DNA of 64,000 bases, taken from the NCBI GenBank assembly GCA_020161655.1, contig JAIUPC010000007.1, positions 186,001-250,000 of the forward strand, in the 5' to 3' direction. Positions 1 to 64,000 of this stretch are shown here, piece by piece. A program made the position numbers and the translations under genes. Positions within the stretch are counted from its first letter, which is position 1. Every line of letters starts with the position of its first letter. The notes under the pieces are model-generated. The model saw only the letters and a program-made list of their open reading frames with translations. It had not been told where the DNA came from and made no database searches. The stretch comes from Pseudomonadota bacterium (GTDB lineage Bacteria > Pseudomonadota > Alphaproteobacteria > Rhodobacterales > Rhodobacteraceae).

Positions 1-329
1 CCCTCGGCGATCCGACCCGGCGCGACATGATCCGCGACCTCGCCAGTGGAGAACGCACCGTCGGCGACCTTGCCGCGCCGCACGCGATCTCGCTCGCCGC
101 CGCATCGAAGCACGTGAAAGCGCTCGAATCCGCCGGGCTGATCCGGCGTGAGATCCGCTGGCGGACTCACATCTGCCACCTGAACCCTGGCGCTCTGGCT
201 GCGGCGCATGACTGGCTCGACAGCTACCGGCGCTTCTGGACCGACAGGCTCGACATCCTCGAAGACCTGCTCCGGCAGGAGGACAAGGCACCGAAACCGA
301 AACCCGAACCGGAAGGAGACGCGACATGA
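1..329 (+). CDS. ArsR-family winged-helix regulator (5' end missing)
   Basis: The frame is open from base 3 and stops at 327-329, so the first residues lie outside the window and 108 remain. The visible part opens with LGDPTRRD, the usual start of the ArsR winged helix. A recognition helix follows around SLAAASKHVKALESAGLI and then a beta wing. The C-terminus is a charged, proline-rich tail. No metal-binding cysteine pair of the classic ArsR/SmtB type is visible, so metal sensing is unlikely. The stop overlaps the next gene by four bases. ArsR plus AHSA1/SRPBCC pairs of this kind are common, and the regulator probably represses its own two-gene operon. The ligand is unknown. Confidence 0.85.
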   Translation, partial: LGDPTRRDMIRDLASGERTVGDLAAPHAISLAAASKHVKALESAGLIRREIRWRTHICHLNPGALAAAHDWLDSYRRFWTDRLDILEDLLRQEDKAPKPKPEPEGDAT

Positions 330-859
330 CCCCCGCCGACACGATCGACCTTTACGGCAAGCTTACCACGCATGACACGCTGGAGATATCCCGCCTCCTG
401 CCCGGCCCGATCGAGCGGGTCTGGTCCTGGCTCACCGAAAGCGACCTGCGCCGGAAATGGCTGGCTTCGGGCGAGATGCCGATGGAAATGGATGGCGAAT
501 TCACCCTCACCTGGCGCAATGACGACCTGACCTCGCCGCCCGGCAAGCGGCCCGAGGGGTTCGGCGAGGAACATTCGATGGCGAGCCGGATCACCGACCT
601 CGCCCCGAAACGCCGCCTCGCCTTCACCTGGGGCGACAATGGCGAGGTCGAGATCACGCTTGAGCCAAGGGGCGAGGATGTGCTCCTGACCCTCGTCCAC
701 AAGCGCACCCGCGACCGCCTGATGCGGCTCATGGTCGGCGCCGGCTGGCACGCCCATCTCGACATCCTGAAAGCGCGTCTCGAAGGACAATCGCCCGCGC
801 CCTTCTGGGACACTTGGCAGGTTCTCAGGGCCGAATACGACCGCCGCATCGCCGCCTGA
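326..859 (+). CDS. SRPBCC / AHSA1 (activator of Hsp90 ATPase-like) domain protein
   Basis: This 177-residue cytosolic protein belongs to the START-like SRPBCC superfamily. It opens with the typical first strand and tryptophan motif (RLLPGPIERVWSWLTESD). A Trp-rich segment (RKWLASGEMPME) and the strand ending FTWGDNGEVEITLEP follow. The fold forms a hydrophobic cavity, and no enzymatic residues can be assigned. The ATG start overlaps the ArsR stop (ATGA), so the two genes are probably translationally coupled. Bacterial AHSA1-like proteins next to ArsR regulators have no agreed function. The name comes from eukaryotic Aha1 and does not imply Hsp90 activation here. Confidence 0.8.
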   Translation: MTPADTIDLYGKLTTHDTLEISRLLPGPIERVWSWLTESDLRRKWLASGEMPMEMDGEFTLTWRNDDLTSPPGKRPEGFGEEHSMASRITDLAPKRRLAFTWGDNGEVEITLEPRGEDVLLTLVHKRTRDRLMRLMVGAGWHAHLDILKARLEGQSPAPFWDTWQVLRAEYDRRIAA

Positions 860-889
860 CCAAAGCGCAAGGCTGGGCATAAGGCACTT

Positions 890-913
890 CCCCTCCCCCT
901 TCGTGGGGAGGGG
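890..913. repeat. C-rich inverted repeat (hairpin)
   Basis: The arms CCCCTCCCC and GGGGAGGGG pair perfectly over nine bases around a six-base loop. The hairpin lies 31 bases after the SRPBCC stop and is followed by a G-rich tail. There is no T-tract, so it may be a transcript 3' end stabiliser or a dispersed intergenic repeat rather than a classical terminator. It also lies beyond the convergent gcvP stop. Confidence 0.45.
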
Positions 914-1024
914 TCAGGGGTGGGGGCCATCGCATCCCGCTCATGCCCCCCGTAGGCTGCGCATTCATCGCGCACCCCCCCCTGCCCCCCCGTTGCGCCA
1001 ACCGCCATTCCACCGCCCGCTGCT

Positions 1025-1043
1025 GTCGGGCAAAATGCCCGAC
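1025..1043. terminator. Inverted repeat downstream of gcvP, possible terminator
   Basis: Eight-base arms GTCGGGCA and TGCCCGAC flank a three-base A loop (T loop on the minus strand), 24 bases past the gcvP stop. The position suits termination of the gcvTHP transcript, but no clear T-tract follows on either strand. Confidence 0.4.
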
Positions 1044-1066
1044 GCGAAACCGACGGATACCCGACG

Positions 1067-3910
1067 CTATTCCGCCGCCTCCATGTAGCTTTCGACCGGC
1101 GGGCAGATGCAGACGAGGTTGCGGTCGCCGTAGACGTTGTCGACCCGGCCAACCGGCGGCCAGTACTTGTCCACCCGGAACGAGGCCGGCGGGAAGCAGC
1201 CCTGTTCGCGGCTGTAGGGCCGGTCCCAGTCGCCGATGAGCGCGCTGACCGTATGGGGCGCGTGTTTCAGCGGGTTGTTCTCGGCATCCATCTCGCCCTT
1301 CTCGATCGCCGCGATCTCGTCGCGGATCGAGAGCATGGCGGTAATGAAGCGGTCCAGTTCGGCCTTGGTCTCCGATTCCGTCGGCTCCACCATCAGCGTC
1401 CCGGCCACCGGCCAGGACATGGTCGGCGCATGAAAACCGTTGTCGATCAAGCGCTTGGCAATGTCGTCAACGGTCACATGGGCGCTATCGGCGAAGGGCC
1501 GCGTGTCAAGGATGCACTCATGCGCGACCCTGCCCTGCTTGCCCTTGAAGAGAACGCCGTAAGCCCCTTCCAGCCGCTTGGCGATGTAGTTGGCATTGAG
1601 GATCGCCACCTTCGTCGCCTGCGTCAGCCCGGCCCCGCTCATCAACAGGATATAGGCCCAGGAGATCGGCAGGATCGAGGCCGACCCCCAGGGCGCCGCC
1701 GAAACCGGCCCCTCAAGCCCCCCGATCGCCGGATGGCCCGGCAGGTAGGGTTCCAGATGCGCTTTGACGCCGATCGGCCCCATGCCCGGTCCACCGCCGC
1801 CATGCGGGATGCAGAAGGTCTTGTGGAGGTTGAGGTGGCTCACGTCACCGCCCAGATCGCCCGGCCGGACAAGCCCGACCATGGCGTTCATGTTGGCCCC
1901 GTCGATATAGACCTGACCGCCGAAATTGTGCGTGATATCACAGACTTCGCGGACCGTCTCTTCGAAGACGCCATGCGTGGAAGGATAGGTGATCATGCAG
2001 GCGGCAAGCTTGTCGCCCGCCGCTTCGGCCTTGGCGCGGAAGTCCTCGACGTCGATGTCGCCGTTCTCCATCGACTTCACCACGACCACTTTCATCCCCG
2101 CCATCTGCGCCGAGGCGGGGTTGGTGCCATGGGCCGAAACCGGGATAAGGCAGATGTCGCGGTCGCCGTCGCCTTGCGCCCGGTGCCAGGCCTGAATGGT
2201 CAGAAGCCCGGCATATTCGCCCTGCGCGCCTGAGTTCGGTTGCAGGCTCATCGCGTCGTAACCCGTGATGTCGCAAAGCTTTTTCGACAGGTCCGCGAAA
2301 AGTTCGGCATAGCCCTCGGCCTGATCGGCGGGCGCGAAGGGGTGAAGGTTCGCAAACTCCGGCCAGGTGATCGGCATCATCTCGGCCGCCGCGTTCAGCT
2401 TCATGGTGCAGGAACCCAAGGGGATCATCGCCCGGTCAAGCGCCAGATCGCGGTCCGCGAGGCGGCGCATGTAGCGCATCATCTCGGTCTCCGCCCGGTT
2501 CATGTGGAAGACCGGATGGGTGAGGTAGGCGCTTTCCCGCAGAAGGCCTTCGGGGATGCGGTAGACCTCGACCGACTTCACCTTGCCGACGCCGAAGGCG
2601 CGCAGAAGCCGGGCAAGCGTATCCTCGCGCGTCGTCTCGTCGAGAGAGACGCCGACCTTGGTCTTGCCGACCTTCCTGAGGTTGATCCGCTCTTCCCGCG
2701 CGGCGCGCATGATCGCGCCCTGAAGCGGGCCGACCTCGACCGTGAAGGTATCGAAGAACTCCTTCGGCGCGACCTTGAAACCGGCCGCTTCCAGCGAGGC
2801 GACGACCGTCACGGCTTTCCGGTGGATGCGCTGGCCGATGGCTTTCAGCCCTTCCGGCCCGTGGTAGACGGCATAGAAAGAAGCCATGTTGGCCAGCAGC
2901 GCCTGCGCGGTGCAGACATTCGATGTGGCTTTCTCGCGCCGGATATGCTGCTCGCGCGTTTGCAGCGACAGCCGGTAGGCCTGACCGCCCTGCGCGTCGA
3001 TGGAGACGCCGACAATCCGGCCCGGCATGTTGCGCTTGTGGGCATCCTTGCAGGCCATATAGGCCGCCGACGGGCCGCCAAAGCCCATCGGCACGCCAAA
3101 ACGCTGGGTGGAACCGACGGCGATGTCGGCGCCCATCGCGCCCGGTTCCTTGAGGATCGTCAGCGCCATGATGTCGGCGATGACGATGCCCACGGCGCCG
3201 GCGGCGTGCAGCTTTTCGATATGCGGGGTGAAATCGGTCAGGTGGCCATGGGTGCCCGGATACTGGAACACGGCGCCGAAGACCTTGGTGGCGTCGACCT
3301 TCGCCGGATCGCCGACGATGACCTCGATCTCCAGGGGGGCCGCGCGGACCTTCATCACCTCGATGTTCTGCGGATGGCAGTTCTCGTCGATGAAGAAGGC
3401 AGTGGCCTTCGACTTCGCCACCCTTTGCGCCATCGCCATGGCTTCCGCCGCCGCCGTCGCCTCATCGAGAAGCGAGGCATTGGCAATCTCAAGCCCGGTC
3501 ATGTCGCAGACCATGGTCTGGAAGTTCAGCAGCGCCTCAAGCCGGCCCTGCGAAATCTCGGGCTGGTACGGGGTGTAGGCCGTGTACCACGCCGGGTTTT
3601 CAAGGATATTCCGCTGGATGGCGGGCGGCGTCACGGTGCCGTAGAAGCCCTGGCCGATCATCGTGGTGAAGACCTGGTTCTTCCGCGCCACCTGCCGCAT
3701 GAACCACAGAAGCTCCCGTTCCGACTTCGGCGCACCGAAGGACAGGGGCTTGTCCTGGCGCAGGCTCTTCGGGATCGTCTGGTCGATCAGCTCGTCAAGA
3801 TCCTTCACCCCCAGCACCTTGAACATCTCCTCCATCTCGGCCGGGGACGGGCCGATATGGCGGCGGTTGGCGAAATCGTAAGGGTCGTAGGATGTGGGGG
3901 TGAAGGTCAT
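1067..3910 (-). CDS. gcvP: Glycine dehydrogenase (decarboxylating), glycine cleavage P protein
   Basis: The P protein decarboxylates glycine with PLP and passes the aminomethyl group to lipoylated GcvH in the cytosol. At 947 residues it is the long single-chain (homodimer) form, with the inactive-like N-terminal half and the catalytic C-terminal half fused. The PLP-binding lysine is about residue 697 in [17 protein letters not shown], a hallmark of the family. The N-terminus [10 protein letters not shown] is also characteristic. The ATG follows AAGGA with good spacing and starts 11 bases after the gcvH stop, making this the last gene of gcvT-gcvH-gcvP. Confidence 0.98.
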
Positions 3911-3921
3911 CTGCGTGGTCC

Positions 3922-4281
3922 TTATCCGATCAGCGCATTGTAGGCAGCTTCGTCCATCAGCCCGTCGAGAGCGGATTTGTCGGCGAGCTTCATCTTGAAG
4001 AACCAGGCCTTGCCGGTCGGATCCTCGTTCACGAGGCCAGGGTTGTCGGCCACGTCCTGATTGACCTCGACGATCTCGCCGTCGAGCGGCGCGCGGATGT
4101 CCGATGCCGCCTTGACGCTTTCGATCACGACAACCTCGTCACCGGTCGACACGCCCTTGGGGGTGTCGGGAAGCTCGACGAACACAACGTCGCCAAGCTG
4201 TTCTGAGGCATGGGCGGTGATGCCGACAACGACAACATCGCCTTCGACGCGGAGCCATTCATGGTCTTCGGTGTATTTCAT
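3922..4281 (-). CDS. gcvH: Glycine cleavage system H protein
   Basis: This 119-residue lipoyl carrier shuttles the aminomethyl intermediate between GcvP and GcvT and delivers electrons to the L protein. The lipoylation site is Lys57 in [13 protein letters not shown], and the length matches the family. The start [10 protein letters not shown] is canonical and is preceded by a GGGAAGAG ribosome-binding site. It lies 19 bases after gcvT and 11 before gcvP in one transcription unit. No lpd gene for the L protein is in the window. Confidence 0.97.
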
Positions 4282-4300
4282 GGGTCTCTTCCCTCGTTGA

Positions 4301-5428
4301 TCAACGTTTATAAGAGGTTGGCTGGAACGGCATGGGGGCGATCACGGCGGGCAGGCGCTTGCCGCGCACCTCGCCGTAGACGGTGGCGCACTCGGCCAGA
4401 TCGGCAGGCAGATAGGCCATTGCCATCGGCGCTTCGATGGAGGGGCCGAAGCCGCCAGATGTGATCCTGCCGATGGGCGCGCCGCCCTCTGGCCCGGCGA
4501 AGACTTCCGTCCCCTCGCGCATCAGGGCGCGGCCTTCCGGGCGCAGCCCGACGCGGCGGCGGGCGGGGCCTTTCGCCAGTTCGCTCAGGATGCGGGCGGC
4601 ACCGGGGAAGCCGCCCTCGCGGACGCCACCTGCACGGCGGGCCTTCTGGATCGCCCAGTTGAGGTTGCCCTCGACCGGCGAGGTGGTGGTGTCGATGTCA
4701 TGGCCGTGAAGGCACATCCCGGCTTCGAGCCGGAGCGAGTCCCGCGCGCCAAGGCCGATGGGCGCGACCTCTTCCATCGAGAGGAGCTTGCGCGCGAAGG
4801 CTTCGGCGAACTTGTTCGGGACCGAGATTTCGAACCCGTCTTCGCCGGTATAGCCCGACCGGGAAATCCAAAGCTCCGCCGTATCCCACTGGCGGATGGC
4901 GACATCCATGAACTTCATGTCCACGACATCCGGCACAAGTCGCGCCAGCGCCGCCTCGGCCTTCGGCCCCTGCAGCGCCACCAGCGCGCGGTCCGTCACC
5001 ATGCCGATGTCGCAGCTATCCGACAGATGCGCCTTCAGATGGGCGAAATCCTCGTGCTTGCAGGCGGCGTTGACGACGAGGAAAAGGTGATCGCCCCGGT
5101 TCGCGACCATCAGGTCGTCAAGGATGCCGCCGTCTTCATTGGTGAATAGCGCGTAGCGCTGGCGACCTTGCTGCAGACCGAGAATATCCACCGGCACCAG
5201 TTTTTCGAGCGCAAGCGCCGCATCCTCGACCCGGCCCGACTTTGCCGTCAGGAGGATCTGGCCCATATGGCTGACGTCGAAAAGCCCGGCGGCGGCGCGG
5301 GTGTGAAGGTGTTCCTTCATGACGCCCATCGGGTATTGCACCGGCATCTCGTAGCCGGCGAAGGGCACCATCTTGCCGCCAAGCTCAAGATGCAGGTCGT
5401 ATAGAACCGTACGTTTCAGGTCAGCCAT
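4301..5428 (-). CDS. gcvT: Aminomethyltransferase, glycine cleavage T protein
   Basis: GcvT transfers the aminomethyl carbon from GcvH to tetrahydrofolate, giving 5,10-methylene-THF and ammonia. The folate-binding GcvT fold is clear: [13 protein letters not shown] near the N-terminus, DVSHMGQI, and [14 protein letters not shown] in the THF site region. The family C-terminal barrel runs through [14 protein letters not shown]-type sequence. I chose ATG at 5428 ([11 protein letters not shown], 375 residues) because GGAGGG sits just upstream. The frame can be read nine codons further up, but without a ribosome-binding site. It is the first gene of the operon and lies directly behind the glycine riboswitch. 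Confidence 0.96.
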
Positions 5429-5475
5429 GCCGCCCTCCCCTCTTGCGCCGGTCAAAGCAAATCCGGCATCGCCAT

Positions 5476-5494
5476 GGACGGAAAAATTCCGCCC
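5476..5494 (-). promoter_or_regulatory. Hairpin between riboswitch and gcvT (possible expression platform)
   Basis: On the minus strand, arms GGGCGGAA and TTCCGTCC pair over eight bases (one G-T wobble) around a three-base T loop. It begins about a dozen bases after the second glycine aptamer and 48 bases before the gcvT start. No T-run follows, so if it belongs to the switch it more likely acts on translation or by alternative pairing than as an intrinsic terminator. Confidence 0.4.
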
Positions 5495-5506
5495 GTTCCG
5501 ATGCCC

Positions 5507-5677
5507 CCTCTGTCCCTTCGCCTGAGATCGTTATCCCTTCGGCGCCCCGGACAAGTCCGGGATCTCTCCAGAGTTCCATTGTCAGCACGGTCCTTGCGCC
5601 TGAGAGTTTACCGGGGCGGTTGCTCCTTCGGCACCGACGTGAACCAATGGTCCAGCCGGATTCTCCCGTCACTGACA
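5507..5677 (-). promoter_or_regulatory. Tandem glycine riboswitch upstream of gcvTHP
   Basis: Two consecutive glycine aptamers precede gcvT on the minus strand. Aptamer 1 (about 5677-5580) is closed by TGTCAG pairing with CTGACA and contains GCCGAAGGAGCAA and CTCTCAGGCGCAAGGAC. Aptamer 2 (about 5573-5507) is closed by CTCTG/CAGAG and contains GGAGAGATCCC, GCCGAAGGGATAA and CTCAGGCGAAGGGACAGAG. These are the conserved cores of the gcvT RNA class. Bound glycine normally turns expression on in this class. A weak promoter candidate (TTGCGT, 17 bases, CTATCG) lies just upstream at about 5711-5683 on the minus strand. Confidence 0.92.
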
Positions 5678-5795
5678 AGCCGAGCGATAGCCTGAAAGTC
5701 GCCGCCGACGCAAGGGTCTTGTAGACGGATACGACCCATCGCGCGCGACGGGCGACACCCCTTGCGATCCCCGGCCCCACGGGGGATGAAAGGCC

Positions 5796-6365
5796 ATGGC
5801 ATCCGACCGGCACCCTGCGTTCTTCGGCTATGGCTCGCTCGTCAACCGGGCGACGCATGACCATGGGCTTGGTGCGCCCGCACGACTTTCCGGCTGGCGG
5901 CGGGTCTGGCGTCACACGCGGCTGCGGGATACGCCCTTCCTGTCGGTCGAGCCGGCAGAGGCGGAAATCGACGGGCTGATCGCCGCCGTTCCGGGTGGCG
6001 ACTGGCAAAGGCTCGACCTCCGCGAGACGGGCTATCGCCGCCATCCGGTGCCGGCGGAACGCCTTTCCACAACGCCGGACTGGGTCGACCGGATCGAGAT
6101 CTATGCCGTCGAGGATCACCACATCCTGCCCGCGAACGGCCAGCCGATCCTGATGAGCTATCTCGATACCGTGGTGCAGGGCTTCCTGCGCGAGTTCGGC
6201 GCCGAAGGTGTCGACGGCTTCTTCGCCACCACCACTAGCTGGTCCGCACTGCTCGACGACCGCGACGCGCCGCGCTATCCCCGGTCGCAAATCACCACCG
6301 CCGCCGAGCGCCGTCTTGTCGATGACCATGTCGCAGCGCTTGGCCTTCTCCGCATCAAAGCCTGA
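5796..6365 (+). CDS. Gamma-glutamylcyclotransferase-like (AIG2/GGCT fold) protein
   Basis: This 189-residue protein has the GGCT glycine-rich start FFGYGSLVN (YGSL at residues 12-15). It also has the conserved acidic residue of the family in LRETGYRR (Glu77). Members convert gamma-glutamyl dipeptides to 5-oxoproline or act on related gamma-glutamyl compounds, so glutathione or peptide turnover is possible. The substrate cannot be read from the sequence. It is divergent from gcvT, and its ATG lies 118 bases beyond the riboswitch start. PepT follows 14 bases downstream, so the two may be co-transcribed. Confidence 0.75.
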   Translation: MASDRHPAFFGYGSLVNRATHDHGLGAPARLSGWRRVWRHTRLRDTPFLSVEPAEAEIDGLIAAVPGGDWQRLDLRETGYRRHPVPAERLSTTPDWVDRIEIYAVEDHHILPANGQPILMSYLDTVVQGFLREFGAEGVDGFFATTTSWSALLDDRDAPRYPRSQITTAAERRLVDDHVAALGLLRIKA

Positions 6366-6379
6366 ACCCGGAGCATCCG

Positions 6380-7621
6380 ATGAGAACCGATTTTGACCAA
6401 GAGCTTGAGGACCGCCTTCTGCGCTACACCGCCATCGACAGCCAGAGCGATGAGGAATTCCCTTCGCAGCCCAGCACGGCGATCCAGCTCGACATGCAGC
6501 GCCTTCTGGTCGAGGAACTGACCGCCATCGGTGCTGCGGATGTGCGCCTGACCGACTACGGCGCGGTGCTGGCAACGATCCCGGCGACGACGGATGCCAA
6601 GGCCCCGGTCATCGCCTTTCTCGCCCATGTCGACACCGCGCCCCAGTTCAACGCCACCGGCGTGAAGCCCCGCGTTCTGAAAAGCTACAACGGCGGCGCG
6701 ATCACCTATCCGGATGCCCCCGGCCTGACGCTGACGCCCGAGGCCTTCCCCTATCTCGCCACCAAGGCCGGGCATGACATCATCACGGCAAGCGGCACCA
6801 CGCTTCTGGGTGCCGACGACAAGGCCGGCGTTTCGGTCATCATGACCGCAGCGCGGCATCTTCTCGCCAATCCGCAGATCCCCCATGGCCCGATCCGCAT
6901 CGCCTTCACCCCCGACGAGGAAATCGGGCGCGGCGTCGACAAGCGCCTGCCCGCCGACCTTGGCGCGGCCTTTGCCTATACGTTCGACGGCGGCGAAGTT
7001 GGCGAGATCGAATACGAAAGCTTCTCGGCCGATGGCGCGACCGTCGCCATCACCGGCGTCTCGATCCATCCCGGTTTGGCGAAGGGCAAGCTGGTGAACG
7101 CGGTCCACCTAGCGGCCAAGATCGTCCAGACCCTGCCGCAGGCGACGATGACGCCCGAGACGACGGAGGGGACAGAAGGCTTCCTGCATATCGTCGAGTT
7201 GAAAGGTACATCCTCGGAGGCGGTGCTGAAGCTCATCCTCCGCGACTTCGAACTGGAGGGGCTGGCGGCCAAGGGCGCGCTCCTGAAACAGGTCTGCGCC
7301 GCCGTTCAGGCCGGCGAGCCGCGCGCCGAGATCACCTGCGAGATCAGGCCGCAGTACCGCAACATGCGCTACTGGCTGGAAAAGGACATGACGCCGGTGG
7401 ACCTCGCCCGCGACGCCTGCCGCGACATCGGGATCGAGCCGGTTTCCGTCCCGATCCGTGGCGGCACCGATGGGTCAAGGCTGACGGAGATGGGGGTGCC
7501 CTGCCCCAATATCTTTACGGGCATGCAGAACATCCACGGGCCGCTGGAGTGGATCAGCGTGCAGGACATGGCGGCGGCGGTGAAGATGGCGCTCGGCATC
7601 GCGGAGCGGGCCGCGCGGTAG
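6380..7621 (+). CDS. pepT: Peptidase T (tripeptide aminopeptidase)
   Basis: PepT is a cytosolic dizinc M20-family exopeptidase that removes the N-terminal residue of tripeptides. At 413 residues it has the usual length. Metal and catalytic motifs are visible: HVDTA (His83, Asp85), LLGADDKAG (Asp146), TPDEEIGRG (Glu180, Glu181), FDGGEVGE, and NIHGPLEW near the C-terminus. The ATG follows GGAG. The stop codon TAG at 7619-7621 lies inside the first of two palindromic repeats. Confidence 0.95.
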   Translation: MRTDFDQELEDRLLRYTAIDSQSDEEFPSQPSTAIQLDMQRLLVEELTAIGAADVRLTDYGAVLATIPATTDAKAPVIAFLAHVDTAPQFNATGVKPRVLKSYNGGAITYPDAPGLTLTPEAFPYLATKAGHDIITASGTTLLGADDKAGVSVIMTAARHLLANPQIPHGPIRIAFTPDEEIGRGVDKRLPADLGAAFAYTFDGGEVGEIEYESFSADGATVAITGVSIHPGLAKGKLVNAVHLAAKIVQTLPQATMTPETTEGTEGFLHIVELKGTSSEAVLKLILRDFELEGLAAKGALLKQVCAAVQAGEPRAEITCEIRPQYRNMRYWLEKDMTPVDLARDACRDIGIEPVSVPIRGGTDGSRLTEMGVPCPNIFTGMQNIHGPLEWISVQDMAAAVKMALGIAERAAR

Positions 7622-7645
7622 GATGGGCGATACCGCCCATCCTAC
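7618..7645. repeat. Palindromic repeat, copy 1 (spans the pepT stop)
   Basis: The arms GTAGGATGGGC and GCCCATCCTAC are perfect inverted repeats with a six-base centre. The TAG of pepT is built from the left arm. A near-identical copy follows 12 bases later, so this is a REP-like element and probably also forms the 3' end of the pepT transcript. Confidence 0.7.
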
Positions 7646-7657
7646 AGGCGTTACTGC

Positions 7658-7684
7658 GTAGGATGGGCAATCCTGCCCATCCAC
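7658..7684. repeat. Palindromic repeat, copy 2
   Basis: The left arm GTAGGATGGGC is identical to copy 1, and the right arm GCCCATCC(T)AC has one base missing. It ends four bases before the gltX stop, so together the two copies fill the gap between convergent pepT and gltX. They could act as a bidirectional transcript end, although neither has a T-tract. Confidence 0.65.
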
Positions 7685-7688
7685 CCCA

Positions 7689-9011
7689 TCACCCCCGCGC
7701 GCGGACCTTCTGCAGAAGCGGCATGAGCTCCGCCATCTCCGGCCCCGACGCCTCCCCCGTTACGGCGAGCCGCAGCGGCATGAAAAGCCCCTTGCCCTTC
7801 CGCCCGGTCTTTTCCTTCACCGCTGCGGTCCAGTCGGCCCAGGTCGTGTCGGAATAGGGCGGCGGCGGCAGAAGCGTCATCGCTTCCCGGACGAACTCCG
7901 CATCCTCGGGCGCGATCACCGGCGCGGCGCCGTCACGGGCGAGCGTCCACCAATGCGAAAGGTCATCGAGCCTGGTGATGTTCTGCGAGGCGACGCGCCA
8001 GAAGCGTTCGGCCATCTCGGCCGGCACGCCCAGCGCCGCGATCCGGTCCTTCACGGCGGCGAAGGGCAGCGCGTGGTTCCGGGCGCGGGTCAGGGGCCAG
8101 AGGTCGTCCGCATCGAACTTCGTCGGTGCGGCGCCGAATTGCGACAGCTCGAACCCATCGGCGATCTCGTCGAGCGACATCTTCAACTCGACCGGCTGCG
8201 AAGAGCCGAGCCGGGCCATCAGGCTCAGAAGCGCCTCTTTCGCCACGCCCTCGGCCCGGAGGTCGCGCAAGGACAGCGTGCCAAGCCGCTTCGACAGGCC
8301 TTCGCCCTGTGCCCCGGTCAGGAGCGAATGGTGCGCGAAGGACGGCGGCGTGCCGCCCATCGCCTTCATGATCTGGATCTGCGTCGCGGTATTGGTCACG
8401 TGGTCGGCGCCGCGCACGATATGGGTGATGCCCATGTCGACGTCATCGACCGATGAGGCGAAGGTGTAAAGCACCTGCCCGTCATGGCGGATCAGCACCG
8501 GGTCCGAGACCGAAGCCGTGTCGATGGAGACCGGCCCGAGGATGCCGTCATTCCATTCGGTCCGCTTCTGGTCGAGCTTGAAGCGCCAATAGCCCTCGCG
8601 CTCGGCCCGGAGTTTCGCCATTTCCTCAGCCGACAGCGCCAGCCCGGCGCGGTCATAGACCGGGGGCTTGCCCATGTTCAGGAGCTTCTTGCGCTTGAGG
8701 TCCAGCTCGGTCGGCGTCTCGAAGACCTCGTAAAGGTCGCCGGTCCCCCGCAGCTCATCCGCCACGGCGCGGTAACGGTCGAGCCGGTCCGACTGACGCT
8801 CGAACCGGTCCCAGGTCAGGCCCAGCCATTCGAGGTCGGCCTTGATCCCGTCGGCATATTCCTGCTTCGACCGTTCCTGATCGGTATCGTCCATGCGCAG
8901 GATGAAGGTGCCGCCGGTCTTGCGGGCGATCAGGTAGTTCATCAGCGCGGTGCGCAGGTTGCCCACATGGATGTATCCGGTGGGCGACGGGGCGAAACGG
9001 GTCACGGTCAT
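7689..9011 (-). CDS. gltX: Glutamate-tRNA ligase
   Basis: This class I aminoacyl-tRNA synthetase charges tRNA with glutamate. The 440-residue protein begins VTRFAPSPTGYIHVGN, where HVGN (His15) is the HIGH motif. The KMSKS-equivalent is LSKRLGT at residues 239-245. MDDTDQERS and FASSVDDVDMGITH(I)VRG are also family signatures. No four-cysteine zinc knuckle is seen. Alphaproteobacteria often carry two GltX paralogues, and whether this one charges tRNA-Glu, tRNA-Gln or both cannot be decided here. The start has AAGGAG upstream. Confidence 0.95.
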   Translation of the reverse strand: MTVTRFAPSPTGYIHVGNLRTALMNYLIARKTGGTFILRMDDTDQERSKQEYADGIKADLEWLGLTWDRFERQSDRLDRYRAVADELRGTGDLYEVFETPTELDLKRKKLLNMGKPPVYDRAGLALSAEEMAKLRAEREGYWRFKLDQKRTEWNDGILGPVSIDTASVSDPVLIRHDGQVLYTFASSVDDVDMGITHIVRGADHVTNTATQIQIMKAMGGTPPSFAHHSLLTGAQGEGLSKRLGTLSLRDLRAEGVAKEALLSLMARLGSSQPVELKMSLDEIADGFELSQFGAAPTKFDADDLWPLTRARNHALPFAAVKDRIAALGVPAEMAERFWRVASQNITRLDDLSHWWTLARDGAAPVIAPEDAEFVREAMTLLPPPPYSDTTWADWTAAVKEKTGRKGKGLFMPLRLAVTGEASGPEMAELMPLLQKVRARG

Positions 9012-9091
9012 GGCAGGTCTCCTTGCCGCCCCCCTCTTTCACAGGTGGCCGTTTTTGTCCATATGATGGGCCGGAACCAAAGGTAGAACGC

Positions 9092-9499
9092 ATGAACGAC
9101 TGGCTGGGGCGCGCCGCGCCCGATCTTGAGACCATTGAGCAGATGGCGCTTGCCACCATCGAGGAACTGCCGCCGCAATTCGCCGGCCCGGCGCGGTCGA
9201 TCATCCTGCGCGTCGACGACTTCGCGCCCGACGACATCCTTGACGAGATGAGCATCGAAAGCCCCTTCGACCTGACCGGGCTATATGACGGCATCCCGAT
9301 GACCGAGAAATCGGTGATGGATGTCGTGGACCGGCCCGACGTGATCTGGCTTTTCCGCCGGCCGATCCTCGACGAATGGGCCGAACGCGGCGACGTGAGC
9401 CTTGGACAGCTTGTCGCCCATGTGATGGTGCATGAGCTTGCACACCATTTCGGCTGGTCCGACGATGAAATCGCGGAAATCGACCGCTGGTGGGAGTGA
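9092..9499 (+). CDS. Small zincin-like metallopeptidase (DUF1025 type)
   Basis: This 135-residue cytosolic protein has the HExxH zinc site at residues 114-118 (HELAHHFGWSDDEI). A downstream Asp in SDDE is the likely third ligand. This is the signature of the minimal metallopeptidase family PF06262. Family members are widespread but their substrates are unknown. I chose ATG at 9092 (MNDWLGRAAP) because AGGT precedes it. The upstream extension would read through a low-complexity, non-conserved stretch. It is divergent from gltX. Confidence 0.8.
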   Translation: MNDWLGRAAPDLETIEQMALATIEELPPQFAGPARSIILRVDDFAPDDILDEMSIESPFDLTGLYDGIPMTEKSVMDVVDRPDVIWLFRRPILDEWAERGDVSLGQLVAHVMVHELAHHFGWSDDEIAEIDRWWE

Positions 9500-9511
9500 G
9501 GCGGGCAACGG

Positions 9512-9937
9512 TCAGTCGGGAAGCACCGGCCAGCGCCGCCCCAGATCCTCAAGCCCGGCGCGGATCAGGCGGATCAGCACAGTCTCATCCACATCGGAAA
9601 GGCGCTTGAGATAAAGGCAGGCGGCGCCAAGTTTGTGGGGGCCGAGGTCGGCGAGGATGCCCGCGAAATCGGCATAGCCGGGCATGATGTAGACCGTCAG
9701 CGCGCCCTTGCGCGGCGAAAAGCCGGTGGCGAGCGATGTGCCCTCGCGCCCGCTTTCATAGCGGTAGTCGTATCTTCCATAGCCGACCATGCTTGGCCCC
9801 CACATCCGGGGCTGAAAGCCGGTGGCTTCGCGGAAGATGGCGTCAAGCCTGATCCCCTCCGCCCGACGCGCGGGCGGTTCGACCGCGGCCAGAAACTCCG
9901 CCACGGGCAGAGGTGTGGGCATTGTCAGGTTGGCCAT
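9512..9937 (-). CDS. DUF1801 domain protein
   Basis: This 141-residue protein matches the DUF1801 (YdhG-like) fold. It has an N-terminal helix VAEFLAAVEPPARRAEG and the core GPSMVGYGRYDYRYESGREG. KGALTVYIMPGY and LGPHKLGAACLYLKRL follow. The biochemical function of the family is not established. The ATG at 9937 (MANLT) is preferred over an in-frame TTG two codons upstream, although neither has a strong ribosome-binding site. It is convergent with the zincin gene (12 bases apart). Confidence 0.8.
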   Translation of the reverse strand: MANLTMPTPLPVAEFLAAVEPPARRAEGIRLDAIFREATGFQPRMWGPSMVGYGRYDYRYESGREGTSLATGFSPRKGALTVYIMPGYADFAGILADLGPHKLGAACLYLKRLSDVDETVLIRLIRAGLEDLGRRWPVLPD

Positions 9938-9977
9938 GCCCAAGCTTGCACCGGCGCGGGAGTACCGTCCAGAGGGG

Positions 9978-10571
9978 TCAGCCCCTGACCTTCACGGTGA
10001 ACTCCACCAGCCGTTTGGCCTGAAAGGCGACGGCAGCCTTGCCCTTGTCGTCGAAGACGCCGGCAGTGGTCGAGAAGCCATAGGGGTTGCCGCCCGCATC
10101 GAAGATCGACTGGTCGGTGAAGCCCGGCGCCACGATGATCGAGCCCCAATGCATCGCGGTGGTGTACATCGACAGGATCGTCGCCTCCTGCCCGCCGTGG
10201 GCGTTCTGCGCGCTCGTGGTCGCGGTCAAGGTCTTGTTGGCCAGCGCGCCCTTCATCCAGACGCCGCCGAGCGTGTCGATGAAGGCCCGCATCTGGCTCG
10301 CCATGACGCCGAAGCGGGTCGGGGCACTGACGAAATAGCCGTCGGCCCACTCCATGTCATCGGCCGTCGCCTCGGGGATATTCGCCGTCTTGTCGGCCTG
10401 CGCCTTCCAGGCCTCCTGACCCTTCACCACGGCTTCGGGCGCGGTTTCGCGCACCTTCCTCAGCCGCACCTCGGCGCCTGCCGCTTCGGCGGCCTTCGCG
10501 GCAGCTTCGGCGACGGCGTGGTTAGTTCCGTAGGTGGAGTAATAGATGACGGCAATCTTCGGCTTGGCCAT
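9978..10571 (-). CDS. wrbA: NAD(P)H:quinone oxidoreductase, WrbA type
   Basis: WrbA is a tetrameric FMN enzyme that reduces quinones by two electrons with NAD(P)H and protects against oxidative stress. The 197-residue protein shows the flavodoxin-like phosphate loop [18 protein letters not shown] near the N-terminus. The FMN ring-binding stretch [16 protein letters not shown] lies mid-protein. [18 protein letters not shown] and the conserved FDAGGNPYG complete the family pattern. AAGGAG precedes the ATG. It probably forms its own unit or reads into the DUF1801 gene 40 bases downstream. Confidence 0.92.
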
Positions 10572-10743
10572 GGGAATCTCCTTGGGGTTACTGCGAAAAG
10601 GCTAACGCAGTTTCCGCCAACGGGGTCCGTGCAAGTTCGAACGGGTGCTGTTCGGAGGCGCACAGGGTCCGGAGCCGCAACCACTCACGACGATCTAAAC
10701 GACACGAAATCAATTCGCTACGCGGCAATGCTGAAGCAAAACC

Positions 10744-12402
10744 TCAACTCTCGTCGCGCCAGCGGTTGACGATCGGATAGCGCCGGTCAAGCCAGAAGGC
10801 CATAGTGGTCAGCCTTGTGCCCGGTGCCGCCTGAAAGCGCTTGTGTTCCGAGATGAAGACGAGGTGTTCCACCTTCTTCACCGTGACCCGGTCGAAGCCT
10901 GCCGCCACGATCTCGACCACCGATTGCTCGCCCTCGATCAGCCGTTCAAGGATCGCGTCCAGCACCTCATAGGGCGGCAAACTGTCCTCGTCCTTCTGGT
11001 TGGCGCGCAGTTCCGCCGACGGCGGCTTGTCGATGACACGGTGCGGGATCACCTCGCCCGCCGGCCCCATCATCCAGTCGCGGTGATTGCGATTGCGCCA
11101 GCGGCAGGTCTCGAACACCCGTGTCTTGTAGAGGTCCTTCAACGGGTTATAGCCCCCGGCCATGTCGCCGTAGATCGTGCAGTAGCCGACCGCGACTTCG
11201 GACTTGTTGCCGGTGGTCAGGACCATGCCGCCGAACTTGTTGGAAATCGCCATCAGGATCAGGCCGCGCAGGCGTGACTGGATGTTTTCCTCGGCGATGC
11301 CGGGCGTGGTTCCGGCGAATAGGCCGCCGAGGGCAGCTTCGACCGCATCGCGCGGGCCTTCGATCGGCACTGTGTCATAGGGACAGCCGAGCGCCTTCGC
11401 CACTGCCGCGGCATCCTCCAGTGAATGAGAGGAGGTATACTCCGACGGCATCATCACGCAGCGGACGTTTTCCGCGCCAATCGCATCCGCCGCGATGGTC
11501 GCCACCAGCGCGGAATCGATCCCGCCGGACAGGCCGAGAAGAACCTTGGTAAAACCGCTCTTGCGCAGGTAGTCGCGCAAGGAGAGCACCATGGCGTGGT
11601 AATCCTGTTCCCAGTCGTCGGGCTGCGGCGCCATCTCTCCGGGCAGGAAGCGCCAGCCTTCGGCGCCATGCTCCATGTCGAGATGGGTAATCGCCTCCAC
11701 CATCGGCGGCAGCTGCATCATCAGCTTGCCACCGGGGTTGAACGCAAAGCTCGCGCCGTCGAAGACCTGATCGTCCTGCGCACCGACCGTGTTGAGGTAG
11801 ATGAGCGGCAGCCCCGTCTCGACCACTCGCGCCACCATGTGCTGCATCCGAAGGTCGATCTTCCGCCGCCGGTAGGGCGAGCCGTTTGGCACGAAGAGAA
11901 TCTCCGCCCCGGTCTCGCCCAACGTTTCGGCGACATCCTCGTGCCAGGCATCCTCGCAGACCGGGGTGCCAAGGCGCAGCGGCCCGATCCGGTAGGGGCC
12001 GGAAATCGGCCCGGCGTCAAAGATGCGCACCTCGTCGAAGACATCCTCATTCGGCAGGTGATGCTTCAGCATCGTCGCCTCGATCCGACCGTTCCTGAGG
12101 ATGAAGTATGCGTTGAAAATCTTGTCGCCTCCGGCCCATGGTCCGCCGATGCCCAAGGCCGGGCCGTCCTTGATCTCCTCCGCCAGCGCCTCGACCGCGC
12201 GCATGGCGTCGTGGTGGAAGGCCGGGCGGCGGACAAGGTCCTGGGTCTGGTAGCCGGTCACGAACATTTCAGGCAGCGCCACCATGTCGGCCCCGGCGGC
12301 GCGCCCTTCTTCCCAGGCGGCGCGGGCCTTGGCGATATTCTCGGCAATCGCGCCCACGGTCGGGTTCAACTGCGCCAAAGTCAGGCGGAATTTGTCGGTC
12401 AT
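10744..12402 (-). CDS. nadE: Glutamine-dependent NAD+ synthetase
   Basis: NadE amidates deamido-NAD to NAD+ in the last step of NAD biosynthesis. The N-terminal nitrilase-type glutaminase domain (about residues 1-260) shows the Glu45-Lys113-Cys149 triad in ALPEMFVTG, MLKHHLPNED and GTPVCEDAWH. The C-terminal synthetase has the ATP-pyrophosphatase loop LGLSGGIDSALV (SGGIDS at 292-297). I chose ATG at 12402 (MTDKFRLTLAQ, 552 residues), which has GGGAG upstream. A longer TTG-initiated reading adds a non-conserved leader. It is divergent from the MORN-repeat gene. Confidence 0.95.
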   Translation of the reverse strand: MTDKFRLTLAQLNPTVGAIAENIAKARAAWEEGRAAGADMVALPEMFVTGYQTQDLVRRPAFHHDAMRAVEALAEEIKDGPALGIGGPWAGGDKIFNAYFILRNGRIEATMLKHHLPNEDVFDEVRIFDAGPISGPYRIGPLRLGTPVCEDAWHEDVAETLGETGAEILFVPNGSPYRRRKIDLRMQHMVARVVETGLPLIYLNTVGAQDDQVFDGASFAFNPGGKLMMQLPPMVEAITHLDMEHGAEGWRFLPGEMAPQPDDWEQDYHAMVLSLRDYLRKSGFTKVLLGLSGGIDSALVATIAADAIGAENVRCVMMPSEYTSSHSLEDAAAVAKALGCPYDTVPIEGPRDAVEAALGGLFAGTTPGIAEENIQSRLRGLILMAISNKFGGMVLTTGNKSEVAVGYCTIYGDMAGGYNPLKDLYKTRVFETCRWRNRNHRDWMMGPAGEVIPHRVIDKPPSAELRANQKDEDSLPPYEVLDAILERLIEGEQSVVEIVAAGFDRVTVKKVEHLVFISEHKRFQAAPGTRLTTMAFWLDRRYPIVNRWRDES

Positions 12403-12496
12403 CGGGGTCTCCCGGCATTGTCTTTGCGCCAGTCTTAGCAGAGATGAGGGGAGGCGAAAGCCCACGCGGGCCGTTGCCGCCAAGACGGCGAGTGTC

Positions 12497-12525
12497 TTGT
12501 CAGCACAGGGCGCGACCTTTAGGTT
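12497..12525 (+). promoter_or_regulatory. Candidate promoter of the MORN-repeat gene
   Basis: TTGTCA (five of six consensus bases) and TAGGTT are separated by 17 bases and lie 55 bases before the chosen start. The -10 match is modest, so this is a prediction only. Confidence 0.3.
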
Positions 12526-12579
12526 TTCGAATGGGTGCGCGGCGCCGGGCTACCGGCCTGCGACGCCAGAGGCGCGAGA

Positions 12580-14058
12580 ATGAAGAAAAGGCGGGCGGGT
12601 ATGGTGCGGTATGGCGGCAAGTCCCTCAGGGCAGTGATCGCGGCAGCGATGATCCTGCCGGCCTTCGGCGCCTATGCGCAGGATGTCGTCACCAAGGAAT
12701 ATGACGACGGCGGCATCTACGAAGGCACCTTCAAGGACGGCAAGCAGCACGGTCAGGGCAAATACACGCTGCCCAACGGCTATGAGTATTCCGGCGACTG
12801 GGTCGAGGGAGAGATCCTCGGCCAGGGCACGGCGCGCTATCCGAACGGCTCGGTCTATGTCGGCGCCTTCGTCAAGGGCAAGCCCGAGGGCAAGGGCAAG
12901 ATCACCTTCGCCGATGGCGGCACCTATGAAGGCGACTGGGTCAATGGCGAGATCGAGGGCCAGGGCGCCGCGAACTATGCGAATGGCGTGGCCTATACCG
13001 GCGGCTTCACCAAGGCCCTGCACAATGGCAAGGGCAAGATGGTCAGCCCCGGCGGCTATACCTACGAAGGCGACTGGGTGATGGGCGTCAAGGAGGGCAA
13101 GGGCAAGATCACCTATCCCGACGGTGCGGTCTACGACGGCGACATGCTCCGCGGTCAGCGCGCCGGGATGGGCAAGCTGACGCTCGCCGACGGGCTCGTC
13201 TATGACGGCGCCTGGGTCGATGGCCAGATGAATGGCAAGGGCAAGCTGACCCAGCCCAACAAGGACGTCTTTGAGGGCGACTTTGCCGGCGGCAAGCGTC
13301 AGGGTCAGGGCAAGGTCACCTATGCCAATGGCGACGTCTACGAAGGCGCCTTCGCCGCCGACAAGCGGCAGGGCAAGGGCATCTTCCGCGGCACCGATGG
13401 CTATGTCTACGAAGGCGACTGGAAAGAGGGCCGGATCGAGGGCAGCGGCAAGGTCACCTATCCCGACAAGTCGGTCTACGAAGGCCAGTTCGCCAAGGAC
13501 CTCGCCAATGGCAAGGGCAAGATCACCTATGCCGATGGCGCCACCTACGAAGGCGACTGGAAAGACGGCGTGATCGAGGGTCAGGGCGTGGCGCGCTATG
13601 CCAACGGGCTTGTCTACGAGGGCAGCTTCAAGGCCGGCAAGAACGACGGCAAGGGCAAGATGACCTACCCCGACGGCTATTCCTATGACGGCGACTGGAA
13701 GGCCGGCAGCCGTGAGGGACAGGGTGTGGCCACCTATGCCGATGGCACCGTCTACACCGGCGGTTTCGTCGCCGGCCAGCGTGAGGGTCAGGGCGAGATC
13801 ACCATGTCGGACGGCTTCAAATACGCCGGCCAGTGGAAGGCGGGGGAAATCGACGGCAAGGGTATCGCCACCTATGCCAATGGCGATGTCTACGAAGGCA
13901 TGTTCGCCGCCGGCAAGCGTCAAGGTGAAGGCATCATGCGCTACGCGACCGGCGAAACCGCCGCCGGCGAATGGACCGAAGGCGCGCTGACGAAGCCCGT
14001 CCCGGAGGCGGCGCCCGATGCCGCCACGCCACCCGCGACCACGACACCGCAGCAGTAG
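12580..14058 (+). CDS. Exported MORN-repeat protein
   Basis: The 492-residue product has a basic start (MKKRRAG), a hydrophobic stretch (about residues 18-35) and a likely signal peptidase site after AYA. The rest is 18 MORN repeats of 23 residues (consensus YEGDWKxGxxxGxGxxTYxDG) plus a degenerate nineteenth and a Pro/Ala/Thr-rich tail. The aromatic after the YxGx core alternates Phe and Trp between neighbours, so the true unit is a 46-residue pair. MORN arrays form extended beta-hairpin rods and serve as scaffolds or lipid contacts; no catalytic domain is present. The start could also be ATG at 12601. Periplasmic or surface location is inferred. Confidence 0.85.
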   Translation: MKKRRAGMVRYGGKSLRAVIAAAMILPAFGAYAQDVVTKEYDDGGIYEGTFKDGKQHGQGKYTLPNGYEYSGDWVEGEILGQGTARYPNGSVYVGAFVKGKPEGKGKITFADGGTYEGDWVNGEIEGQGAANYANGVAYTGGFTKALHNGKGKMVSPGGYTYEGDWVMGVKEGKGKITYPDGAVYDGDMLRGQRAGMGKLTLADGLVYDGAWVDGQMNGKGKLTQPNKDVFEGDFAGGKRQGQGKVTYANGDVYEGAFAADKRQGKGIFRGTDGYVYEGDWKEGRIEGSGKVTYPDKSVYEGQFAKDLANGKGKITYADGATYEGDWKDGVIEGQGVARYANGLVYEGSFKAGKNDGKGKMTYPDGYSYDGDWKAGSREGQGVATYADGTVYTGGFVAGQREGQGEITMSDGFKYAGQWKAGEIDGKGIATYANGDVYEGMFAAGKRQGEGIMRYATGETAAGEWTEGALTKPVPEAAPDAATPPATTTPQQ

Positions 14059-14067
14059 CGCCCCGCC

Positions 14068-14763
14068 TCAGTCGGCGCGGCGCCCGATCAGGCCCTTTTC
14101 GATCATGTGGCCGACGATCCTTGCGCCGTAGGCTTCGTTGCCGTGAACGCCATCGGCGCTGAGATACTCCGGCCCAAGCGGCGCGGCGCCGCCGCCCCAG
14201 GCCTCGCGCGGATCGCAAAAGCGCAGGCCGGTCTGGCGGATCGCGTCCGAAACATGGGCGTAGAAGGCGGCATAATTCGGCGCGGTGTAGAAATGCGGCG
14301 GTGCAACCACCGTCAGCGGCACCAGCCGCGAAAGGCGCCTGAGAAGCCGAAGATGGCCGCCCCGGAAATGCAGGGCGTAGTCATAAACGAGTGCAGAACT
14401 TGCGAAAAGCCGATCTTCTTCGGCATCGAACACCGCAGTTTCGGTTACGTGATTGCGAAAACCGAACGGCGGTACCAGACGGCCAAGGTGAAACCCGACC
14501 GAAGCCAGAACCGGCAGTTCCGGCCGCAGCACGCTGCCGCCGCCAAGACTGTCCTCGACCGCCTTGAGCCGCGCCTGCATCGCAGCACCACGCACCCGCA
14601 GCTCCTGCGACCGGTTCAGCACGATGTGTCCGGCATGCCAAAGATTGCCGGAAAAGCCCAGCACCTCGGCCTTCAGCCCATGCGCGTCACACCCGGCCTT
14701 CAGCGCTGCCGTATGGCTGTCGCCAAGAATGAGAAGATCGGGCAGAGACTTGCGCTTAGCCAC
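14068..14763 (-). CDS. SGNH/GDSL-type hydrolase-like protein
   Basis: The 231-residue product begins VAKRKSLPD and has block I of SGNH esterases, LLILGDSHTA, with nucleophile Ser16. The closing block DGVH (Asp204, His207) lies in SADGVHGNEAYG. This pattern suggests an esterase or acetyl-transfer enzyme, perhaps acting on a glycan. No signal peptide is seen, so a cytosolic site is likely. The GTG start follows GAGGGG and overlaps the GSCFA stop by eight bases (GTGGCTAA), implying translational coupling. It converges on the MORN gene with a nine-base gap. The substrate is unknown. Confidence 0.7.
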   Translation of the reverse strand: MAKRKSLPDLLILGDSHTAALKAGCDAHGLKAEVLGFSGNLWHAGHIVLNRSQELRVRGAAMQARLKAVEDSLGGGSVLRPELPVLASVGFHLGRLVPPFGFRNHVTETAVFDAEEDRLFASSALVYDYALHFRGGHLRLLRRLSRLVPLTVVAPPHFYTAPNYAAFYAHVSDAIRQTGLRFCDPREAWGGGAAPLGPEYLSADGVHGNEAYGARIVGHMIEKGLIGRRAD

Positions 14764-15844
14764 GGTTGAACCCCTCGAGCAAGCTTTCCTCGCAGGCCAG
14801 ATCCTCGGCGGCCATGCGTGCCTCGGCAGCCTCTTCTTTCTGGTCCGGCACATCGGACTCGCGCTGATGTGCCGCCGGGCCAGACCGGTCGAGGCCGGCG
14901 AAGAAATGCTTCATCACCAGCTCGACCCCCGCCGCCTCGACCGAGCGCATGTTGGGCGCGAAGAACCCCGCCCGCGCCGGGGCGCCGGAGATGATCTCAT
15001 AGGACGGGAAATAGTCGACGCCGGGATCGGCTGCCGCGATTTCGCCGGCTACGGCGCGGAGGGCCGACTTGGAATAGGTCGTGGCGACCAGCACATGCTG
15101 GCCAGACGCGGTTGCCGTCAGGGGCACCGGTGACACGGTGAGCAGCACCTTGAGGCCGGGGTTGAGCCGCCGCATCGCCTGAAGCGCCGCGCCCATGTCG
15201 GCGGAAACCTCGGAAACACGGTAGTTGCGAAAGACATGGGCGGCGGCATCGAACGCCCCCGCGACGGTGCCCGGACACATCGGATAGGGCTGGCCCGTCG
15301 CGGCATTCTCCCAGCCTTCGGTCAGACCAAGGGTGAAGACGAAGACATCCGCATCAATGATCGACCGGCGGAAAGCCCGGATCATCGAGCGGCGGCTGAG
15401 GAGCGCCTCGTCGCGGCTCGCAAAGCCATCAGGCTCGATCGCCGGGCGCAGGCTGTCGTAGACCCGCCCGCCCTCATCCCAGAACTCCGCCGCGTCCGCC
15501 GCGAGCTCCCCCGAGGCGAGCCGCACGAGGTAAAGAAGCTGCGCCGCCGTGTAGATATTGGCGGTGCGCGCGGAAAAGACCCCGTAGTTGTACTTGCGGG
15601 CGATCTCCACCGGGCAGCGCCCCGGCGCAGGTTCAGCGTCGATCCAGCCGATCTGGCGGGCGACGAGCGCCCGGCTGATATGCTGGGCAAAGCAGGAACC
15701 GAAGGTGGCAAACCGCGCATCCGACGGCAGCACCCAGCGCGAGGCCCAAAGCCCCTTCATCCCGTAAAGCCCCGCCTCGGCCACCGCACTGCGCCAGTAG
15801 GCCTCGGGCGGCAGATCGGAATAGGGGTTTCTACTTTCCGCCAT
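14756..15844 (-). CDS. GSCFA domain protein
   Basis: The 362-residue protein carries the name-giving motif FGSCFAQHISRAL (GSCFA at residues 49-53). KYNYGVFSARTANIYTA and FVFTLGLTEGWEN follow and are typical of the family. GSCFA domains are related to the SGNH/PC-esterase fold and occur with polysaccharide genes, where O-acyl chemistry is suspected but unproven in most cases. The last 40 residues are acidic, charged and probably disordered. It is the first gene of a two-gene unit with the overlapping SGNH hydrolase gene. Confidence 0.85.
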   Translation of the reverse strand: MAESRNPYSDLPPEAYWRSAVAEAGLYGMKGLWASRWVLPSDARFATFGSCFAQHISRALVARQIGWIDAEPAPGRCPVEIARKYNYGVFSARTANIYTAAQLLYLVRLASGELAADAAEFWDEGGRVYDSLRPAIEPDGFASRDEALLSRRSMIRAFRRSIIDADVFVFTLGLTEGWENAATGQPYPMCPGTVAGAFDAAAHVFRNYRVSEVSADMGAALQAMRRLNPGLKVLLTVSPVPLTATASGQHVLVATTYSKSALRAVAGEIAAADPGVDYFPSYEIISGAPARAGFFAPNMRSVEAAGVELVMKHFFAGLDRSGPAAHQRESDVPDQKEEAAEARMAAEDLACEESLLEGFNRG

Positions 15845-15994
15845 CGGAACTGTCCTGCTTCATGTTGCCGCGATCCTATGGGCCGCGCCCAGCCCGATCC
15901 AGCGCCCCCGGCAAATAATCCCGCGTCGTGGCGGCAATGGGGCAGACCGGCTTCCGTCGGGGAAAAAAGCTCTTCCCCTCGGCCAGAATTTTCC

Positions 15995-16000
15995 TATAGT
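15995..16000 (+). promoter_or_regulatory. Candidate -10 element for the leu leader
   Basis: TATAGT lies eight bases before the leader-peptide ATG. If real, transcription would start within a few bases of that ATG, giving a nearly leaderless mRNA. The -35 region (around CTTCCC, 17 bases upstream) is poor, so confidence is low. Confidence 0.3.
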
Positions 16001-16008
16001 CCGGCGCC

Positions 16009-16095
16009 ATGACACGAAGCCTGCATATCCCTGCAACCCAAGGCGCTGCCCGCGCCCTGCCGCTTCGTGGCCTGCTTCTCCTTAGCCGCCTCTGA
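16009..16095 (+). CDS. leuL: Leucine-rich leader peptide of leuA
   Basis: The small frame encodes 28 residues, MTRSLHIPATQG then AARALPLRGLLLLSRL, ending in TGA. Eight of the 28 residues are leucine, including four in a row just before the stop. Ribosome stalling at these codons under leucine starvation is the classic attenuation signal. The stop sits within the 5' arm of a ten-base-pair hairpin, and leuA starts 74 bases further on. No ribosome-binding site precedes the ATG, so initiation may be leaderless. Confidence 0.8.
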   Translation: MTRSLHIPATQGAARALPLRGLLLLSRL

Positions 16096-16124
16096 GCGTG
16101 CCTTCCGGCGCGACCGCTCAGAGG
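16089..16124 (+). promoter_or_regulatory. Attenuation hairpin downstream of the leu leader peptide
   Basis: Arms CCTCTGAGCG and CGCTCAGAGG pair perfectly over ten bases around a 16-base loop. The 5' arm contains the last Leu codon and the stop of the leader peptide, so a ribosome reaching or stalling before the stop would change its folding. No strong T-tract follows within 45 bases, so the termination step itself is not evident. Confidence 0.65.
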
Positions 16125-16169
16125 TGACACCGCGCCAGACACGCTAGGGACAAAAGTGAGATCAGGACG

Positions 16170-17729
16170 ATGAGCAATAAATCCAGTGAAGACCGTGTGG
16201 TGATTTTCGACACCACCCTGCGCGACGGCGAACAATCGCCCGGCGCGACGATGACCCATGACGAAAAGATGGAAATCGCCGAGATGCTCGACGAGATGGG
16301 CGTCGACATCATCGAGGCGGGGTTCCCCATCGCCTCGGAGGGCGATTTCGAGGCGGTGTCGGACATCGCGCGGAACACCAGGAACGCGGTGATCTGCGGC
16401 CTCGCCCGCGCCCAGTTCAAGGATATCGACCGCTGCTGGGAAGCGGTGCGCCACGCGAAACGCCCGCGCATCCACACCTTCATCGGCACCTCGCCCCTCC
16501 ACCGCGCCATCCCCAATCTCGACATGGACCAGATGGCCGAGCGCATCCATCAGACCGTGACCCACGCCCGCAATCTCTGCGACAACGTGCAATGGTCGCC
16601 GATGGACGCGACGCGGACAGAGCATGACTATCTCTGCCGCGTGGTGGAGATCGCGATCAAGGCGGGTGCCACGACGATCAACATCCCTGACACCGTGGGC
16701 TATACCGCGCCCCGCGAAAGCGCCGACCTGATCCGGATGCTGATCGAACGCGTGCCGGGCGCGGATGAGATCATCTTTGCCACCCACTGCCACAACGACC
16801 TCGGCATGGCGACGGCCAATTCGCTGGCGGCCGTCGAGGCGGGGGCGCGGCAGATCGAATGCACGATCAACGGCCTTGGCGAACGCGCCGGCAACACCGC
16901 GCTGGAAGAGGTGGTGATGGCGCTGAAGGTGCGCCACGACATCATGCCCTACAAGACCGGCATCGACACCACGAAGATCATGAACATCTCGCGCCGGGTT
17001 GCCGCCGTCTCGGGCTTTCCGGTGCAGTTCAACAAGGCCATCGTCGGCAAGAACGCCTTCGCCCATGAAAGCGGCATCCATCAGGACGGGATGCTGAAGA
17101 ACGCCGAGACCTTCGAGATCATGCGCCCCGAGGATGTGGGCCTCGCCGCGACGAACCTCGTCATGGGCAAGCATTCCGGGCGCGCGGCGCTCAGGGCCAA
17201 GCTGAAGGAGCTGGGCTTCGACCTCGCCGACAATCAGCTCAACGATGTCTTCGTGCGGTTCAAGGCCCTCGCCGACCGCAAGAAGGAGGTCTATGACGAC
17301 GACCTCATCGCGCTGATGGCCGACAGTGCCTCGGAAGCCGGCAACCATCTGCAGGTGAAGTTCCTCCGCGTGATCTGCGGCACCGAGGCGCCGCAGTCGG
17401 CCGACCTCATCCTGACCATCGGCGACACCGATCATCAGGTCACGGCAGAGGGCGACGGGCCGGTCGATGCCACCTTCAACGCGATCAAGAAGCTCTTCCC
17501 GCACCAGACGCGGCTGGCACTCTATCAGGTCCATGCTGTGACCGAAGGCACCGACGCGCAGGCCACGGTTTCGGTGCGTCTGGAGGAGGACGGCAAGATC
17601 GTCACCGGCCAGGCCTCGGACACCGACACGGTGGTGGCCAGCGCCAAGGCCTATGTCGGCGCTCTCAACAATCTCATCGTGCGGCGGGCGAAAACCAAGC
17701 CTGCGGATGAGATGAAGTCGGTTTCGTGA
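16170..17729 (+). CDS. leuA: 2-isopropylmalate synthase
   Basis: LeuA condenses acetyl-CoA with 2-ketoisovalerate, the first committed step of leucine synthesis. The 519-residue protein has the DRE-TIM barrel signature [14 protein letters not shown] near the N-terminus. The metal and catalytic segment [17 protein letters not shown] and the [14 protein letters not shown] loop follow. HESGIHQDG and GKHSGR lie in the linker region. The C-terminal 130 residues form the leucine-sensing LeuA dimer domain, so feedback inhibition is expected. It sits behind a leucine leader peptide. Homocitrate or citramalate synthase is less likely given that leader. Confidence 0.95.
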
Positions 17730-17857
17730 AAGAAATCGGCTAAGAACGCTGGATAGGACGCCGCGTAATGTTCGATATTGACAAGCAGGCGAAAACCTGC
17801 GTGAGGCAGTAAGCTGCCCCCTTCCGCTGGCTGGCCCCGAAGCCTATAACAAACCCC

Positions 17858-18945
<1,088 letters not shown>

Positions 18946-18980
18946 GCCCTTTGGCCGGCGCCCGTTGAGCGAGGCCGTGC

Positions 18981-19913
18981 GTGGCAAGGGACCGCAACGC
19001 AGATTATGATTTCCGCACACCCGTGCGCCGCATCCTGATCGGGGTGACGGGTGTGGTGTTGCTTGCCGTCTTCCTCGTCTGGCGCATCGACAGCCCGCGG
19101 GTGGAACGCTTCCGCACGGCCTTTGTCGACCGCGTGGTGCCAAGTTTCGACTGGGCACTGGTGCCGGTGACGAAGCTTGCCGACATGATGTCGGGCTTTG
19201 AATCCTACGCGAGCCTCTACGACCAGAACCAGGAACTTCGGCGCGAGTTGCAGCGCATGAAGGCATGGAAGGAAGCGGCGGTTCAGCTTGAACAGCAGAA
19301 CGCCAAGCTTCTGGCGCAGAACCAGGTCCGGCTCGATCCGAAGCTGACCTCCGTCTCGGGCGTGGTGCTTGCCGATTCAGGCTCACCCTTCCGGCAATCG
19401 GTGCTGCTGAACGTCGGCAGCCGTGACGGCATCGTCGATGGCTGGGCCACGACCGACGGCCTTGGCATCGTCGGCCGCATTTCGGGCGTGGGGGAACGTA
19501 CTGCGCGGGTCATACTTCTGACCGATGCCTCAAGCCGCATCCCGGTGACGATCCAGCCTTCGGGGCAGAAGGCCATGCTCGTCGGCGACAACACCGCCTC
19601 GCCGCCTATCGAATACCTCGAGACGCCGGAACTTGTGCGCCCCGGCGACCGCGTGGTGTCCTCCGGCGATGGCGGCGTCTTTCCCGCCGGGCTTCTCGTC
19701 GGTGAGGTCAAGGCAGACAGCGAAAAGCGCCTCCGGGTGCGCCTTTCGGCGGATTATGAGCGTCTGAACTTTCTCCGCGTCCTCAGAAGCCATCCGGCCG
19801 AGGAAATCGGCGAGGCCGGCGGCCTCGTCCTGCCGGCTTTCCCGCCCATCGCCCCGGCCGTCACCCTGCCGGAAAACGCCGCCCCCACCATCGTGGAGCA
19901 GGGCGATGGTTGA
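18981..19913 (+). CDS. mreC: Rod shape-determining protein MreC
   Basis: MreC is a bitopic inner-membrane protein whose periplasmic part activates PBP2-RodA. The 310-residue product has one membrane segment (about residues 16-34, ILIGVTGVVLLAVFLVW). A coiled coil covers roughly residues 65-110 (rich in Gln, Glu and Leu). The beta-barrel core contains VLLNVGSRDGIVDGWA and PGDRVVSSGDGGVFPAGLLVG. A Pro/Ala-rich C-terminal tail follows. The start is GTG (VARDRNADYD) with GAGG upstream. The end overlaps mreD by eight bases. Confidence 0.95.
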   Translation: MARDRNADYDFRTPVRRILIGVTGVVLLAVFLVWRIDSPRVERFRTAFVDRVVPSFDWALVPVTKLADMMSGFESYASLYDQNQELRRELQRMKAWKEAAVQLEQQNAKLLAQNQVRLDPKLTSVSGVVLADSGSPFRQSVLLNVGSRDGIVDGWATTDGLGIVGRISGVGERTARVILLTDASSRIPVTIQPSGQKAMLVGDNTASPPIEYLETPELVRPGDRVVSSGDGGVFPAGLLVGEVKADSEKRLRVRLSADYERLNFLRVLRSHPAEEIGEAGGLVLPAFPPIAPAVTLPENAAPTIVEQGDG

Positions 19914-20445
19914 TCCCGCCACCGCCTCGCGCATCAGGCACCGGGCGCTTTTCGCGGCCCTCGCTGCGCTGATCCTCTTTCTGCGGGTGCTGCCGCTGAC
20001 GGCGGTGCCTACCCGCTGGCCGGCGCCCGACCTCATCCTCTGCCTGACCTTCGCCTGGCTTCTGCGCAGGTCGGACTATCTGCCGGCCTTTCTCGTGGTC
20101 ATCGTCTTTGCGGTCGACGATCTTCTCAGCATGCGCCCGCCGGGTCTGTGGACACTCCTCGCGCTCCTCGCGACGGAATTTCTGCGCTCTCGCGAGATGT
20201 TGCTGCGCGATCTTCCCTTTGCGCTTGAATGGGCAGTGTTCGCCGCCGTCGTGATGGTGATGACGGTGGCCAACCGCTTTGTCCTGGCACTTTTCATGGT
20301 GCCGCAGGGCGGGTTCGACCTGACCATTCTTGAGGTTCTGTCGACGTTGGCCGCCTATCCGGTCGTGGTCTTTGCCAATGTCTGGCTTCTCGGGTTGCAG
20401 CGCCGGACCGGCGGCATTGCGGACGGACTTGGGGGCCGGGGATGA
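19906..20445 (+). CDS. mreD: Rod shape-determining protein MreD
   Basis: This 179-residue integral membrane protein has about five hydrophobic segments, which suits MreD, a poorly conserved partner of MreC in the elongasome. Identification leans on position between mreC and mrdA and on the topology. The ATG lies inside the 3' end of mreC (eight-base overlap) with GGAG upstream, and the stop overlaps mrdA by four bases. Confidence 0.88.
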   Translation: MVDPATASRIRHRALFAALAALILFLRVLPLTAVPTRWPAPDLILCLTFAWLLRRSDYLPAFLVVIVFAVDDLLSMRPPGLWTLLALLATEFLRSREMLLRDLPFALEWAVFAAVVMVMTVANRFVLALFMVPQGGFDLTILEVLSTLAAYPVVVFANVWLLGLQRRTGGIADGLGGRG

Positions 20446-22388
20446 GACGCTCACCGAAGGACACACTCGAAAGCTTCCGCAACATCAGCCGGCGCGGCCT
20501 CTTTCTTGGCGGCATCCAGGCCGCGGTGGTGACGACGCTCGGTTTCCGGATGCGCCATCTCCAGGTCGATCAGGCCGACCAGTTCCGGCTTCTGGCCGAT
20601 GAGAACAGCATCAAGATCCGGCTCCTGCCGCCGGCGCGCGGCCTGATCCTTGACCGCAACGGCGCGGTCGTGGCCGGGAACGAACAGAACTACCGCATCA
20701 CCATCACGCCCGAGGACGCCGGCGACCCCGAGATGGTCCTGTCGCGGCTCCGCGAGCTTGTCTATCTCGCGCCCGAAGACCTCGACCGGACCCGGCGCGA
20801 GATTGAACGCCGGAGCCCGACCCTGCCCATCGCGGTCGCCGACCGGCTGACCTGGGAAGAGTTCAGCCTCGTTTCGGTCAACGCCCCCGCCCTGCCCGGC
20901 GTCACCACCGAAGTCGGCCTCAGCCGGTTCTATCCGCAGGGGCCGGATTTCGCCCATGTTCTCGGCTATGTCGGGCCGGTCAGCGACTATGACCTCGCCA
21001 AACTCGAAAACCCCGATCCCCTGTTGCAGATCCCGCGCTTCCAGATCGGCAAGCTTGGCGTCGAGGCGAAGCTTGAGGACGACCTGCGCGGCACGGCGGG
21101 AACGCTCCGCATCGAGGTCAATGCGTATGGCCGGGTTATGCGAGAGCTGGGGCGCAAGGAAGGCGACCCCGGCGCGACGGTGCAGCTGACCATCGATCGC
21201 AAGCTGCAGAACTACGTGCTTGCCCGGCTTGGCGGCGAAAGCGCGGCGGCCGTCGTCATCGACACTCAGAATGGTGACATCCTGGCGATTTCCTCGGCAC
21301 CGAGCTTTGACGCCAACCTTTTTGTCCGCGGCATCTCCGGCAGCGACTACCGCAAGCTGACCGAGAATGACCACCGCCCGCTGGCCGACAAGTCGGTGCA
21401 AGGCGCCTATCCGCCCGGCTCGACCTTCAAGATAGTCACCTCACTTGCCGCCCTTGAAGCTGGCGTGATCGGGCTGAACGAGACGGTCTACTGCCCCGGT
21501 TTCATGAAGCTCGGCAACCGCCGCTTCCACTGCTGGAAGCGCGCAGGTCACGGCAATGTCCATCTGACCCAGAGTCTCGAACAGTCCTGCGACGTCTACT
21601 ATTACGAAATCGCCCAGCGCGTCGGTATCGACAAGATCGCCGAAATGGCGCGGCGGTTCGGCGTCGGCACCGAGTTCGACCTGCCGATGTCGGCGGTATC
21701 GGGAGGGCTCGCGCCCGACAAGGACTGGAAGCTGAAGAAGTACGGCAAATCCTGGCTCGTCGGCGATACGCTGAACTCGGGCATCGGCCAAGGCTATGTC
21801 CTCGCCTCGCCGTTGCAGCTTGCGGTAATGACTGCGCGCCTTGCTTCAGGCCGGGCCGTCACCCCGCGGCTCATCCAGGCTGTCGGCGGTACGGAAGTGC
21901 CCGTTGAGGTCGCGCCGGACCTCGGTATCAACCCGGCGTATCTCGCGGCGGTGCGCAAGGGTCTGTTCGACGTTTCGAACTCCAAGCGCGGCACCGCCTT
22001 CAGTTCGCGGGTCGTCGACGACACCATGCTCATCGCCGGCAAGACCGGGACCAGCCAGGTGCGCAACATCACCGCCGCCGAACGGGCACGTGGGGTCATA
22101 TCCAACGATGACCTGCCGTGGAACCGGCGCGACCATGCGCTCTTCGTCTGCTACGGCCCTTATGATGCGCCGCGCATCGCCGTGGCGGTTGTCGTGGAAC
22201 ATGGCGGAGGCGGCTCGACCGCTGCGGCGCCCATTGCCCGCGACATCATCCTGGAGGCGATGAGCGGTGGCGCGCCGCCCCTGACCGCCTATCCCGAAAG
22301 CCAGCGCACCCGCATCGAGGCCGAGCGCAAGGACCTGCCGCTGATGGAGTTCAACCCCGACGACAGCAAGGGCCAGACTCGGGCATGA
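20442..22388 (+). CDS. mrdA: Penicillin-binding protein 2 (peptidoglycan transpeptidase)
   Basis: PBP2 cross-links peptidoglycan during side-wall elongation together with RodA. The 648-residue protein has an N-terminal membrane anchor (about residues 19-37). A dimerisation/pedestal domain with RGLILDRNGAVVAGN follows. The transpeptidase motifs are STFK (Ser327 nucleophile, Lys330), SCD (382-384) and KTGT in LIAGKTGTSQV. SCD in place of SxN is normal for PBP2. It overlaps mreD and rodA by four bases each, so the cluster is tightly coupled. Confidence 0.96.
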   Translation: MRRSPKDTLESFRNISRRGLFLGGIQAAVVTTLGFRMRHLQVDQADQFRLLADENSIKIRLLPPARGLILDRNGAVVAGNEQNYRITITPEDAGDPEMVLSRLRELVYLAPEDLDRTRREIERRSPTLPIAVADRLTWEEFSLVSVNAPALPGVTTEVGLSRFYPQGPDFAHVLGYVGPVSDYDLAKLENPDPLLQIPRFQIGKLGVEAKLEDDLRGTAGTLRIEVNAYGRVMRELGRKEGDPGATVQLTIDRKLQNYVLARLGGESAAAVVIDTQNGDILAISSAPSFDANLFVRGISGSDYRKLTENDHRPLADKSVQGAYPPGSTFKIVTSLAALEAGVIGLNETVYCPGFMKLGNRRFHCWKRAGHGNVHLTQSLEQSCDVYYYEIAQRVGIDKIAEMARRFGVGTEFDLPMSAVSGGLAPDKDWKLKKYGKSWLVGDTLNSGIGQGYVLASPLQLAVMTARLASGRAVTPRLIQAVGGTEVPVEVAPDLGINPAYLAAVRKGLFDVSNSKRGTAFSSRVVDDTMLIAGKTGTSQVRNITAAERARGVISNDDLPWNRRDHALFVCYGPYDAPRIAVAVVVEHGGGGSTAAAPIARDIILEAMSGGAPPLTAYPESQRTRIEAERKDLPLMEFNPDDSKGQTRA

Positions 22389-23524
22389 GTTACCTTGAGT
22401 ATAACCTCAAGACGGTCCCGACCGGCCTGCGCAAGGTGCTCTACGTCAACTGGCCGTTGGCGATCCTGCTGACGGCTGTCGCCTGCTTCGGTTTCCTGAT
22501 GCTCTATTCGGTTGCCGGCGGCAGGCTTGAGGTCTGGGCCGAACCGCAAATGAAACGCTTCGTCGCGGGGATGGTGGCGATGCTGATCATCGGCTTCGTC
22601 CCGATCTGGTTCTGGCGCAACATCGCGGCATTGGTCTATGTCGTGTCCCTGCTTCTTCTCGTCGCCGTGGACCTTTTCGGCGACATCGGCATGGGCGCGC
22701 AGAGGTGGCTGGAGCTTGGGCCCCTGCGCATCCAGCCCTCGGAACTGATGAAGGTGGCGCTCGTCCTCTTCCTCGCGGCCTATTACGACTGGCTCGACAT
22801 CAAGCGCACCTCTCGGCCGCTCTGGGTGCTGATCCCGGTGATCCTGATTCTGATGCCAACCTTCCTCGTGCTGGTGCAGCCCGACCTCGGGACGGCGATC
22901 CTGCTCCTCGCGGGGGGCGGCATCGTGATGTTCGCCGCTGGCGTCAGCCTCTGGTACTTCGGCACCGTCATCGTGCTGGCGGTCGCCCTGCTCTTTGCGG
23001 TCTTCGAAAGCCGGGGCACCGACTGGCAGCTCCTGGAAGATTACCAGTTCCGCCGCATCGACACCTTCATCGATCCGGGGGCCGATCCCCTTGGCGCGGG
23101 CTACAACATCATGCAGGCCCAGATCGCGCTCGGCTCCGGCGGCTGGGCCGGCAAGGGCTTCATGCAGGGCACCCAGTCGCGGCTGAACTTCCTGCCCGAA
23201 AAGCACACCGACTTCATCTTCACCACGCTGGCCGAGGAGTTCGGCTTTCTCGGCGCCTTCTCGCTTCTCATCCTCTACGGGCTGATCGTGGGCTTCTGCA
23301 TCTTTTCCGCAATGACCAACCGGGACAGGTTCTCCGCACTCCTGACCTATGGCATCGCCGGCACGTTCTTCCTTCTCTTCACGGTGAACATGTCGATGGT
23401 CATGGGCCTGATGCCGGTCGTCGGCGTGCCTTTGCCGCTTGTCTCCTACGGCGGAACCGCGATGATGGTGCTTCTTGGCGCTTTCGGCATGGTCCAGAGC
23501 GCCCATATCCACCGCCCGCGATGA
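22385..23524 (+). CDS. rodA: Peptidoglycan glycosyltransferase RodA (SEDS family)
   Basis: RodA polymerises glycan strands from lipid II as the partner of PBP2. The 379-residue protein has about ten membrane segments. It carries SEDS signatures: GAQRWLELGPLRIQPSELMK, VQPDLGTAILLL, the loop with EKHTDFIFTTLAEEFGF, and PLPLVSYGGTAMM near the C-terminus. It is the last gene of the rod cluster. The next gene starts seven bases later and may share the transcript. Confidence 0.96.
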   Translation: MSYLEYNLKTVPTGLRKVLYVNWPLAILLTAVACFGFLMLYSVAGGRLEVWAEPQMKRFVAGMVAMLIIGFVPIWFWRNIAALVYVVSLLLLVAVDLFGDIGMGAQRWLELGPLRIQPSELMKVALVLFLAAYYDWLDIKRTSRPLWVLIPVILILMPTFLVLVQPDLGTAILLLAGGGIVMFAAGVSLWYFGTVIVLAVALLFAVFESRGTDWQLLEDYQFRRIDTFIDPGADPLGAGYNIMQAQIALGSGGWAGKGFMQGTQSRLNFLPEKHTDFIFTTLAEEFGFLGAFSLLILYGLIVGFCIFSAMTNRDRFSALLTYGIAGTFFLLFTVNMSMVMGLMPVVGVPLPLVSYGGTAMMVLLGAFGMVQSAHIHRPR

Positions 23525-23531
23525 GGTTCCG

Positions 23532-24470
23532 ATGCCGCTCAACATCCTCTTCAGCGCCCCTGTCGCCGACTGGGCCGACTATGGCCCGCATCTGAAGGCG
23601 GCACTGGCTGAGGCGGGGGTCGAGGCGGCGGTTTCGCCCGAATGCCCCGATCCGGCCAAGGTCGATTACATCGTCTACGCCCCGACTGGCGGGCTCTCGG
23701 ACTTCGCGCCCTTCACCCGCGCGAAGGCGGTCCTCAGCCTCTGGGCAGGGGTGGAGCGGATCGTCGGCAACCCGACGCTGACGCAGCCGCTCTGCCGGAT
23801 GGTCGACCCGGGCATGACGGAAGGCATGGTCGAATATGTCACCGGCCATGTCTTGCGCCATCATCTCGGGACGGATGCGCATATCCTTGGTCAGGACGGA
23901 GTCTGGCGGAACAACATCCGACCGCCCATCGCGCGGGAGCGTCCCGTCGCGGTGCTGGGGCTCGGGGAGCTTGGCAGCACGGTCGCGCGGACCCTCGCCG
24001 GCTTCAACTTCCCCGTCATGGGCTGGAGCCGGACGCCGAAGTCTGTGCCCGGCGTCACTTGTCATTCGGGCGAGGACGGGCTTGAGGCCGTGCTGCGGCA
24101 GGCGCAGATCCTGATCCTCCTCCTGCCGCTCACCGATGACACCCGCGATCTTCTCGATGCCCGGCGGCTCGCAATGCTGCCGGAAGGGGCCTTCATCGTG
24201 AACCCCGGACGAGGGCCCCTGATCGACGACGAGGCGCTTCTGGCGGCACTCGATGCGGGGCGCATCGCCCACGCCACGCTCGACGTGTTCCGGGTTGAGC
24301 CGCTGCCCCCCGGCCATCGCTACTGGTCGCATCCGCGTGTCACCGTCACCCCGCACATCGCCGCCGACACCCGCGCCATCACCGCAACACGGGTCATCGC
24401 GGAAAACATCCGCCGTGGTGAGGCGGGCGAGCCGTTCCTGCACCAGGTCGACCGCGACCGGGGGTATTGA
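23532..24470 (+). CDS. ghrA: Glyoxylate/hydroxypyruvate reductase A-like dehydrogenase
   Basis: This 312-residue cytosolic enzyme of the D-2-hydroxyacid dehydrogenase family probably reduces glyoxylate and hydroxypyruvate with NADPH. The nucleotide-binding fold is VAVLGLGELGSTVARTLAG. Catalytic Arg lies in WAGVERIVGN-to-NPGRGPLIDD context, and the catalytic His is in VTPHIAADTR. The absence of an extended N-terminal domain suits GhrA. I chose ATG at 23532 (MPLNILFSAP), seven bases after rodA, in preference to an in-frame extension into rodA. The link to the rod genes appears to be positional only. Confidence 0.82.
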   Translation: MPLNILFSAPVADWADYGPHLKAALAEAGVEAAVSPECPDPAKVDYIVYAPTGGLSDFAPFTRAKAVLSLWAGVERIVGNPTLTQPLCRMVDPGMTEGMVEYVTGHVLRHHLGTDAHILGQDGVWRNNIRPPIARERPVAVLGLGELGSTVARTLAGFNFPVMGWSRTPKSVPGVTCHSGEDGLEAVLRQAQILILLLPLTDDTRDLLDARRLAMLPEGAFIVNPGRGPLIDDEALLAALDAGRIAHATLDVFRVEPLPPGHRYWSHPRVTVTPHIAADTRAITATRVIAENIRRGEAGEPFLHQVDRDRGY

Positions 24471-24567
24471 CGGGCGGGGGCCGCGAACCCACGGCGTCAC
24501 CCTGACGCATTGACCGCGCGGCCCCTCCGGTCACATTCGTCGGGAAAAATCTGGAAAGATACCCAAT

Positions 24568-25017
24568 ATGGCACTTGTGACACGCGGGCGGCTGCCAGAG
24601 GGATCGGACCTCTGGCCGCTCTGCCGCGCCGGCGACTTCATGGATTGCTACGCGGTGGCAAGCACACTTCCACCGCGCGAGGCAGCCCTGCGCGGGCTCA
24701 CCCTCCCGCGCTGGTCGGCGGCGCTCTTGACCCTCCGCAACGCCCTCGTGCGCCCGTTCGGCCTCAAGACCAAGGCCGATCCGGGCCTGCCATCGGTCGG
24801 CCTCTTCCCGATCCGCAAGGACGACGCGCGGGAATTCATCGTCGGCCTCGACGACCGCCACCTCGACTTCCGCATCACCGTTTTTCGCGAGGCGGGGCGG
24901 CTTTATCTGTCGACCTGGGTTCGCCCGCATAATGTCTGGGGCCGGGCTTGTCTGGCGGCGGTGATGCCCGCCCACAGGATCATTTCGCGGTCGGCTGCGG
25001 CGCGGATGGCGGACTGA
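24568..25017 (+). CDS. DUF2867 domain protein
   Basis: The 149-residue protein fits the DUF2867 family, with a central FGLKTKADPGLPSVGLFPI, then EFIVGLDDRHLDFRITV and a conserved end STWVRPHNVWGRACLAAVMPAHR. No catalytic motif or membrane segment is apparent, and the family has no known function. It starts 97 bases after ghrA and ends 57 bases before hisF. Confidence 0.72.
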   Translation: MALVTRGRLPEGSDLWPLCRAGDFMDCYAVASTLPPREAALRGLTLPRWSAALLTLRNALVRPFGLKTKADPGLPSVGLFPIRKDDAREFIVGLDDRHLDFRITVFREAGRLYLSTWVRPHNVWGRACLAAVMPAHRIISRSAAARMAD

Positions 25018-25074
25018 CACGTTGCGCCCTGCCCGATGAGCGCCTAGAGAAGACGCAGAAGTTCGGACACACCC

Positions 25075-25836
25075 ATGCTCAAGACCCGCATCATTCCCTG
25101 CCTCGATGTCGCCGATGGCCGCGTGGTCAAGGGCGTGAACTTCGTCGACCTCATCGACGCTGGCGATCCGGTCGAGGCGGCGAAGGCCTATGACGCGGCG
25201 GGCGCGGACGAGCTTTGCTTTCTCGACATCCACGCGACGCATGAGAACCGTGGCACGATGTTCGACCTCGTGACCCGCACGGCGGAACAGTGCTACATCC
25301 CGCTGACCGTCGGCGGCGGGGTGCGCAGCCACGAGGATGTGCGCGCGCTTCTCCTCGCCGGCGCCGACAAGGTCAGCTTCAACTCCGCCGCCGTCGCCGA
25401 TCCGGACGTGGTCGCCGAGGCCGCCGACCGCTTCGGCAGCCAGTGCATCGTCGTCGCCATCGACGCGAAAACCGTGGAGCCGGGCCGGTGGGAGATCTTT
25501 ACCCACGGCGGGCGCAAATCGACCGGCATCGACGCGGTTGAGTTCGCGCGGACGGTCGCGGCGAAGGGAGCCGGGGAAATCCTCCTGACCTCGATGGACC
25601 GGGACGGGACGCGGGCGGGCTTCAACCTGCCGCTGACGCGGGCCACCGCCGATGCTGTCGACATTCCGGTGATCGCCTCGGGCGGGGTCGGTACGCTCGA
25701 CCATCTGGTCGAGGGCGTGACCGAGGGCCACGCGTCCGCCGTCCTCGCCGCCTCGATCTTCCATTTCGGCACCTACACCATCGGCGAGGCCAAGGCCCAC
25801 ATGGCCGCCGCCGGCATTCCGATGAGGTTGACGTGA
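25075..25836 (+). CDS. hisF: Imidazole glycerol phosphate synthase, cyclase subunit
   Basis: HisF forms imidazole glycerol phosphate and AICAR from PRFAR, using ammonia from HisH. The 253-residue (beta/alpha)8 barrel has Asp11 in [15 protein letters not shown] and the second catalytic Asp in IVVAIDAKT. Phosphate-binding loops TVGGGVRS and IASGGVGT are also present. The stop overlaps hisE (GTGA). HisH and HisA are not in the window, so the histidine genes are split or continue elsewhere. Confidence 0.97.
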
Positions 25837-26141
25837 CCACGCTTCAATCCCTCGCCGCCACCATCGCCGCCCGCAAAGGGGCCGACCCGGAAACTTCGTG
25901 GACCGCGAAGCTTCTGTCCAAGGGCCCGGAGAAATGCGCCGAGAAGTTCGGCGAGGAAGCCGTCGAGGCGATCATCGAGGCGGTGAAGGGCGACCGCGCG
26001 CGGCTGACCGCAGAGGCGGCGGATGTGCTTTACCACCTTCTCGTCATGCTCGCCTCGCGCGACGTGACGCTGGCCGAGGTGGAGGCGGAGCTTGCGCGGC
26101 GCGAAGGCACCTCGGGCATCGCGGAAAAGGCCGGGCGCTGA
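25833..26141 (+). CDS. hisE: Phosphoribosyl-ATP pyrophosphatase
   Basis: HisE hydrolyses phosphoribosyl-ATP to phosphoribosyl-AMP, the second step of histidine synthesis. The 102-residue all-alpha protein of the MazG-like superfamily has the metal-binding pattern [13 protein letters not shown] and [11 protein letters not shown]. It begins with GTG overlapping the hisF stop by four bases. It is a stand-alone HisE, not fused to HisI. Confidence 0.95.
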
Positions 26142-26212
26142 GCGCGACCGTTGCGCTTCGGCGCCGCCGGGCCTATGCCTCCGACAAAGGGTTCCGCGAA
26201 AAGGTAAGCGCC

Positions 26213-26425
26213 ATGGGGATCAACAAGGAAAGCGACATCGCGGCCAATCTGCAGATCGGGCCGACCTCTGCGGGCATGGTGCGGATCTATGTCGAGGCGG
26301 AAGGTTTCGAACTGCCGCTCGACTTCGATCCCGAGGAAGCCGAGGAGATCGCCGAGGAACTGCGCGCCGCCGCCGAGGCCGCGCGCGACATGGCCTCGCC
26401 TAAAGGCCCGAAAAAGAAGCGCTGA
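26213..26425 (+). CDS. DUF6324 small protein
   Basis: This 70-residue soluble protein starts MGINKESDIAANLQIGPT, has a beta segment MVRIYVEAEGFELPLDF, and ends in an acidic helix (EEAEEIAEELRAAAEAA) and a Lys-rich tail. It resembles the DUF6324 family, which I know only from Rhodobacteraceae-like bacteria and which has no assigned role. It follows hisE by 71 bases. Its last 26 bases overlap the 3' end of the convergent mmcB gene. Confidence 0.72.
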   Translation: MGINKESDIAANLQIGPTSAGMVRIYVEAEGFELPLDFDPEEAEEIAEELRAAAEAARDMASPKGPKKKR

Positions 26426-26852
26426 CGCCCGGATCGCGCAGGCCCTGAAGCCTGAGCGCGGCATGGCGGGCGAATTTCTGCGTCACCACCTTGCGCCGCG
26501 CCCCTGCCAGGGGCGTCTCCGGCCCCATCCTCAGGATCTCGGCGTCATAGCCGTCGGCGACGATGAGCCCGGTTTCGGGTGGCAGAAGGTCGACCGGAAA
26601 CGCCTCCCCCACCGCCCAGAAGAAGCGGTCCGACCAGTCGAGATAGCCCTGCCACTTGCGGTCCGACGTGTAGTCGGTCCGCGATGACTTGCATTCGACG
26701 ATCCAGACCTCGCCCTTCGGCCCAAGCGCCATCACATCGACCCTGAGACCGGGCGCAGGCACCAGTTCCTCAACGGTCACAAAACCGTGGTTGAGGAGAT
26801 GGCGGCAGACACCGCGCGCAAGAAGCTGGCCGGGCATGAGGTCGTGAGGCAT
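26400..26852 (-). CDS. mmcB: MmcB-type DNA repair protein (PD-(D/E)xK fold)
   Basis: The 150-residue protein has a restriction-endonuclease-like core. Asp lies in LRVDVMALGPKG and the Glu-x-Lys pair in WIVECKSSRTDYTSD. MmcB of Caulobacter is an SOS-induced factor needed for survival of crosslink damage together with the ImuABC mutasome. Here an alphaproteobacterial LexA box lies 12 bases before the start, which supports the same regulon. No imuABC genes are in the window. The 3' end overlaps the convergent DUF6324 gene by 26 bases. Confidence 0.85.
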   Translation of the reverse strand: MPHDLMPGQLLARGVCRHLLNHGFVTVEELVPAPGLRVDVMALGPKGEVWIVECKSSRTDYTSDRKWQGYLDWSDRFFWAVGEAFPVDLLPPETGLIVADGYDAEILRMGPETPLAGARRKVVTQKFARHAALRLQGLRDPGVSASFSGL

Positions 26853-26863
26853 AGCGAGAGATT

Positions 26864-26878
26864 GAACATAAAGGGAAC
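26864..26878 (-). promoter_or_regulatory. LexA (SOS) box of mmcB
   Basis: The plus strand reads GAAC, seven bases, GAAC (minus strand GTTC-N7-GTTC). This direct repeat is the alphaproteobacterial LexA operator. It lies 12 bases upstream of the mmcB start, where bound LexA would block transcription. Confidence 0.75.
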
Positions 26879-26913
26879 AAAAGTCCAGCCCCTGCCCGGC
26901 CTACCCTGTCGGA

Positions 26914-27312
26914 TCAGGCGACCTTCGGCACGCCGCCGTCCCGTGCCTTCAGGGCATTGAGGACGAGATTGGCCAGAAACACCAGCATCCCTGCCAGCGT
27001 CACCAGCGACCCCGCGATCGCCAGCCCTTCGCCCTGCCCGGTCACGGCCAGCGCGATACCCGGCACCATCGTCCAGACACCAAGCGTTGCCAGCACGAAA
27101 TGCACGCGCGCCAGCGGCGACGCCGCAGCCCGAGGCGTAACCTGGTAGAAGAGGCCGGACAGCGCCATGGTGACGAAGCCGACAAGGTTGAGATGGGCAT
27201 GGGCGGGCGACAGGGTGAAATCCTGCGCGATACCCATATGGATGCCAAGGAGCATCCCCAACGTGACGTAGACCACCCCTGACGCAAAGAACAGAAGACC
27301 AATTCCCCGCAT
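26914..27312 (-). CDS. Small four-helix membrane protein, cbb3/NorB-like
   Basis: The roughly 132-residue protein has four hydrophobic segments. The segment between helices 1 and 2 reads MGIAQDFTLSPAHAHLNLVGFV. The AHAHLNLVG pattern resembles the start of heme-copper oxidase subunit I (CcoN/NorB). The rest of a catalytic subunit, including the copper and heme ligand helices, is absent, so it is not an oxidase by itself. I chose ATG at 27312 because GGAG precedes it. An ATG four codons upstream (27324) is possible. Function is unknown; a histidine-based redox or heme-binding role is inference. Confidence 0.62.
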   Translation of the reverse strand: MRGIGLLFFASGVVYVTLGMLLGIHMGIAQDFTLSPAHAHLNLVGFVTMALSGLFYQVTPRAAASPLARVHFVLATLGVWTMVPGIALAVTGQGEGLAIAGSLVTLAGMLVFLANLVLNALKARDGGVPKVA

Positions 27313-27635
27313 TTTCTTCTCCATTTGCGACCGGCGCCGTCATTCCTGCGGCTGCTCGGCAGGGGAGTTATCGCACGGGTCACTCCGGTTCGGTTGGAAA
27401 AACTTGCGATGGCAGGCCGGGCCGGGGCCAAGCCTCTTGCCGCGACGGGTTGGCGATCATAGATTGGGGGTGGCGGGCTCTGCCCCTCTCGTGAGAGGCC
27501 CTTTTCCAGTGGCCGATAATCTCTTCCGAGGGAGCTGGCTCTGCCGGGATCCTGGTCCCGGTATCTGGCACCCACCTGGTAAAACCAGGCTCTCGGGAAA
27601 AACACGTCTCCACGGTTGCCGCGGTTCCCGCCACT
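27313..27635. other. Intergenic stretch without a credible gene
   Basis: No frame here has family resemblance or a convincing start. It holds short inverted repeats: CCTCT/AGAGG near 27485-27498 followed by CCCTTTT on the plus strand, and CCTGGT with a three-base loop at 27575-27589. These may mark the transcript end of the small membrane protein gene that stops at 27636. Confidence 0.5.
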
Positions 27636-27965
27636 TCACCTCGCCGCCCTGCCTTGCCGGGTCCGGTCGCCTGCGGCCGACGTGGCAATGGCGGGGCGGG
27701 ACGTGGCCAAAGGCGCGCGGGTTCCGCCGCCGCGTTTCCCCTCAGGCTCGGCCATCTGCATGACGGCGATGGCGAACTGCACCCCCGAAAACACGATGCC
27801 ATTGGCGAAGAAAAGCATGGCCGCCGCGATCCAGCCCACGGGCGAGGTCGAGACGAGGTGCCAGAGGTTGCCGACATTGAGCCAGAGGAGTGCTGCGACA
27901 AAGACCGCCGCGATGGCATAGCCGATAAGGACGTGGCGGATGTACATGCGGACAAGCGCGGGCAT
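27636..27965 (-). CDS. Small two-helix membrane protein of unknown function
   Basis: The 109-residue product starts MPALVRMYIRHVLIGYAIAA. It has two clear membrane helices (about residues 11-30 and 43-65, ending GIVFSGVQFAIAVM). A soluble, basic, low-complexity tail of about 35 residues follows. AAGGAG lies just before the ATG at 27965. I do not recognise a family. It shares orientation with the cbb3-like gene 323 bases downstream. Confidence 0.55.
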   Translation of the reverse strand: MPALVRMYIRHVLIGYAIAAVFVAALLWLNVGNLWHLVSTSPVGWIAAAMLFFANGIVFSGVQFAIAVMQMAEPEGKRGGGTRAPLATSRPAIATSAAGDRTRQGRAAR

Positions 27966-28256
27966 GGCGGCTCTCCTTGGCCCGACCCTGAAAGGTCGGG
28001 GTTTCTGGTGATCGCCGCAGAGAGACGGGCAGCGGCGCACTCCTGCCTTCAAACCTAGGCGCGCAGGGCCGGCTCCGCAACCGCCCCCGGCTCGACGGGC
28101 CCCGACGTGACGATCTGCCTCAGCGACAAGCGCCCGGAGTTTTTCGCGGCTAGTAGTACAAGTTCACGGCTGGAACCCGCCCGCGGAAACTGGCTAATCT
28201 GAAGCGCAGCACCCGGAAATGGTTCGGGCGGCGTTCGGGTGTGAAAGGCGGGGACG

Positions 28257-30071
28257 ATGCAGGAGGAAGCCGTCGGGCATGGGATCAACATTGCCCCGCT
28301 GATCGTTCTCCTCCTTGCCTCGGTGATCACGATCCCGCTCTTCCGCCGGCTCGGCCTTGGCTCGGTCCTCGGCTATCTCGCGGCGGGTCTGGCGATCGGC
28401 CCCTTCGGCCTCAGCGTCTTCACCGATCCGCAGACGGTGATGAGCATCGCCGAACTTGGCGTCGTGATGTTCCTCTTCGTGATCGGGCTGGAGATGGAGC
28501 CTTCGCGGCTTTGGGGGCTGAGGCGGCAGATCCTTGGCCTCGGGCTCTTGCAGGTGGTGGTCTGCACGCTTCTCACCACGGCGGCGGGCATGGCGCTCGG
28601 CTATTCGCTGCCCGTGGCCTTCGTCTTCGGCGCCGGATTCGTGCTGACATCGACCGCCGTGGTGATGCAGGTCCTGGGCGAGCGCGGGGAACTGGCGTTG
28701 CCACGGGGGCAGAAGGTCGTCTCGATCCTTCTCCTCGAAGACATGGCCATCGTGCCGCTTCTGGCCGTGGTCGTGGCGCTGGCGCCGGGACATGTGGAGG
28801 CGACGACATCCGAAAGGCTCTTCTCGGCGTCGATCGCCATCGGCGCGGTGATGGCGCTCCTCTTGGTCGGGCGTTACCTTCTGAACCCGATGTTCAACAT
28901 CCTTGGCCGCACCGGCGCACGCGAGGTGATGACGGCGGCAGCACTACTCGTCGTCCTCGGCGCCGCCTGGCTGATGCAGCAGGGCGGGCTTTCGATGGCG
29001 ATGGGGGCGTTTCTCGCCGGTGTGATGCTGTCGGAAAGCAGCTTCCGCCACCAGCTTGAGGCCGATATCGAACCTTTCCGGGGACTCCTCCTCGGCCTTT
29101 TCTTCCTTGGCGTCGGCATGGCGCTGGACCTGAATGTCGTGACGGAAAACCTCGGCCTGATTGTGGTTGCCGTGATCGGCTTCATGGTCGTGAAGGCGGC
29201 GGGGATCTATTTCGTGGCGCGGCTCACGGGTGCCGGTCGCGATGAGGCCATCGAGCGGACCGCGCTGATGGCGCAGGGCGGCGAGTTTGCCTTCGTCCTC
29301 TTTGCGGCGGCCGGCGGTTCCGGCCTGATCGACGCCGCGACGTCGGCTGTCTTTACCACGACCGTGATCCTGTCGATGGTCCTCACCCCCGTCATCAACA
29401 TCGTCATGGACCGGCTCCACGGCGAAGCGAAGGAACCCGGCGACGAGGTTGAACGGCCGAAAGATCTGGAGGGCACGGCACTGCTCATCGGCTTTGGCCG
29501 GTTCGGGCAGATGGTCAGCCAATCCTTGCTGATGCGCGGGATCGAGGTGTCCATCATCGACACCGATGTCGAGATGATCGAGGTCGCGGGCCGGTTCGGC
29601 TTCAAGGTCTGGTATGGCGATGGCCGCCGGCCTGAGATCCTTGAGGCCGCCGGCGCGGGTCGCGCGCAGGTGGTGATGATTTGCGTCAATGATGCCGAAA
29701 CCAGCCGCCTGATCGCCGAGGTGATGCGCGAGGTCTTCCCCGGCGTGCCGGTCATGGCGCGCTCCTTCGACCGCCGCTCGACGCTGGCGCTGATCGAGGC
29801 GGGCGTGGTCTGGGAGATTCGCGAAACGCTGGAATCGGCCTTTGCCTTTGGCCGCGAGGGGCTCTTGCGCCTTGGCGTTCCCGTGGCTGAAGCCGAGGCG
29901 GTGGTGGCCGAGGTTCGCCGCCGCGACCAGATGCGGCTGGCCGAACAGATCGCGGAAGGCGTGAACGCGGGCAACCAGTTCTTCCGCCCGCCTGGGCCGG
30001 TGCCGGAACCCTTCAGCGAACCCGCCGTCCCTGCGGAAGAGATCGCCGACCGCGAGGCAGGGCGCGCTTGA
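28257..30071 (+). CDS. Monovalent cation:proton antiporter, CPA2 (KefB/KefC) type
   Basis: The 604-residue protein has an N-terminal Na+/H+ exchanger domain of about 12 membrane segments (residues about 8-385). It includes LGYLAAGLAIGPFGLS and MSIAELGVVMFLFVIGLEME, typical of CPA2. A cytosolic RCK/TrkA-N domain begins at LLIGFGRFGQMVSQSLL, with its Rossmann glycine motif and a conserved GDGRRPEIL. It probably exports K+ (or Na+) in exchange for protons under nucleotide or thiol control. KefC versus KefB cannot be decided, and no KefF/KefG partner lies adjacent. Confidence 0.88.
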   Translation: MQEEAVGHGINIAPLIVLLLASVITIPLFRRLGLGSVLGYLAAGLAIGPFGLSVFTDPQTVMSIAELGVVMFLFVIGLEMEPSRLWGLRRQILGLGLLQVVVCTLLTTAAGMALGYSLPVAFVFGAGFVLTSTAVVMQVLGERGELALPRGQKVVSILLLEDMAIVPLLAVVVALAPGHVEATTSERLFSASIAIGAVMALLLVGRYLLNPMFNILGRTGAREVMTAAALLVVLGAAWLMQQGGLSMAMGAFLAGVMLSESSFRHQLEADIEPFRGLLLGLFFLGVGMALDLNVVTENLGLIVVAVIGFMVVKAAGIYFVARLTGAGRDEAIERTALMAQGGEFAFVLFAAAGGSGLIDAATSAVFTTTVILSMVLTPVINIVMDRLHGEAKEPGDEVERPKDLEGTALLIGFGRFGQMVSQSLLMRGIEVSIIDTDVEMIEVAGRFGFKVWYGDGRRPEILEAAGAGRAQVVMICVNDAETSRLIAEVMREVFPGVPVMARSFDRRSTLALIEAGVVWEIRETLESAFAFGREGLLRLGVPVAEAEAVVAEVRRRDQMRLAEQIAEGVNAGNQFFRPPGPVPEPFSEPAVPAEEIADREAGRA

Positions 30072-30086
30072 CCGGAAGCCAGAGCC

Positions 30087-30569
30087 TCAGAACGCCTCGG
30101 GCTTCGCCTCGCGCGCCATGTGGTCGAGAACGGCGTTGACGAATTTCGGTTCCTTCCCCTCGGGGAAGAATGCCCGCGCGACATCGACGAATTCGTTGAT
30201 GACCACCTTGGGCGGCGTGGCGCTGGCCACAAGCTCTGCCCCAGCGGCGCGGAAAAGCGCGCGCAGCACCGGGTCGATCCGTTCGATCGGCCATTTGGCG
30301 ACCAAGGCGCGGTCGGTCATCTGGTCGATCTTCGCCTGCCAGTTCACCGCCTCTTCGACGATCTGGCGGAAAAGGTCGGGGTCGCCCTCGGCCATCTCGT
30401 CCTCGTCATAGACGGCGCCGAAGCGGAAGCTTTCGAACTCGCGCGCGACCTTGTCGACGGTCTGGCCGGCGGCTTCCATCTGGAAAAGCGCCTGCACGGC
30501 GTAAAGACGCGCCGCCGCCTTCATCTGGCGTTTCTCGGCGGCACCGGGTTTTGGGCTCGTCTCGGTCAT
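30087..30569 (-). CDS. nusB: Transcription antitermination factor NusB
   Basis: NusB binds boxA RNA with NusE (S10) and promotes rRNA antitermination. The 160-residue all-helical protein has the start KRQMKAAARLYAVQALFQME. The end [33 protein letters not shown] and FVNAVLDHMAREAK is the family signature. It overlaps ribH by four bases, the common ribH-nusB order, and closes the riboflavin operon. Confidence 0.96.
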   Translation of the reverse strand: MTETSPKPGAAEKRQMKAAARLYAVQALFQMEAAGQTVDKVAREFESFRFGAVYDEDEMAEGDPDLFRQIVEEAVNWQAKIDQMTDRALVAKWPIERIDPVLRALFRAAGAELVASATPPKVVINEFVDVARAFFPEGKEPKFVNAVLDHMAREAKPEAF

Positions 30570-31114
30570 GCGCGGGCCGGCCCTTCGGTTTCACCGGCGA
30601 TGCGGAATTCGCCCGCGGGCTTGAAGCCCATGCCCTTGGTCTGGCGCGCCCATTTGCGGGTCAGCGCCACGAGATGCAGCGCCGCTGCCGCAGCCCCGCC
30701 ACCCTTGTTCTGCCCTTCCGGGTCGGCGCGGACCACGGCCTGCTGCCGGTTCTCGACCGTGAGGATGCCGTTGCCGACGCAGGCACCGGAAAGGCCAAGC
30801 ATGGTCAGCCCGCGCGAGCTGTCGTTGCAAACCGTGTCGTAATGCGTGGTCTCGCCCCGGATCACGCAGCCAAGGGCGACGAAGCCGTCATAGTCGGCCA
30901 TGCGGTAGGCCATGCCGATGGCCGAAGGCACCTCAAGCGCGCCCGGCACTTCGACGAGGTCAACGCTGGCGCCGGCCTTCTCGGCAACCGCCTTCGCGCC
31001 GGCGACAAGGTCATCGGCGATGTCCTTGTAATAGGGCGCCACGACGATCAGGAGCTTCACCGCCTTGTCGAACGTCGGCAGGTCGAGCGTGTAATGGGTT
31101 TCGGTTCCGGCCAT
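30566..31114 (-). CDS. ribH: 6,7-dimethyl-8-ribityllumazine synthase
   Basis: RibH condenses DHBP with the ribitylamino-pyrimidine to form lumazine, the penultimate step to riboflavin. The 182-residue protein has VVAPYYKDIADDL, the substrate loop VPGALEVPSAIGMA and VALGCVIRGETTHYDTVCND, where His contributes to catalysis. The C-terminus carries about 20 residues more than the common ~155-residue form. It sits three bases from ribBX and overlaps nusB. Confidence 0.96.
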   Translation of the reverse strand: MAGTETHYTLDLPTFDKAVKLLIVVAPYYKDIADDLVAGAKAVAEKAGASVDLVEVPGALEVPSAIGMAYRMADYDGFVALGCVIRGETTHYDTVCNDSSRGLTMLGLSGACVGNGILTVENRQQAVVRADPEGQNKGGGAAAAALHLVALTRKWARQTKGMGFKPAGEFRIAGETEGPARA

Positions 31115-31117
31115 GTC

Positions 31118-32212
31118 TCAGCCCTTCGTGATCGGGCGGGTGCCCACGATTTCGAGGTCATAGGCTTCAAGCCCAAGATAGCGCGTCTGCGGCGAGTCGG
31201 TCAGGAGGACAAGTTTCTTGAGCCCCATCGCCGACATGATCTGCGCCCCAAGCCCGGTGTGCTTGATCGTGCGCGGGCCGTCATCCTCGGCCACCATCAG
31301 TTTCAGGCGCGGGTTGCGGAAGATGCAGACGACGCCCCTGCCCTCTTTCGCGATAAGCCGCATGGCCGAGGCGACCTCGCCCTCAGGCGCGGGGCCGAGG
31401 GCCAGCACATCCTCAAGCACGTCAAGCGCATGGGCGCGGACAAGGACCGGCTCATCCGTGGTGATGTCGCCCTTGGTCAGCGCCACATGTTCCGTCCCGT
31501 CGGTGACATTGGTGAAGACGCGCATCGTCCAGTCGCCGCCATAGGCCGATGTTACGGCATGGGTCGAGGTTTCGCGCACGAGGTTGTCGTGGCGGCGGCG
31601 GTAGGCGATGAGATCGGAGATGGTGCCGATCTTCAGCCCATGCTTTTTCGCATAGACGATCAGCTCAGGCAGCCGCGCCATGGTGCCGTCATCGTTCATG
31701 ATCTCGCAGATCACGCCCGAAGGATTGAGGCCGGCAAGGCGGCTGACATCCGTTGCCGCCTCGGTATGGCCGGCGCGCACCAGAACGCCGCCATCGCGGG
31801 CGCGGAGCGGGAAAAGGTGGCCGGGTGTCGCGATGTCCTGCGGACCCTTGGTCGGGTCGATGGCGATGGCGACGGTGCGGGCGCGGTCATGGGCGGAAAT
31901 CCCCGTCTCCACACCTTCGCGGGCCTCGATCGAAACGGTGAAGGCAGTCTCATGGCGCGAGGAATTGGTCAGCGCCATCAGGGGCAGGCCCAGCGCGTCG
32001 ATCCGCGCCGCCGTCAGCGTCAGGCAGATCAGGCCGCGGCCATGGGTCGCCATGAAGTTGATCGCCTCGGCGGTGCAGAATTCCGCCGGAATGACCAGAT
32101 CGCCCTCATTCTCGCGGTCCTCGTGATCGACGAGGATGAACATCCGGCCCTTGCGGGCTTCGTCGATGATTTCCTCGGCCGAGGCGATGTCGCTGGAGAA
32201 TTCGCTGGTCAT
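31118..32212 (-). CDS. ribB: 3,4-dihydroxy-2-butanone 4-phosphate synthase with degenerate GTP cyclohydrolase II domain (RibBX)
   Basis: The N-terminal domain (residues about 1-205) makes DHBP from ribulose 5-phosphate: VDHEDRENEGDLV and MATHGRGLICLTLT hold the acidic metal site. ARDGGVLVRAGHTEAATDV completes the active site. The C-terminal half follows the GTP cyclohydrolase II scaffold (ends GLGAQIMSAMGLKKLVLLT). It lacks the zinc cysteines; the expected CDCG region reads RAHALDVLEDVLALG. It is therefore the RibBX variant, not a working RibBA, and GTP cyclohydrolase II must be encoded elsewhere. ATG at 32212 (MTSEFSSD, 364 residues) is preferred to a long upstream extension. Confidence 0.93.
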   Translation of the reverse strand: MTSEFSSDIASAEEIIDEARKGRMFILVDHEDRENEGDLVIPAEFCTAEAINFMATHGRGLICLTLTAARIDALGLPLMALTNSSRHETAFTVSIEAREGVETGISAHDRARTVAIAIDPTKGPQDIATPGHLFPLRARDGGVLVRAGHTEAATDVSRLAGLNPSGVICEIMNDDGTMARLPELIVYAKKHGLKIGTISDLIAYRRRHDNLVRETSTHAVTSAYGGDWTMRVFTNVTDGTEHVALTKGDITTDEPVLVRAHALDVLEDVLALGPAPEGEVASAMRLIAKEGRGVVCIFRNPRLKLMVAEDDGPRTIKHTGLGAQIMSAMGLKKLVLLTDSPQTRYLGLEAYDLEIVGTRPITKG

Positions 32213-32286
32213 TGAGGGGCATCCTTTGGCGCTTTGCCGCCGCGATAGCCTAAGGGCCCGAAATATGCCAGCCCCGGAGAGGGGGC

Positions 32287-32880
32287 TTACCTTCCGGCCG
32301 CCGCTTCGGGGGCGAAAAACCGGGCGGCGGGCAGGTAGCCTGCCATGAGCGCCGTCGCGGCCCAATCGGCCTCAAGCGCGGTGTCGCCGATCACGAGGAT
32401 GCGGTCGGCGGGAGTGCAGGCAGCGGCGGCGAAGGCCAGAAGCCGTTCGCGCGTGGCGCGCCAGCCATCGGCGAGGCCGGGGGCGGCGCTTGCGGCGATG
32501 ACCGGAACGGACTGGCCGGCGAGCGTGTCGGCAACCCGCGCCGCATCAAGCGGTGGCTGGACAGCGACAAGCTGGCCGATGCCAATAAGGCCGGCAAGTT
32601 TCGCCGCCTCATCCGCGCGCATCCGGTCCTGATCCTTCAGGAGCCTCAGCGCATTGCTGGAAAAGAGGAAGGCGACAAGGTCATGGCCGGTCGAAGCCCT
32701 GACCCCGACATAAGTCCGGTAATCGAGCCCGATTTCCTTCGCCCGCTTCACCCGAAGCCGCACCACCTCGACCGGCAACTTCGGCAGAAGCGCCGCGCGC
32801 GCCGTCCGCCAGCAATGGGCGCGCCATGAGGCACCGCCCTCAAGGCTCGGCCCGCCGTTATGGCCCGGACCTGCGTTCAT
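32287..32880 (-). CDS. Conserved hypothetical protein in the riboflavin operon
   Basis: The 197-residue soluble protein starts MNAGPGHNGGPSLEGGASW. It continues with a basic segment (LRVKRAKEIGLDYRTYVGVRA) and a FLFSSNALRLL stretch. The Ala-rich C-terminal half ends around ILVIGDTALEADWAATALMAGY, where a Rossmann-like strand is possible. I recognise no named domain. Its start overlaps the ribE stop by four bases and it precedes ribBX by 74 bases, so it is co-translated with riboflavin enzymes. A role in flavin synthesis is only suggested by position. Confidence 0.75.
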   Translation of the reverse strand: MNAGPGHNGGPSLEGGASWRAHCWRTARAALLPKLPVEVVRLRVKRAKEIGLDYRTYVGVRASTGHDLVAFLFSSNALRLLKDQDRMRADEAAKLAGLIGIGQLVAVQPPLDAARVADTLAGQSVPVIAASAAPGLADGWRATRERLLAFAAAACTPADRILVIGDTALEADWAATALMAGYLPAARFFAPEAAAGR

Positions 32881-33485
32881 CGCGCCGCCCAGTCCTGAAG
32901 CCGCGCCACGTAGCGGGCCAGCGTGTCGATCTCAAGATTGACCTTGTCGCCGACCCTGGCCCTGCCCCAGGTCGTGACCTCCTTGGTATGCGGGATGATG
33001 TTCACGCCGAACTCGGCCCCGTTCACCTCATTCACCGTCAGCGAGGTGCCGTTGAGCGCGACCGAGCCTTTCGGCGCGATGAAGCCCGCCAGCGCCTCGG
33101 GGGCGCGGAAGGTGAAGCGGGTGCTGTCGCCTTCGTCGCGCATCGCCACGATCTCGGCCACGCCGTCGACATGGCCCGAGACGATATGGCCGCCAAGCTC
33201 ATCCCCGACCTTCAGCGCGCGCTCAAGATTGATCGGCCGCCCTGGCACCCAGCCGTGATGGCCTATGTTGGTCTTGGAAATGGTCTCGGCAGAGATGTCG
33301 ACATCGAACCAGTCTTTCGGGTCGGTCCCGGTGGCGATGACGGTCAGGCAGACCCCTTCGCAGGAGATCGAAGCGCCGATGTCGATGCCCTCTGCCGGAT
33401 AGTCGGTGGCGATGCGGGCGCGCAGGTCGCCCTTCTGCTCAACCGCAAGGATTTCGCCGATGTCGGTGACGATGCCTGTGAACAT
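32877..33485 (-). CDS. ribE: Riboflavin synthase alpha chain
   Basis: The enzyme dismutates two lumazine molecules to riboflavin. The 202-residue protein is two tandem lumazine-binding barrels. Repeat 1 starts MFTGIVTDIGEI and has GASISCEGVCLTV. Repeat 2 contains GHIVSGHVDGVAEIV and GSVALNGTSLTVNEV. ATG at 33485 gives the canonical N-terminus, and a longer reading adds unrelated sequence. It is the first gene of ribE-hypothetical-ribBX-ribH-nusB and is divergent from the capsule genes. Confidence 0.96.
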   Translation of the reverse strand: MFTGIVTDIGEILAVEQKGDLRARIATDYPAEGIDIGASISCEGVCLTVIATGTDPKDWFDVDISAETISKTNIGHHGWVPGRPINLERALKVGDELGGHIVSGHVDGVAEIVAMRDEGDSTRFTFRAPEALAGFIAPKGSVALNGTSLTVNEVNGAEFGVNIIPHTKEVTTWGRARVGDKVNLEIDTLARYVARLQDWAAR

Positions 33486-33563
33486 CCCGGGGCCCTCCGT
33501 TTCGCCCTGCGTAGCGCGACCGCCAACGGCTGACAAGGAGTGCGCGGATACGACTTTTAAACC

Positions 33564-33593
33564 TTCAGTCCACACAACGGACAGATTGATAAT
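33564..33593 (+). promoter_or_regulatory. Candidate promoter of the capsule genes
   Basis: TTCAGT and GATAAT are spaced 18 bases apart and lie 50 bases before the KpsS-like start in the divergent ribE/kps gap. The match is moderate and the call is tentative. Confidence 0.3.
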
Positions 33594-33643
33594 GACAAAA
33601 GCGCCGCAGACGGGCAGATGAGGACGACCACACAAGATACGGC

Positions 33644-34951
33644 ATGACAGGGGACATCACGCCAGACCGCCCGCGACGCGTTCTATTCCTGCAAGGACCG
33701 CACGGGCCATTCTTCCATCAGCTTGCCCGCGCATTGCGCAAGGCAGGGGCGGAGGTTTGGCGCGCCGGCTTCAACCGCGGCGACGAAGCCTTCTGGGGCC
33801 GCGACGGCTATCTCCCCTATACCGGCAGCCCCGAGGACTGGCCGGCGCATTGCGCCCGGATTCTCGACGGTCACGGCATCACCGACCTGGTCCTTTATGG
33901 CGACGCGCGGCCGATCCATGCCGAGGCGATCACGCTGGCAAAGGCGCGCGGCATCACCGTCCATGTCTTCGAGGAGGGTTACCTCAGGCCCTACTGGGCG
34001 ACCTATGAACGCGGCGGCTCGAACGGCAATTCCCGGCTGATGACGATGAGCCTTGGCGAAATGCAGGCGGCATTGGCACGGTCGGGCATCGACCAGCCGC
34101 GCGCGCCCGCGACCTGGGGCGACATGCGCGCCCATATCTTCTACGGCGCGCTCTATCATTTCTGCGTCCTGACGATGAACCGCCGTTACCGCGCCTTCCG
34201 GCCGCACAGGGGCATTACCGTCGCCGAAGAATTCCGCCTGCATCTGGCCCGCCTTGTCCTGATGCCCTTCCATTCGATCGAACGATGGCTCGCCACATGG
34301 CGCGTGCGCTCAGGCGGCTTTCCCTATCACCTCGTCCTTCTTCAACTGGATCACGACGCGAGCTTCCGGGCGCATTCGGGCTTTGCCGACACCACGGAAT
34401 TCATCGACACCTGTCTTCAGGCCTTTGCCGAGGGGGCGCCCGGTCACCATCACATCGTCCTCAAGGCCCACCCGCTTGAGGATGGGCGCGTCGCCGTCGC
34501 GGGCGCGATTCGCGACACCGCGCGGCGACTCGGGCTTCAGGGGCGGGTCCATTTCCTCAGGGGCGGCAAGCTCGCCCGGCTTCTGGATGGCGCACGGAGT
34601 GCTGTCACCGTGAATTCGACCGCCGGCCAGCAAGTGCTCTGGCGCGGGTTGCCGCTGAAGGCACTGGGGCGCGCGGTTTACGGCCTGCCCGAGTTCGTGT
34701 CGGCCCAGCCGCTTGCCGCCTTCTTCGCCGCACCCGACCGGCCCGACAGCCGCGCCTACCGCGACTATCGCCACTATCTTCTTGAAACCTCTCAGATTCC
34801 CGGCGGATTCTACGCCACGCGCGGGCGTCGCCAGATTCTGCGGCAGGTGATCGACATGATCCTGTCGCCCGAAGACCCCTATGATGCGCTGGTGTCGGGC
34901 AAAGCGGCGCCGCGGCAACAGTTGCCGGGAACCGGTGGGGCCAACTGGTAA
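33644..34951 (+). CDS. Capsular polysaccharide Kdo transferase, KpsS-like
   Basis: KpsS adds a beta-Kdo unit to phosphatidylglycerol to build the lipid anchor of group 2-type capsules. The 435-residue cytosolic protein has the family start VLFLQGPHGPFFHQLARAL. YGDARPIH, HVFEEGYLRPYWATYERGGSN and HHIVLKAHPLEDGR (the HP site) follow, then VTVNSTAGQQVLWRGLPLKALG. It is the first gene of a three-gene plus-strand cassette with an outer-membrane exporter and a KpsC-like protein. Its partner inner-membrane transporter (KpsM/KpsT) is not in the window. Confidence 0.86.
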   Translation: MTGDITPDRPRRVLFLQGPHGPFFHQLARALRKAGAEVWRAGFNRGDEAFWGRDGYLPYTGSPEDWPAHCARILDGHGITDLVLYGDARPIHAEAITLAKARGITVHVFEEGYLRPYWATYERGGSNGNSRLMTMSLGEMQAALARSGIDQPRAPATWGDMRAHIFYGALYHFCVLTMNRRYRAFRPHRGITVAEEFRLHLARLVLMPFHSIERWLATWRVRSGGFPYHLVLLQLDHDASFRAHSGFADTTEFIDTCLQAFAEGAPGHHHIVLKAHPLEDGRVAVAGAIRDTARRLGLQGRVHFLRGGKLARLLDGARSAVTVNSTAGQQVLWRGLPLKALGRAVYGLPEFVSAQPLAAFFAAPDRPDSRAYRDYRHYLLETSQIPGGFYATRGRRQILRQVIDMILSPEDPYDALVSGKAAPRQQLPGTGGANW

Positions 34952-35015
34952 TGGAATGCCCGCTCCGGTAGTGTCGAAAAAAACCAAAGGCCATCCAGGC
35001 AGGGGAGCCTTGAAC

Positions 35016-36149
35016 GTGTCAGTACTGAAGAGCCGCCGGGCCAGACTGCTGGTCTGCGTCGCCGTTGTCGGCGGCCTTGTCGGCTGCGGCCTTCCGCGCT
35101 CCGGCCCGAGCAAGCGCGAGATATTCTCCGGCTCCATCGAACAGCAGGGCGACGCCTTCATCGTTCCGGTCAGCCGCAACATCACCCTGCTGACCGCCGT
35201 GCAACCGAGCCTGGGCTTTTCCATTGCGTTCCAGTCGGCGGGGCTTGTCGGATCGGACGTGATCAACGCGGGCGACGTGCTGAGCCTGACGATCTGGGAA
35301 AACGTCGACAACGGGCTTCTCGCCAGCGCCGCCACCGGCGCGACGCCGCTCAGCGAAGTGCAGGTCGACGGATCGGGCAATATCTTCGTGCCCTATGCCG
35401 GGCGGATCAAGGCGGCGGGCAATACCCCGGACGGGCTGCGCCAGATCATCACTGACAAGCTGAGCGCGCAGACCCCCGACCCGCAGGTGACGGTGTCGCG
35501 CGTGGCCGGCGACGGGTCCACCGTCTCGGTCATGGGCGGGGTCGGCGGCCAGGGCGTCTATCCGATCACCCAGCCGACGCGGACCCTTTCGGCGATGCTC
35601 GCCAAGGCGGGCGGCGTGGCGATCGAGCCTGAGATCGCCCAGATCACGGTGACGCGTGGCGGCCGCTCCGGCAAGGTCTGGCTCAAGGATCTTTATCGCA
35701 ACCCGAAGATGGACATCGCGCTCCGGCCCGGTGATGTGATCCTTGTCGAAAAGGACCAGCGCAGCTTCACCGCCCTTGGCGCCACCGGTGCGCAGAACCG
35801 CGTACCCTTCGAGACGCAGGAGCTTTCGGCGATCGAGGCCATTGCCCAGGTTGGCGGCCTTTCGACCAACTTCGCCGATCCGACCGGCGTCTTCATCCTG
35901 CGTGACGAAAACGAAGGCGTGGCCCGGCAGGTGCTTGGCCGGCCCGACCTTTCCGGGCCACAGCGCATCGCCTATGTCATCAGCCTGACCCAGCCGGACG
36001 GGCTCTTCAATGCGCGCGATTTCATGATCCGCGACGACGACACGGTCTATGTGACCGAGGCGCCTTATGTCCAATGGCAGAAGACTCTGGCCGTGCTGAC
36101 TGGTGGCATCACTTCGGCTGATGCCCTGTCGAACGCTACCGGGAACTGA
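35016..36149 (+). CDS. Polysaccharide export lipoprotein (Wza/KpsD type)
   Basis: The 377-residue product begins at GTG (VSVLKSRRARLL) with AGGGGAG upstream. It has a lipoprotein signal ending LVGC, with the lipidated Cys about residue 24. The first polysaccharide-export domain (about 80-165) reads INAGDVLSLTIWENV and PYAGRIKAAGNTPDGLRQII. SLBB-like domains follow (GQGVYPITQPTRTLSAMLAKAGG and VPFETQELSAIEAIAQVGGL), with LRPGDVILVEKD between them. It probably forms the outer-membrane channel for the capsule. A TTG two codons upstream is an alternative start. It overlaps the next gene by one base. Confidence 0.86.
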   Translation: MSVLKSRRARLLVCVAVVGGLVGCGLPRSGPSKREIFSGSIEQQGDAFIVPVSRNITLLTAVQPSLGFSIAFQSAGLVGSDVINAGDVLSLTIWENVDNGLLASAATGATPLSEVQVDGSGNIFVPYAGRIKAAGNTPDGLRQIITDKLSAQTPDPQVTVSRVAGDGSTVSVMGGVGGQGVYPITQPTRTLSAMLAKAGGVAIEPEIAQITVTRGGRSGKVWLKDLYRNPKMDIALRPGDVILVEKDQRSFTALGATGAQNRVPFETQELSAIEAIAQVGGLSTNFADPTGVFILRDENEGVARQVLGRPDLSGPQRIAYVISLTQPDGLFNARDFMIRDDDTVYVTEAPYVQWQKTLAVLTGGITSADALSNATGN

Positions 36150-38215
36150 TGCCCGCCCAGGGGGCAGGGCAAGGCGGCGCGGCGGGCGGAACCGCGGCTG
36201 AGCCGCTCTATGTCTACAACGGCGGATTCCTGACGCAGCCAAGACTGCGCCGCATCCTCCAGCTTGCGGGCTACGAGATCCGCATCGGCAAACCCGGCGC
36301 GCCCGAGGACCGGATCGGCGTCTGGGGCCGCAGCCCGACCGCGCCGCGCGGCGAGGCGGTGGCGGATTTCACCGGCAGCGGCATGGTGCGGGTCGAGGAT
36401 GCCTTCCTGCGATCAGTCCGGCCGGGTCGTGATGGTGGCGAGCCGCCGCTGGGGCTGCTGATCGACCGGCGCGGCGGCGTGCATTTCGACAGTTCGGCAC
36501 CGTCCGACATCGAGCATATCCTGATGCATGACGCGCTTGACGATGGCGCCGTCCTCCAACGCGCGCGGGACGGGATCGAAAGGCTGAAGCACCTGCACCT
36601 GTCGAAATACAACGACTTCGACCCGGCGGCCCCGGTGCCCGACCCCGGCTATGTCCTTGTCATCGACCAGACCCAGGGCGATGCCTCGGTCCTTTACGGC
36701 AAGGCGACGGCATCGACCTTCCGCGAGATGCTGGTCTTCGCGCAGGAGGAACATCCCGGCGCAAGGATCATCATCAAGAGCCACCCCGAGACGCTGTCGG
36801 GCCATCGCCCCGGCCATTACAACGAGGGGCACGCCCATGGCCGGATCACGCTTCTCAGCGATCCGGTCTCGCCTTGGGCGCTGCTGGACGGGGCCATCGC
36901 GGTCTATACCGTCTCATCCCAGATGGGGTTCGAGGCGATCATGGCCGGACATCGCCCCCGCGTCTTCGGCCAGCCCTTCTATGCGGGATGGGGCCTGGCG
37001 GCGGACGAAAACCCGGTGGCACGGCGCGAAAGGCACCTGACCCGCGCCCAGCTTTTCGCGGCGGCAATGATCCTTGCCCCGACCTGGTACGATCCCTGCC
37101 GCGACCGGCTTTGCAGCTTCGAGGAGGCGGTCGATCATCTGGAGGCGCGGCTCCGCGCCGATCGCGCCGACCGGGCGGGCTATGTCGCAGTCGGGATGCG
37201 GCTCTGGAAGCGGCCGCATCTGCAGCGCTTCTTTGGCGCGGAGAAGCGGCTGGCGTTTGAAAACGACCCTGCCCGCGCGGCGTCAAAGGCAACTGCCGAA
37301 GGGCGCGGGCTTCTGGTCTGGGCAGGGCAGGAGAGCGAGGCCTTGGCGCAGGCGGCGAAGGGCCTGCCGCTGGCGCGGGTCGAGGATGGTTTCCTCCGCT
37401 CGCGGGGGCTTGGCGCCGAACTGGTGCCGCCCCTGTCGCTCGTCGCTGACGAGAGCGGCATCTACTATGATCCGGCCCGGACGAGCGCGCTTGAACGGCT
37501 GATCGCCGCCGGCCCGCCGCCCGGTGGCGAATGGCGGGCAGAGCGGCTGGTGGCGCAGATCCGGCGCGCTGGCCTCAACAAATACAACCTCGACCACGGC
37601 GCCCTGCCCGACCTGCCGCCGGGACGCCGCATCCTCGTGCCGGGTCAGGTCGAGGATGACGCCTCGATCCGCCTTGGCGCCGGGGCGGAGCATGGCAACC
37701 TCGCCCTTCTGGCCCGCGTCCGCGCCGAAAACCCCGAGGCGGTGGTGATCTACAAGCCGCATCCCGATGTCGAGGCCGGCCTGCGCGCCGGGGCCGTGGC
37801 CGATGCGGATCTGCGCGCCCATGCCGATCTGGTGATCCGCGATGCGAGCCCGTCCGACCTCATCGACGCGGTGGATGAGGTCTGGACCATCACCTCGCTT
37901 CTGGGCTTCGAGGCGCTGATCAGGGGCAAGCGCGTGACCTGCCTCGGCATGCCCTTCTATGCCGGATGGGGCCTGACCCGCGACCTTTTCCCGGCACCCG
38001 AACGCCGCAAGGCGAGGCCGAGCCTTGCCGCCCTCGCCCATGCCGCGCTCATCGCCTATCCGCGCTACCGCGATCCAGTCTCGGGCCTGCCCTGCCCGCC
38101 CGAGGTGGCGGTGGAGCGGCTGGCGCGGCGCGAGGTGCCGAAGCCCGGAAAGGCGAACCGGCTTCTGTCGAAGCTGCAAGGGGTCTTTGCCAGCCAGCCG
38201 TGGCTCTGGCGGTGA
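36149..38215 (+). CDS. Capsular polysaccharide Kdo transferase, KpsC-like
   Basis: KpsC extends the poly-Kdo linker of capsule glycolipids. The 688-residue protein is an internal duplication. Half 1 has RVEDAFLRS, IIIKSHPETLSGH and GQPFYAGWGLAADE. Half 2 has RVEDGFLRSRGLG, VVIYKPHPDVEAGL and GMPFYAGWGLTRD. Two Kdo-transferase modules of this kind define KpsC. A short Gly/Ala-rich N-terminus precedes the first module. The start lies in the preceding stop (TGATG). It converges on ribD with a 41-base gap. Confidence 0.88.
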   Translation: MPAQGAGQGGAAGGTAAEPLYVYNGGFLTQPRLRRILQLAGYEIRIGKPGAPEDRIGVWGRSPTAPRGEAVADFTGSGMVRVEDAFLRSVRPGRDGGEPPLGLLIDRRGGVHFDSSAPSDIEHILMHDALDDGAVLQRARDGIERLKHLHLSKYNDFDPAAPVPDPGYVLVIDQTQGDASVLYGKATASTFREMLVFAQEEHPGARIIIKSHPETLSGHRPGHYNEGHAHGRITLLSDPVSPWALLDGAIAVYTVSSQMGFEAIMAGHRPRVFGQPFYAGWGLAADENPVARRERHLTRAQLFAAAMILAPTWYDPCRDRLCSFEEAVDHLEARLRADRADRAGYVAVGMRLWKRPHLQRFFGAEKRLAFENDPARAASKATAEGRGLLVWAGQESEALAQAAKGLPLARVEDGFLRSRGLGAELVPPLSLVADESGIYYDPARTSALERLIAAGPPPGGEWRAERLVAQIRRAGLNKYNLDHGALPDLPPGRRILVPGQVEDDASIRLGAGAEHGNLALLARVRAENPEAVVIYKPHPDVEAGLRAGAVADADLRAHADLVIRDASPSDLIDAVDEVWTITSLLGFEALIRGKRVTCLGMPFYAGWGLTRDLFPAPERRKARPSLAALAHAALIAYPRYRDPVSGLPCPPEVAVERLARREVPKPGKANRLLSKLQGVFASQPWLWR

Positions 38216-38256
38216 AGGCGGAGCCTCCAGCTGAGATATTTAGGGCAAGATGAAAC

Positions 38257-39354
38257 TCAGGCGCGCGACCAGAGGCTGAGCGTGTCTACGCCGATCCGCT
38301 CGATGCTTGCGAGGCGGAAGCCTGGGGCATCGGCGAGGGCCTGAAGGCCAAGCGGCCCGACGGCGGGGCGGCCATCCGCGCCGAGCATCGTGCCGGCGGC
38401 GAAGACGGCGAGGTCATCCACCAGACCAGCGACGAGAAGCGATGCGGCGAGCTGGCCTCCGCCTTCGCAGAAAACCCGCGTCAGACCGGCTTCCCCGAGC
38501 GCGGCGAGCATAGCGGTGGGATCGAGGGCGCCGGAGGCCTCTGGCAGTTCGATCAGGCGGGCGCCCGCCTTTTCCCAAGTTTGCCGCGCGGCAGCGGGTG
38601 TCGAGGCGCCATGGAGGAGCCAGACCGGCACCTCGCGCGCGGTCCTTGCCAGTTGGCCTTCCGTTGGCAGATCAAGATTGCGCGACGCGATGATCCGCAC
38701 CGGCTGGTGGCTGATACCAAGGCCGCGCACCGTCAGCGACGGATCATCGGCCCGTGCCGTTCCAGCGCCGATCAGCACAGCGTCATGGCTGGCGCGCATC
38801 GCATGAACACGCCGCCGCGCCTCGGCCCCGGTGATCCATTGGCTTTCGCCGGCAGCCGTCGCGATGCGCCCGTCGAGGCTGGTGGCAAGCTTCAGCGTCA
38901 GCATCGGGCGGCCAAGCCGGATACGGTTCAGAAAGCCCCGCTGGAGCAGCGCCGCTTCCTTGGCCATCAGGCCGGTTTCGACCGAAACGCCCGCCGCCTT
39001 GAGCATCGCATGGCCGCGACCGGCGACGCGCGGATCGGGGTCTTCGATCGCCGAGACGACGCGGGTGACGCCGGCGGCGATCAGCGCCTCCGCACAGGGC
39101 GGGGTGCGGCCATGATGGGCGCAAGGCTCAAGCGTGACATAGGCCGTGGCGCCCCGGGCCGCCGGACCAGCAGCGGCCAAAGCCACCGTCTCGGCATGAG
39201 GCCTGCCGCCGGGTTGTGTCCAGCCGCGCCCGAGGATGCGGCCATCCTTGACGATGATGCAGCCGACCGCCGGATTGGGCCAGACCCACCCCAGCCCGCG
39301 CCGGGCGAGGCCGAGCGCATGGGCCATGTGCTGCCGGTCGGCTTCGCCCGTCAC
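38257..39354 (-). CDS. ribD: Bifunctional diaminohydroxyphosphoribosylaminopyrimidine deaminase / reductase
   Basis: RibD carries out the deamination and reduction steps after GTP cyclohydrolase II. The N-terminal deaminase (about 1-145) has the zinc motifs [11 protein letters not shown] and [16 protein letters not shown]. The C-terminal reductase (about 150-365) reads [27 protein letters not shown] and has the NADPH region [13 protein letters not shown]. The GTG start overlaps the nrdR stop (GTGA). The other riboflavin genes lie 4.8 kb away, beyond the capsule cassette. Confidence 0.96.
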
Positions 39355-39818
39355 TCGTCCGTCGCGCCGGAGGGGCGCAGTTCGGAGACGAAATTGTCGA
39401 AATCGTCGGCGGCCTGGAAGTTCTGGTAGACGCTGGCGAAGCGGACATAGGCGACGGTATCGATCCGGGCCAAGGTTTCCATCACGATGGCGCCGATGGT
39501 CTTCGACGGGATGTCCGTCTCACCCAAGCTTTCGAGCCGCCGCACGATGCCCGAGATCATCTGATCGACACGCTCAGGGTCGATCGGGCGCTTCTGCATC
39601 GCGATGCGGATCGAACGTTCGAGCTTGTCGCGGTCGAAATCCTCGCGCTTGCCGGAGGATTTGATGACGACGAGATCGCGAAGCTGGACGCGCTCATAGG
39701 TTGTGAAGCGCCCGCCGCAAGCCGGACAGAAGCGCCGGCGCCGGATCGCGACGTGATCCTCCGCCGGCCGGGAATCCTTCACCTGCGTATCGACATTTCC
39801 GCAAAACGGACAGCGCAT
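39351..39818 (-). CDS. nrdR: Transcriptional repressor NrdR
   Basis: NrdR senses ATP/dATP and represses ribonucleotide reductase genes. The 155-residue protein has a zinc ribbon with Cys3, Cys6, Cys31 and Cys34 ([20 protein letters not shown]). An ATP-cone domain ([20 protein letters not shown]) follows. The length is normal. It is the first gene of nrdR-ribD, an order common in alphaproteobacteria. I see no clear NrdR box in its own upstream region. Confidence 0.97.
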
Positions 39819-39947
39819 TCCCTGTACCTCGGCCCCAAGAGGTTATCATCCACAGACACTATAGGTGTGCCTCTAGGATTTGGGTAGAGGTCATTTGACG
39901 CCACCAGATAACGGCGAGAACGGCGGCGCAATGACCACCTTGACCGA

Positions 39948-41672
39948 TCAGTCCGGCAGATCGCGATAGAGGGTCCAGTCCGTGCCGGCACCCAACACTT
40001 CGGCCCCTTCTACCGGGCGCGCGCCGGCCACGGTGCCGTCGAGGTTGCCGATGTAGCGGCCTTCGCAAAGCACAACAATGTTGTAGCCCGCATCGAGCAT
40101 CGCGCGGACCTGCGCCGTTCCGGCCAGATCCGGGGCCTGCTCCGCGCGCGTCGCGTAGGCCGTCATCGCAGCCGCCAGAGGCCCGATGATCTCAAGCGGC
40201 TGCTGGGTCGCGTTGGCGAAGGTCGGCACCGAGATTCCGCGCGACATCGCCAAGAGGAAGGTGAAGGGCTTGCATCTCCGCATCTCATCCCGCTCCCGGG
40301 CGCCCGGGGCGTAGGCCATGGTTGCAAGACCGCCTTCGGGAAGCGTTTCGGCAAGCGCAAGGAACCGGGAGTAGCCCTGGCGTTCCTGCGCCCAGCCAAG
40401 CGTGACCATCAGGAGATGGACCGGCAACAGCACCATGATCGCCCGCGGGACCATGCGCGCCCCGCTTCTGTCTTGGGACACACTCACCCCCGCCGCAATC
40501 ACGGCCAGAAAGCAGACCGGCAACCGTTCCGGCAGATGGCCGACGCCAAACATGGCGGGCGGCACGATGACCGCCAGCACCGCCAGAAGCGGCACGACCA
40601 GCCACAGGCGCCGGTCGATCCGCAGCCGCCCGCTCAACAGACCAAACCCGATCAGCCCCCAGAGGATCAGGCCGAAAAGCCGGTCTGCAAGTGGCCAGTT
40701 GCTTTCCGCAGCCCGGAGGCCGGCGTCGAGGCGCAGCCAAATCTCCTGCAAGATCCTGGACAGGAAGCTCCCGTCATTGCTGTAGCTGGCGAGGTTGGAA
40801 ATCGCGTCTGTGACGCCGTCCGATCCCTCCACGGTGCTCGTCGCCTGGAACAGGAGGATGGGCAACACCCCGACAACCAGGAGCCGTGCTCCCCGGCGGA
40901 AAAGCTCGCCAAGGTGGAGCCGGCCGCCGGAAACCGACGCCATTGCCTCGACCGAAAACAGCATGAGACCCCAGATCGCGAAGACGAAACCGTGGGTGAA
41001 GAAGATCAGCAGGGCGAAGGCCGTGGTGAAGAAGAGTTGCCGCCGCGGCGCCCCGGCATTGGCGATCCAGAATCCGAGCCCGGCAAGGGCAAAGCTGAAG
41101 CCCAGAAGGAAGTTCGCGAAGCCCCAGCCGAAGACGAAGTTATGCGCAACGATGCCCGCGAGGGCCGCGTTGAGTGGCGCTATCCGGCCATGGAGGCTCC
41201 AGGACAGCGACATGACCCCGAGGACAGGTGCGGCAACGACAATCAACAGGAGTATGCGCGCGGCGATCGTCGCAGGGAGGACCGCGAAAAGCCCGGTCCC
41301 GATCACGTCGAACCCGAGGTTTGGTACAAGCTTCCACGCGATGCGGTAGTTTTCGGCATAGGAAGGATTCCGACCGCCATCGGCGAGGATATCGTAGCGC
41401 AGGGTATGGGCGTAAAAGTCGATCAAGGGAAGTACCGGCGAAACAAACACCGGCAAAAGGCAAAGGAGGACGACGATGGCCACCTTCGACCCGGCCCTCG
41501 GAATGTCGAATGCCGATGCGACAGGAGCGTGCAAGTTCAACGCCTTAAATCCCTGGTTCAATCCGCCCTGAAACCCTGTCGCAACCAAGGCCCCCTGCCA
41601 AGCAGAAATGCCCGGCTTCCGCAAATCTGTCGAGCATGGTTTCCGGCCTTCGCACTTTCTTGCTGCAACCAC
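39948..41672 (-). CDS. Multi-pass membrane protein, GT-C glycosyltransferase-like
   Basis: Up to 574 residues with about ten membrane segments. The first extracytoplasmic loop reads LPLIDFYAHTLRYDILADGG, with acidic residues placed as in GT-C transferases that use lipid-linked sugars. The last 130 residues are a soluble domain with two cysteines and no known fold. I found no diagnostic GT-C subfamily motif, so the call is topological. The outermost start is GTG at 41672, but the first 50 residues look non-conserved. TTG codons near 41540-41585 are possible true starts. A DUF616 glycosyltransferase gene lies 39 bases upstream. Confidence 0.55.
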   Translation of the reverse strand: MVAARKCEGRKPCSTDLRKPGISAWQGALVATGFQGGLNQGFKALNLHAPVASAFDIPRAGSKVAIVVLLCLLPVFVSPVLPLIDFYAHTLRYDILADGGRNPSYAENYRIAWKLVPNLGFDVIGTGLFAVLPATIAARILLLIVVAAPVLGVMSLSWSLHGRIAPLNAALAGIVAHNFVFGWGFANFLLGFSFALAGLGFWIANAGAPRRQLFFTTAFALLIFFTHGFVFAIWGLMLFSVEAMASVSGGRLHLGELFRRGARLLVVGVLPILLFQATSTVEGSDGVTDAISNLASYSNDGSFLSRILQEIWLRLDAGLRAAESNWPLADRLFGLILWGLIGFGLLSGRLRIDRRLWLVVPLLAVLAVIVPPAMFGVGHLPERLPVCFLAVIAAGVSVSQDRSGARMVPRAIMVLLPVHLLMVTLGWAQERQGYSRFLALAETLPEGGLATMAYAPGARERDEMRRCKPFTFLLAMSRGISVPTFANATQQPLEIIGPLAAAMTAYATRAEQAPDLAGTAQVRAMLDAGYNIVVLCEGRYIGNLDGTVAGARPVEGAEVLGAGTDWTLYRDLPD

Positions 41673-41711
41673 CTCATAACAGGCAGAATTCTGCCGAATA
41701 CGGCCCGGTCG

Positions 41712-42455
41712 TCAGCGGCGCCTGCCGCGTGCCAAGTGATAGATTCTCCGCATCTCCTGGTAGAGAACGTTGTGGCGCGGGAAATCGCCCTTCCGCCCCT
41801 TGCGGTCATGGACGGTGAACTCGACCGTATCCTTCCAGTTCAGCGCGGTGATCGGATCGTACTTCAGGCCAAGCTTCCAGGCGAGATAGGGGAAGGATAT
41901 CTGGTCGCGCCGGGAATAGCGCAGGACGTGTTCGAACCAGCGGTCGCCGAAGCGCTGAAGGTCGGGGTCGTGGTGCCGGCGGATGATGAAATGCCCCTCG
42001 ATCAGGCCGGAATGGGCGGGCATCCCCTCGGCACGGTAGTGCCGCATCCGCTCGTGGATGATGCGGCGATCGTCGAGGCCAAGCTCGGCGACGGTCTGGC
42101 CTTCCTGATAGACGCAGTCGCGGCGGAAATGCGGGAAGGCGAAGAAGCCGGCACCCGATTGCGCCCTGACGGCCTCCAGCACCTGAAGCGGATCGGCCTT
42201 CAGCCGCGACTTGTTGTCGATCCAGATCGACCAGTCGGCACCCGGGAAATAGCGGTGCGGCATCAGCTTCGCGCGCCGCGACGCGCGGGCGGCATCAAGG
42301 CCGTCGAGCGGGTCGTGGATGACCTCCACCCCCGGCAGGGTGACGCCGGGACGGTCGGTGAAAAGCACGCGGCGACAACTCTCAAACCCGCCGAATACCA
42401 GCGGATTCAAGGGGTCGGCGCTGCCGTAATGGGCCGAATAGAGGATCAGCGTCAT
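41712..42455 (-). CDS. DUF616 glycosyltransferase-domain protein
   Basis: The 247-residue cytosolic protein begins MTLILYSAHYGSADPLNP. It has the family core RRAKLMPHRYFPGADWSIWIDNKSRL, where the Asp in WIDNK is in the donor-binding position. EGHFIIRRHHDPDLQRFGDRWFEHV and the C-terminal RDQISFPYLAWKLG follow. Related DUF616 domains are found in bacterial and plant glycosyltransferases. The acceptor is unknown. It precedes the GT-C-like gene by 39 bases, suggesting a two-gene glycan unit. Confidence 0.75.
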   Translation of the reverse strand: MTLILYSAHYGSADPLNPLVFGGFESCRRVLFTDRPGVTLPGVEVIHDPLDGLDAARASRRAKLMPHRYFPGADWSIWIDNKSRLKADPLQVLEAVRAQSGAGFFAFPHFRRDCVYQEGQTVAELGLDDRRIIHERMRHYRAEGMPAHSGLIEGHFIIRRHHDPDLQRFGDRWFEHVLRYSRRDQISFPYLAWKLGLKYDPITALNWKDTVEFTVHDRKGRKGDFPRHNVLYQEMRRIYHLARGRRR

Positions 42456-42579
42456 GCGGTCGTTCCAGTTTCGTCCGCACTATAGCCGCCCGCCGGTCCG
42501 CGACCAGCCCCCGCGATTGTGACCGGCTCTGTGGCGGCAACCGTGCTACCCTCGCCGCTCATTTTTTGAGGAGGAAGCC

Positions 42580-43467
42580 ATGACTCGTCTCACAGCCAAG
42601 GACTTTGCCCCCGAACTGCTCGAACTTTACGATTTCTATGCCCACGGCAGGATCACCAAGCGCGAATTCCTAGACAGGGCCGCGAAGTATGCAGTCGGCG
42701 GCCTGACCGCCGCCGCGATCCTGAGCCAGATGGCCCCGAACTATGCGCTGGCCCAGCAAGTCGCCCCCGACGATCCTGAAATCGTGGCCGAACGGATCAC
42801 CTATCCCTCACCCGATGGCCATGGCGAGGTGAACGGCCTTCTGGCCCGGCCTGCCGGTGCCACGGGCAAGATTCCGGCGGTCGTGGTGGTGCATGAGAAC
42901 CGCGGCCTCAACCCCTACATCGAGGATGTGGCGCGCCGGCTTGGCAAGGCGGGCTACCTCGCCCTTGCCCCGGACGGCCTGACCAGCGTCGGCGGCTATC
43001 CCGGCGATGACGACAAGGGGCGCGAGTTGCAGCAGACGGTCGACCCGGTGAAGCTGATGAACGACTTCTTCGCCGCCGTCGATTTCCTGATGACCCACGA
43101 AGGTTCGACCGGCAAGGTCGGGATCGTCGGCTTCTGCTATGGCGGCGGGGTCTGCAACGCCGCCGCCGTGGCCATCCCGGAGCTTGCGGCGGCGGTGCCC
43201 TTCTACGGCCGGCAGGCGGCGGCCGAGGATGTGCCGAAGATCAAGGCGCCCCTGATGCTGCATTTCGCCGGGCTCGATGAGCGTATCAACGAAGGCTGGC
43301 CGGACTATGAGGCGGCACTCAAGGCCAATGGCAAGGAATATCAGGCCTTCATCTACGAGGGCGCCAACCACGGCTTCCACAACGACACGACGCCGCGCTA
43401 CGATCAGGCGGCGGCGGAACTGGCCTGGGGCCGGACGCTCGACTTCTTCAAGGCGAAACTGGCTTAG
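42580..43467 (+). CDS. Dienelactone hydrolase family protein
   Basis: The 295-residue alpha/beta hydrolase has the cysteine nucleophile in [12 protein letters not shown] (about Cys189), the acid in FAGLDERIN and the His in [10 protein letters not shown]. This is the Cys-Asp-His triad of dienelactone hydrolases. An N-terminal extension (about residues 1-65) contains a moderately hydrophobic segment, [15 protein letters not shown], preceded by [10 protein letters not shown]. It lacks a twin-arginine pair, so export is uncertain. GAGGAGG precedes the ATG. The true substrate of this subgroup is not known. Confidence 0.82.
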
Positions 43468-43564
43468 GCTTTTTCGCATGGGGCGGAAAAGCCCGCCAAT
43501 GCGGCGATAACCGCCTTGCGGGGTAAGGCCAAAGGTGCTGCCATTGCCGGCAGGGAGACCGGAC

Positions 43565-44227
43565 ATGGCAAGGCCAGAGGATGACGACAGCGGCGGCGAG
43601 CCGCCCTGCTTCCTGCATGAGCTTGACCCCGCCGTCAGCGGGATCGTGGATGAGGAAACCGCACGCGACGTGGCACGCTGGCGGAAAGGGGAGCGCGCAC
43701 GGCTGCTCGCACTCCGCCAGGCGGTACCGGTCGCTTCACGCTCGCCCGCCGATGCGGCCATTGCGGCGGAACTCACGGATAGGCTCGGCGACACCAAGGG
43801 GTTGACGGTCGCGCTTTACTGGCCCTTCAAGGGCGAGCCGGATCTGCGCGGCTGGGCCGCCGGCCTTCGGGCCGGGGGCACGCGCACCTGCCTGCCGGTC
43901 GTCGTCGCCAAGGCCGCGCCGCTGATCTTCCGCGACTGGACCGGGGCGGAAAAGCTTGAGCGTGGCGTCTGGAACATCCCGATCCCGCCGGAGATCGCCG
44001 CCGAGGTGATACCGGATGTCGTCATTTCACCCGTGGTCGGCTTTGACCGCGAGAACTACCGCCTCGGCTATGGCGGCGGCTTTTATGACCGGACGCTCGC
44101 GAAGCTCCGATCACAGAGCCACCGCCCGCGCGTCATCGGTGTCGGCTATGCCTTCCAGCGGATAGCGACCATCTTCCCGCAGCCCTATGACGTGGCGCTG
44201 GACGAAGCGATCCTCACCGATCCTTGA
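43565..44227 (+). CDS. 5-formyltetrahydrofolate cyclo-ligase
   Basis: The enzyme converts 5-formyl-THF to 5,10-methenyl-THF with ATP, returning the stored folate to the one-carbon pool. The 220-residue product has ARLLALRQAVPVASRS, LPVVVAKAAPLIFRDW, and the ATP-binding motif YRLGYGGGFYDRTLA. An N-terminal extension of about 45 residues precedes the usual start of the fold. ATG at 43565 has GGGAG upstream; a GTG ten codons earlier is less likely. It follows the dienelactone hydrolase gene by 97 bases. Confidence 0.92.
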   Translation: MARPEDDDSGGEPPCFLHELDPAVSGIVDEETARDVARWRKGERARLLALRQAVPVASRSPADAAIAAELTDRLGDTKGLTVALYWPFKGEPDLRGWAAGLRAGGTRTCLPVVVAKAAPLIFRDWTGAEKLERGVWNIPIPPEIAAEVIPDVVISPVVGFDRENYRLGYGGGFYDRTLAKLRSQSHRPRVIGVGYAFQRIATIFPQPYDVALDEAILTDP

Positions 44228-44257
44228 CCGGCAGGAAAACGGCCCGATAAGGCCGCG

Positions 44258-44647
44258 CTAATACCAGAGAAAACGCATATCGAGACAGTAGTTCGACTTG
44301 GCCGTACCAGCGGAAATTCCGCCATCGCCTTTCTTGGTCCCGAATGAAGAAAACAGCTCCATCGGCACCTTCTTCGCCTCGTCCAGCGTAAAGGTGATGC
44401 CCTGCCCCGCCTTCCTCGGCGCTGGCGACTCGCGGAAGATGCGGGTCTTCGACGGCATTCCAAGCCCCCGGGAGACGAAATCTCCGGCGGCGCAGAGATA
44501 GGCTGTCTCGTGCCTTGATGAATTGTAGACCACCTGGAATTGCTGCGGTCCTGTCTGTTCGACCTGATAGCCGTTCACGGCGCGAAATGCAGAAGCGGGA
44601 GAGGACAATGCGGCCACTAGTACAATGGAGACAATGACGTGTTTCAT
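44258..44647 (-). CDS. Small secreted two-cysteine protein, paralogue A
   Basis: The 129-residue precursor has a signal peptide (MKHVIVSIVLVAAL, cleavage after SPASA). The mature part starts FRAVNGYQV. Its landmarks are YLCAAGDFVSRGLGM, TRIFRESPAPRKAGQGITFTLD, GDGGISAG and a second Cys at 121. It aligns without gaps to the next two genes, with Cys52 and Cys121 in register, suggesting one disulfide. The tail RFLWY is aromatic. I recognise no named family. It is the last of three tandem copies, 224 bases after paralogue B. Confidence 0.78.
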   Translation of the reverse strand: MKHVIVSIVLVAALSSPASAFRAVNGYQVEQTGPQQFQVVYNSSRHETAYLCAAGDFVSRGLGMPSKTRIFRESPAPRKAGQGITFTLDEAKKVPMELFSSFGTKKGDGGISAGTAKSNYCLDMRFLWY

Positions 44648-44871
44648 GACGACCTGCCTTGCAAATGTACCCGGCAAGCTTAGCCGAAGATTGGGTATTT
44701 CGCGAGAGCCAAGCGCCCGTCGGCAAGGGAAAAAGCCGGCGAAGTTCTCCTTGGAAGCGCATGATTGGAATTTCTGTATCGCAATAGTTGTCATGCCTGC
44801 TGGCAATCAAGCGCTACGGCTCCGTCATTGGTGGCGACCGGCATTTCGGATCGGAATGCGGCAGCCCGCGT

Positions 44872-45261
44872 TCAGCGCCAGAAACTGCCGCTCCTGTGGC
44901 AGAAATCGGATCGGGCACCGGCAACGGAAATGCCGCCATCGGTATTGTCCGAAATAAGCACGGTGTAGAGCTTCATCGGCACCATCTCGGCCGGATCAAG
45001 CGTGAAGGTGATGCCCTGCCCCGATTTCCTCGGCGCGGGCGAATGGCGGTAGATACGGGTGGTTGAGCGCATCCCGAGGCCGCGGGAAACATAATCGGCG
45101 GCGGCACAAAGGTAATCCGTCTTGCGCCTCGTGTCGCCAAAGTCGACGAGGAAGGCACTTTCCCCTGTGGGCGTGACCTCAAGACCATTCATCGCCCTAA
45201 AAGCGAAAGCCGGGGCGGCGGAAGCGGCGACGAGCGCCAGGGCAGCAAGAACGCGTTTCAA
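44872..45261 (-). CDS. Small secreted two-cysteine protein, paralogue B
   Basis: The 129-residue precursor starts at TTG (MKRVLAALALVAAS on translation) with GGGAG seven bases upstream. The signal peptide ends APAFA. Landmarks are FRAMNGLEV, YLCAAADYVSRGLGM, TRIYRHSPAPRKSGQGITFTLD, DGGIS and the second Cys at 121. It keeps both cysteines of the family and aligns gap-free with its neighbours. Its 95-106 segment (MKLYTVLISDN) differs most from A and C. A longer in-frame start at 45330 would bury the signal peptide, so I reject it. Function unknown. Confidence 0.75.
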   Translation of the reverse strand: MKRVLAALALVAASAAPAFAFRAMNGLEVTPTGESAFLVDFGDTRRKTDYLCAAADYVSRGLGMRSTTRIYRHSPAPRKSGQGITFTLDPAEMVPMKLYTVLISDNTDGGISVAGARSDFCHRSGSFWR

Positions 45262-45330
45262 CTCTGAACTCCCGGTTGTTCGCTGGTGCATCTGGTTTCC
45301 GGCATCCCTGACTTCGGGTTCCGGCATCAC

Positions 45331-45717
45331 TTAGAAATAGATCGGTATGCGCGGACAGTAGTTGTCCCGCGCAACGCCCGCCGAGATGCCGCCGTCGCCC
45401 TTGTTCTTGCTGAAGCTGGAGAGCATGCCAAGCTCGACCTTCTTCGTTTCGTCGAGCGTGAAGGTGATGCCCTGACCCTGCTTGCGGGGGGGCGGCGAGG
45501 CACGATAGATCCGCGTCAGCGCGGACATCCCGAGCGCCCGCATCACATAATCGCCGGCGGCGCAGAGATACTGCTTTTCGTTGTAGGGGCTTGGGAATTC
45601 GACGACGAAAGTCTGCGCGTCAATCGCGTTAACGTCCATGCCGTTCCTGGCGCTGAAGGCGAAAGCCGGACTTGCCAGAAGGAGGATGGCGAGGGAACTC
45701 GAAACAAGGCGGACCAT
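45331..45717 (-). CDS. Small secreted two-cysteine protein, paralogue C
   Basis: The 128-residue precursor has a signal peptide (MVRLVSSSLAILLLASPAFA). The mature part is FSARNGMDV, YLCAAGDYVMRALGM, TRIYRASPPPRKQGQGITFTLD, GDGGISAG and Cys121, ending PIYF. The ATG at 45717 has AAGGA upstream. It is the first of the three tandem copies, 69 bases before paralogue B and 97 bases after the SH3b-MliC gene. All four are on the same strand, so one transcript is plausible. Function unknown. Confidence 0.78.
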   Translation of the reverse strand: MVRLVSSSLAILLLASPAFAFSARNGMDVNAIDAQTFVVEFPSPYNEKQYLCAAGDYVMRALGMSALTRIYRASPPPRKQGQGITFTLDETKKVELGMLSSFSKNKGDGGISAGVARDNYCPRIPIYF

Positions 45718-45814
45718 ATGCGTAATCCTTGCGAGCAATAGGTGCCGCCTTTATCGCACGTCGGCCCCCGCCCTGCGATCAACTTTTCGCGCCGGGGGAC
45801 GGGATCAGCCTGTC

Positions 45815-46477
45815 CTATCTGGTGCAGTGGGTGCTGCGACCATCCGGCCAGCGCCATTCCGCCATGGACGCCCCACCGCGCAGACGCGCACCGTCGCCGG
45901 CAGCGAACGAATAGGGCAGAACAAGATGCTCGCGCCTGAGCACGAGATAGGTTTCGCCGCCGATCATCACGTTGGCCTTGTCGCCGCCGCGATAGATCAC
46001 AAGCGTCAGTCGCTGGTTCGAGGAGCAGGCATACCTCAGCCGGGTTTCAACGTCGGGCGCCGGGGCAATTGGCACCACCGGGACGGCTCCTTCGCCCGCC
46101 AGCTCAAGGAACTTCGCGGAGGCCCACCCAACATCCCCATTTGCCCGGCGCACCTCATACCAGATGCGTCCGTTGGCTTTGCACCCGTAGGCAATCGAGC
46201 GGCCCGTATCGTTCAAGCCACCCTCGGCACCGGAACAGGTGGTCTCACACTGCCCCTTTGCCCGCGACGCCCGGCCGGTGGAAGTCACGCCCCGCTCGCC
46301 CGGCCTGATGCGCGATACAAGCGCATAGGACGCGGCTGGACCCGACCGCATGTTCAGCGTGTCATTGGCCGCCACGCCAGTAACTGCAAGCGGCGTGCCC
46401 TTTACCGGATCGCAGATGGCTTCCGCTGAAGCCGGCAAAGCCGAGAGCAGGAATAAACCGAGGGCACGCAGGATCAC
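45815..46477 (-). CDS. Exported SH3b-MliC-like protein (candidate lysozyme inhibitor)
   Basis: The product (about 220 residues from GTG at 46477) has a signal peptide ending LPASA. A bacterial SH3 domain follows: TLNMRSGPAASYALVSRI to VGWASAKFLELAG, with a Cys-containing insert CETTCSGAEGG. After a Pro/Ala linker, the last 75 residues read RLRYACSSNQRLTLVIYRGG, an ANVMIGGETYLVL strand, GDGARLRGG and a terminal Cys. This matches the MliC/PliC fold that inhibits C-type lysozyme. The SH3b part may bind cell wall. The MliC call is by pattern only. An upstream ATG at 46609 would bury the signal peptide. Confidence 0.72.
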   Translation of the reverse strand: MILRALGLFLLSALPASAEAICDPVKGTPLAVTGVAANDTLNMRSGPAASYALVSRIRPGERGVTSTGRASRAKGQCETTCSGAEGGLNDTGRSIAYGCKANGRIWYEVRRANGDVGWASAKFLELAGEGAVPVVPIAPAPDVETRLRYACSSNQRLTLVIYRGGDKANVMIGGETYLVLRREHLVLPYSFAAGDGARLRGGASMAEWRWPDGRSTHCTR

Positions 46478-46680
46478 GGTTCGGAACCTTTCGATCTGTC
46501 GCCGTGATAAGCTGCGTCCCGACAGGGATTCAGTCAAACTTATTCCTGAGGCTTGGGCGGCGGAACCCGGCGTCAAACGACCGCTGACGCCGGATAGCTC
46601 CAAAAACAAGCGAAACCGGCGATCCCGGCCCGGACAGATTCACGCGCCGGCACCTGCCAGTGCGGGGATACGGTCAAGCA

Positions 46681-46703
46681 GAAGCGCTTCCGGAAGCGCT
46701 TCC
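46681..46703. terminator. Nested palindrome after rpoD
   Basis: Two 12-base palindromes GGAAGCGCTTCC overlap so that the middle 20 bases (46682-46701) are self-complementary, giving an eight-base-pair hairpin with a CCGG loop. It lies five bases past the rpoD stop. It may end the rpoD transcript, although no T-tract follows. Confidence 0.5.
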
Positions 46704-46707
46704 AAGT

Positions 46708-48696
46708 TCACTGATCCAGGAAGCTCCGCAGCTTGCGGCTCCGCGACGGGTGCTTCAGCTTCCGAAGCGCCTTCGCCTCGATCTGGCGGATACGTTCGCG
46801 GGTGACGGAGAACTGCTGGCCGACCTCTTCAAGCGTGTGGTCGGTGTTCATGCCGATGCCGAAGCGCATCCTGAGCACCCGCTCCTCGCGCGGTGTGAGC
46901 GAAGCGAGAACCCGCGTCGTGGTCTCCTTCAGGTTCTCCTGAATGGCCGAATCCAACGGCAGGATCGCGTTCTTGTCCTCGATGAAGTCGCCAAGCTGGC
47001 TGTCTTCCTCGTCGCCGATCGGCGTTTCAAGCGAAATCGGCTCCTTGGCGATCTTCATCACCTTGCGAACCTTTTCGAGCGGCATCTGCAGCTTTTCGGC
47101 CAGTTCCTCGGGCGTCGGCTCGCGGCCGATCTCGTGGAGCATCTGCCGGCCGGTACGCACCAGCTTGTTGATCGTCTCGATCATATGGACCGGGATACGG
47201 ATCGTCCGGGCCTGGTCGGCGATCGACCGGGTGATGGCCTGCCGGATCCACCATGTTGCATAAGTGGAAAACTTGTAGCCGCGCCGGTATTCGAACTTGT
47301 CCACCGCCTTCATCAGGCCGATGTTGCCTTCCTGAATGAGATCAAGGAATTGCAGCCCGCGGTTCGTGTATTTCTTGGCGATGGAGATGACGAGGCGAAG
47401 GTTCGCTTCGACCATTTCCTTCTTGGCCTGCCGGGCTTCCTTCTCGCCCTTCTGGACCTGGTTCACGATGCGGCGGAATTCGGAGATGTCGACGCCGACA
47501 TACTGGCCGACCTGGGCCATCTCGGCGCGCAGATCCTCGACCTTGTCGCGCGCCTTCTCGATCAGCCCCTGCCAGCCGCGCCCGGCCTTTTCGGCCATCC
47601 GGTCAAGCCAGGTCGGGTCAAGCTCATAGCCGCGATATTCGTCGATGAACTCGCGCCGGTTGATGCGGGCCTGATCGGCAAGCTTCACCATGTTGGAGTC
47701 GATCGACATGATCTTGCGGTTGATGCCGTAAAGCTGGTCGATCAGCGCCTCGATGCGATTGTTGTGCAGGTGCAGCTCGTTCACCAGGAGCACGATTTCC
47801 GACCGCAGCTTCTGATAGGCCGTCTCGTCGGCGACGGAGAAGGTGCCATCCTCGTTCAGCGTCGCCGACATGCGCTGGTCCTGCATCTCGGCCAGCCGCG
47901 AATAGTCGCGGGCGATGACCTCGAGCGTCTCCAGCACGCGCGGCTTCAGCGCGGCTTCCATCGCGGCAAGCGACATGGCCGAGGCTTCGTCATCCTCGTC
48001 GTCGTCCGTCTCGCGCATGATCGGGTTGCCGTCCGCATCAAGCTCCGGCTCAGCATCTTCGCCGCGGCGCGCGGCCGGGGCGGCTTCCATGCCCTCGACG
48101 ACGGGCGCATCCAGCTCCTCTTCGCCGTCCAGCGAACGACCGAAGGTCGCCTCAAGGTCGATCACGTCGCGCAAGAGGATGTCTTCGTTCAGAAGTTCGT
48201 CGCGCCAGATGGTGATGGCCTGGAAGGTCAGCGGGCTTTCGCAAAGCCCGAGGATCATCGTGTTCCGCCCGGCCTCGATCCGCTTGGCGATGGCAATCTC
48301 GCCTTCGCGGCTCAGAAGCTCGACCGAGCCCATCTCGCGCAGATACATCCGTACCGGGTCGTCGGTCCGGTCGAGCGTCTCGGTCGTCGAGGTGGCCAGC
48401 GCCACCTCGCGCGAGGTCGATGAGGTTTCCACCACCGCCCCGCCCTCGGGCTCCTCGCCGCCTTCGTCGTCCTCGATCACGTTGATGCCCATTTCAGAGA
48501 GCATCGACATGACATCCTCGATCTGTTCGGAGGAAACCTGTTCCGGCGGCAGGACGTGGTTCAGCTGGTCGTAGGTGATGTAGCCGCGCTCCCGCGCATC
48601 CGCGATCATCTTCTTGACCGCAGCCTGGCTCATGTCGAGCGTATGCTCGTTGTCCTGATCGTCGGTCTTCTGATCGTCGGTGTCCTTGGCAGCCAT
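46708..48696 (-). CDS. rpoD: RNA polymerase primary sigma factor (sigma-70)
   Basis: RpoD directs RNA polymerase to housekeeping promoters. The 662-residue protein has region 1.1 (residues about 20-95, [21 protein letters not shown]). Region 1.2 reads [22 protein letters not shown], and a long acidic non-conserved insert follows. Region 2 includes [19 protein letters not shown] and [17 protein letters not shown]. Region 4.2 is [23 protein letters not shown] at 48696 follows AAGGAG; an in-frame extension of 19 residues is not conserved. dnaG lies 114 bases upstream on the same strand, giving the common dnaG-rpoD macromolecular synthesis arrangement. Confidence 0.98.
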
Positions 48697-48810
48697 AGGC
48701 GCTCCTTCAGTCGTCAGGACCGGCGCAGAAGGTCCGGTTCGAATCGGTTTCAATTGTGTAGCGAATCACGACGGCGAATCACAGGGGCCGATTCCCCGCG
48801 CACGGTGCCT

Positions 48811-50748
48811 TCACTGTTTCTTCTTCACCCAAGCAGCCCCGTCGATCAGACGCTGCAATTGGGCCGAGAGCGCGGCACGGTCTTCGCCACCCTCGGAGGC
48901 TTCGTCAAGCGGCGTGCGCTCGGCCCGGTGTCTCGCTTCGGCGGCCTGCGTCAGACGCCAGGTCACGCCTTCATCGGCCAGCCCCCCGAGGTCCTCCATG
49001 GCATCCTCGATTTCGGCCTGGGCGCCGCGCCGGGACTCCAGCTTCGCCAGTTCCTCGGCGAGGCACATCAGCGCCAGATCAGGGTCTGCGTCGTCGCGTA
49101 CCGGCGGCGCAATCTGCACATGGGCAAGGGCCATCAGCTTTTCAACCTCGGCCCCGGCACGCGCCTCGATTTTCTGGCGGAAGCCGGCCTGACCGCCCTC
49201 GCAATGCAGTTCCGCGAGAAGCGCATGACGCAGCCGGTCATGACCGGGATCGCGCATTCCGACAGTCTCGAACTGGCTTTCAAGCCGCTCCAGCGTCTTC
49301 GGATGGACAAGCGCGATGGCAAGGATCATCGCCTCATGGAGGTATTCGTCAACCTCCGGTCCCCTTGCTGCGGCCAGAAGCGAACCGCGCGTGGCGGGGA
49401 GCGGCAGGCCGGGCGGCGGCTTGCCGGGCTTGCCCCGCCCACGCGGCACGAAGGCGGGGCGTGCCGTCCCGAACAGCTCGCGCCTGAGGCGGTTGATCTC
49501 ATCGCCGTAATGGGCGCGGATCGAAGGATCGGCGATCCGCTTGATCGCGGCGCGCAAGGATTTGTCGAGCGTGGCCTTGCGTTCCGGGCTGTCGACAACC
49601 TTGCCTTCCGTCTCGCGCCGCCAGAGAAGTTTGACCATCGGCTCGGCTGCGGCAATCGCCTTGGCCATCGCCTCGCGCCCGCGCATCCTGATCAGGTCGT
49701 CGGGATCAAGGCCTTCGGGCAGGATCACGAACCTGAGGCCCTGCCCTGCCTCCAGCATCGGCAGCGCAAGGTCGATAAGCCGCGTCGCGGCCCTGATGCC
49801 CGCCGTATCGCCATCGAGCATGATGATCGGCTCGGGGTGCAGCCGCCAGATCAGCCGCAGCTGCTCCTCGGTGATCGCCGTGCCAAGGGGGGCGACCGCG
49901 CCCTCGAACCCCGCCGTTACCAGCGCGATCACATCCATATAGCCCTCGGCCACCACCAAGGGCTGACCCTTGCCCGAGGCCTCGCGCGCCGGACCGTGGT
50001 TGTAAAGACTGCGGCCCTTGTCGAAAAGCTCGGTCTCGGGTGAGTTCAGGTATTTCGCGCTGTCATTCGGGTCCATCGCCCGGCCGCCGAAGGCGATGCA
50101 GCGCCCGCGCGCATCGCGGATCGGAAAGATGATCCGGTTGCGGAAGGTGTCATAGGGCGCCTTGCCCTTCTGGCTCGGCCGCGCCAGCCCCGCGCCAAGG
50201 ATCAGGTCATCGGCGATCCCGCGCCCCTTCAACTGATCCCAAAGCGCCTGCCAGCCCTCGGGCGCAAAGCCGATCTCGAAGCGGTCCTGCGCCGCCTCGG
50301 GCAGCTTGCGCTTTGCCAGATAGTCCCGCGCCGCCGCCCCCGCGCCCGTCTTCAACTGCAACCGGTAAAAGCGCACCGCCTCTTCCATCACCGCCGCCAG
50401 CTCGCTCCGCCGGTCCGCCGCCTGAGCCTCGCGCGGATCGCGGGCCGGCATCGCCATCCCGGCCTCGCGCGCCAGGGCCTCCACCGCCTCCATGAAGGAC
50501 ATGTTCTCGGCCTCGCGCAGGAAGGTCAGCGCATCGCCCTTGGCGTGGCAGCCGAAGCAGTAGTAATAACCCTTCCTGTCATCGACATGGAACGAGGCGC
50601 TCTTTTCCTGATGGAAGGGGCACGGCGCCCAGAGATCGCCCTTGGCCTGATTGGACTTTCGCTGGTCCCATGTGACCTTGCGCCCGATCACCGTCGAAAG
50701 GGTGACGCGGGTCCGAAGCTCATCAAGGAAACCGGGGGGCAGACTCAT
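48811..50748 (-). CDS. dnaG: DNA primase
   Basis: DnaG makes RNA primers for replication. The 645-residue protein has the N-terminal CHC2 zinc finger (CPFHQEKSASFHV and YYCFGCHAKGDALTFL). The TOPRIM catalytic core carries VVAEGYMDVIAL and IIMLDGDTAGIRAA. A less conserved C-terminal DnaB-binding region rich in Glu/Ala follows. ATG at 50748 (MSLPPGFLDELR) gives the normal N-terminus. rpoD follows, and soxG precedes on the same strand with a hairpin between them. Confidence 0.97.
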   Translation of the reverse strand: MSLPPGFLDELRTRVTLSTVIGRKVTWDQRKSNQAKGDLWAPCPFHQEKSASFHVDDRKGYYYCFGCHAKGDALTFLREAENMSFMEAVEALAREAGMAMPARDPREAQAADRRSELAAVMEEAVRFYRLQLKTGAGAAARDYLAKRKLPEAAQDRFEIGFAPEGWQALWDQLKGRGIADDLILGAGLARPSQKGKAPYDTFRNRIIFPIRDARGRCIAFGGRAMDPNDSAKYLNSPETELFDKGRSLYNHGPAREASGKGQPLVVAEGYMDVIALVTAGFEGAVAPLGTAITEEQLRLIWRLHPEPIIMLDGDTAGIRAATRLIDLALPMLEAGQGLRFVILPEGLDPDDLIRMRGREAMAKAIAAAEPMVKLLWRRETEGKVVDSPERKATLDKSLRAAIKRIADPSIRAHYGDEINRLRRELFGTARPAFVPRGRGKPGKPPPGLPLPATRGSLLAAARGPEVDEYLHEAMILAIALVHPKTLERLESQFETVGMRDPGHDRLRHALLAELHCEGGQAGFRQKIEARAGAEVEKLMALAHVQIAPPVRDDADPDLALMCLAEELAKLESRRGAQAEIEDAMEDLGGLADEGVTWRLTQAAEARHRAERTPLDEASEGGEDRAALSAQLQRLIDGAAWVKKKQ

Positions 50749-50874
50749 CGCGCGAATATCGGCGCTCGCCCCCCCCTCCGCAAGGGCCAGACACGTCCCG
50801 CACTTTCTGTCCGAAAATACTCCCGCCGGAGGCACCGGAGCCGCGCGCCCCGCGCGGCGACCAACGAAAGTCTT

Positions 50875-50890
50875 GGCGCCGCAAGGCGCC
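50875..50890 (-). terminator. Hairpin after the sarcosine oxidase operon
   Basis: On the minus strand GGCGCC, TTGC, GGCGCC forms a six-base-pair hairpin 13 bases after the soxG stop and is followed by AAGACTTT. The T-run is short, so it is a weak intrinsic terminator candidate. A second GC hairpin (CCGCGCG/CGCGCGG, 50841-50857) follows. Confidence 0.5.
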
Positions 50891-50903
50891 TCCGCATTCT
50901 TCC

Positions 50904-51452
50904 TCAGCCGATCATCGTCCGCGCCGCCACCGCCTCCATCGCCTGATGGAGTTCATGGACCGCGCTGCCGGCCATCGACCGGAAGACCATGAGGTCGAAG
51001 GCGTCCGGCCCTGAGCGGCAGATATGCAGCATCATGTGGTTGAGGCCGGAACGCGCCACCTGCCCCTCGGCAAAGACGTCTGCCCTGAGGTCGAGCGGCA
51101 CGAGACGCGCCAGCGCCGCCTCCGCCCCCGGCCCTTTCAGCCGCATCCGCGCCCAGCCGTCCGACTGGTCGGTCAGCGCGGCAAGGCCCTGAAGCGGTGC
51201 CGGATCGGGACCGATGAGGAAAGCCTGATCCATCCCCGACCAAAGGATCGCCGCATCCTTGCCTTGCCGCGACTGGCCGGGACCCGGCCAGCCAAGGCCC
51301 ATGCCCTTCAGCGCGGCGCCCAGTGCCCGCGTCTTGCCCTTGAACGGGGCGACCGAGGTCACGCGGGCGAAAGGCAACTCGCTCAGCACCATGCCGCCGG
51401 CGATCTTCGGCAATAGCCCGTCGCAGGGCGATATTTCGATCAGGCTAGCCAC
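50904..51452 (-). CDS. soxG: Sarcosine oxidase, gamma subunit
   Basis: SoxG is the small GcvT-fold-like subunit of heterotetrameric sarcosine oxidase. The 182-residue protein reads [68 protein letters not shown] and the typical end FDLMVFRSMAGSAVHELHQAM. It starts at GTG inside the last codons of soxA (eight-base overlap), so translation is coupled. It is the last gene of soxB-soxD-soxA-soxG. Confidence 0.93.
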   Translation of the reverse strand: MASLIEISPCDGLLPKIAGGMVLSELPFARVTSVAPFKGKTRALGAALKGMGLGWPGPGQSRQGKDAAILWSGMDQAFLIGPDPAPLQGLAALTDQSDGWARMRLKGPGAEAALARLVPLDLRADVFAEGQVARSGLNHMMLHICRSGPDAFDLMVFRSMAGSAVHELHQAMEAVAARTMIG

Positions 51453-54384
51453 GGGCGCGTCCTCCCTCAGGGTCGAAGAAGACCGGGTGCACGACTTCGC
51501 AGACCACATCCGTCCCCCGCAGGTGATCGACCAGCCGCACGCGGCTTCCCTGCCGCGCCCGGCCGTTCCTCAGGAAGGCAAGGCCCAGATGTGTGTTCAA
51601 CGTCGGCGACCAGCAGACGGAAGTGACATAGCCCTGATCGTTGGCGCGGATCGGTTCCGCGCCTTCATCGAACAGATGCGCCCCGGCGCCGATGGGTTTC
51701 GAGGCCGGGACCGGCTTCAGCCCGACAAGCTGCTCCCGCTCCGCCCCCGTCAACCCCGGCCGTTCGGATGCCGCCTTGCCGATGCAGTCCTTCTTCGCCG
51801 AGACCATACCTTGCAAGCCGATGTCGAAGGCCGTCACCCGCCCGTGGATCTCGGCATGGGTGATGAAGCCCTTTTCGATCCTGAGGACATTGAGCGCCTC
51901 CATCCCGTAGGCGCCGCCGCCAAGGCTTTCGGCCCGCGCCACCAGATCGCGGTAAAGTGCTGCGCCATAACGGGCAGGCACCGCGATCTCGAAACCAAGC
52001 TCGCCCGAGAAGGAAATGCGGAACAGCCGCGCCTCGACCCCCATCACCCGGACCCTGCCGCAGCCAAGGAAGGGGATCGCCGCATCGTCGATGGGGCTTT
52101 CAAGTAGTGTGTTCAGCAATTCCCGCCCAAGCGGTCCGGCCACCGCGAACTGCGCCCATTGCTCGGTGACAGAGATGGTGTGGACGTCCCAGCCGGGGCA
52201 ATGCGCCTGCGCCACGAAGTCGAGATGGCGCATGACTTGGCCCGCGGCGGCGGTCGTCGTCGTCATCAGGTAGTGACCCTCGCCAAGGCAGGCCGTGGTG
52301 CCGTCGTCCATCACGATCCCGTCCTCGCGCAGCATCAGGCCGTAGCGGACCCGGCCCGGCTTCAGGGTCGAGAAGGTGTTGGTATAGACGAGGTCGAGGA
52401 ACCGGCCCACATCCGCACCCTGGATGTCGATCTTGCCAAGGGTCGAGACGTCGCAGACCCCGACCCTTTCGCGCACCATCCTGACTTCCCGGTCGCAGGA
52501 CTCGCGCCAGGTCGCCTCTTTGGGGCGCGGGAAGTAGGACGGGCGGTACCAGAGCCCCGCCTCGATCATCGGCGCACCGCGCGCGACCGAAGCCTGATGC
52601 GAGGTCGTCAGCCGCTGGGGCGCCAGACCCTTGCCCTGCCCGCCGGCACCAAGGGCGGCGACAGAGATCGGCACGTAAGGCGGACGGAAAGTGGTGATGC
52701 CGGTCTCCGGGATGCCGCGCCCGGTCGCGTCGGCAAGGACGGCGAGCGCGGCGACGTTCGAGCTTTTGCCCTGATCGGGGGCCATGCCTTGCGTCGTGTA
52801 GCGCTTCATGTGCTCGACCGAGCGGAAGTTCTCCTGCGCGGCGAGGCGGACATCCTTCGTCGTCACGTCATTGGCGAAATCGAGCCAGGCGCGGTGCTTC
52901 GGATCGGGCACCTCCCAGTAAGCGCGAAGCTGGATGGCGCCGTCTTCTGCGTCCGGCACAGCAATCTTCGCCTCCGGTCGTCCGAGTTCGGAAAGTGCAA
53001 GGCTTGCCGCCTCGGCCCCTTCCCGAAGACACGCCTGAGTTGAAAATGTACCATTGGCGGAACCGGCCACGGTTAGGCCCGGCACCATGCCCGGCTGCGG
53101 CACGAAGGCCGCGACATCCTCGCGCCAGACCGGGCGGCCGTTCATGTGGCAGGCGAGATGCAGGACCGGGTTCCAGCCCCCCGATACCGCAAGGCAATCG
53201 CAGGGGATGCGGGCGATCTTGCCGTCACGGTCGGCGACGATGACCTCGCGCAGGCCGTTCCGCCCCACGGCATCGACAATCCGCGCCCCGGCATGAAGCG
53301 TCACGCCTTGCGGCGCCACAGCATCCTCGCGCACGTCTATCAGGGCCGAAACCTTGATCCCCGCCGCCACAAGGTCCTTCACCGTGCGATGTGCATCATC
53401 GTTATTGCCGAAGACGGCGACGGTCTGGCCCGGCGCCACGCCCCAGCGGTTGACATAGGCGCGGACCGCGCCCGCCATCATCACCCCCGGCCGGTCGTTG
53501 TTGGCAAAAGCGATGGGCCGTTCATGCGCGCCGGCAGCAAGGATCGCGCGCTTGGCGACGATGCGCCAGAAGCACTCGCGCGGCAGGTCCATCGGCGGGC
53601 GGGCAAGGTGCAGCCCGACCCGCTCCAGCGCGCCGAAGGTGCCGCCGTCATAGGCGCCGGTCACGGTGGTCCGCGTCATCAGCCGAACATTGGGCATCGA
53701 AGCGAGTTCGGCCAGAACCCCGGCGGCCCAGTCCGCGCCCGGTTGGCCACCGACCTCATGGCTTTCCGCCAGAAGCCGCCCGCCCATGCGCGCATCCTCT
53801 TCGGCAAGGATCACATCCGCGCCGGCGCGACCGGCGGTCAGGGCCGCCATCAGACCGGCGGGGCCGGAGCCGATCACCAGAAGATCGCAGAAGGCGAAGG
53901 CCTTCTCATAATGCTCATCGTTGTGCTGGCGCGACAGCGCGCCAAGCCCCGCCGCCCTGCGGATCAGCGGTTCATAGAGCGATTCCCAGAACTTACGCGG
54001 CCACATGAATGTCTTGTAATAAAAGCCCGCACCAAGGAACGGGGCGAAAAGGTCATTCACCTCCATCACGTCGAAACGGACCGAGGGCCAGGCGTTCTGG
54101 CCGCGCGCATCAAGGCCGGAATGGATCTCCTGCACGGTGGCGCGGACGTTTGGCACCTGACCCGCGCCGCGCCCCACGGTGACAAGGGCGTTCGGCTCTT
54201 CCGACCCCGCCGTCATCACCCCGCGCGGGCGGTGGTACTTGAAGGACCGGCCCATGACGCGGACGCCCGAGGCCAGCAGCGCCGAGGCGAGTGTGTCGCC
54301 CTGAAACCCGGTATAGTCCCTGCCGTCGAAGCGGAAGCCGACCGGGTTGCTGCGGTCGACAAGGCCCTTGCCCTCGATCCTCAT
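51445..54384 (-). CDS. soxA: Sarcosine oxidase, alpha subunit
   Basis: SoxA holds the NAD+-binding dehydrogenase-like part and the tetrahydrofolate site of the complex. The complex oxidises sarcosine to glycine, H2O2 and 5,10-methylene-THF. The 979-residue protein starts with a 2Fe-2S-like fold (FRFDGRDYTGFQGDTLASALLASGV). It has the dinucleotide motif LLVIGSGPAGLMAALTAGRAGADV and ends in a GcvT-type aminomethyltransferase domain (about residues 600-975) with GYVTSVCWSPTLNTHLGLAF. Overlaps with soxD (ATGA) and soxG show one operon. Its product glycine can feed the gcv operon in this window. Confidence 0.96.
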   Translation of the reverse strand: MRIEGKGLVDRSNPVGFRFDGRDYTGFQGDTLASALLASGVRVMGRSFKYHRPRGVMTAGSEEPNALVTVGRGAGQVPNVRATVQEIHSGLDARGQNAWPSVRFDVMEVNDLFAPFLGAGFYYKTFMWPRKFWESLYEPLIRRAAGLGALSRQHNDEHYEKAFAFCDLLVIGSGPAGLMAALTAGRAGADVILAEEDARMGGRLLAESHEVGGQPGADWAAGVLAELASMPNVRLMTRTTVTGAYDGGTFGALERVGLHLARPPMDLPRECFWRIVAKRAILAAGAHERPIAFANNDRPGVMMAGAVRAYVNRWGVAPGQTVAVFGNNDDAHRTVKDLVAAGIKVSALIDVREDAVAPQGVTLHAGARIVDAVGRNGLREVIVADRDGKIARIPCDCLAVSGGWNPVLHLACHMNGRPVWREDVAAFVPQPGMVPGLTVAGSANGTFSTQACLREGAEAASLALSELGRPEAKIAVPDAEDGAIQLRAYWEVPDPKHRAWLDFANDVTTKDVRLAAQENFRSVEHMKRYTTQGMAPDQGKSSNVAALAVLADATGRGIPETGITTFRPPYVPISVAALGAGGQGKGLAPQRLTTSHQASVARGAPMIEAGLWYRPSYFPRPKEATWRESCDREVRMVRERVGVCDVSTLGKIDIQGADVGRFLDLVYTNTFSTLKPGRVRYGLMLREDGIVMDDGTTACLGEGHYLMTTTTAAAGQVMRHLDFVAQAHCPGWDVHTISVTEQWAQFAVAGPLGRELLNTLLESPIDDAAIPFLGCGRVRVMGVEARLFRISFSGELGFEIAVPARYGAALYRDLVARAESLGGGAYGMEALNVLRIEKGFITHAEIHGRVTAFDIGLQGMVSAKKDCIGKAASERPGLTGAEREQLVGLKPVPASKPIGAGAHLFDEGAEPIRANDQGYVTSVCWSPTLNTHLGLAFLRNGRARQGSRVRLVDHLRGTDVVCEVVHPVFFDPEGGRARG

Positions 54385-54665
54385 GCCTTGGCCCCCTTCG
54401 CCGGAGCCTTGCCGCGCCCGGCCAGAAGCCGCGTCGCGCTGATCGCATGGGTCACGGTGTTGCGGCTGACCTCGATCCAGGCGGAACAGCCAAGCTCGTG
54501 ATACCAGAGGTCGGTCGTCTCCCCCGCCGGGTTGTCGCGCAAGTGGAGCAGGTCGTCCCAGGCATCCGACCAGCCCTCACCGGGGCGGTCGGCATAGACC
54601 GAGGCGCCGTAATAGGTGAACTCACGCAGGTCGCGATCACCACAAAGGGGGCAGTTCAGGCGCAT
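54381..54665 (-). CDS. soxD: Sarcosine oxidase, delta subunit
   Basis: SoxD is the zinc-binding small subunit. The 94-residue protein has CPLCGDRDLREFTYYG at the N-terminus with two of the zinc cysteines, and GCSAWIEVSRNT carrying a third. The family end is THAISATRLL. It lies 11 bases after soxB and overlaps soxA by four bases. Confidence 0.94.
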   Translation of the reverse strand: MRLNCPLCGDRDLREFTYYGASVYADRPGEGWSDAWDDLLHLRDNPAGETTDLWYHELGCSAWIEVSRNTVTHAISATRLLAGRGKAPAKGAKA

Positions 54666-54676
54666 TTCGGTCCCCC

Positions 54677-55927
54677 TCAGTGCGTGTTGTGCTGGCTGCC
54701 GGTGCCTTCTTCGTCGAGAAGATGCCCGGTGCGGAAACGGTCAAGGCGGAAGTGGCGGGCGACCTCGTGCGGCTCCCCCGTCGCCATCAGATGCGCCATG
54801 CACCAGCCGGAGGCCGGCGTGGCCTTGAAGCCGCCGTAGTTCCAGCCGCAATCGATATAAAGCCCGCCCACGTCGGTCCGGTCGATGATCGGCGAGCCGT
54901 CGGGCGTCATGTCGACGATCCCGCCCCAGGAGCGCAGGATCTTCGCCTTGCCGATCATCGGCATCAGCGTCATCCCGGCCTCCATCACATGCTCCAGCAT
55001 CGGCAGGTTCCCCCGCGCAGCATAGGAGGCGTAGAAGTCAAGATCGCCGCCGAAGACGAGGCCGCCCTTGTCGGATTGCGAGATGTAGAAATGCCCCATG
55101 CCATAGGTCACGACATGGTCGATGACGGGCTTCAGCCCCTCGGTCACGAAGGCCTGCAGGATGTGGCTTTCGATCGGCAAGCGCATGCCCGCCATCGCCG
55201 CCACCTGCCCCGAGCGCCCGGCGGCGATGATGCCGACCTTCTTGGCGCGGATCGGCCCCCGCATGGTCTGGACGCCGGTGACGCGGCCATCCGAAATGTC
55301 GATGCCGGTGACTTCGCAGTTCTGGATCAGATCAACGCCGCGCATGTCGGCACCGCGCGCGAACCCCCAGGCGACGGCGTCATGCCGCGCCGTGCCGCCG
55401 CGCCGGTGGTAAAGCCCGCCATAGATCGGAAAGCGGGTCTGTTCGAAGTCGAGGTAGGGCACCAGCCGGCGCACCCCTTCGCGGTCCAGAAGCTCCGCAT
55501 CGTCGCCCTGGTTGACCATCGCATTGCCGCGCCGGGCAAAGGCGTCGCGCTGGCCGTCGGAATGGAAGAGGTTGATGATCCCGCGCTGGGAATGCATCAC
55601 GTTGTAATTGAGGTCGCGCTCCAGCCCCTCCCAGAGCTTCAGGGAGTGGCTGTAAAACTCGGAATTGCCCTGCAGGAAATAGTTGGCGCGGACGATGGTG
55701 GTGTTGCGCCCGACATTGCCGCCGCCGAGGTAGCCCTTCTCCAGCACCGCGATATTGGTCAGCCCGTGGTTCTTCGCAAGGTAATAGGCCGTGGCAAGAC
55801 CGTGGCCGCCGCCGCCGATGATGATGATGTCATACTCGGCCTTCGGCTCCGGCTCTCGCCAGACCGGCTTCCAGCCCTTGTTGCCGAAGAGCCCCTCCTT
55901 GAGGACGCTCAGGCCCGAATAGCGCAT
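54677..55927 (-). CDS. soxB: Sarcosine oxidase, beta subunit
   Basis: SoxB carries FAD and covalent FMN and oxidises sarcosine. The 416-residue protein has the dinucleotide motif DIIIIGGGGHGLATAYYLAK. VLEKGYLGGGNVGRNTTIVRAN and LHEDGSP-like MTPDGSPIIDRTD near the C-terminus follow, ending in YIDCGWNYGGFKATPASGW. ATG at 55927 (MRYSGLSVLKEG) is the conserved start; a longer reading adds a leader with no resemblance. It is the first gene of the sox operon. Confidence 0.96.
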   Translation of the reverse strand: MRYSGLSVLKEGLFGNKGWKPVWREPEPKAEYDIIIIGGGGHGLATAYYLAKNHGLTNIAVLEKGYLGGGNVGRNTTIVRANYFLQGNSEFYSHSLKLWEGLERDLNYNVMHSQRGIINLFHSDGQRDAFARRGNAMVNQGDDAELLDREGVRRLVPYLDFEQTRFPIYGGLYHRRGGTARHDAVAWGFARGADMRGVDLIQNCEVTGIDISDGRVTGVQTMRGPIRAKKVGIIAAGRSGQVAAMAGMRLPIESHILQAFVTEGLKPVIDHVVTYGMGHFYISQSDKGGLVFGGDLDFYASYAARGNLPMLEHVMEAGMTLMPMIGKAKILRSWGGIVDMTPDGSPIIDRTDVGGLYIDCGWNYGGFKATPASGWCMAHLMATGEPHEVARHFRLDRFRTGHLLDEEGTGSQHNTH

Positions 55928-56097
55928 GGCCACCTCCGTTGCCGGTCCAGTGAACCGGACCGAGAGGCAGATTTCAACGCCTGAGCCGACTTTCCCCGCC
56001 TTTTCGCGACACGGCATGTCGCCGGATACCCGCCGCACGAAAAAACCGGCCGCGGATCACATGCGGCCGGGAAGTTGGTCAGGACGAGGGAACCTTG

Positions 56098-57447
56098 TCA
56101 ACGCGCCAGCCGGAAATAGGCCGCCGCGTAGTTGTTGTTCATGCCTGCCCCGCCGCAGACCCCGTAGTATCCATTCGAGGTCACGTCGATCCGTCCTCCC
56201 GCCACAAGCGACACGCCCTCGATACCGTTGGCATTGGCGGCAAAGGCGATGTCGCCGGCGGCGATGATCTGGCTTCCGAAGACGCTGGTGCCCGCTGCGA
56301 AGTCAACGCCGCCCAGCGCGATCATCTGGACATCGCCGCCCCCGGCGCAATCGTCGTCCCGGCCGAGGACGATGTTCGATGACGCATAGAACGCCTTGTC
56401 GCTGGGGTTGGTGGTGATGATGACCGAATCCTCGATGACGGCACCGGCGTTGAACTGAAGCCGGCAATCGGTGACGAGGACCATGTTCTGCATCACGAAG
56501 CCGCTGCCGAGCTGCTTGTGGCTGTTGTCGTTCTTGCAGGACAGCACATGAATCCGACCGGCCCTGAACTTCGACCCGTCAAGCGACGTGGCGCCCGTGC
56601 CCTGTATGTCGATCGGCGATGCGTCGGTGACATAGGGCCGGTAATAGCGCGAGGTCGGCGCCATGATCCCGATAGCGGGATCCGTTGGGTCGGTCACGAT
56701 ACCGCCGAGGATGTCGTTGATGCGCGCGAGGATCTTGATCTGGTAGGACGCGTCGCGCAGCGCCTGCTCCAGCCCATCGTTGCTCTCAAAGCCCGAACTC
56801 GGAAGCTCGATGTCGCGCTTGTCGGGCATCGAAACCACGACCTTGTCTTCCAGGAGGTTGCCGGAACTGAAAGCAGCGTGGTCCTGAGAATGGATGCAGA
56901 AGCCCGAACCGAAGAGGTTGTTCGACTGGATATCGACCGGCTCGCGCGCGACCATGCCTTCGTTGAAGCAGGTCGGGTAATAGCTTTCGAACACCGCGCC
57001 GGCGGTGACGTCAAGCTCGCTCAGGCCAGTTAAGCGCATCATGTAGGTGGTGACGCCGTTGCCGTTGGCGCTGACCTGTTGCGTGGTTACGAGGACGGCT
57101 TCGCTTGAGGCGGGATCGACGGTGAAAACCTCGGTGTCGCGGTCCCAATAGCCAAAGTTGATGTTTTCCTCGGTCAGCACGTCGCCGTACTTGGCGTTCG
57201 GCATGTTGCCCGCCGCGACGTTCAGCGCCACCTCCTTCGCCTCTTCGGCGGATTTGGTTTCGCGGGTCATGATCGCGGCATGGGCGGCCGCATCGCCGGC
57301 GATCTGCAACTGGGTCTTCGACGTGACGCCCTTGCCGAAGTCGACGGCCAGCCCGCCGAAGGCCAGCGCGCCGATGAACATCTGGAGGCTCAGGGCGGAA
57401 ATTCCGCCATCCTCGCGCTGCGCGAACGACCTGAAGGGATGGCGCAT
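56098..57447 (-). CDS. TadG-like pilus assembly protein
   Basis: The 449-residue protein begins with the TadG-type segment RSFAQREDGGISALSLQMFI and one membrane helix (about residues 18-38), then TKTQLQIAGDAAAHAA-like sequence. No von Willebrand A domain is visible. The C-terminal half (about 290-440) is rich in Gly, Asn, Ala and short hydrophobic strands (ALGGVDFAAGTSVFGSQII, AAGDIAFAANANG, VAGGRIDVTSNG), which looks like a beta-helix. It probably acts in Flp/Tad pilus assembly or as a surface minor pseudopilin. It follows the TadE-like gene by three bases. Confidence 0.75.
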   Translation of the reverse strand: MRHPFRSFAQREDGGISALSLQMFIGALAFGGLAVDFGKGVTSKTQLQIAGDAAAHAAIMTRETKSAEEAKEVALNVAAGNMPNAKYGDVLTEENINFGYWDRDTEVFTVDPASSEAVLVTTQQVSANGNGVTTYMMRLTGLSELDVTAGAVFESYYPTCFNEGMVAREPVDIQSNNLFGSGFCIHSQDHAAFSSGNLLEDKVVVSMPDKRDIELPSSGFESNDGLEQALRDASYQIKILARINDILGGIVTDPTDPAIGIMAPTSRYYRPYVTDASPIDIQGTGATSLDGSKFRAGRIHVLSCKNDNSHKQLGSGFVMQNMVLVTDCRLQFNAGAVIEDSVIITTNPSDKAFYASSNIVLGRDDDCAGGGDVQMIALGGVDFAAGTSVFGSQIIAAGDIAFAANANGIEGVSLVAGGRIDVTSNGYYGVCGGAGMNNNYAAAYFRLAR

Positions 57448-57450
57448 GGC

Positions 57451-57861
57451 TCAGGTTTCCATCAGGTGTTCGGCTCGGACGGTCATGTTCACGTTGCGGA
57501 ACACGCCGGCAACGCCAAAGAGATCGAGATCCTCGATCGGCACGGTCGCGGTCGTGGTGATGAGCCCGGCGGTGACGCTTGAGGTCGAGGTGATATTCGG
57601 GCTGACGGACAGGCCCTGGGCCTCGACAAACTCGATCGTCGCTTCGCTGTCGACGAGGCGCCCGACCGACATGTTCCGGTTGGCATCCTGGACGATGCGC
57701 AAGAGGCGCGACTGATTGTAGAAGATCATGGACACGTCGGCGAGAAGGCCGAAGAGCATCAGAAAGAAGGGAAGCCAGAGAACGGCTTCAACAGTGGCCG
57801 CTCCATCTTCCTTGCGGGCAAAACGGCGCAAAATCCTCTGAAAGGACTTCCGGCAGCACAT
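57451..57861 (-). CDS. TadE-like minor pseudopilin
   Basis: The 136-residue protein has a short basic start, the KEDGAATVEAVLWLPFF motif with a conserved Glu five residues into the hydrophobic segment, and one membrane helix (about 26-46). This is the TadE-like pattern of Flp pilus minor pseudopilins. The rest is a predicted beta-rich extracytoplasmic domain. The gene is three bases from the TadG-like gene. No tadA, tadB/C, rcpA or flp pilin genes are in the window. Confidence 0.8.
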   Translation of the reverse strand: MCCRKSFQRILRRFARKEDGAATVEAVLWLPFFLMLFGLLADVSMIFYNQSRLLRIVQDANRNMSVGRLVDSEATIEFVEAQGLSVSPNITSTSSVTAGLITTTATVPIEDLDLFGVAGVFRNVNMTVRAEHLMET

Positions 57862-58156
57862 CGTTACACTTTCCCATGATCCGCCGATTTCCCCGGCGCG
57901 GGTTTACCCCTGTGGCTCAGGATCGACCGAAATGTGTCCAAATTTGGGCGGCGGGTTCCCGCTTAGTGCACAATGCCCAGATTCTCGTCACTTTGGCGCG
58001 CCGGTCAGGCTTGAGTTCCTGCAGGGCGCCGACCTGTTCACATTGGGTTCATTTTCGACGGCAATCTGACCCACATTTGCGACCGCGCAGGAGCCCCTCC
58101 GGGCCGTCGCAAAGGGGGCGATTCGCCTTAAAGATGTGCTGTTGACCTGATCGGTC

Positions 58157-60046
58157 TCAGGACGCCCATTCCCAGGCCTGGGCAAACTCACCCAGCTTCT
58201 GCGCCGCCGCCGCCCCGTCCACCGCCCCGGTCCGCTCGATCCGGGCGACGAGACCGCGCTTCTTGTCCTCGACGACTTCCTTGACGCGCGCCGCGAAGCC
58301 CGCCTCGGCGAGGCTGGCGTTCAGGACACGCGTAATGGCAAGGCGCCTGAGGTCCGGCTTGAAGATCTTGCCCACCGCCGTCTTCGGCAGTTCGGCCATG
58401 ATCTCGATATGCTTCGGCACCGCCGCGCGTTCGTGGATGCGGGCGCGGACATGGTCGAGAAGTTCGTCCGCGGTGACGCTTTTCCCGGCCACGAGTTCGA
58501 CATAGGCCGCCGGCAGTTCACCCGCAAAGGCATCCGGCTGGCCGATGGCGCCTGCGAAGGCGACGGCGGGGTGGCTCAGCAGCGCCTCCTCGATCTCGGC
58601 GGGGTCGATATTGTGGCCGCCCCGGATGATGAGGTCCTTGGCCCGCCCGGTGATCCAGAGGTAGCCGTCAGCGTCGATCCGGCCAAGGTCGCCGGTCCTG
58701 AGGAAGCGGCCATCGGCGAAGAGATTTCGATTCTTGTCGGCCTCGGTATAGGTCGAGCCTTCGAAGACGCCGGGGTTGGAGACGCAGATTTCCCCCACCT
58801 CGTCGGTGCCGCATTCAGTGAAGCCGTCCGGCGTCTGCATGAGGATGCGGACCTCGGTATAGGGCAAGGGTATGCCGACCGAGCCGACCTTCTTCGCCCC
58901 GTCAACGGGATTGCAGGACACAAGGCAGGTCGCCTCGGTCAGACCGTAGCCTTCCGCGATCTCGACGCCGGTTGCGGCCTTGAAGCGGTTGTAAAGCTCC
59001 ATCGGCAAGGGCGCGGAGCCGGAAAGCGCCGTCCGAAGCGATGAGACATCGGCATTGACCGGACTCTGCATCAGCGCGGAAATGGCCGTGGGGACCGCGA
59101 TCAGGAAGGTGACGTTCCAGCGCTCAACCAGTTTCCAGAAGTTGTCGAAGACGCCCTCGCCGCGATAGCCCGCCGGCGTCGGGAAGACGACATGCGCGCC
59201 CGAGGCGATGGCCGACATCAGGATCGGATAGGCCGCAAAGACGTGGAAAAGCGGCAGCGGGCAGATCAGCACGTCGGCTTCATCGAAAAGAAGCCTGCCG
59301 CCAAGCCAGCCGTTGTAGATCATCCCGGAATACTTGTGCTGCGCCACCTTCGGCATGCCGGTGGTGCCGCCGGTATGGAAATAGGCGGCGACGCGGTCGG
59401 CCTTGCTGTCGGGGAAGGTAAGCCGGTCGGAAGGCATCTTCCGCACCTCATGGCCAAAGGACAGCACCTTGGCCTTGTGATGCACCTGAACCTTCGGCCG
59501 GATGAAAGGGACGATCCATTTCTTTGGCGGCGTCAGGTAGCGGTTGAGGTCGATCTCAAGCACCGTCTTGACGCCCGGCGCATTGGCCACCGCCTTTGCC
59601 GCCTTCTGGGCGATGTCGGTCTTCGGAAAGGCCTTCAGCGTCACCAGCACCTTGGCCTTCGTCTCGCGCAGGATGCCGGCGATCTGTTCGGCCTCCAGAA
59701 GCGGATTGATCGGGTTGACGATCCCGGCGACGGCACCGCCAAGTAGCGTGGCCACCGTCTCAAGCGAGTTCGGCAGCATAAAGGCGACGACATCGCCCTC
59801 ATCGACGCCAAGCTTGCGCAGGAGATTGGCGGTGCGGGTAACCTCGGCCAGAAGCTCGGACCAGGTCAGCGTGATCGCGGGGTCAGTCGGGGCGGATTGC
59901 AGCTGAAAACTGACGGCGGGGCGCACGGGATGCGCATCGCGGGTGCGGCTCAGGAACTGGTAGAGCGTGACCGGCTGGTCGCGGTCGCCGTAGGCCATTT
60001 CCTTCTCGACAGAATCCCTGTCGGCGACCGTCGCGAATCGCGCCAT
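58157..60046 (-). CDS. Acyl-CoA synthetase (AMP-forming)
   Basis: The 629-residue ANL-superfamily enzyme activates a fatty or aryl acid to its CoA thioester through an acyl-AMP. Core motifs are YFHTGGTTGMPKVAQH (P-loop), PLPLFHVFAAYPI, AEGYGLTEATCL, LRTGDLGRIDADGYLWITGR, and the C-terminal lysine in TAVGKIFKPDLRR. A C-terminal extension of about 50 residues follows the usual end. The substrate cannot be told; the overall pattern resembles cyclohexanecarboxylate or medium/long-chain types. It is a single-gene unit. Confidence 0.88.
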   Translation of the reverse strand: MARFATVADRDSVEKEMAYGDRDQPVTLYQFLSRTRDAHPVRPAVSFQLQSAPTDPAITLTWSELLAEVTRTANLLRKLGVDEGDVVAFMLPNSLETVATLLGGAVAGIVNPINPLLEAEQIAGILRETKAKVLVTLKAFPKTDIAQKAAKAVANAPGVKTVLEIDLNRYLTPPKKWIVPFIRPKVQVHHKAKVLSFGHEVRKMPSDRLTFPDSKADRVAAYFHTGGTTGMPKVAQHKYSGMIYNGWLGGRLLFDEADVLICPLPLFHVFAAYPILMSAIASGAHVVFPTPAGYRGEGVFDNFWKLVERWNVTFLIAVPTAISALMQSPVNADVSSLRTALSGSAPLPMELYNRFKAATGVEIAEGYGLTEATCLVSCNPVDGAKKVGSVGIPLPYTEVRILMQTPDGFTECGTDEVGEICVSNPGVFEGSTYTEADKNRNLFADGRFLRTGDLGRIDADGYLWITGRAKDLIIRGGHNIDPAEIEEALLSHPAVAFAGAIGQPDAFAGELPAAYVELVAGKSVTADELLDHVRARIHERAAVPKHIEIMAELPKTAVGKIFKPDLRRLAITRVLNASLAEAGFAARVKEVVEDKKRGLVARIERTGAVDGAAAAQKLGEFAQAWEWAS

Positions 60047-60178
60047 CCATTCCTCCCCTGTTGCCCTCCTCCGGGCAATCCTCGCGGGGAAGGATGCTTG
60101 GAATGTCGGATTTGGGCAAGCGTGACGCGCCGTCCGCCATCAGGCGCGACGCCGCGTCACTTTTCGATCATGCGCCCG

Positions 60179-60610
60179 TCACTTCGCCGGGATGCGCAGC
60201 ATCTGGCCGGGATAGATCTTGTCGGGATGCTTCAGCATCGGCTTGTTGGCCTCGAAGATCTCCATGTAGCGGTTGGCGCTGCCGAGCGTCTTCTTGGCGA
60301 TGGCCGACAGGGTGTCGCCCTTGGCAACGGTATGGAACACCGGTTCCGGCCCGTCCGCATCGGCCTCGACCGTGCTGACGCCGGCGACGTTGCCGACGGC
60401 GAGGATCACCTTCTCCTTGATCTCGGGGCTGACGGCCTTGCCCGAGACCTTGACCGTCTCGCCTTCGACCTTGATGTCGAGGCCCGAGGCATCAAGGCCA
60501 AGATCCTTGATTTCCTTCTGCAGCGCCGCTTCCGCCGGCACTTCCGCCGCCTCGGCCGAACCGCCGAACAGCTTCTTGCCGGCGTCCTTCACGAAACTCC
60601 ACACACCCAT
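60179..60610 (-). CDS. BON-LysM protein (Kbp/YgaU-like)
   Basis: The 143-residue protein starts MGVWSFVKDAGKKLFG. A BON domain (about residues 30-90, GLDIKVEGETVKVSGKAVS) and a LysM domain (about 95-143, HTVAKGDTLSAIAKKTLGSA to KIYPGQMLRIP) follow. The architecture matches Kbp/YgaU, a cytosolic potassium-binding protein in E. coli. No signal peptide is seen. I chose the ATG with GGAG upstream over a GTG four codons before it. Confidence 0.88.
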   Translation of the reverse strand: MGVWSFVKDAGKKLFGGSAEAAEVPAEAALQKEIKDLGLDASGLDIKVEGETVKVSGKAVSPEIKEKVILAVGNVAGVSTVEADADGPEPVFHTVAKGDTLSAIAKKTLGSANRYMEIFEANKPMLKHPDKIYPGQMLRIPAK

Positions 60611-60705
60611 TGTCTTCTCCACTCATGCTGAACCGTCACGGGCGGAAAGCCCGCGAACCGCCGACACTATCGGGCGCATGGATGGCTATTGCAACCTTGC
60701 GGCGG

Positions 60706-62493
60706 TTATTCCGCCGCCAGCCCTTCGGTAAACTGGAGCCGCGCCAGCCGCGCGTAAAGCCCGCCTTCGGCCACCAGCGCGTCATGGCTGCCGGTGGCGA
60801 CGATCCGGCCCTGATCGAAGACGACGATGCGATGCGCCTTCTTCACCGTGGCAAGCCGGTGGGCGACGATGATCGTGGTGCGGTCCTTGGCGAGTTCGTC
60901 CACCGCCCGCTGCACCAGCCTTTCGCTTTCCGCGTCCAAAGCCGAGGTGGCTTCGTCCAGCAATAGAACCGGCGCATCGCGCAGGATCGCCCGGGCGATG
61001 GCGATGCGCTGTTTCTGGCCGCCCGACAGCATCACGCCGCGTTCGCCAAGGTTGCTCGCATAGCCGTCCGGCAGGGCGGCGATGAAGTCATGCGCGGCGG
61101 CGGCGCGGGCCGCGGCCTCGACCTCGGCATCGCTGGCCTCGGGGCGGCCGTAGCGGATGTTCTCGCGCGCCGAGGCGGCGAAGATCACCGGGTCCTGCGG
61201 CACCAGCGCCATGGCGCGGCGGAAGTCCGACCGCTTCATCCCGGTCAGAGGGATACCGTCGAGAAGGATGCGGCCCGCCTGCGGATCGTAAAAGCGCAGG
61301 AGAAGCTGGATCACAGTGGTCTTGCCGGCGCCGGAAGGGCCGACAAGCGCCACCGTCTCGCCGGGCTGTATATGCAAGTCAATGCCCGCGAGTGCGGACT
61401 GGTCGGGCCGGGTCGGATAGCGGAAGGTCACGCCTTCGAAGCGGATATCGCCCTTGGCCGGACGCGTCAGGGCGACAGGCTTCGCCGGGTCGATGACGCT
61501 GTCGGTCGCGCCGAGAAGCTCCACCAGCCGCTCCGTCGCGCCCGCAGCCCGCTGCAACTCGCCCCAGATTTCCGAAAGGGCCGCGACGGAACCAGCGGCC
61601 ATCACCGCGTAAATGACGAACTGCACCAGCTCGCCCGCGCTCATCACCCCGGCGCGCACATCGCGCGCGCCGATCCAGAGGACACCGACCACGCCGCCGA
61701 AGACAAGGAAGATGACGATGATCGTCATCAGCGTCCGGGTGCGGATGCGGCGGCTCGCCGAGGCATAGGAGGCTTCCGTCACCTTGCCGAATTCGCCCCG
61801 CGCCTCGGCCTCATGGGTGAAGGCCTGCACCGTCTGCACGGCACCCAGCGCCTCGGACGCGGCGCCCGAGGATTGCGCGATCCAGTCCTGGTTCTCACGC
61901 GACAGGACGCGGAGCTTCCGCCCTTGGGTGATGATCGGCACGACGACCGCCGGCACGATGAGGAACACCAGAAGCGTCAGCTTCGGCGCGGTGACGAAGA
62001 GCATCACGAGGCCGCCGAGAAGGATCAGCACGTTTCTGAGCGCGACCGAGACCGATGATCCGATGACCGACAGGATCAGCGTCGTGTCGGTGGTGATGCG
62101 GCTGACCACCTCGCCCGTCATGGTGCGTTCGTAGAAGGCCGGGCTCATCCCGATGACCCGGTCGAAGACCGCCTTGCGGATATCGGCCACGACCCTTTCG
62201 CCAAGTTGCGTCACAAGGAAATACCGCGCCCCGGTGCCAAGGGCGAGGAGTGCGGCAATTACAAGCGCCCCGGCGAAATAGCTGTCGAGAAGTTCCGCGC
62301 CCTGGCTGAAGCCGTCGATGACCCGGCGCACCGCCAGGGGCAGCACGAGCGAGACCGAAGCGGTCAGGGTCAGCGCAAGCCCCGCCATCACGATCATGCC
62401 GCGATAGGGCCGGAGGAAGGGCATGAGGCCAGAAAGCGCGCCAACCTTCTTCGAGGCGGCGCGGTCTTCGGTCACGACGAGGGATCTTGCCAT
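60706..62493 (-). CDS. ABC exporter, fused permease and ATPase (MsbA/multidrug type)
   Basis: The 595-residue half-transporter has six membrane helices (about residues 30-310, including GLALTLTASVSLVLPLAVRRVI). The ATPase domain has Walker A GPSGAGKTTV, LSGGQKQRIAIARA and Walker B VLLLDEATSALDAES. It would work as a homodimer exporting a lipid or hydrophobic compound; the substrate is not readable. ATG at 62493 follows GGAAGG. The overall form resembles LipidA/BmrA-type exporters. Confidence 0.9.
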   Translation of the reverse strand: MARSLVVTEDRAASKKVGALSGLMPFLRPYRGMIVMAGLALTLTASVSLVLPLAVRRVIDGFSQGAELLDSYFAGALVIAALLALGTGARYFLVTQLGERVVADIRKAVFDRVIGMSPAFYERTMTGEVVSRITTDTTLILSVIGSSVSVALRNVLILLGGLVMLFVTAPKLTLLVFLIVPAVVVPIITQGRKLRVLSRENQDWIAQSSGAASEALGAVQTVQAFTHEAEARGEFGKVTEASYASASRRIRTRTLMTIIVIFLVFGGVVGVLWIGARDVRAGVMSAGELVQFVIYAVMAAGSVAALSEIWGELQRAAGATERLVELLGATDSVIDPAKPVALTRPAKGDIRFEGVTFRYPTRPDQSALAGIDLHIQPGETVALVGPSGAGKTTVIQLLLRFYDPQAGRILLDGIPLTGMKRSDFRRAMALVPQDPVIFAASARENIRYGRPEASDAEVEAAARAAAAHDFIAALPDGYASNLGERGVMLSGGQKQRIAIARAILRDAPVLLLDEATSALDAESERLVQRAVDELAKDRTTIIVAHRLATVKKAHRIVVFDQGRIVATGSHDALVAEGGLYARLARLQFTEGLAAE

Positions 62494-62580
62494 GGCGCTT
62501 CCTTCCGATGGCGGCGGTTTAGGCCTGCCAAGGGCCGGGGGCAAGGGGCCGGGGGTCGGCTGAATTGTCGCGGAGGGGCC

Positions 62581-63057
62581 TCAATCGGGATGCTTCGGCA
62601 TATGCCCCGATGTCGCGACGTAAGGCCGCGTCACGTCCTTCAGCGTCACGTCGAGGCATTCGACATCGGCGCGCACCGCGCCGTCACCGGCCAGCACCAG
62701 CGTCACCGTCCCCGCCGCATCCTCGCCCGGCGTCCAGTCGACCGAAAGGACCGACAGCACCTCATCCTTGTCGCCCTTGTCGACGCCCTGCGAGGCAACG
62801 CCGAGGACCCCGTCGATGACCAGAAGCGACCGCACCCGTTCATAGGGCCGCTGCTTCGCCTCGGCCCTCGGCGCATCTTCCCAGCGGAAACGGTTGATGA
62901 GGAAGGCCAAGCGCCGTTCCTTCGGCCGCCAGGTCACATCCCCCGCAGTCAGGACGGCGTCCTGCGTCAGCGCGGCAATGATGCGAAGGTCATCGGAATC
63001 CTCGGCCTTGAGGTAAAGCCCGCCTTCCGCGCCATCTTCAAAGGTTGCGTCCGCCAT
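62581..63057 (-). CDS. DUF2948 family protein
   Basis: The roughly 158-residue protein starts MADATFEDGAEGGLYLKAED. It continues DDLRIIAALTQDAVLTAGDVTWRPKERRLAFLINRFRWED, the family core, and ends in a beta-rich part with VECLDVTLKDVTRPY. DUF2948 has no known function and commonly lies next to murA in this family of bacteria, as here. ATG at 63057 has AAGGG upstream. An in-frame GTG at 63072 overlapping the murA stop is the alternative. Confidence 0.82.
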   Translation of the reverse strand: MADATFEDGAEGGLYLKAEDSDDLRIIAALTQDAVLTAGDVTWRPKERRLAFLINRFRWEDAPRAEAKQRPYERVRSLLVIDGVLGVASQGVDKGDKDEVLSVLSVDWTPGEDAAGTVTLVLAGDGAVRADVECLDVTLKDVTRPYVATSGHMPKHPD

Positions 63058-63064
63058 TCCGCCC

Positions 63065-64000
63065 TTACTCACCCTTGATGCGTTCGATCACCGCGCCGCA
63101 GGCGCCGAGCTTGTCCTCGACCCGCTCATAGCCGCGGTCAAGGTGGTAGACCCGGTTCACCACCGTCTCGCCTTCCGCCGCCAGCCCGGCGAGGATCAGC
63201 GAGACCGAGGCGCGGAGATCCGTCGCCATCACCGGCGCGCCCTTCAGCCGCTCGACCCCGGTGACGCGGGCATGGCCGCCATGAACGTCGATATTGGCGC
63301 CCATCCGCATCAGTTCCGGGGCATGCATGAAGCGGTTCTCGAAGATCGTCTCCTCAAGGTCGCTCACCCCGTCGGCGGTGCACATCAGCGCCATCATCTG
63401 CGCCTGAAGATCGGTCGGGAAGCCGGGGAAGACCTCGGTCCGGACGTTGACCGCGTGGACGCGGCCATTGGCGCGGGCGACCTTCACGCCCTCATTGGTC
63501 TGGGTGATGGTGACGCCCGCCTCCTGCAGCTTTTCGCAAAAGCCGGGGAGGAGGTCCATGCTGCCGCCGATGAGTTCCAGCTCGCCCCCGGCGATGGCCG
63601 GCGCGATCATGTAGGTGCCAAGCTCGATCCGGTCCGCAACCACCCGGTGGGTCGCCCCGCCAAGCCGGTCGACGCCCTGGATCTCGATCCGGTCGGTGCC
63701 TTCGCCCTCGATCTGCGCGCCCATCGCCCGAAGGCATCGCACCAGATCGACGATCTCCGGCTCCCGCGCCGCGTTCTTCAGGACGGTCGTGCCCTTGGCG
63801 AGCGTCGCCGCCATGACGATATTCTCGGTCGCGCCCACGGAGGCAAAGCGCTGCTCGATCACCGCGCCCTTGAGGCCGCCCCGCGCCTCGGCATGCAGAT
63901 AGCCGTCCTTGAGTTCAATCGTGGCCCCGAGCGCCTCAAGCCCGGCGATATGCAGGTCCATCGGCCGAGCGCCGATGGCGCAGCCGCCCGGCAGCGAGAC
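63065..64000 (-). CDS. murA: UDP-N-acetylglucosamine 1-carboxyvinyltransferase (5' end beyond window)
   Basis: MurA starts peptidoglycan synthesis by adding enolpyruvate to UDP-GlcNAc. The visible C-terminal 311 residues begin [18 protein letters not shown], which contains the fosfomycin-target cysteine loop (GGCAIGARP). [13 protein letters not shown] and [14 protein letters not shown] follow, with the end [18 protein letters not shown]. Roughly the first 110 residues are outside the window. DUF2948 begins seven bases past its stop. Confidence 0.96.

What the first reader, a model, noticed from the sequence alone, without database searches (positions are those of the whole stretch)
44258..45717. 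Tandem triplet of small secreted two-cysteine proteins of no recognised family
Three consecutive minus-strand genes encode precursors of 129, 129 and 128 residues. They align without a single gap. Each has a signal peptide ending at residue 20, cysteines at 52 and 121, and the blocks YLCAA-D, TRI-R-SP-PRK-GQGITFTLD and DGGIS. The mature parts have diverged mainly in the first 30 residues, around 92-106 and at the aromatic tails. Fixed spacing and one likely disulfide suggest a compact fold kept under selection while surfaces diversify. That pattern fits secreted effectors, inhibitors or self/non-self surface proteins. The spacers (69 and 224 bases) hold no other gene.
Basis: partly seen in the sequence, partly recalled or inferred. 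Interest (0 to 1): 0.7.

Follow-up and report, generated by a model that had tools for sequence, protein, structure and literature searches.

The report
Rhodobacteraceae periplasmic disulfide-protein gene array
Three side-by-side genes make small exported proteins of an unnamed family, found so far only in the bacterial family Rhodobacteraceae, usually kept at one chromosome site and changing slowly, so probably a cell-envelope helper and not a weapon.

Summary
Three minus-strand genes (45331-45717, 44872-45261, 44258-44647) encode 128-129 aa paralogues, 43-52% identical, with a signal peptide ending at residue 20 and cysteines at 52 and 121. None of 100 relatives gives a credible Pfam match. 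The family was found in 134 of 395 Rhodobacteraceae genomes and nowhere else convincingly in the class samples; 74 carriers show one copy, 60 two to five. All 100 distinct members compared keep exactly two mature cysteines at the same places; no polar residue is invariant, so an enzyme is unlikely. Of 43 neighbourhoods inspected (not a random sample), 36 lie at one site, after dnaG-rpoD and before yjbQ/nrdR-ribD. Array copies are old: place in the array follows the tree. Whole-gene dN/dS is 0.04-0.17 for the window's copies and 0.02-0.34 in ten other pairs: usually faster than the core neighbours, but purifying, so diversifying conflict is not supported at gene level. The SH3 gene next door has no match at the other 42 loci. 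Best reading: a lineage-specific, disulfide-held, non-catalytic periplasmic protein with position-specialised paralogues; ligand or partner unknown.

The parts
45331..45717 (-). copy 1, 128 aa; signal peptide residues 1-20, cysteines 52 and 121; groups in the tree with the single copies of L072 and L035
44872..45261 (-). copy 2, 129 aa, TTG start; signal peptide 1-20, cysteines 52 and 121
44258..44647 (-). copy 3, 129 aa; signal peptide 1-20, cysteines 52 and 121; the most constrained copy (dN/dS 0.04)
45262..45330 (-). 69-base spacer between copies 1 and 2
44648..44871 (-). 224-base spacer between copies 2 and 3; no Rfam match at or above the gathering score
46708..48753 (-). rpoD, the conserved upstream landmark of the array site (dnaG at 48811-50835 before it)
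38257..39818 (-). ribD (38257-39354) and nrdR (39351-39818), the conserved downstream landmark
45815..46477 (-). SH3-domain protein with a signal-peptide-like start, between rpoD and the array; not part of the conserved locus

Best explanation
The triplet is a local array of a Rhodobacteraceae-restricted family of small exported proteins. Shown by computation: homology, restriction to Rhodobacteraceae in the genomes sampled, two invariant mature cysteines, a frequent site after dnaG-rpoD, old position-specific paralogues, and purifying selection. Inferred: each precursor is exported by Sec, loses about its first 20 residues, and folds in the periplasm as a domain of about 108 residues in which one disulfide clamps the conserved WCAAGD/LCAAGD segment to the C-terminal segment. 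With no invariant polar residue it is more likely a binding or structural protein than an enzyme. Most members are basic, so a polyanionic envelope component (lipopolysaccharide, peptidoglycan, membrane phospholipid) or a partner envelope protein is the likeliest target. The paralogues are stably specialised versions or subunits, probably transcribed together within the array and apart from rpoD.
For: Homology and copy number. 134 of 395 Rhodobacteraceae genomes with each of two profiles. Class samples: 4 of 385 and 8 of 386 genomes matched; in each, four are Rhodobacteraceae and the other four of the second are weak. Exactly two mature cysteines in 100 of 100; V29, V39, W51, A54, F86, A116 at least 90% conserved, all core-like residues. 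Site: 36 of 43 loci lie beside rpoD, nrdR or ribD; in all 31 with rpoD in range the family genes lie downstream of it on its strand. Array gaps are short (29 of 34 under 100 bases), and 7 of 18 rpoD-to-array gaps examined hold a perfect hairpin with a T-rich tail. Place in the array follows the tree: 5 changes, reached by 1 of 1000 within-array shuffles. Whole-gene dN/dS 0.04-0.17 and 0.02-0.34 in 10 further pairs. pI 8.0 or more in 74 of 100.
Against: No structure could be predicted, so fold, disulfide and binding role are inferred; the only secondary-structure guess is a crude averaged propensity. Charge is not conserved (pI 4.3-11.4), which weakens the polyanion idea. The family is missing from two thirds of the genomes sampled, so it is not indispensable. 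It evolves faster than rpoD in 7 of the 8 pairs with an rpoD control. Short segments of the window copies are not clearly constrained: signal peptide of copy 2 dN/dS 0.86, tails of copies 1 and 2 with only nonsynonymous changes. In 11 of 18 rpoD-array gaps no terminator was found, so read-through from rpoD is possible. No partner gene that would name a pathway was seen.
Confidence: 0.45

Rival explanations
1. Periplasmic inhibitor of a hydrolase (lysozyme or protease of hosts, grazers, phages or competitors): a small disulfide-bonded protein that plugs an enzyme, in several copies for several enzymes.
For: Size, export signal, two invariant cysteines, long-kept paralogues, patchy presence, 134 of 395.
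Against: No credible match to any Pfam family in 100 members; no PDB relative by profile; no sign of fast evolution over whole genes.
Confidence: 0.2
2. Secreted effector, toxin or self/non-self surface protein under diversifying selection.
For: Tandem copies with diverged N-terminal part, loop and tails; faster evolution than core neighbours; tails of copies 1 and 2 with only nonsynonymous changes, two each.
Against: Whole-gene dN/dS far below 1; position-specific inheritance, mostly at one site; no phage match and one isolated PADLOC hit in 40 members.
Confidence: 0.08
3. Subunits of one hetero-oligomeric envelope structure: the array copies assemble together.
For: Tight spacing and positional orthology across genera.
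Against: 74 of 134 carriers show one copy only, so hetero-assembly cannot be general.
Confidence: 0.12
4. A small periplasmic enzyme or cofactor carrier.
For: R69 (76%) and the aromatic at 71 (Y 76, W 14, F 8 of 100) are widely conserved.
Against: Only the two cysteines are invariant in 100 members; no His, Asp or Glu reaches 90%; with two cysteines about 70 residues apart there is no CXXCH heme motif.
Confidence: 0.07

Closest known systems
Rhodobacterales-specific signature proteins of unknown function (Gupta and Mok 2007, PMC2241609; passages seen)
   Same: restricted to this lineage, no known domain
   Different: the 29 proteins of Table 4A are described as present in all Rhodobacterales available; this family is in about a third of the genomes sampled and often in tandem. 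Whether it is in their tables was not checked
Small periplasmic lysozyme-inhibitor families (MliC, PliC, Ivy; named from recall)
   Same: small size and export; disulfide likely
   Different: no credible Pfam match in any of 100 members; no direct comparison was run
YjbQ/UPF0047, the next gene at many loci
   Same: within 600 bases on the same strand at 19 of the 22 loci where it was found
   Different: an unrelated protein with its own family match

Membership tests
Rhodobacteraceae small periplasmic two-cysteine family (defined here) | profile match over most of the precursor | tested here: met
   E 1e-46 to 3e-44 for the three copies, by construction since they are in the profile; the independent test is E 1e-37 and 8e-31 by single-sequence search
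Rhodobacteraceae small periplasmic two-cysteine family (defined here) | exactly two mature cysteines, in WCAA/LCAA and near the C-terminus | tested here: met
   100 of 100
Rhodobacteraceae small periplasmic two-cysteine family (defined here) | site beside rpoD, nrdR or ribD | tested here: met
   window and 35 of 42 other loci
Rhodobacteraceae small periplasmic two-cysteine family (defined here) | disulfide between the two cysteines | not testable with these tools
   structure prediction switched off
Any Pfam, NCBIfam or PHROGs family | credible profile match | tested here: not met
   Pfam 100 members, best E 0.025; NCBIfam 40 members, best 0.021; PHROGs 40 members, best 0.075;
Anti-phage defence (PADLOC) | match to a defence protein model | tested here: not met
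   1 of 40 members at E 0.0023 to a type I methyltransferase model, judged chance
Diversifying effector or self/non-self family | dN/dS raised above 1 or fast turnover of copies | tested here: not met
   0.02-0.34 over whole genes; positional orthology; no site-wise test was run, and short tail segments are undecided
Lysozyme inhibitors | inhibition of lysozyme, inhibitor fold | not testable with these tools
   only the absence of Pfam matches was tested

The most novel reading that the evidence does not exclude
An undescribed protein fold: an ancient Rhodobacteraceae periplasmic module whose array copies are position-specialised subunits or binders, held through much of the radiation of the group at one chromosomal site and forming part of its envelope.
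Probability: 0.15. Interest if true: 0.5.

Novelty: new member of a known kind. Interest (0 to 1): 0.32.

Why it matters
About a third of the Rhodobacteraceae genomes sampled carry this family, and no Pfam or NCBIfam model fits it. A profile, copy numbers, a favoured site and position-specific paralogues make it a clean target for annotation and for deletion studies. It is also a caution that tandem copies with diverged loops need not mean an arms race.

Tried and rejected
Family libraries gave nothing credible: Pfam, NCBIfam, PHROGs, PADLOC, PDB by profile (21, 49; best E 0.14 and 2.1). Viral contigs: 3 pattern hits, none a relative. Phage records: none. Plasmid records: two Paracoccus replicons with a relative's protein as query, one annotated as a hypothetical protein, and none with a second-clade query. 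Rfam: none (54). Promoter scan: 1 found, 0.7 expected; terminator-like sites 5 against 2.9 expected (53). Repeats: the three three-copy families are the homologous genes themselves, the rest are short pairs (55).

Shared operon with the SH3 gene: rejected, no match at the other 42 loci. Co-transcription with rpoD: doubtful, terminators in 7 of 18 gaps (only gaps of 20-420 bases were examined, 18 of the 31 loci with rpoD). Diversifying selection: rejected at gene level only. Catalysis: judged unlikely. First ORF calling missed members in some loci and was replaced.

Limits. The 43 neighbourhoods were chosen by me (top hits and multi-copy genomes), so 36 of 43 is not an unbiased rate. In some searches only about ten candidates per genome were scored, so copy numbers are lower bounds, which scored nearly all candidates, gave 18 of 44. 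Tree: 100 rows, 136 columns, 45 of 97 inner branches open; 156 hits were cut to 100 by removing duplicates, seven loci repeating the window's own genes having been left out first. The 13 arrays of the positional test were picked after seeing the tree; 3 of 12 locus pairs gave no pair at 55% identity or more, one of 11 pairs had saturated dS, and two yjbQ controls failed (infinite values). Six of 100 members match a lipobox pattern; I judged two plausible by position. The AxA test (100 of 100) used a very loose pattern and proves little. Four weak class hits outside the family (E 0.003-0.007, short, three with a stop inside) were judged chance. Paper searches, seen as listings with abstract starts, in which I recognised no description; passages of PMC2241609 and PMC2953401. 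Most listed papers were not opened.

Full report
What is there. Three genes on the minus strand, 45331-45717, 44872-45261 and 44258-44647, encode precursors of 128, 129 and 129 residues. The spacers are 69 and 224 bases. A search of the window's genome (4.08 Mb, 24 contigs) with copy 1 returns these three and no other match.

The family. A profile of the three found relatives in 109 of 394 genomes of the taxonomic family. A 40-member profile and a 100-member profile each found it in 134 of 395 genomes at E up to 1e-5, so the count looks saturated at this sensitivity. In one search, 74 carriers show one copy, 31 two, 19 three, 7 four and 3 five, at least 236 matches (tallied). In class-wide samples matches came from 4 of 385 genomes and 8 of 386; four in each are Rhodobacteraceae, and the other four are short weak hits, three with a stop inside. 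The order sample gave 18 of 44, all 44 genomes being of the same family. The name Rhodobacteraceae comes from the named relatives: Rhodobacteraceae bacterium UBA6273, which has the same triplet (L034), and isolate DAH.2 (L035); two Paracoccus replicons also hold a copy.

Conservation. In 100 distinct members every one has exactly two cysteines after the signal-peptide part, aligned at positions 52 and 121. V29, V39, W51, A54, F86 and A116 are at least 90% conserved. Residue 51 is W in 92 and L in 8; the eight with L in the 40-member alignment are the window triplet, its UBA6273 orthologues, L035 and the same-genus copy. No polar residue is invariant; R69 (76%), N25 (72%) and D56 (69%) are the best kept charged or amide residues. 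This is the pattern of a structural core held by a disulfide, not of a catalytic site (inference). Two members have a plausible lipobox, which would suit an envelope-facing place. 74 of 100 have a computed pI of 8.0 or more, but the range is 4.3 to 11.4.

Location. I inspected 43 neighbourhoods (the window, two, forty, chosen by me). In 36 the family lies beside rpoD, nrdR or ribD; in all 31 with rpoD in range it is downstream of rpoD on the same strand in one to four copies, 0 to 2266 bases away. The typical order is soxA-soxG-dnaG-rpoD-array-yjbQ-nrdR-ribD. Family matches for rpoD, dnaG, nrdR, ribD and yjbQ are; soxG there is below its cut-off, and soxA is recalled. In the other seven loci no landmark was in range; three of these are second loci of genomes that also have the rpoD-site copy, and some are short contigs. 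Array gaps are mostly short (29 of 34 under 100 bases, from hit ends). Of 18 rpoD-array gaps examined, 7 contain a perfect hairpin followed by a T-rich tail, so the array is probably its own transcription unit at least in some genomes. The SH3-domain gene at 45815-46477 has no match at any other of these loci.

Evolution. Between window and UBA6273, dN/dS is 0.12, 0.17 and 0.04 for copies 1, 2 and 3. Neighbours give 0.02 (nrdR), 0.04 (the YghX-type hydrolase), 0.13 (41712-42455), 0.16 (formyltetrahydrofolate cyclo-ligase), 0.19 (ribD) and 0.20 (39948-41672). By segment, residues 50-91 hardly change in any copy (dN 0-0.02), while the signal peptide, residues 21-49 and the tail change more in copies 1 and 2; the tails show two nonsynonymous and no synonymous change each, and the signal peptide of copy 2 has 0.86. 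These segments are too short to decide. In other genera 11 orthologue pairs were found, ten with measurable dN/dS of 0.02-0.34; the family gene is faster than rpoD in 7 of the 8 pairs with an rpoD control, but always well below 1. In the tree copy 1 groups with the single copies of L072 (same genus) and L035, and copies 2 and 3 group together, so the duplication appears older than the split from those relatives (SH-aLRT 88-94, not firm); another same-genus copy, L073, falls elsewhere. In 13 arrays of the other large clade (34 members), being first or later in the array needs 5 changes on the tree, reached by 1 of 1000 within-array shuffles (mean 10.6); of 62 members at multi-copy loci 15 have their nearest relative at the same locus. 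The paralogues are therefore mostly old and keep their places.

Interpretation. Old, position-specific paralogues at a favoured chromosomal site under purifying selection do not look like an arms race. Best supported is a lineage-specific periplasmic protein held by one disulfide, non-catalytic, acting by binding an envelope component or a partner protein. Steps shown: homology, distribution, site, cysteine invariance, selection. Steps inferred: export route, disulfide, fold, binding.

Novelty. No Pfam, NCBIfam or PHROGs model fits credibly, no solved relative was found by sequence, and in seven paper searches I recognised no description among the listings. Lineage-specific hypothetical proteins are themselves a known kind (PMC2241609, passages). 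I score this as an unnamed family of ordinary type with some interesting evolution.

Noticed in passing
window 45815-46477, minus strand: SH3_3-domain protein with a signal-peptide-like start between rpoD and the array; no match at the 42 other loci examined, so perhaps a recent insertion or a very local gene.
   Followed up: partly
window 41712-42455 and 39948-41672, minus strand: A TOD1/MUCI70-type glycosyltransferase domain (PF04765) next to a 574-aa protein, membrane-like by eye, with no Pfam match at 1e-5 or NCBIfam match at 1e-10; both also in UBA6273 (L034).
   Followed up: partly
L041:1501-1908 and L032:273-689: Two family members have a lipobox-like end of the signal peptide and may be lipoproteins.
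   Followed up: partly
L095 and L108: Two genomes carry family arrays with shared neighbours of another kind (clusters c37-c42), a possible second conserved location.
   Followed up: no
L093:12525-12848 and seven other loci (cluster c12): Another small exported-looking protein of about 100 aa beside dnaG at 8 loci; the three printed have two cysteines after the signal-peptide part, and the one scanned has no Pfam match at 1e-5.
   Followed up: no
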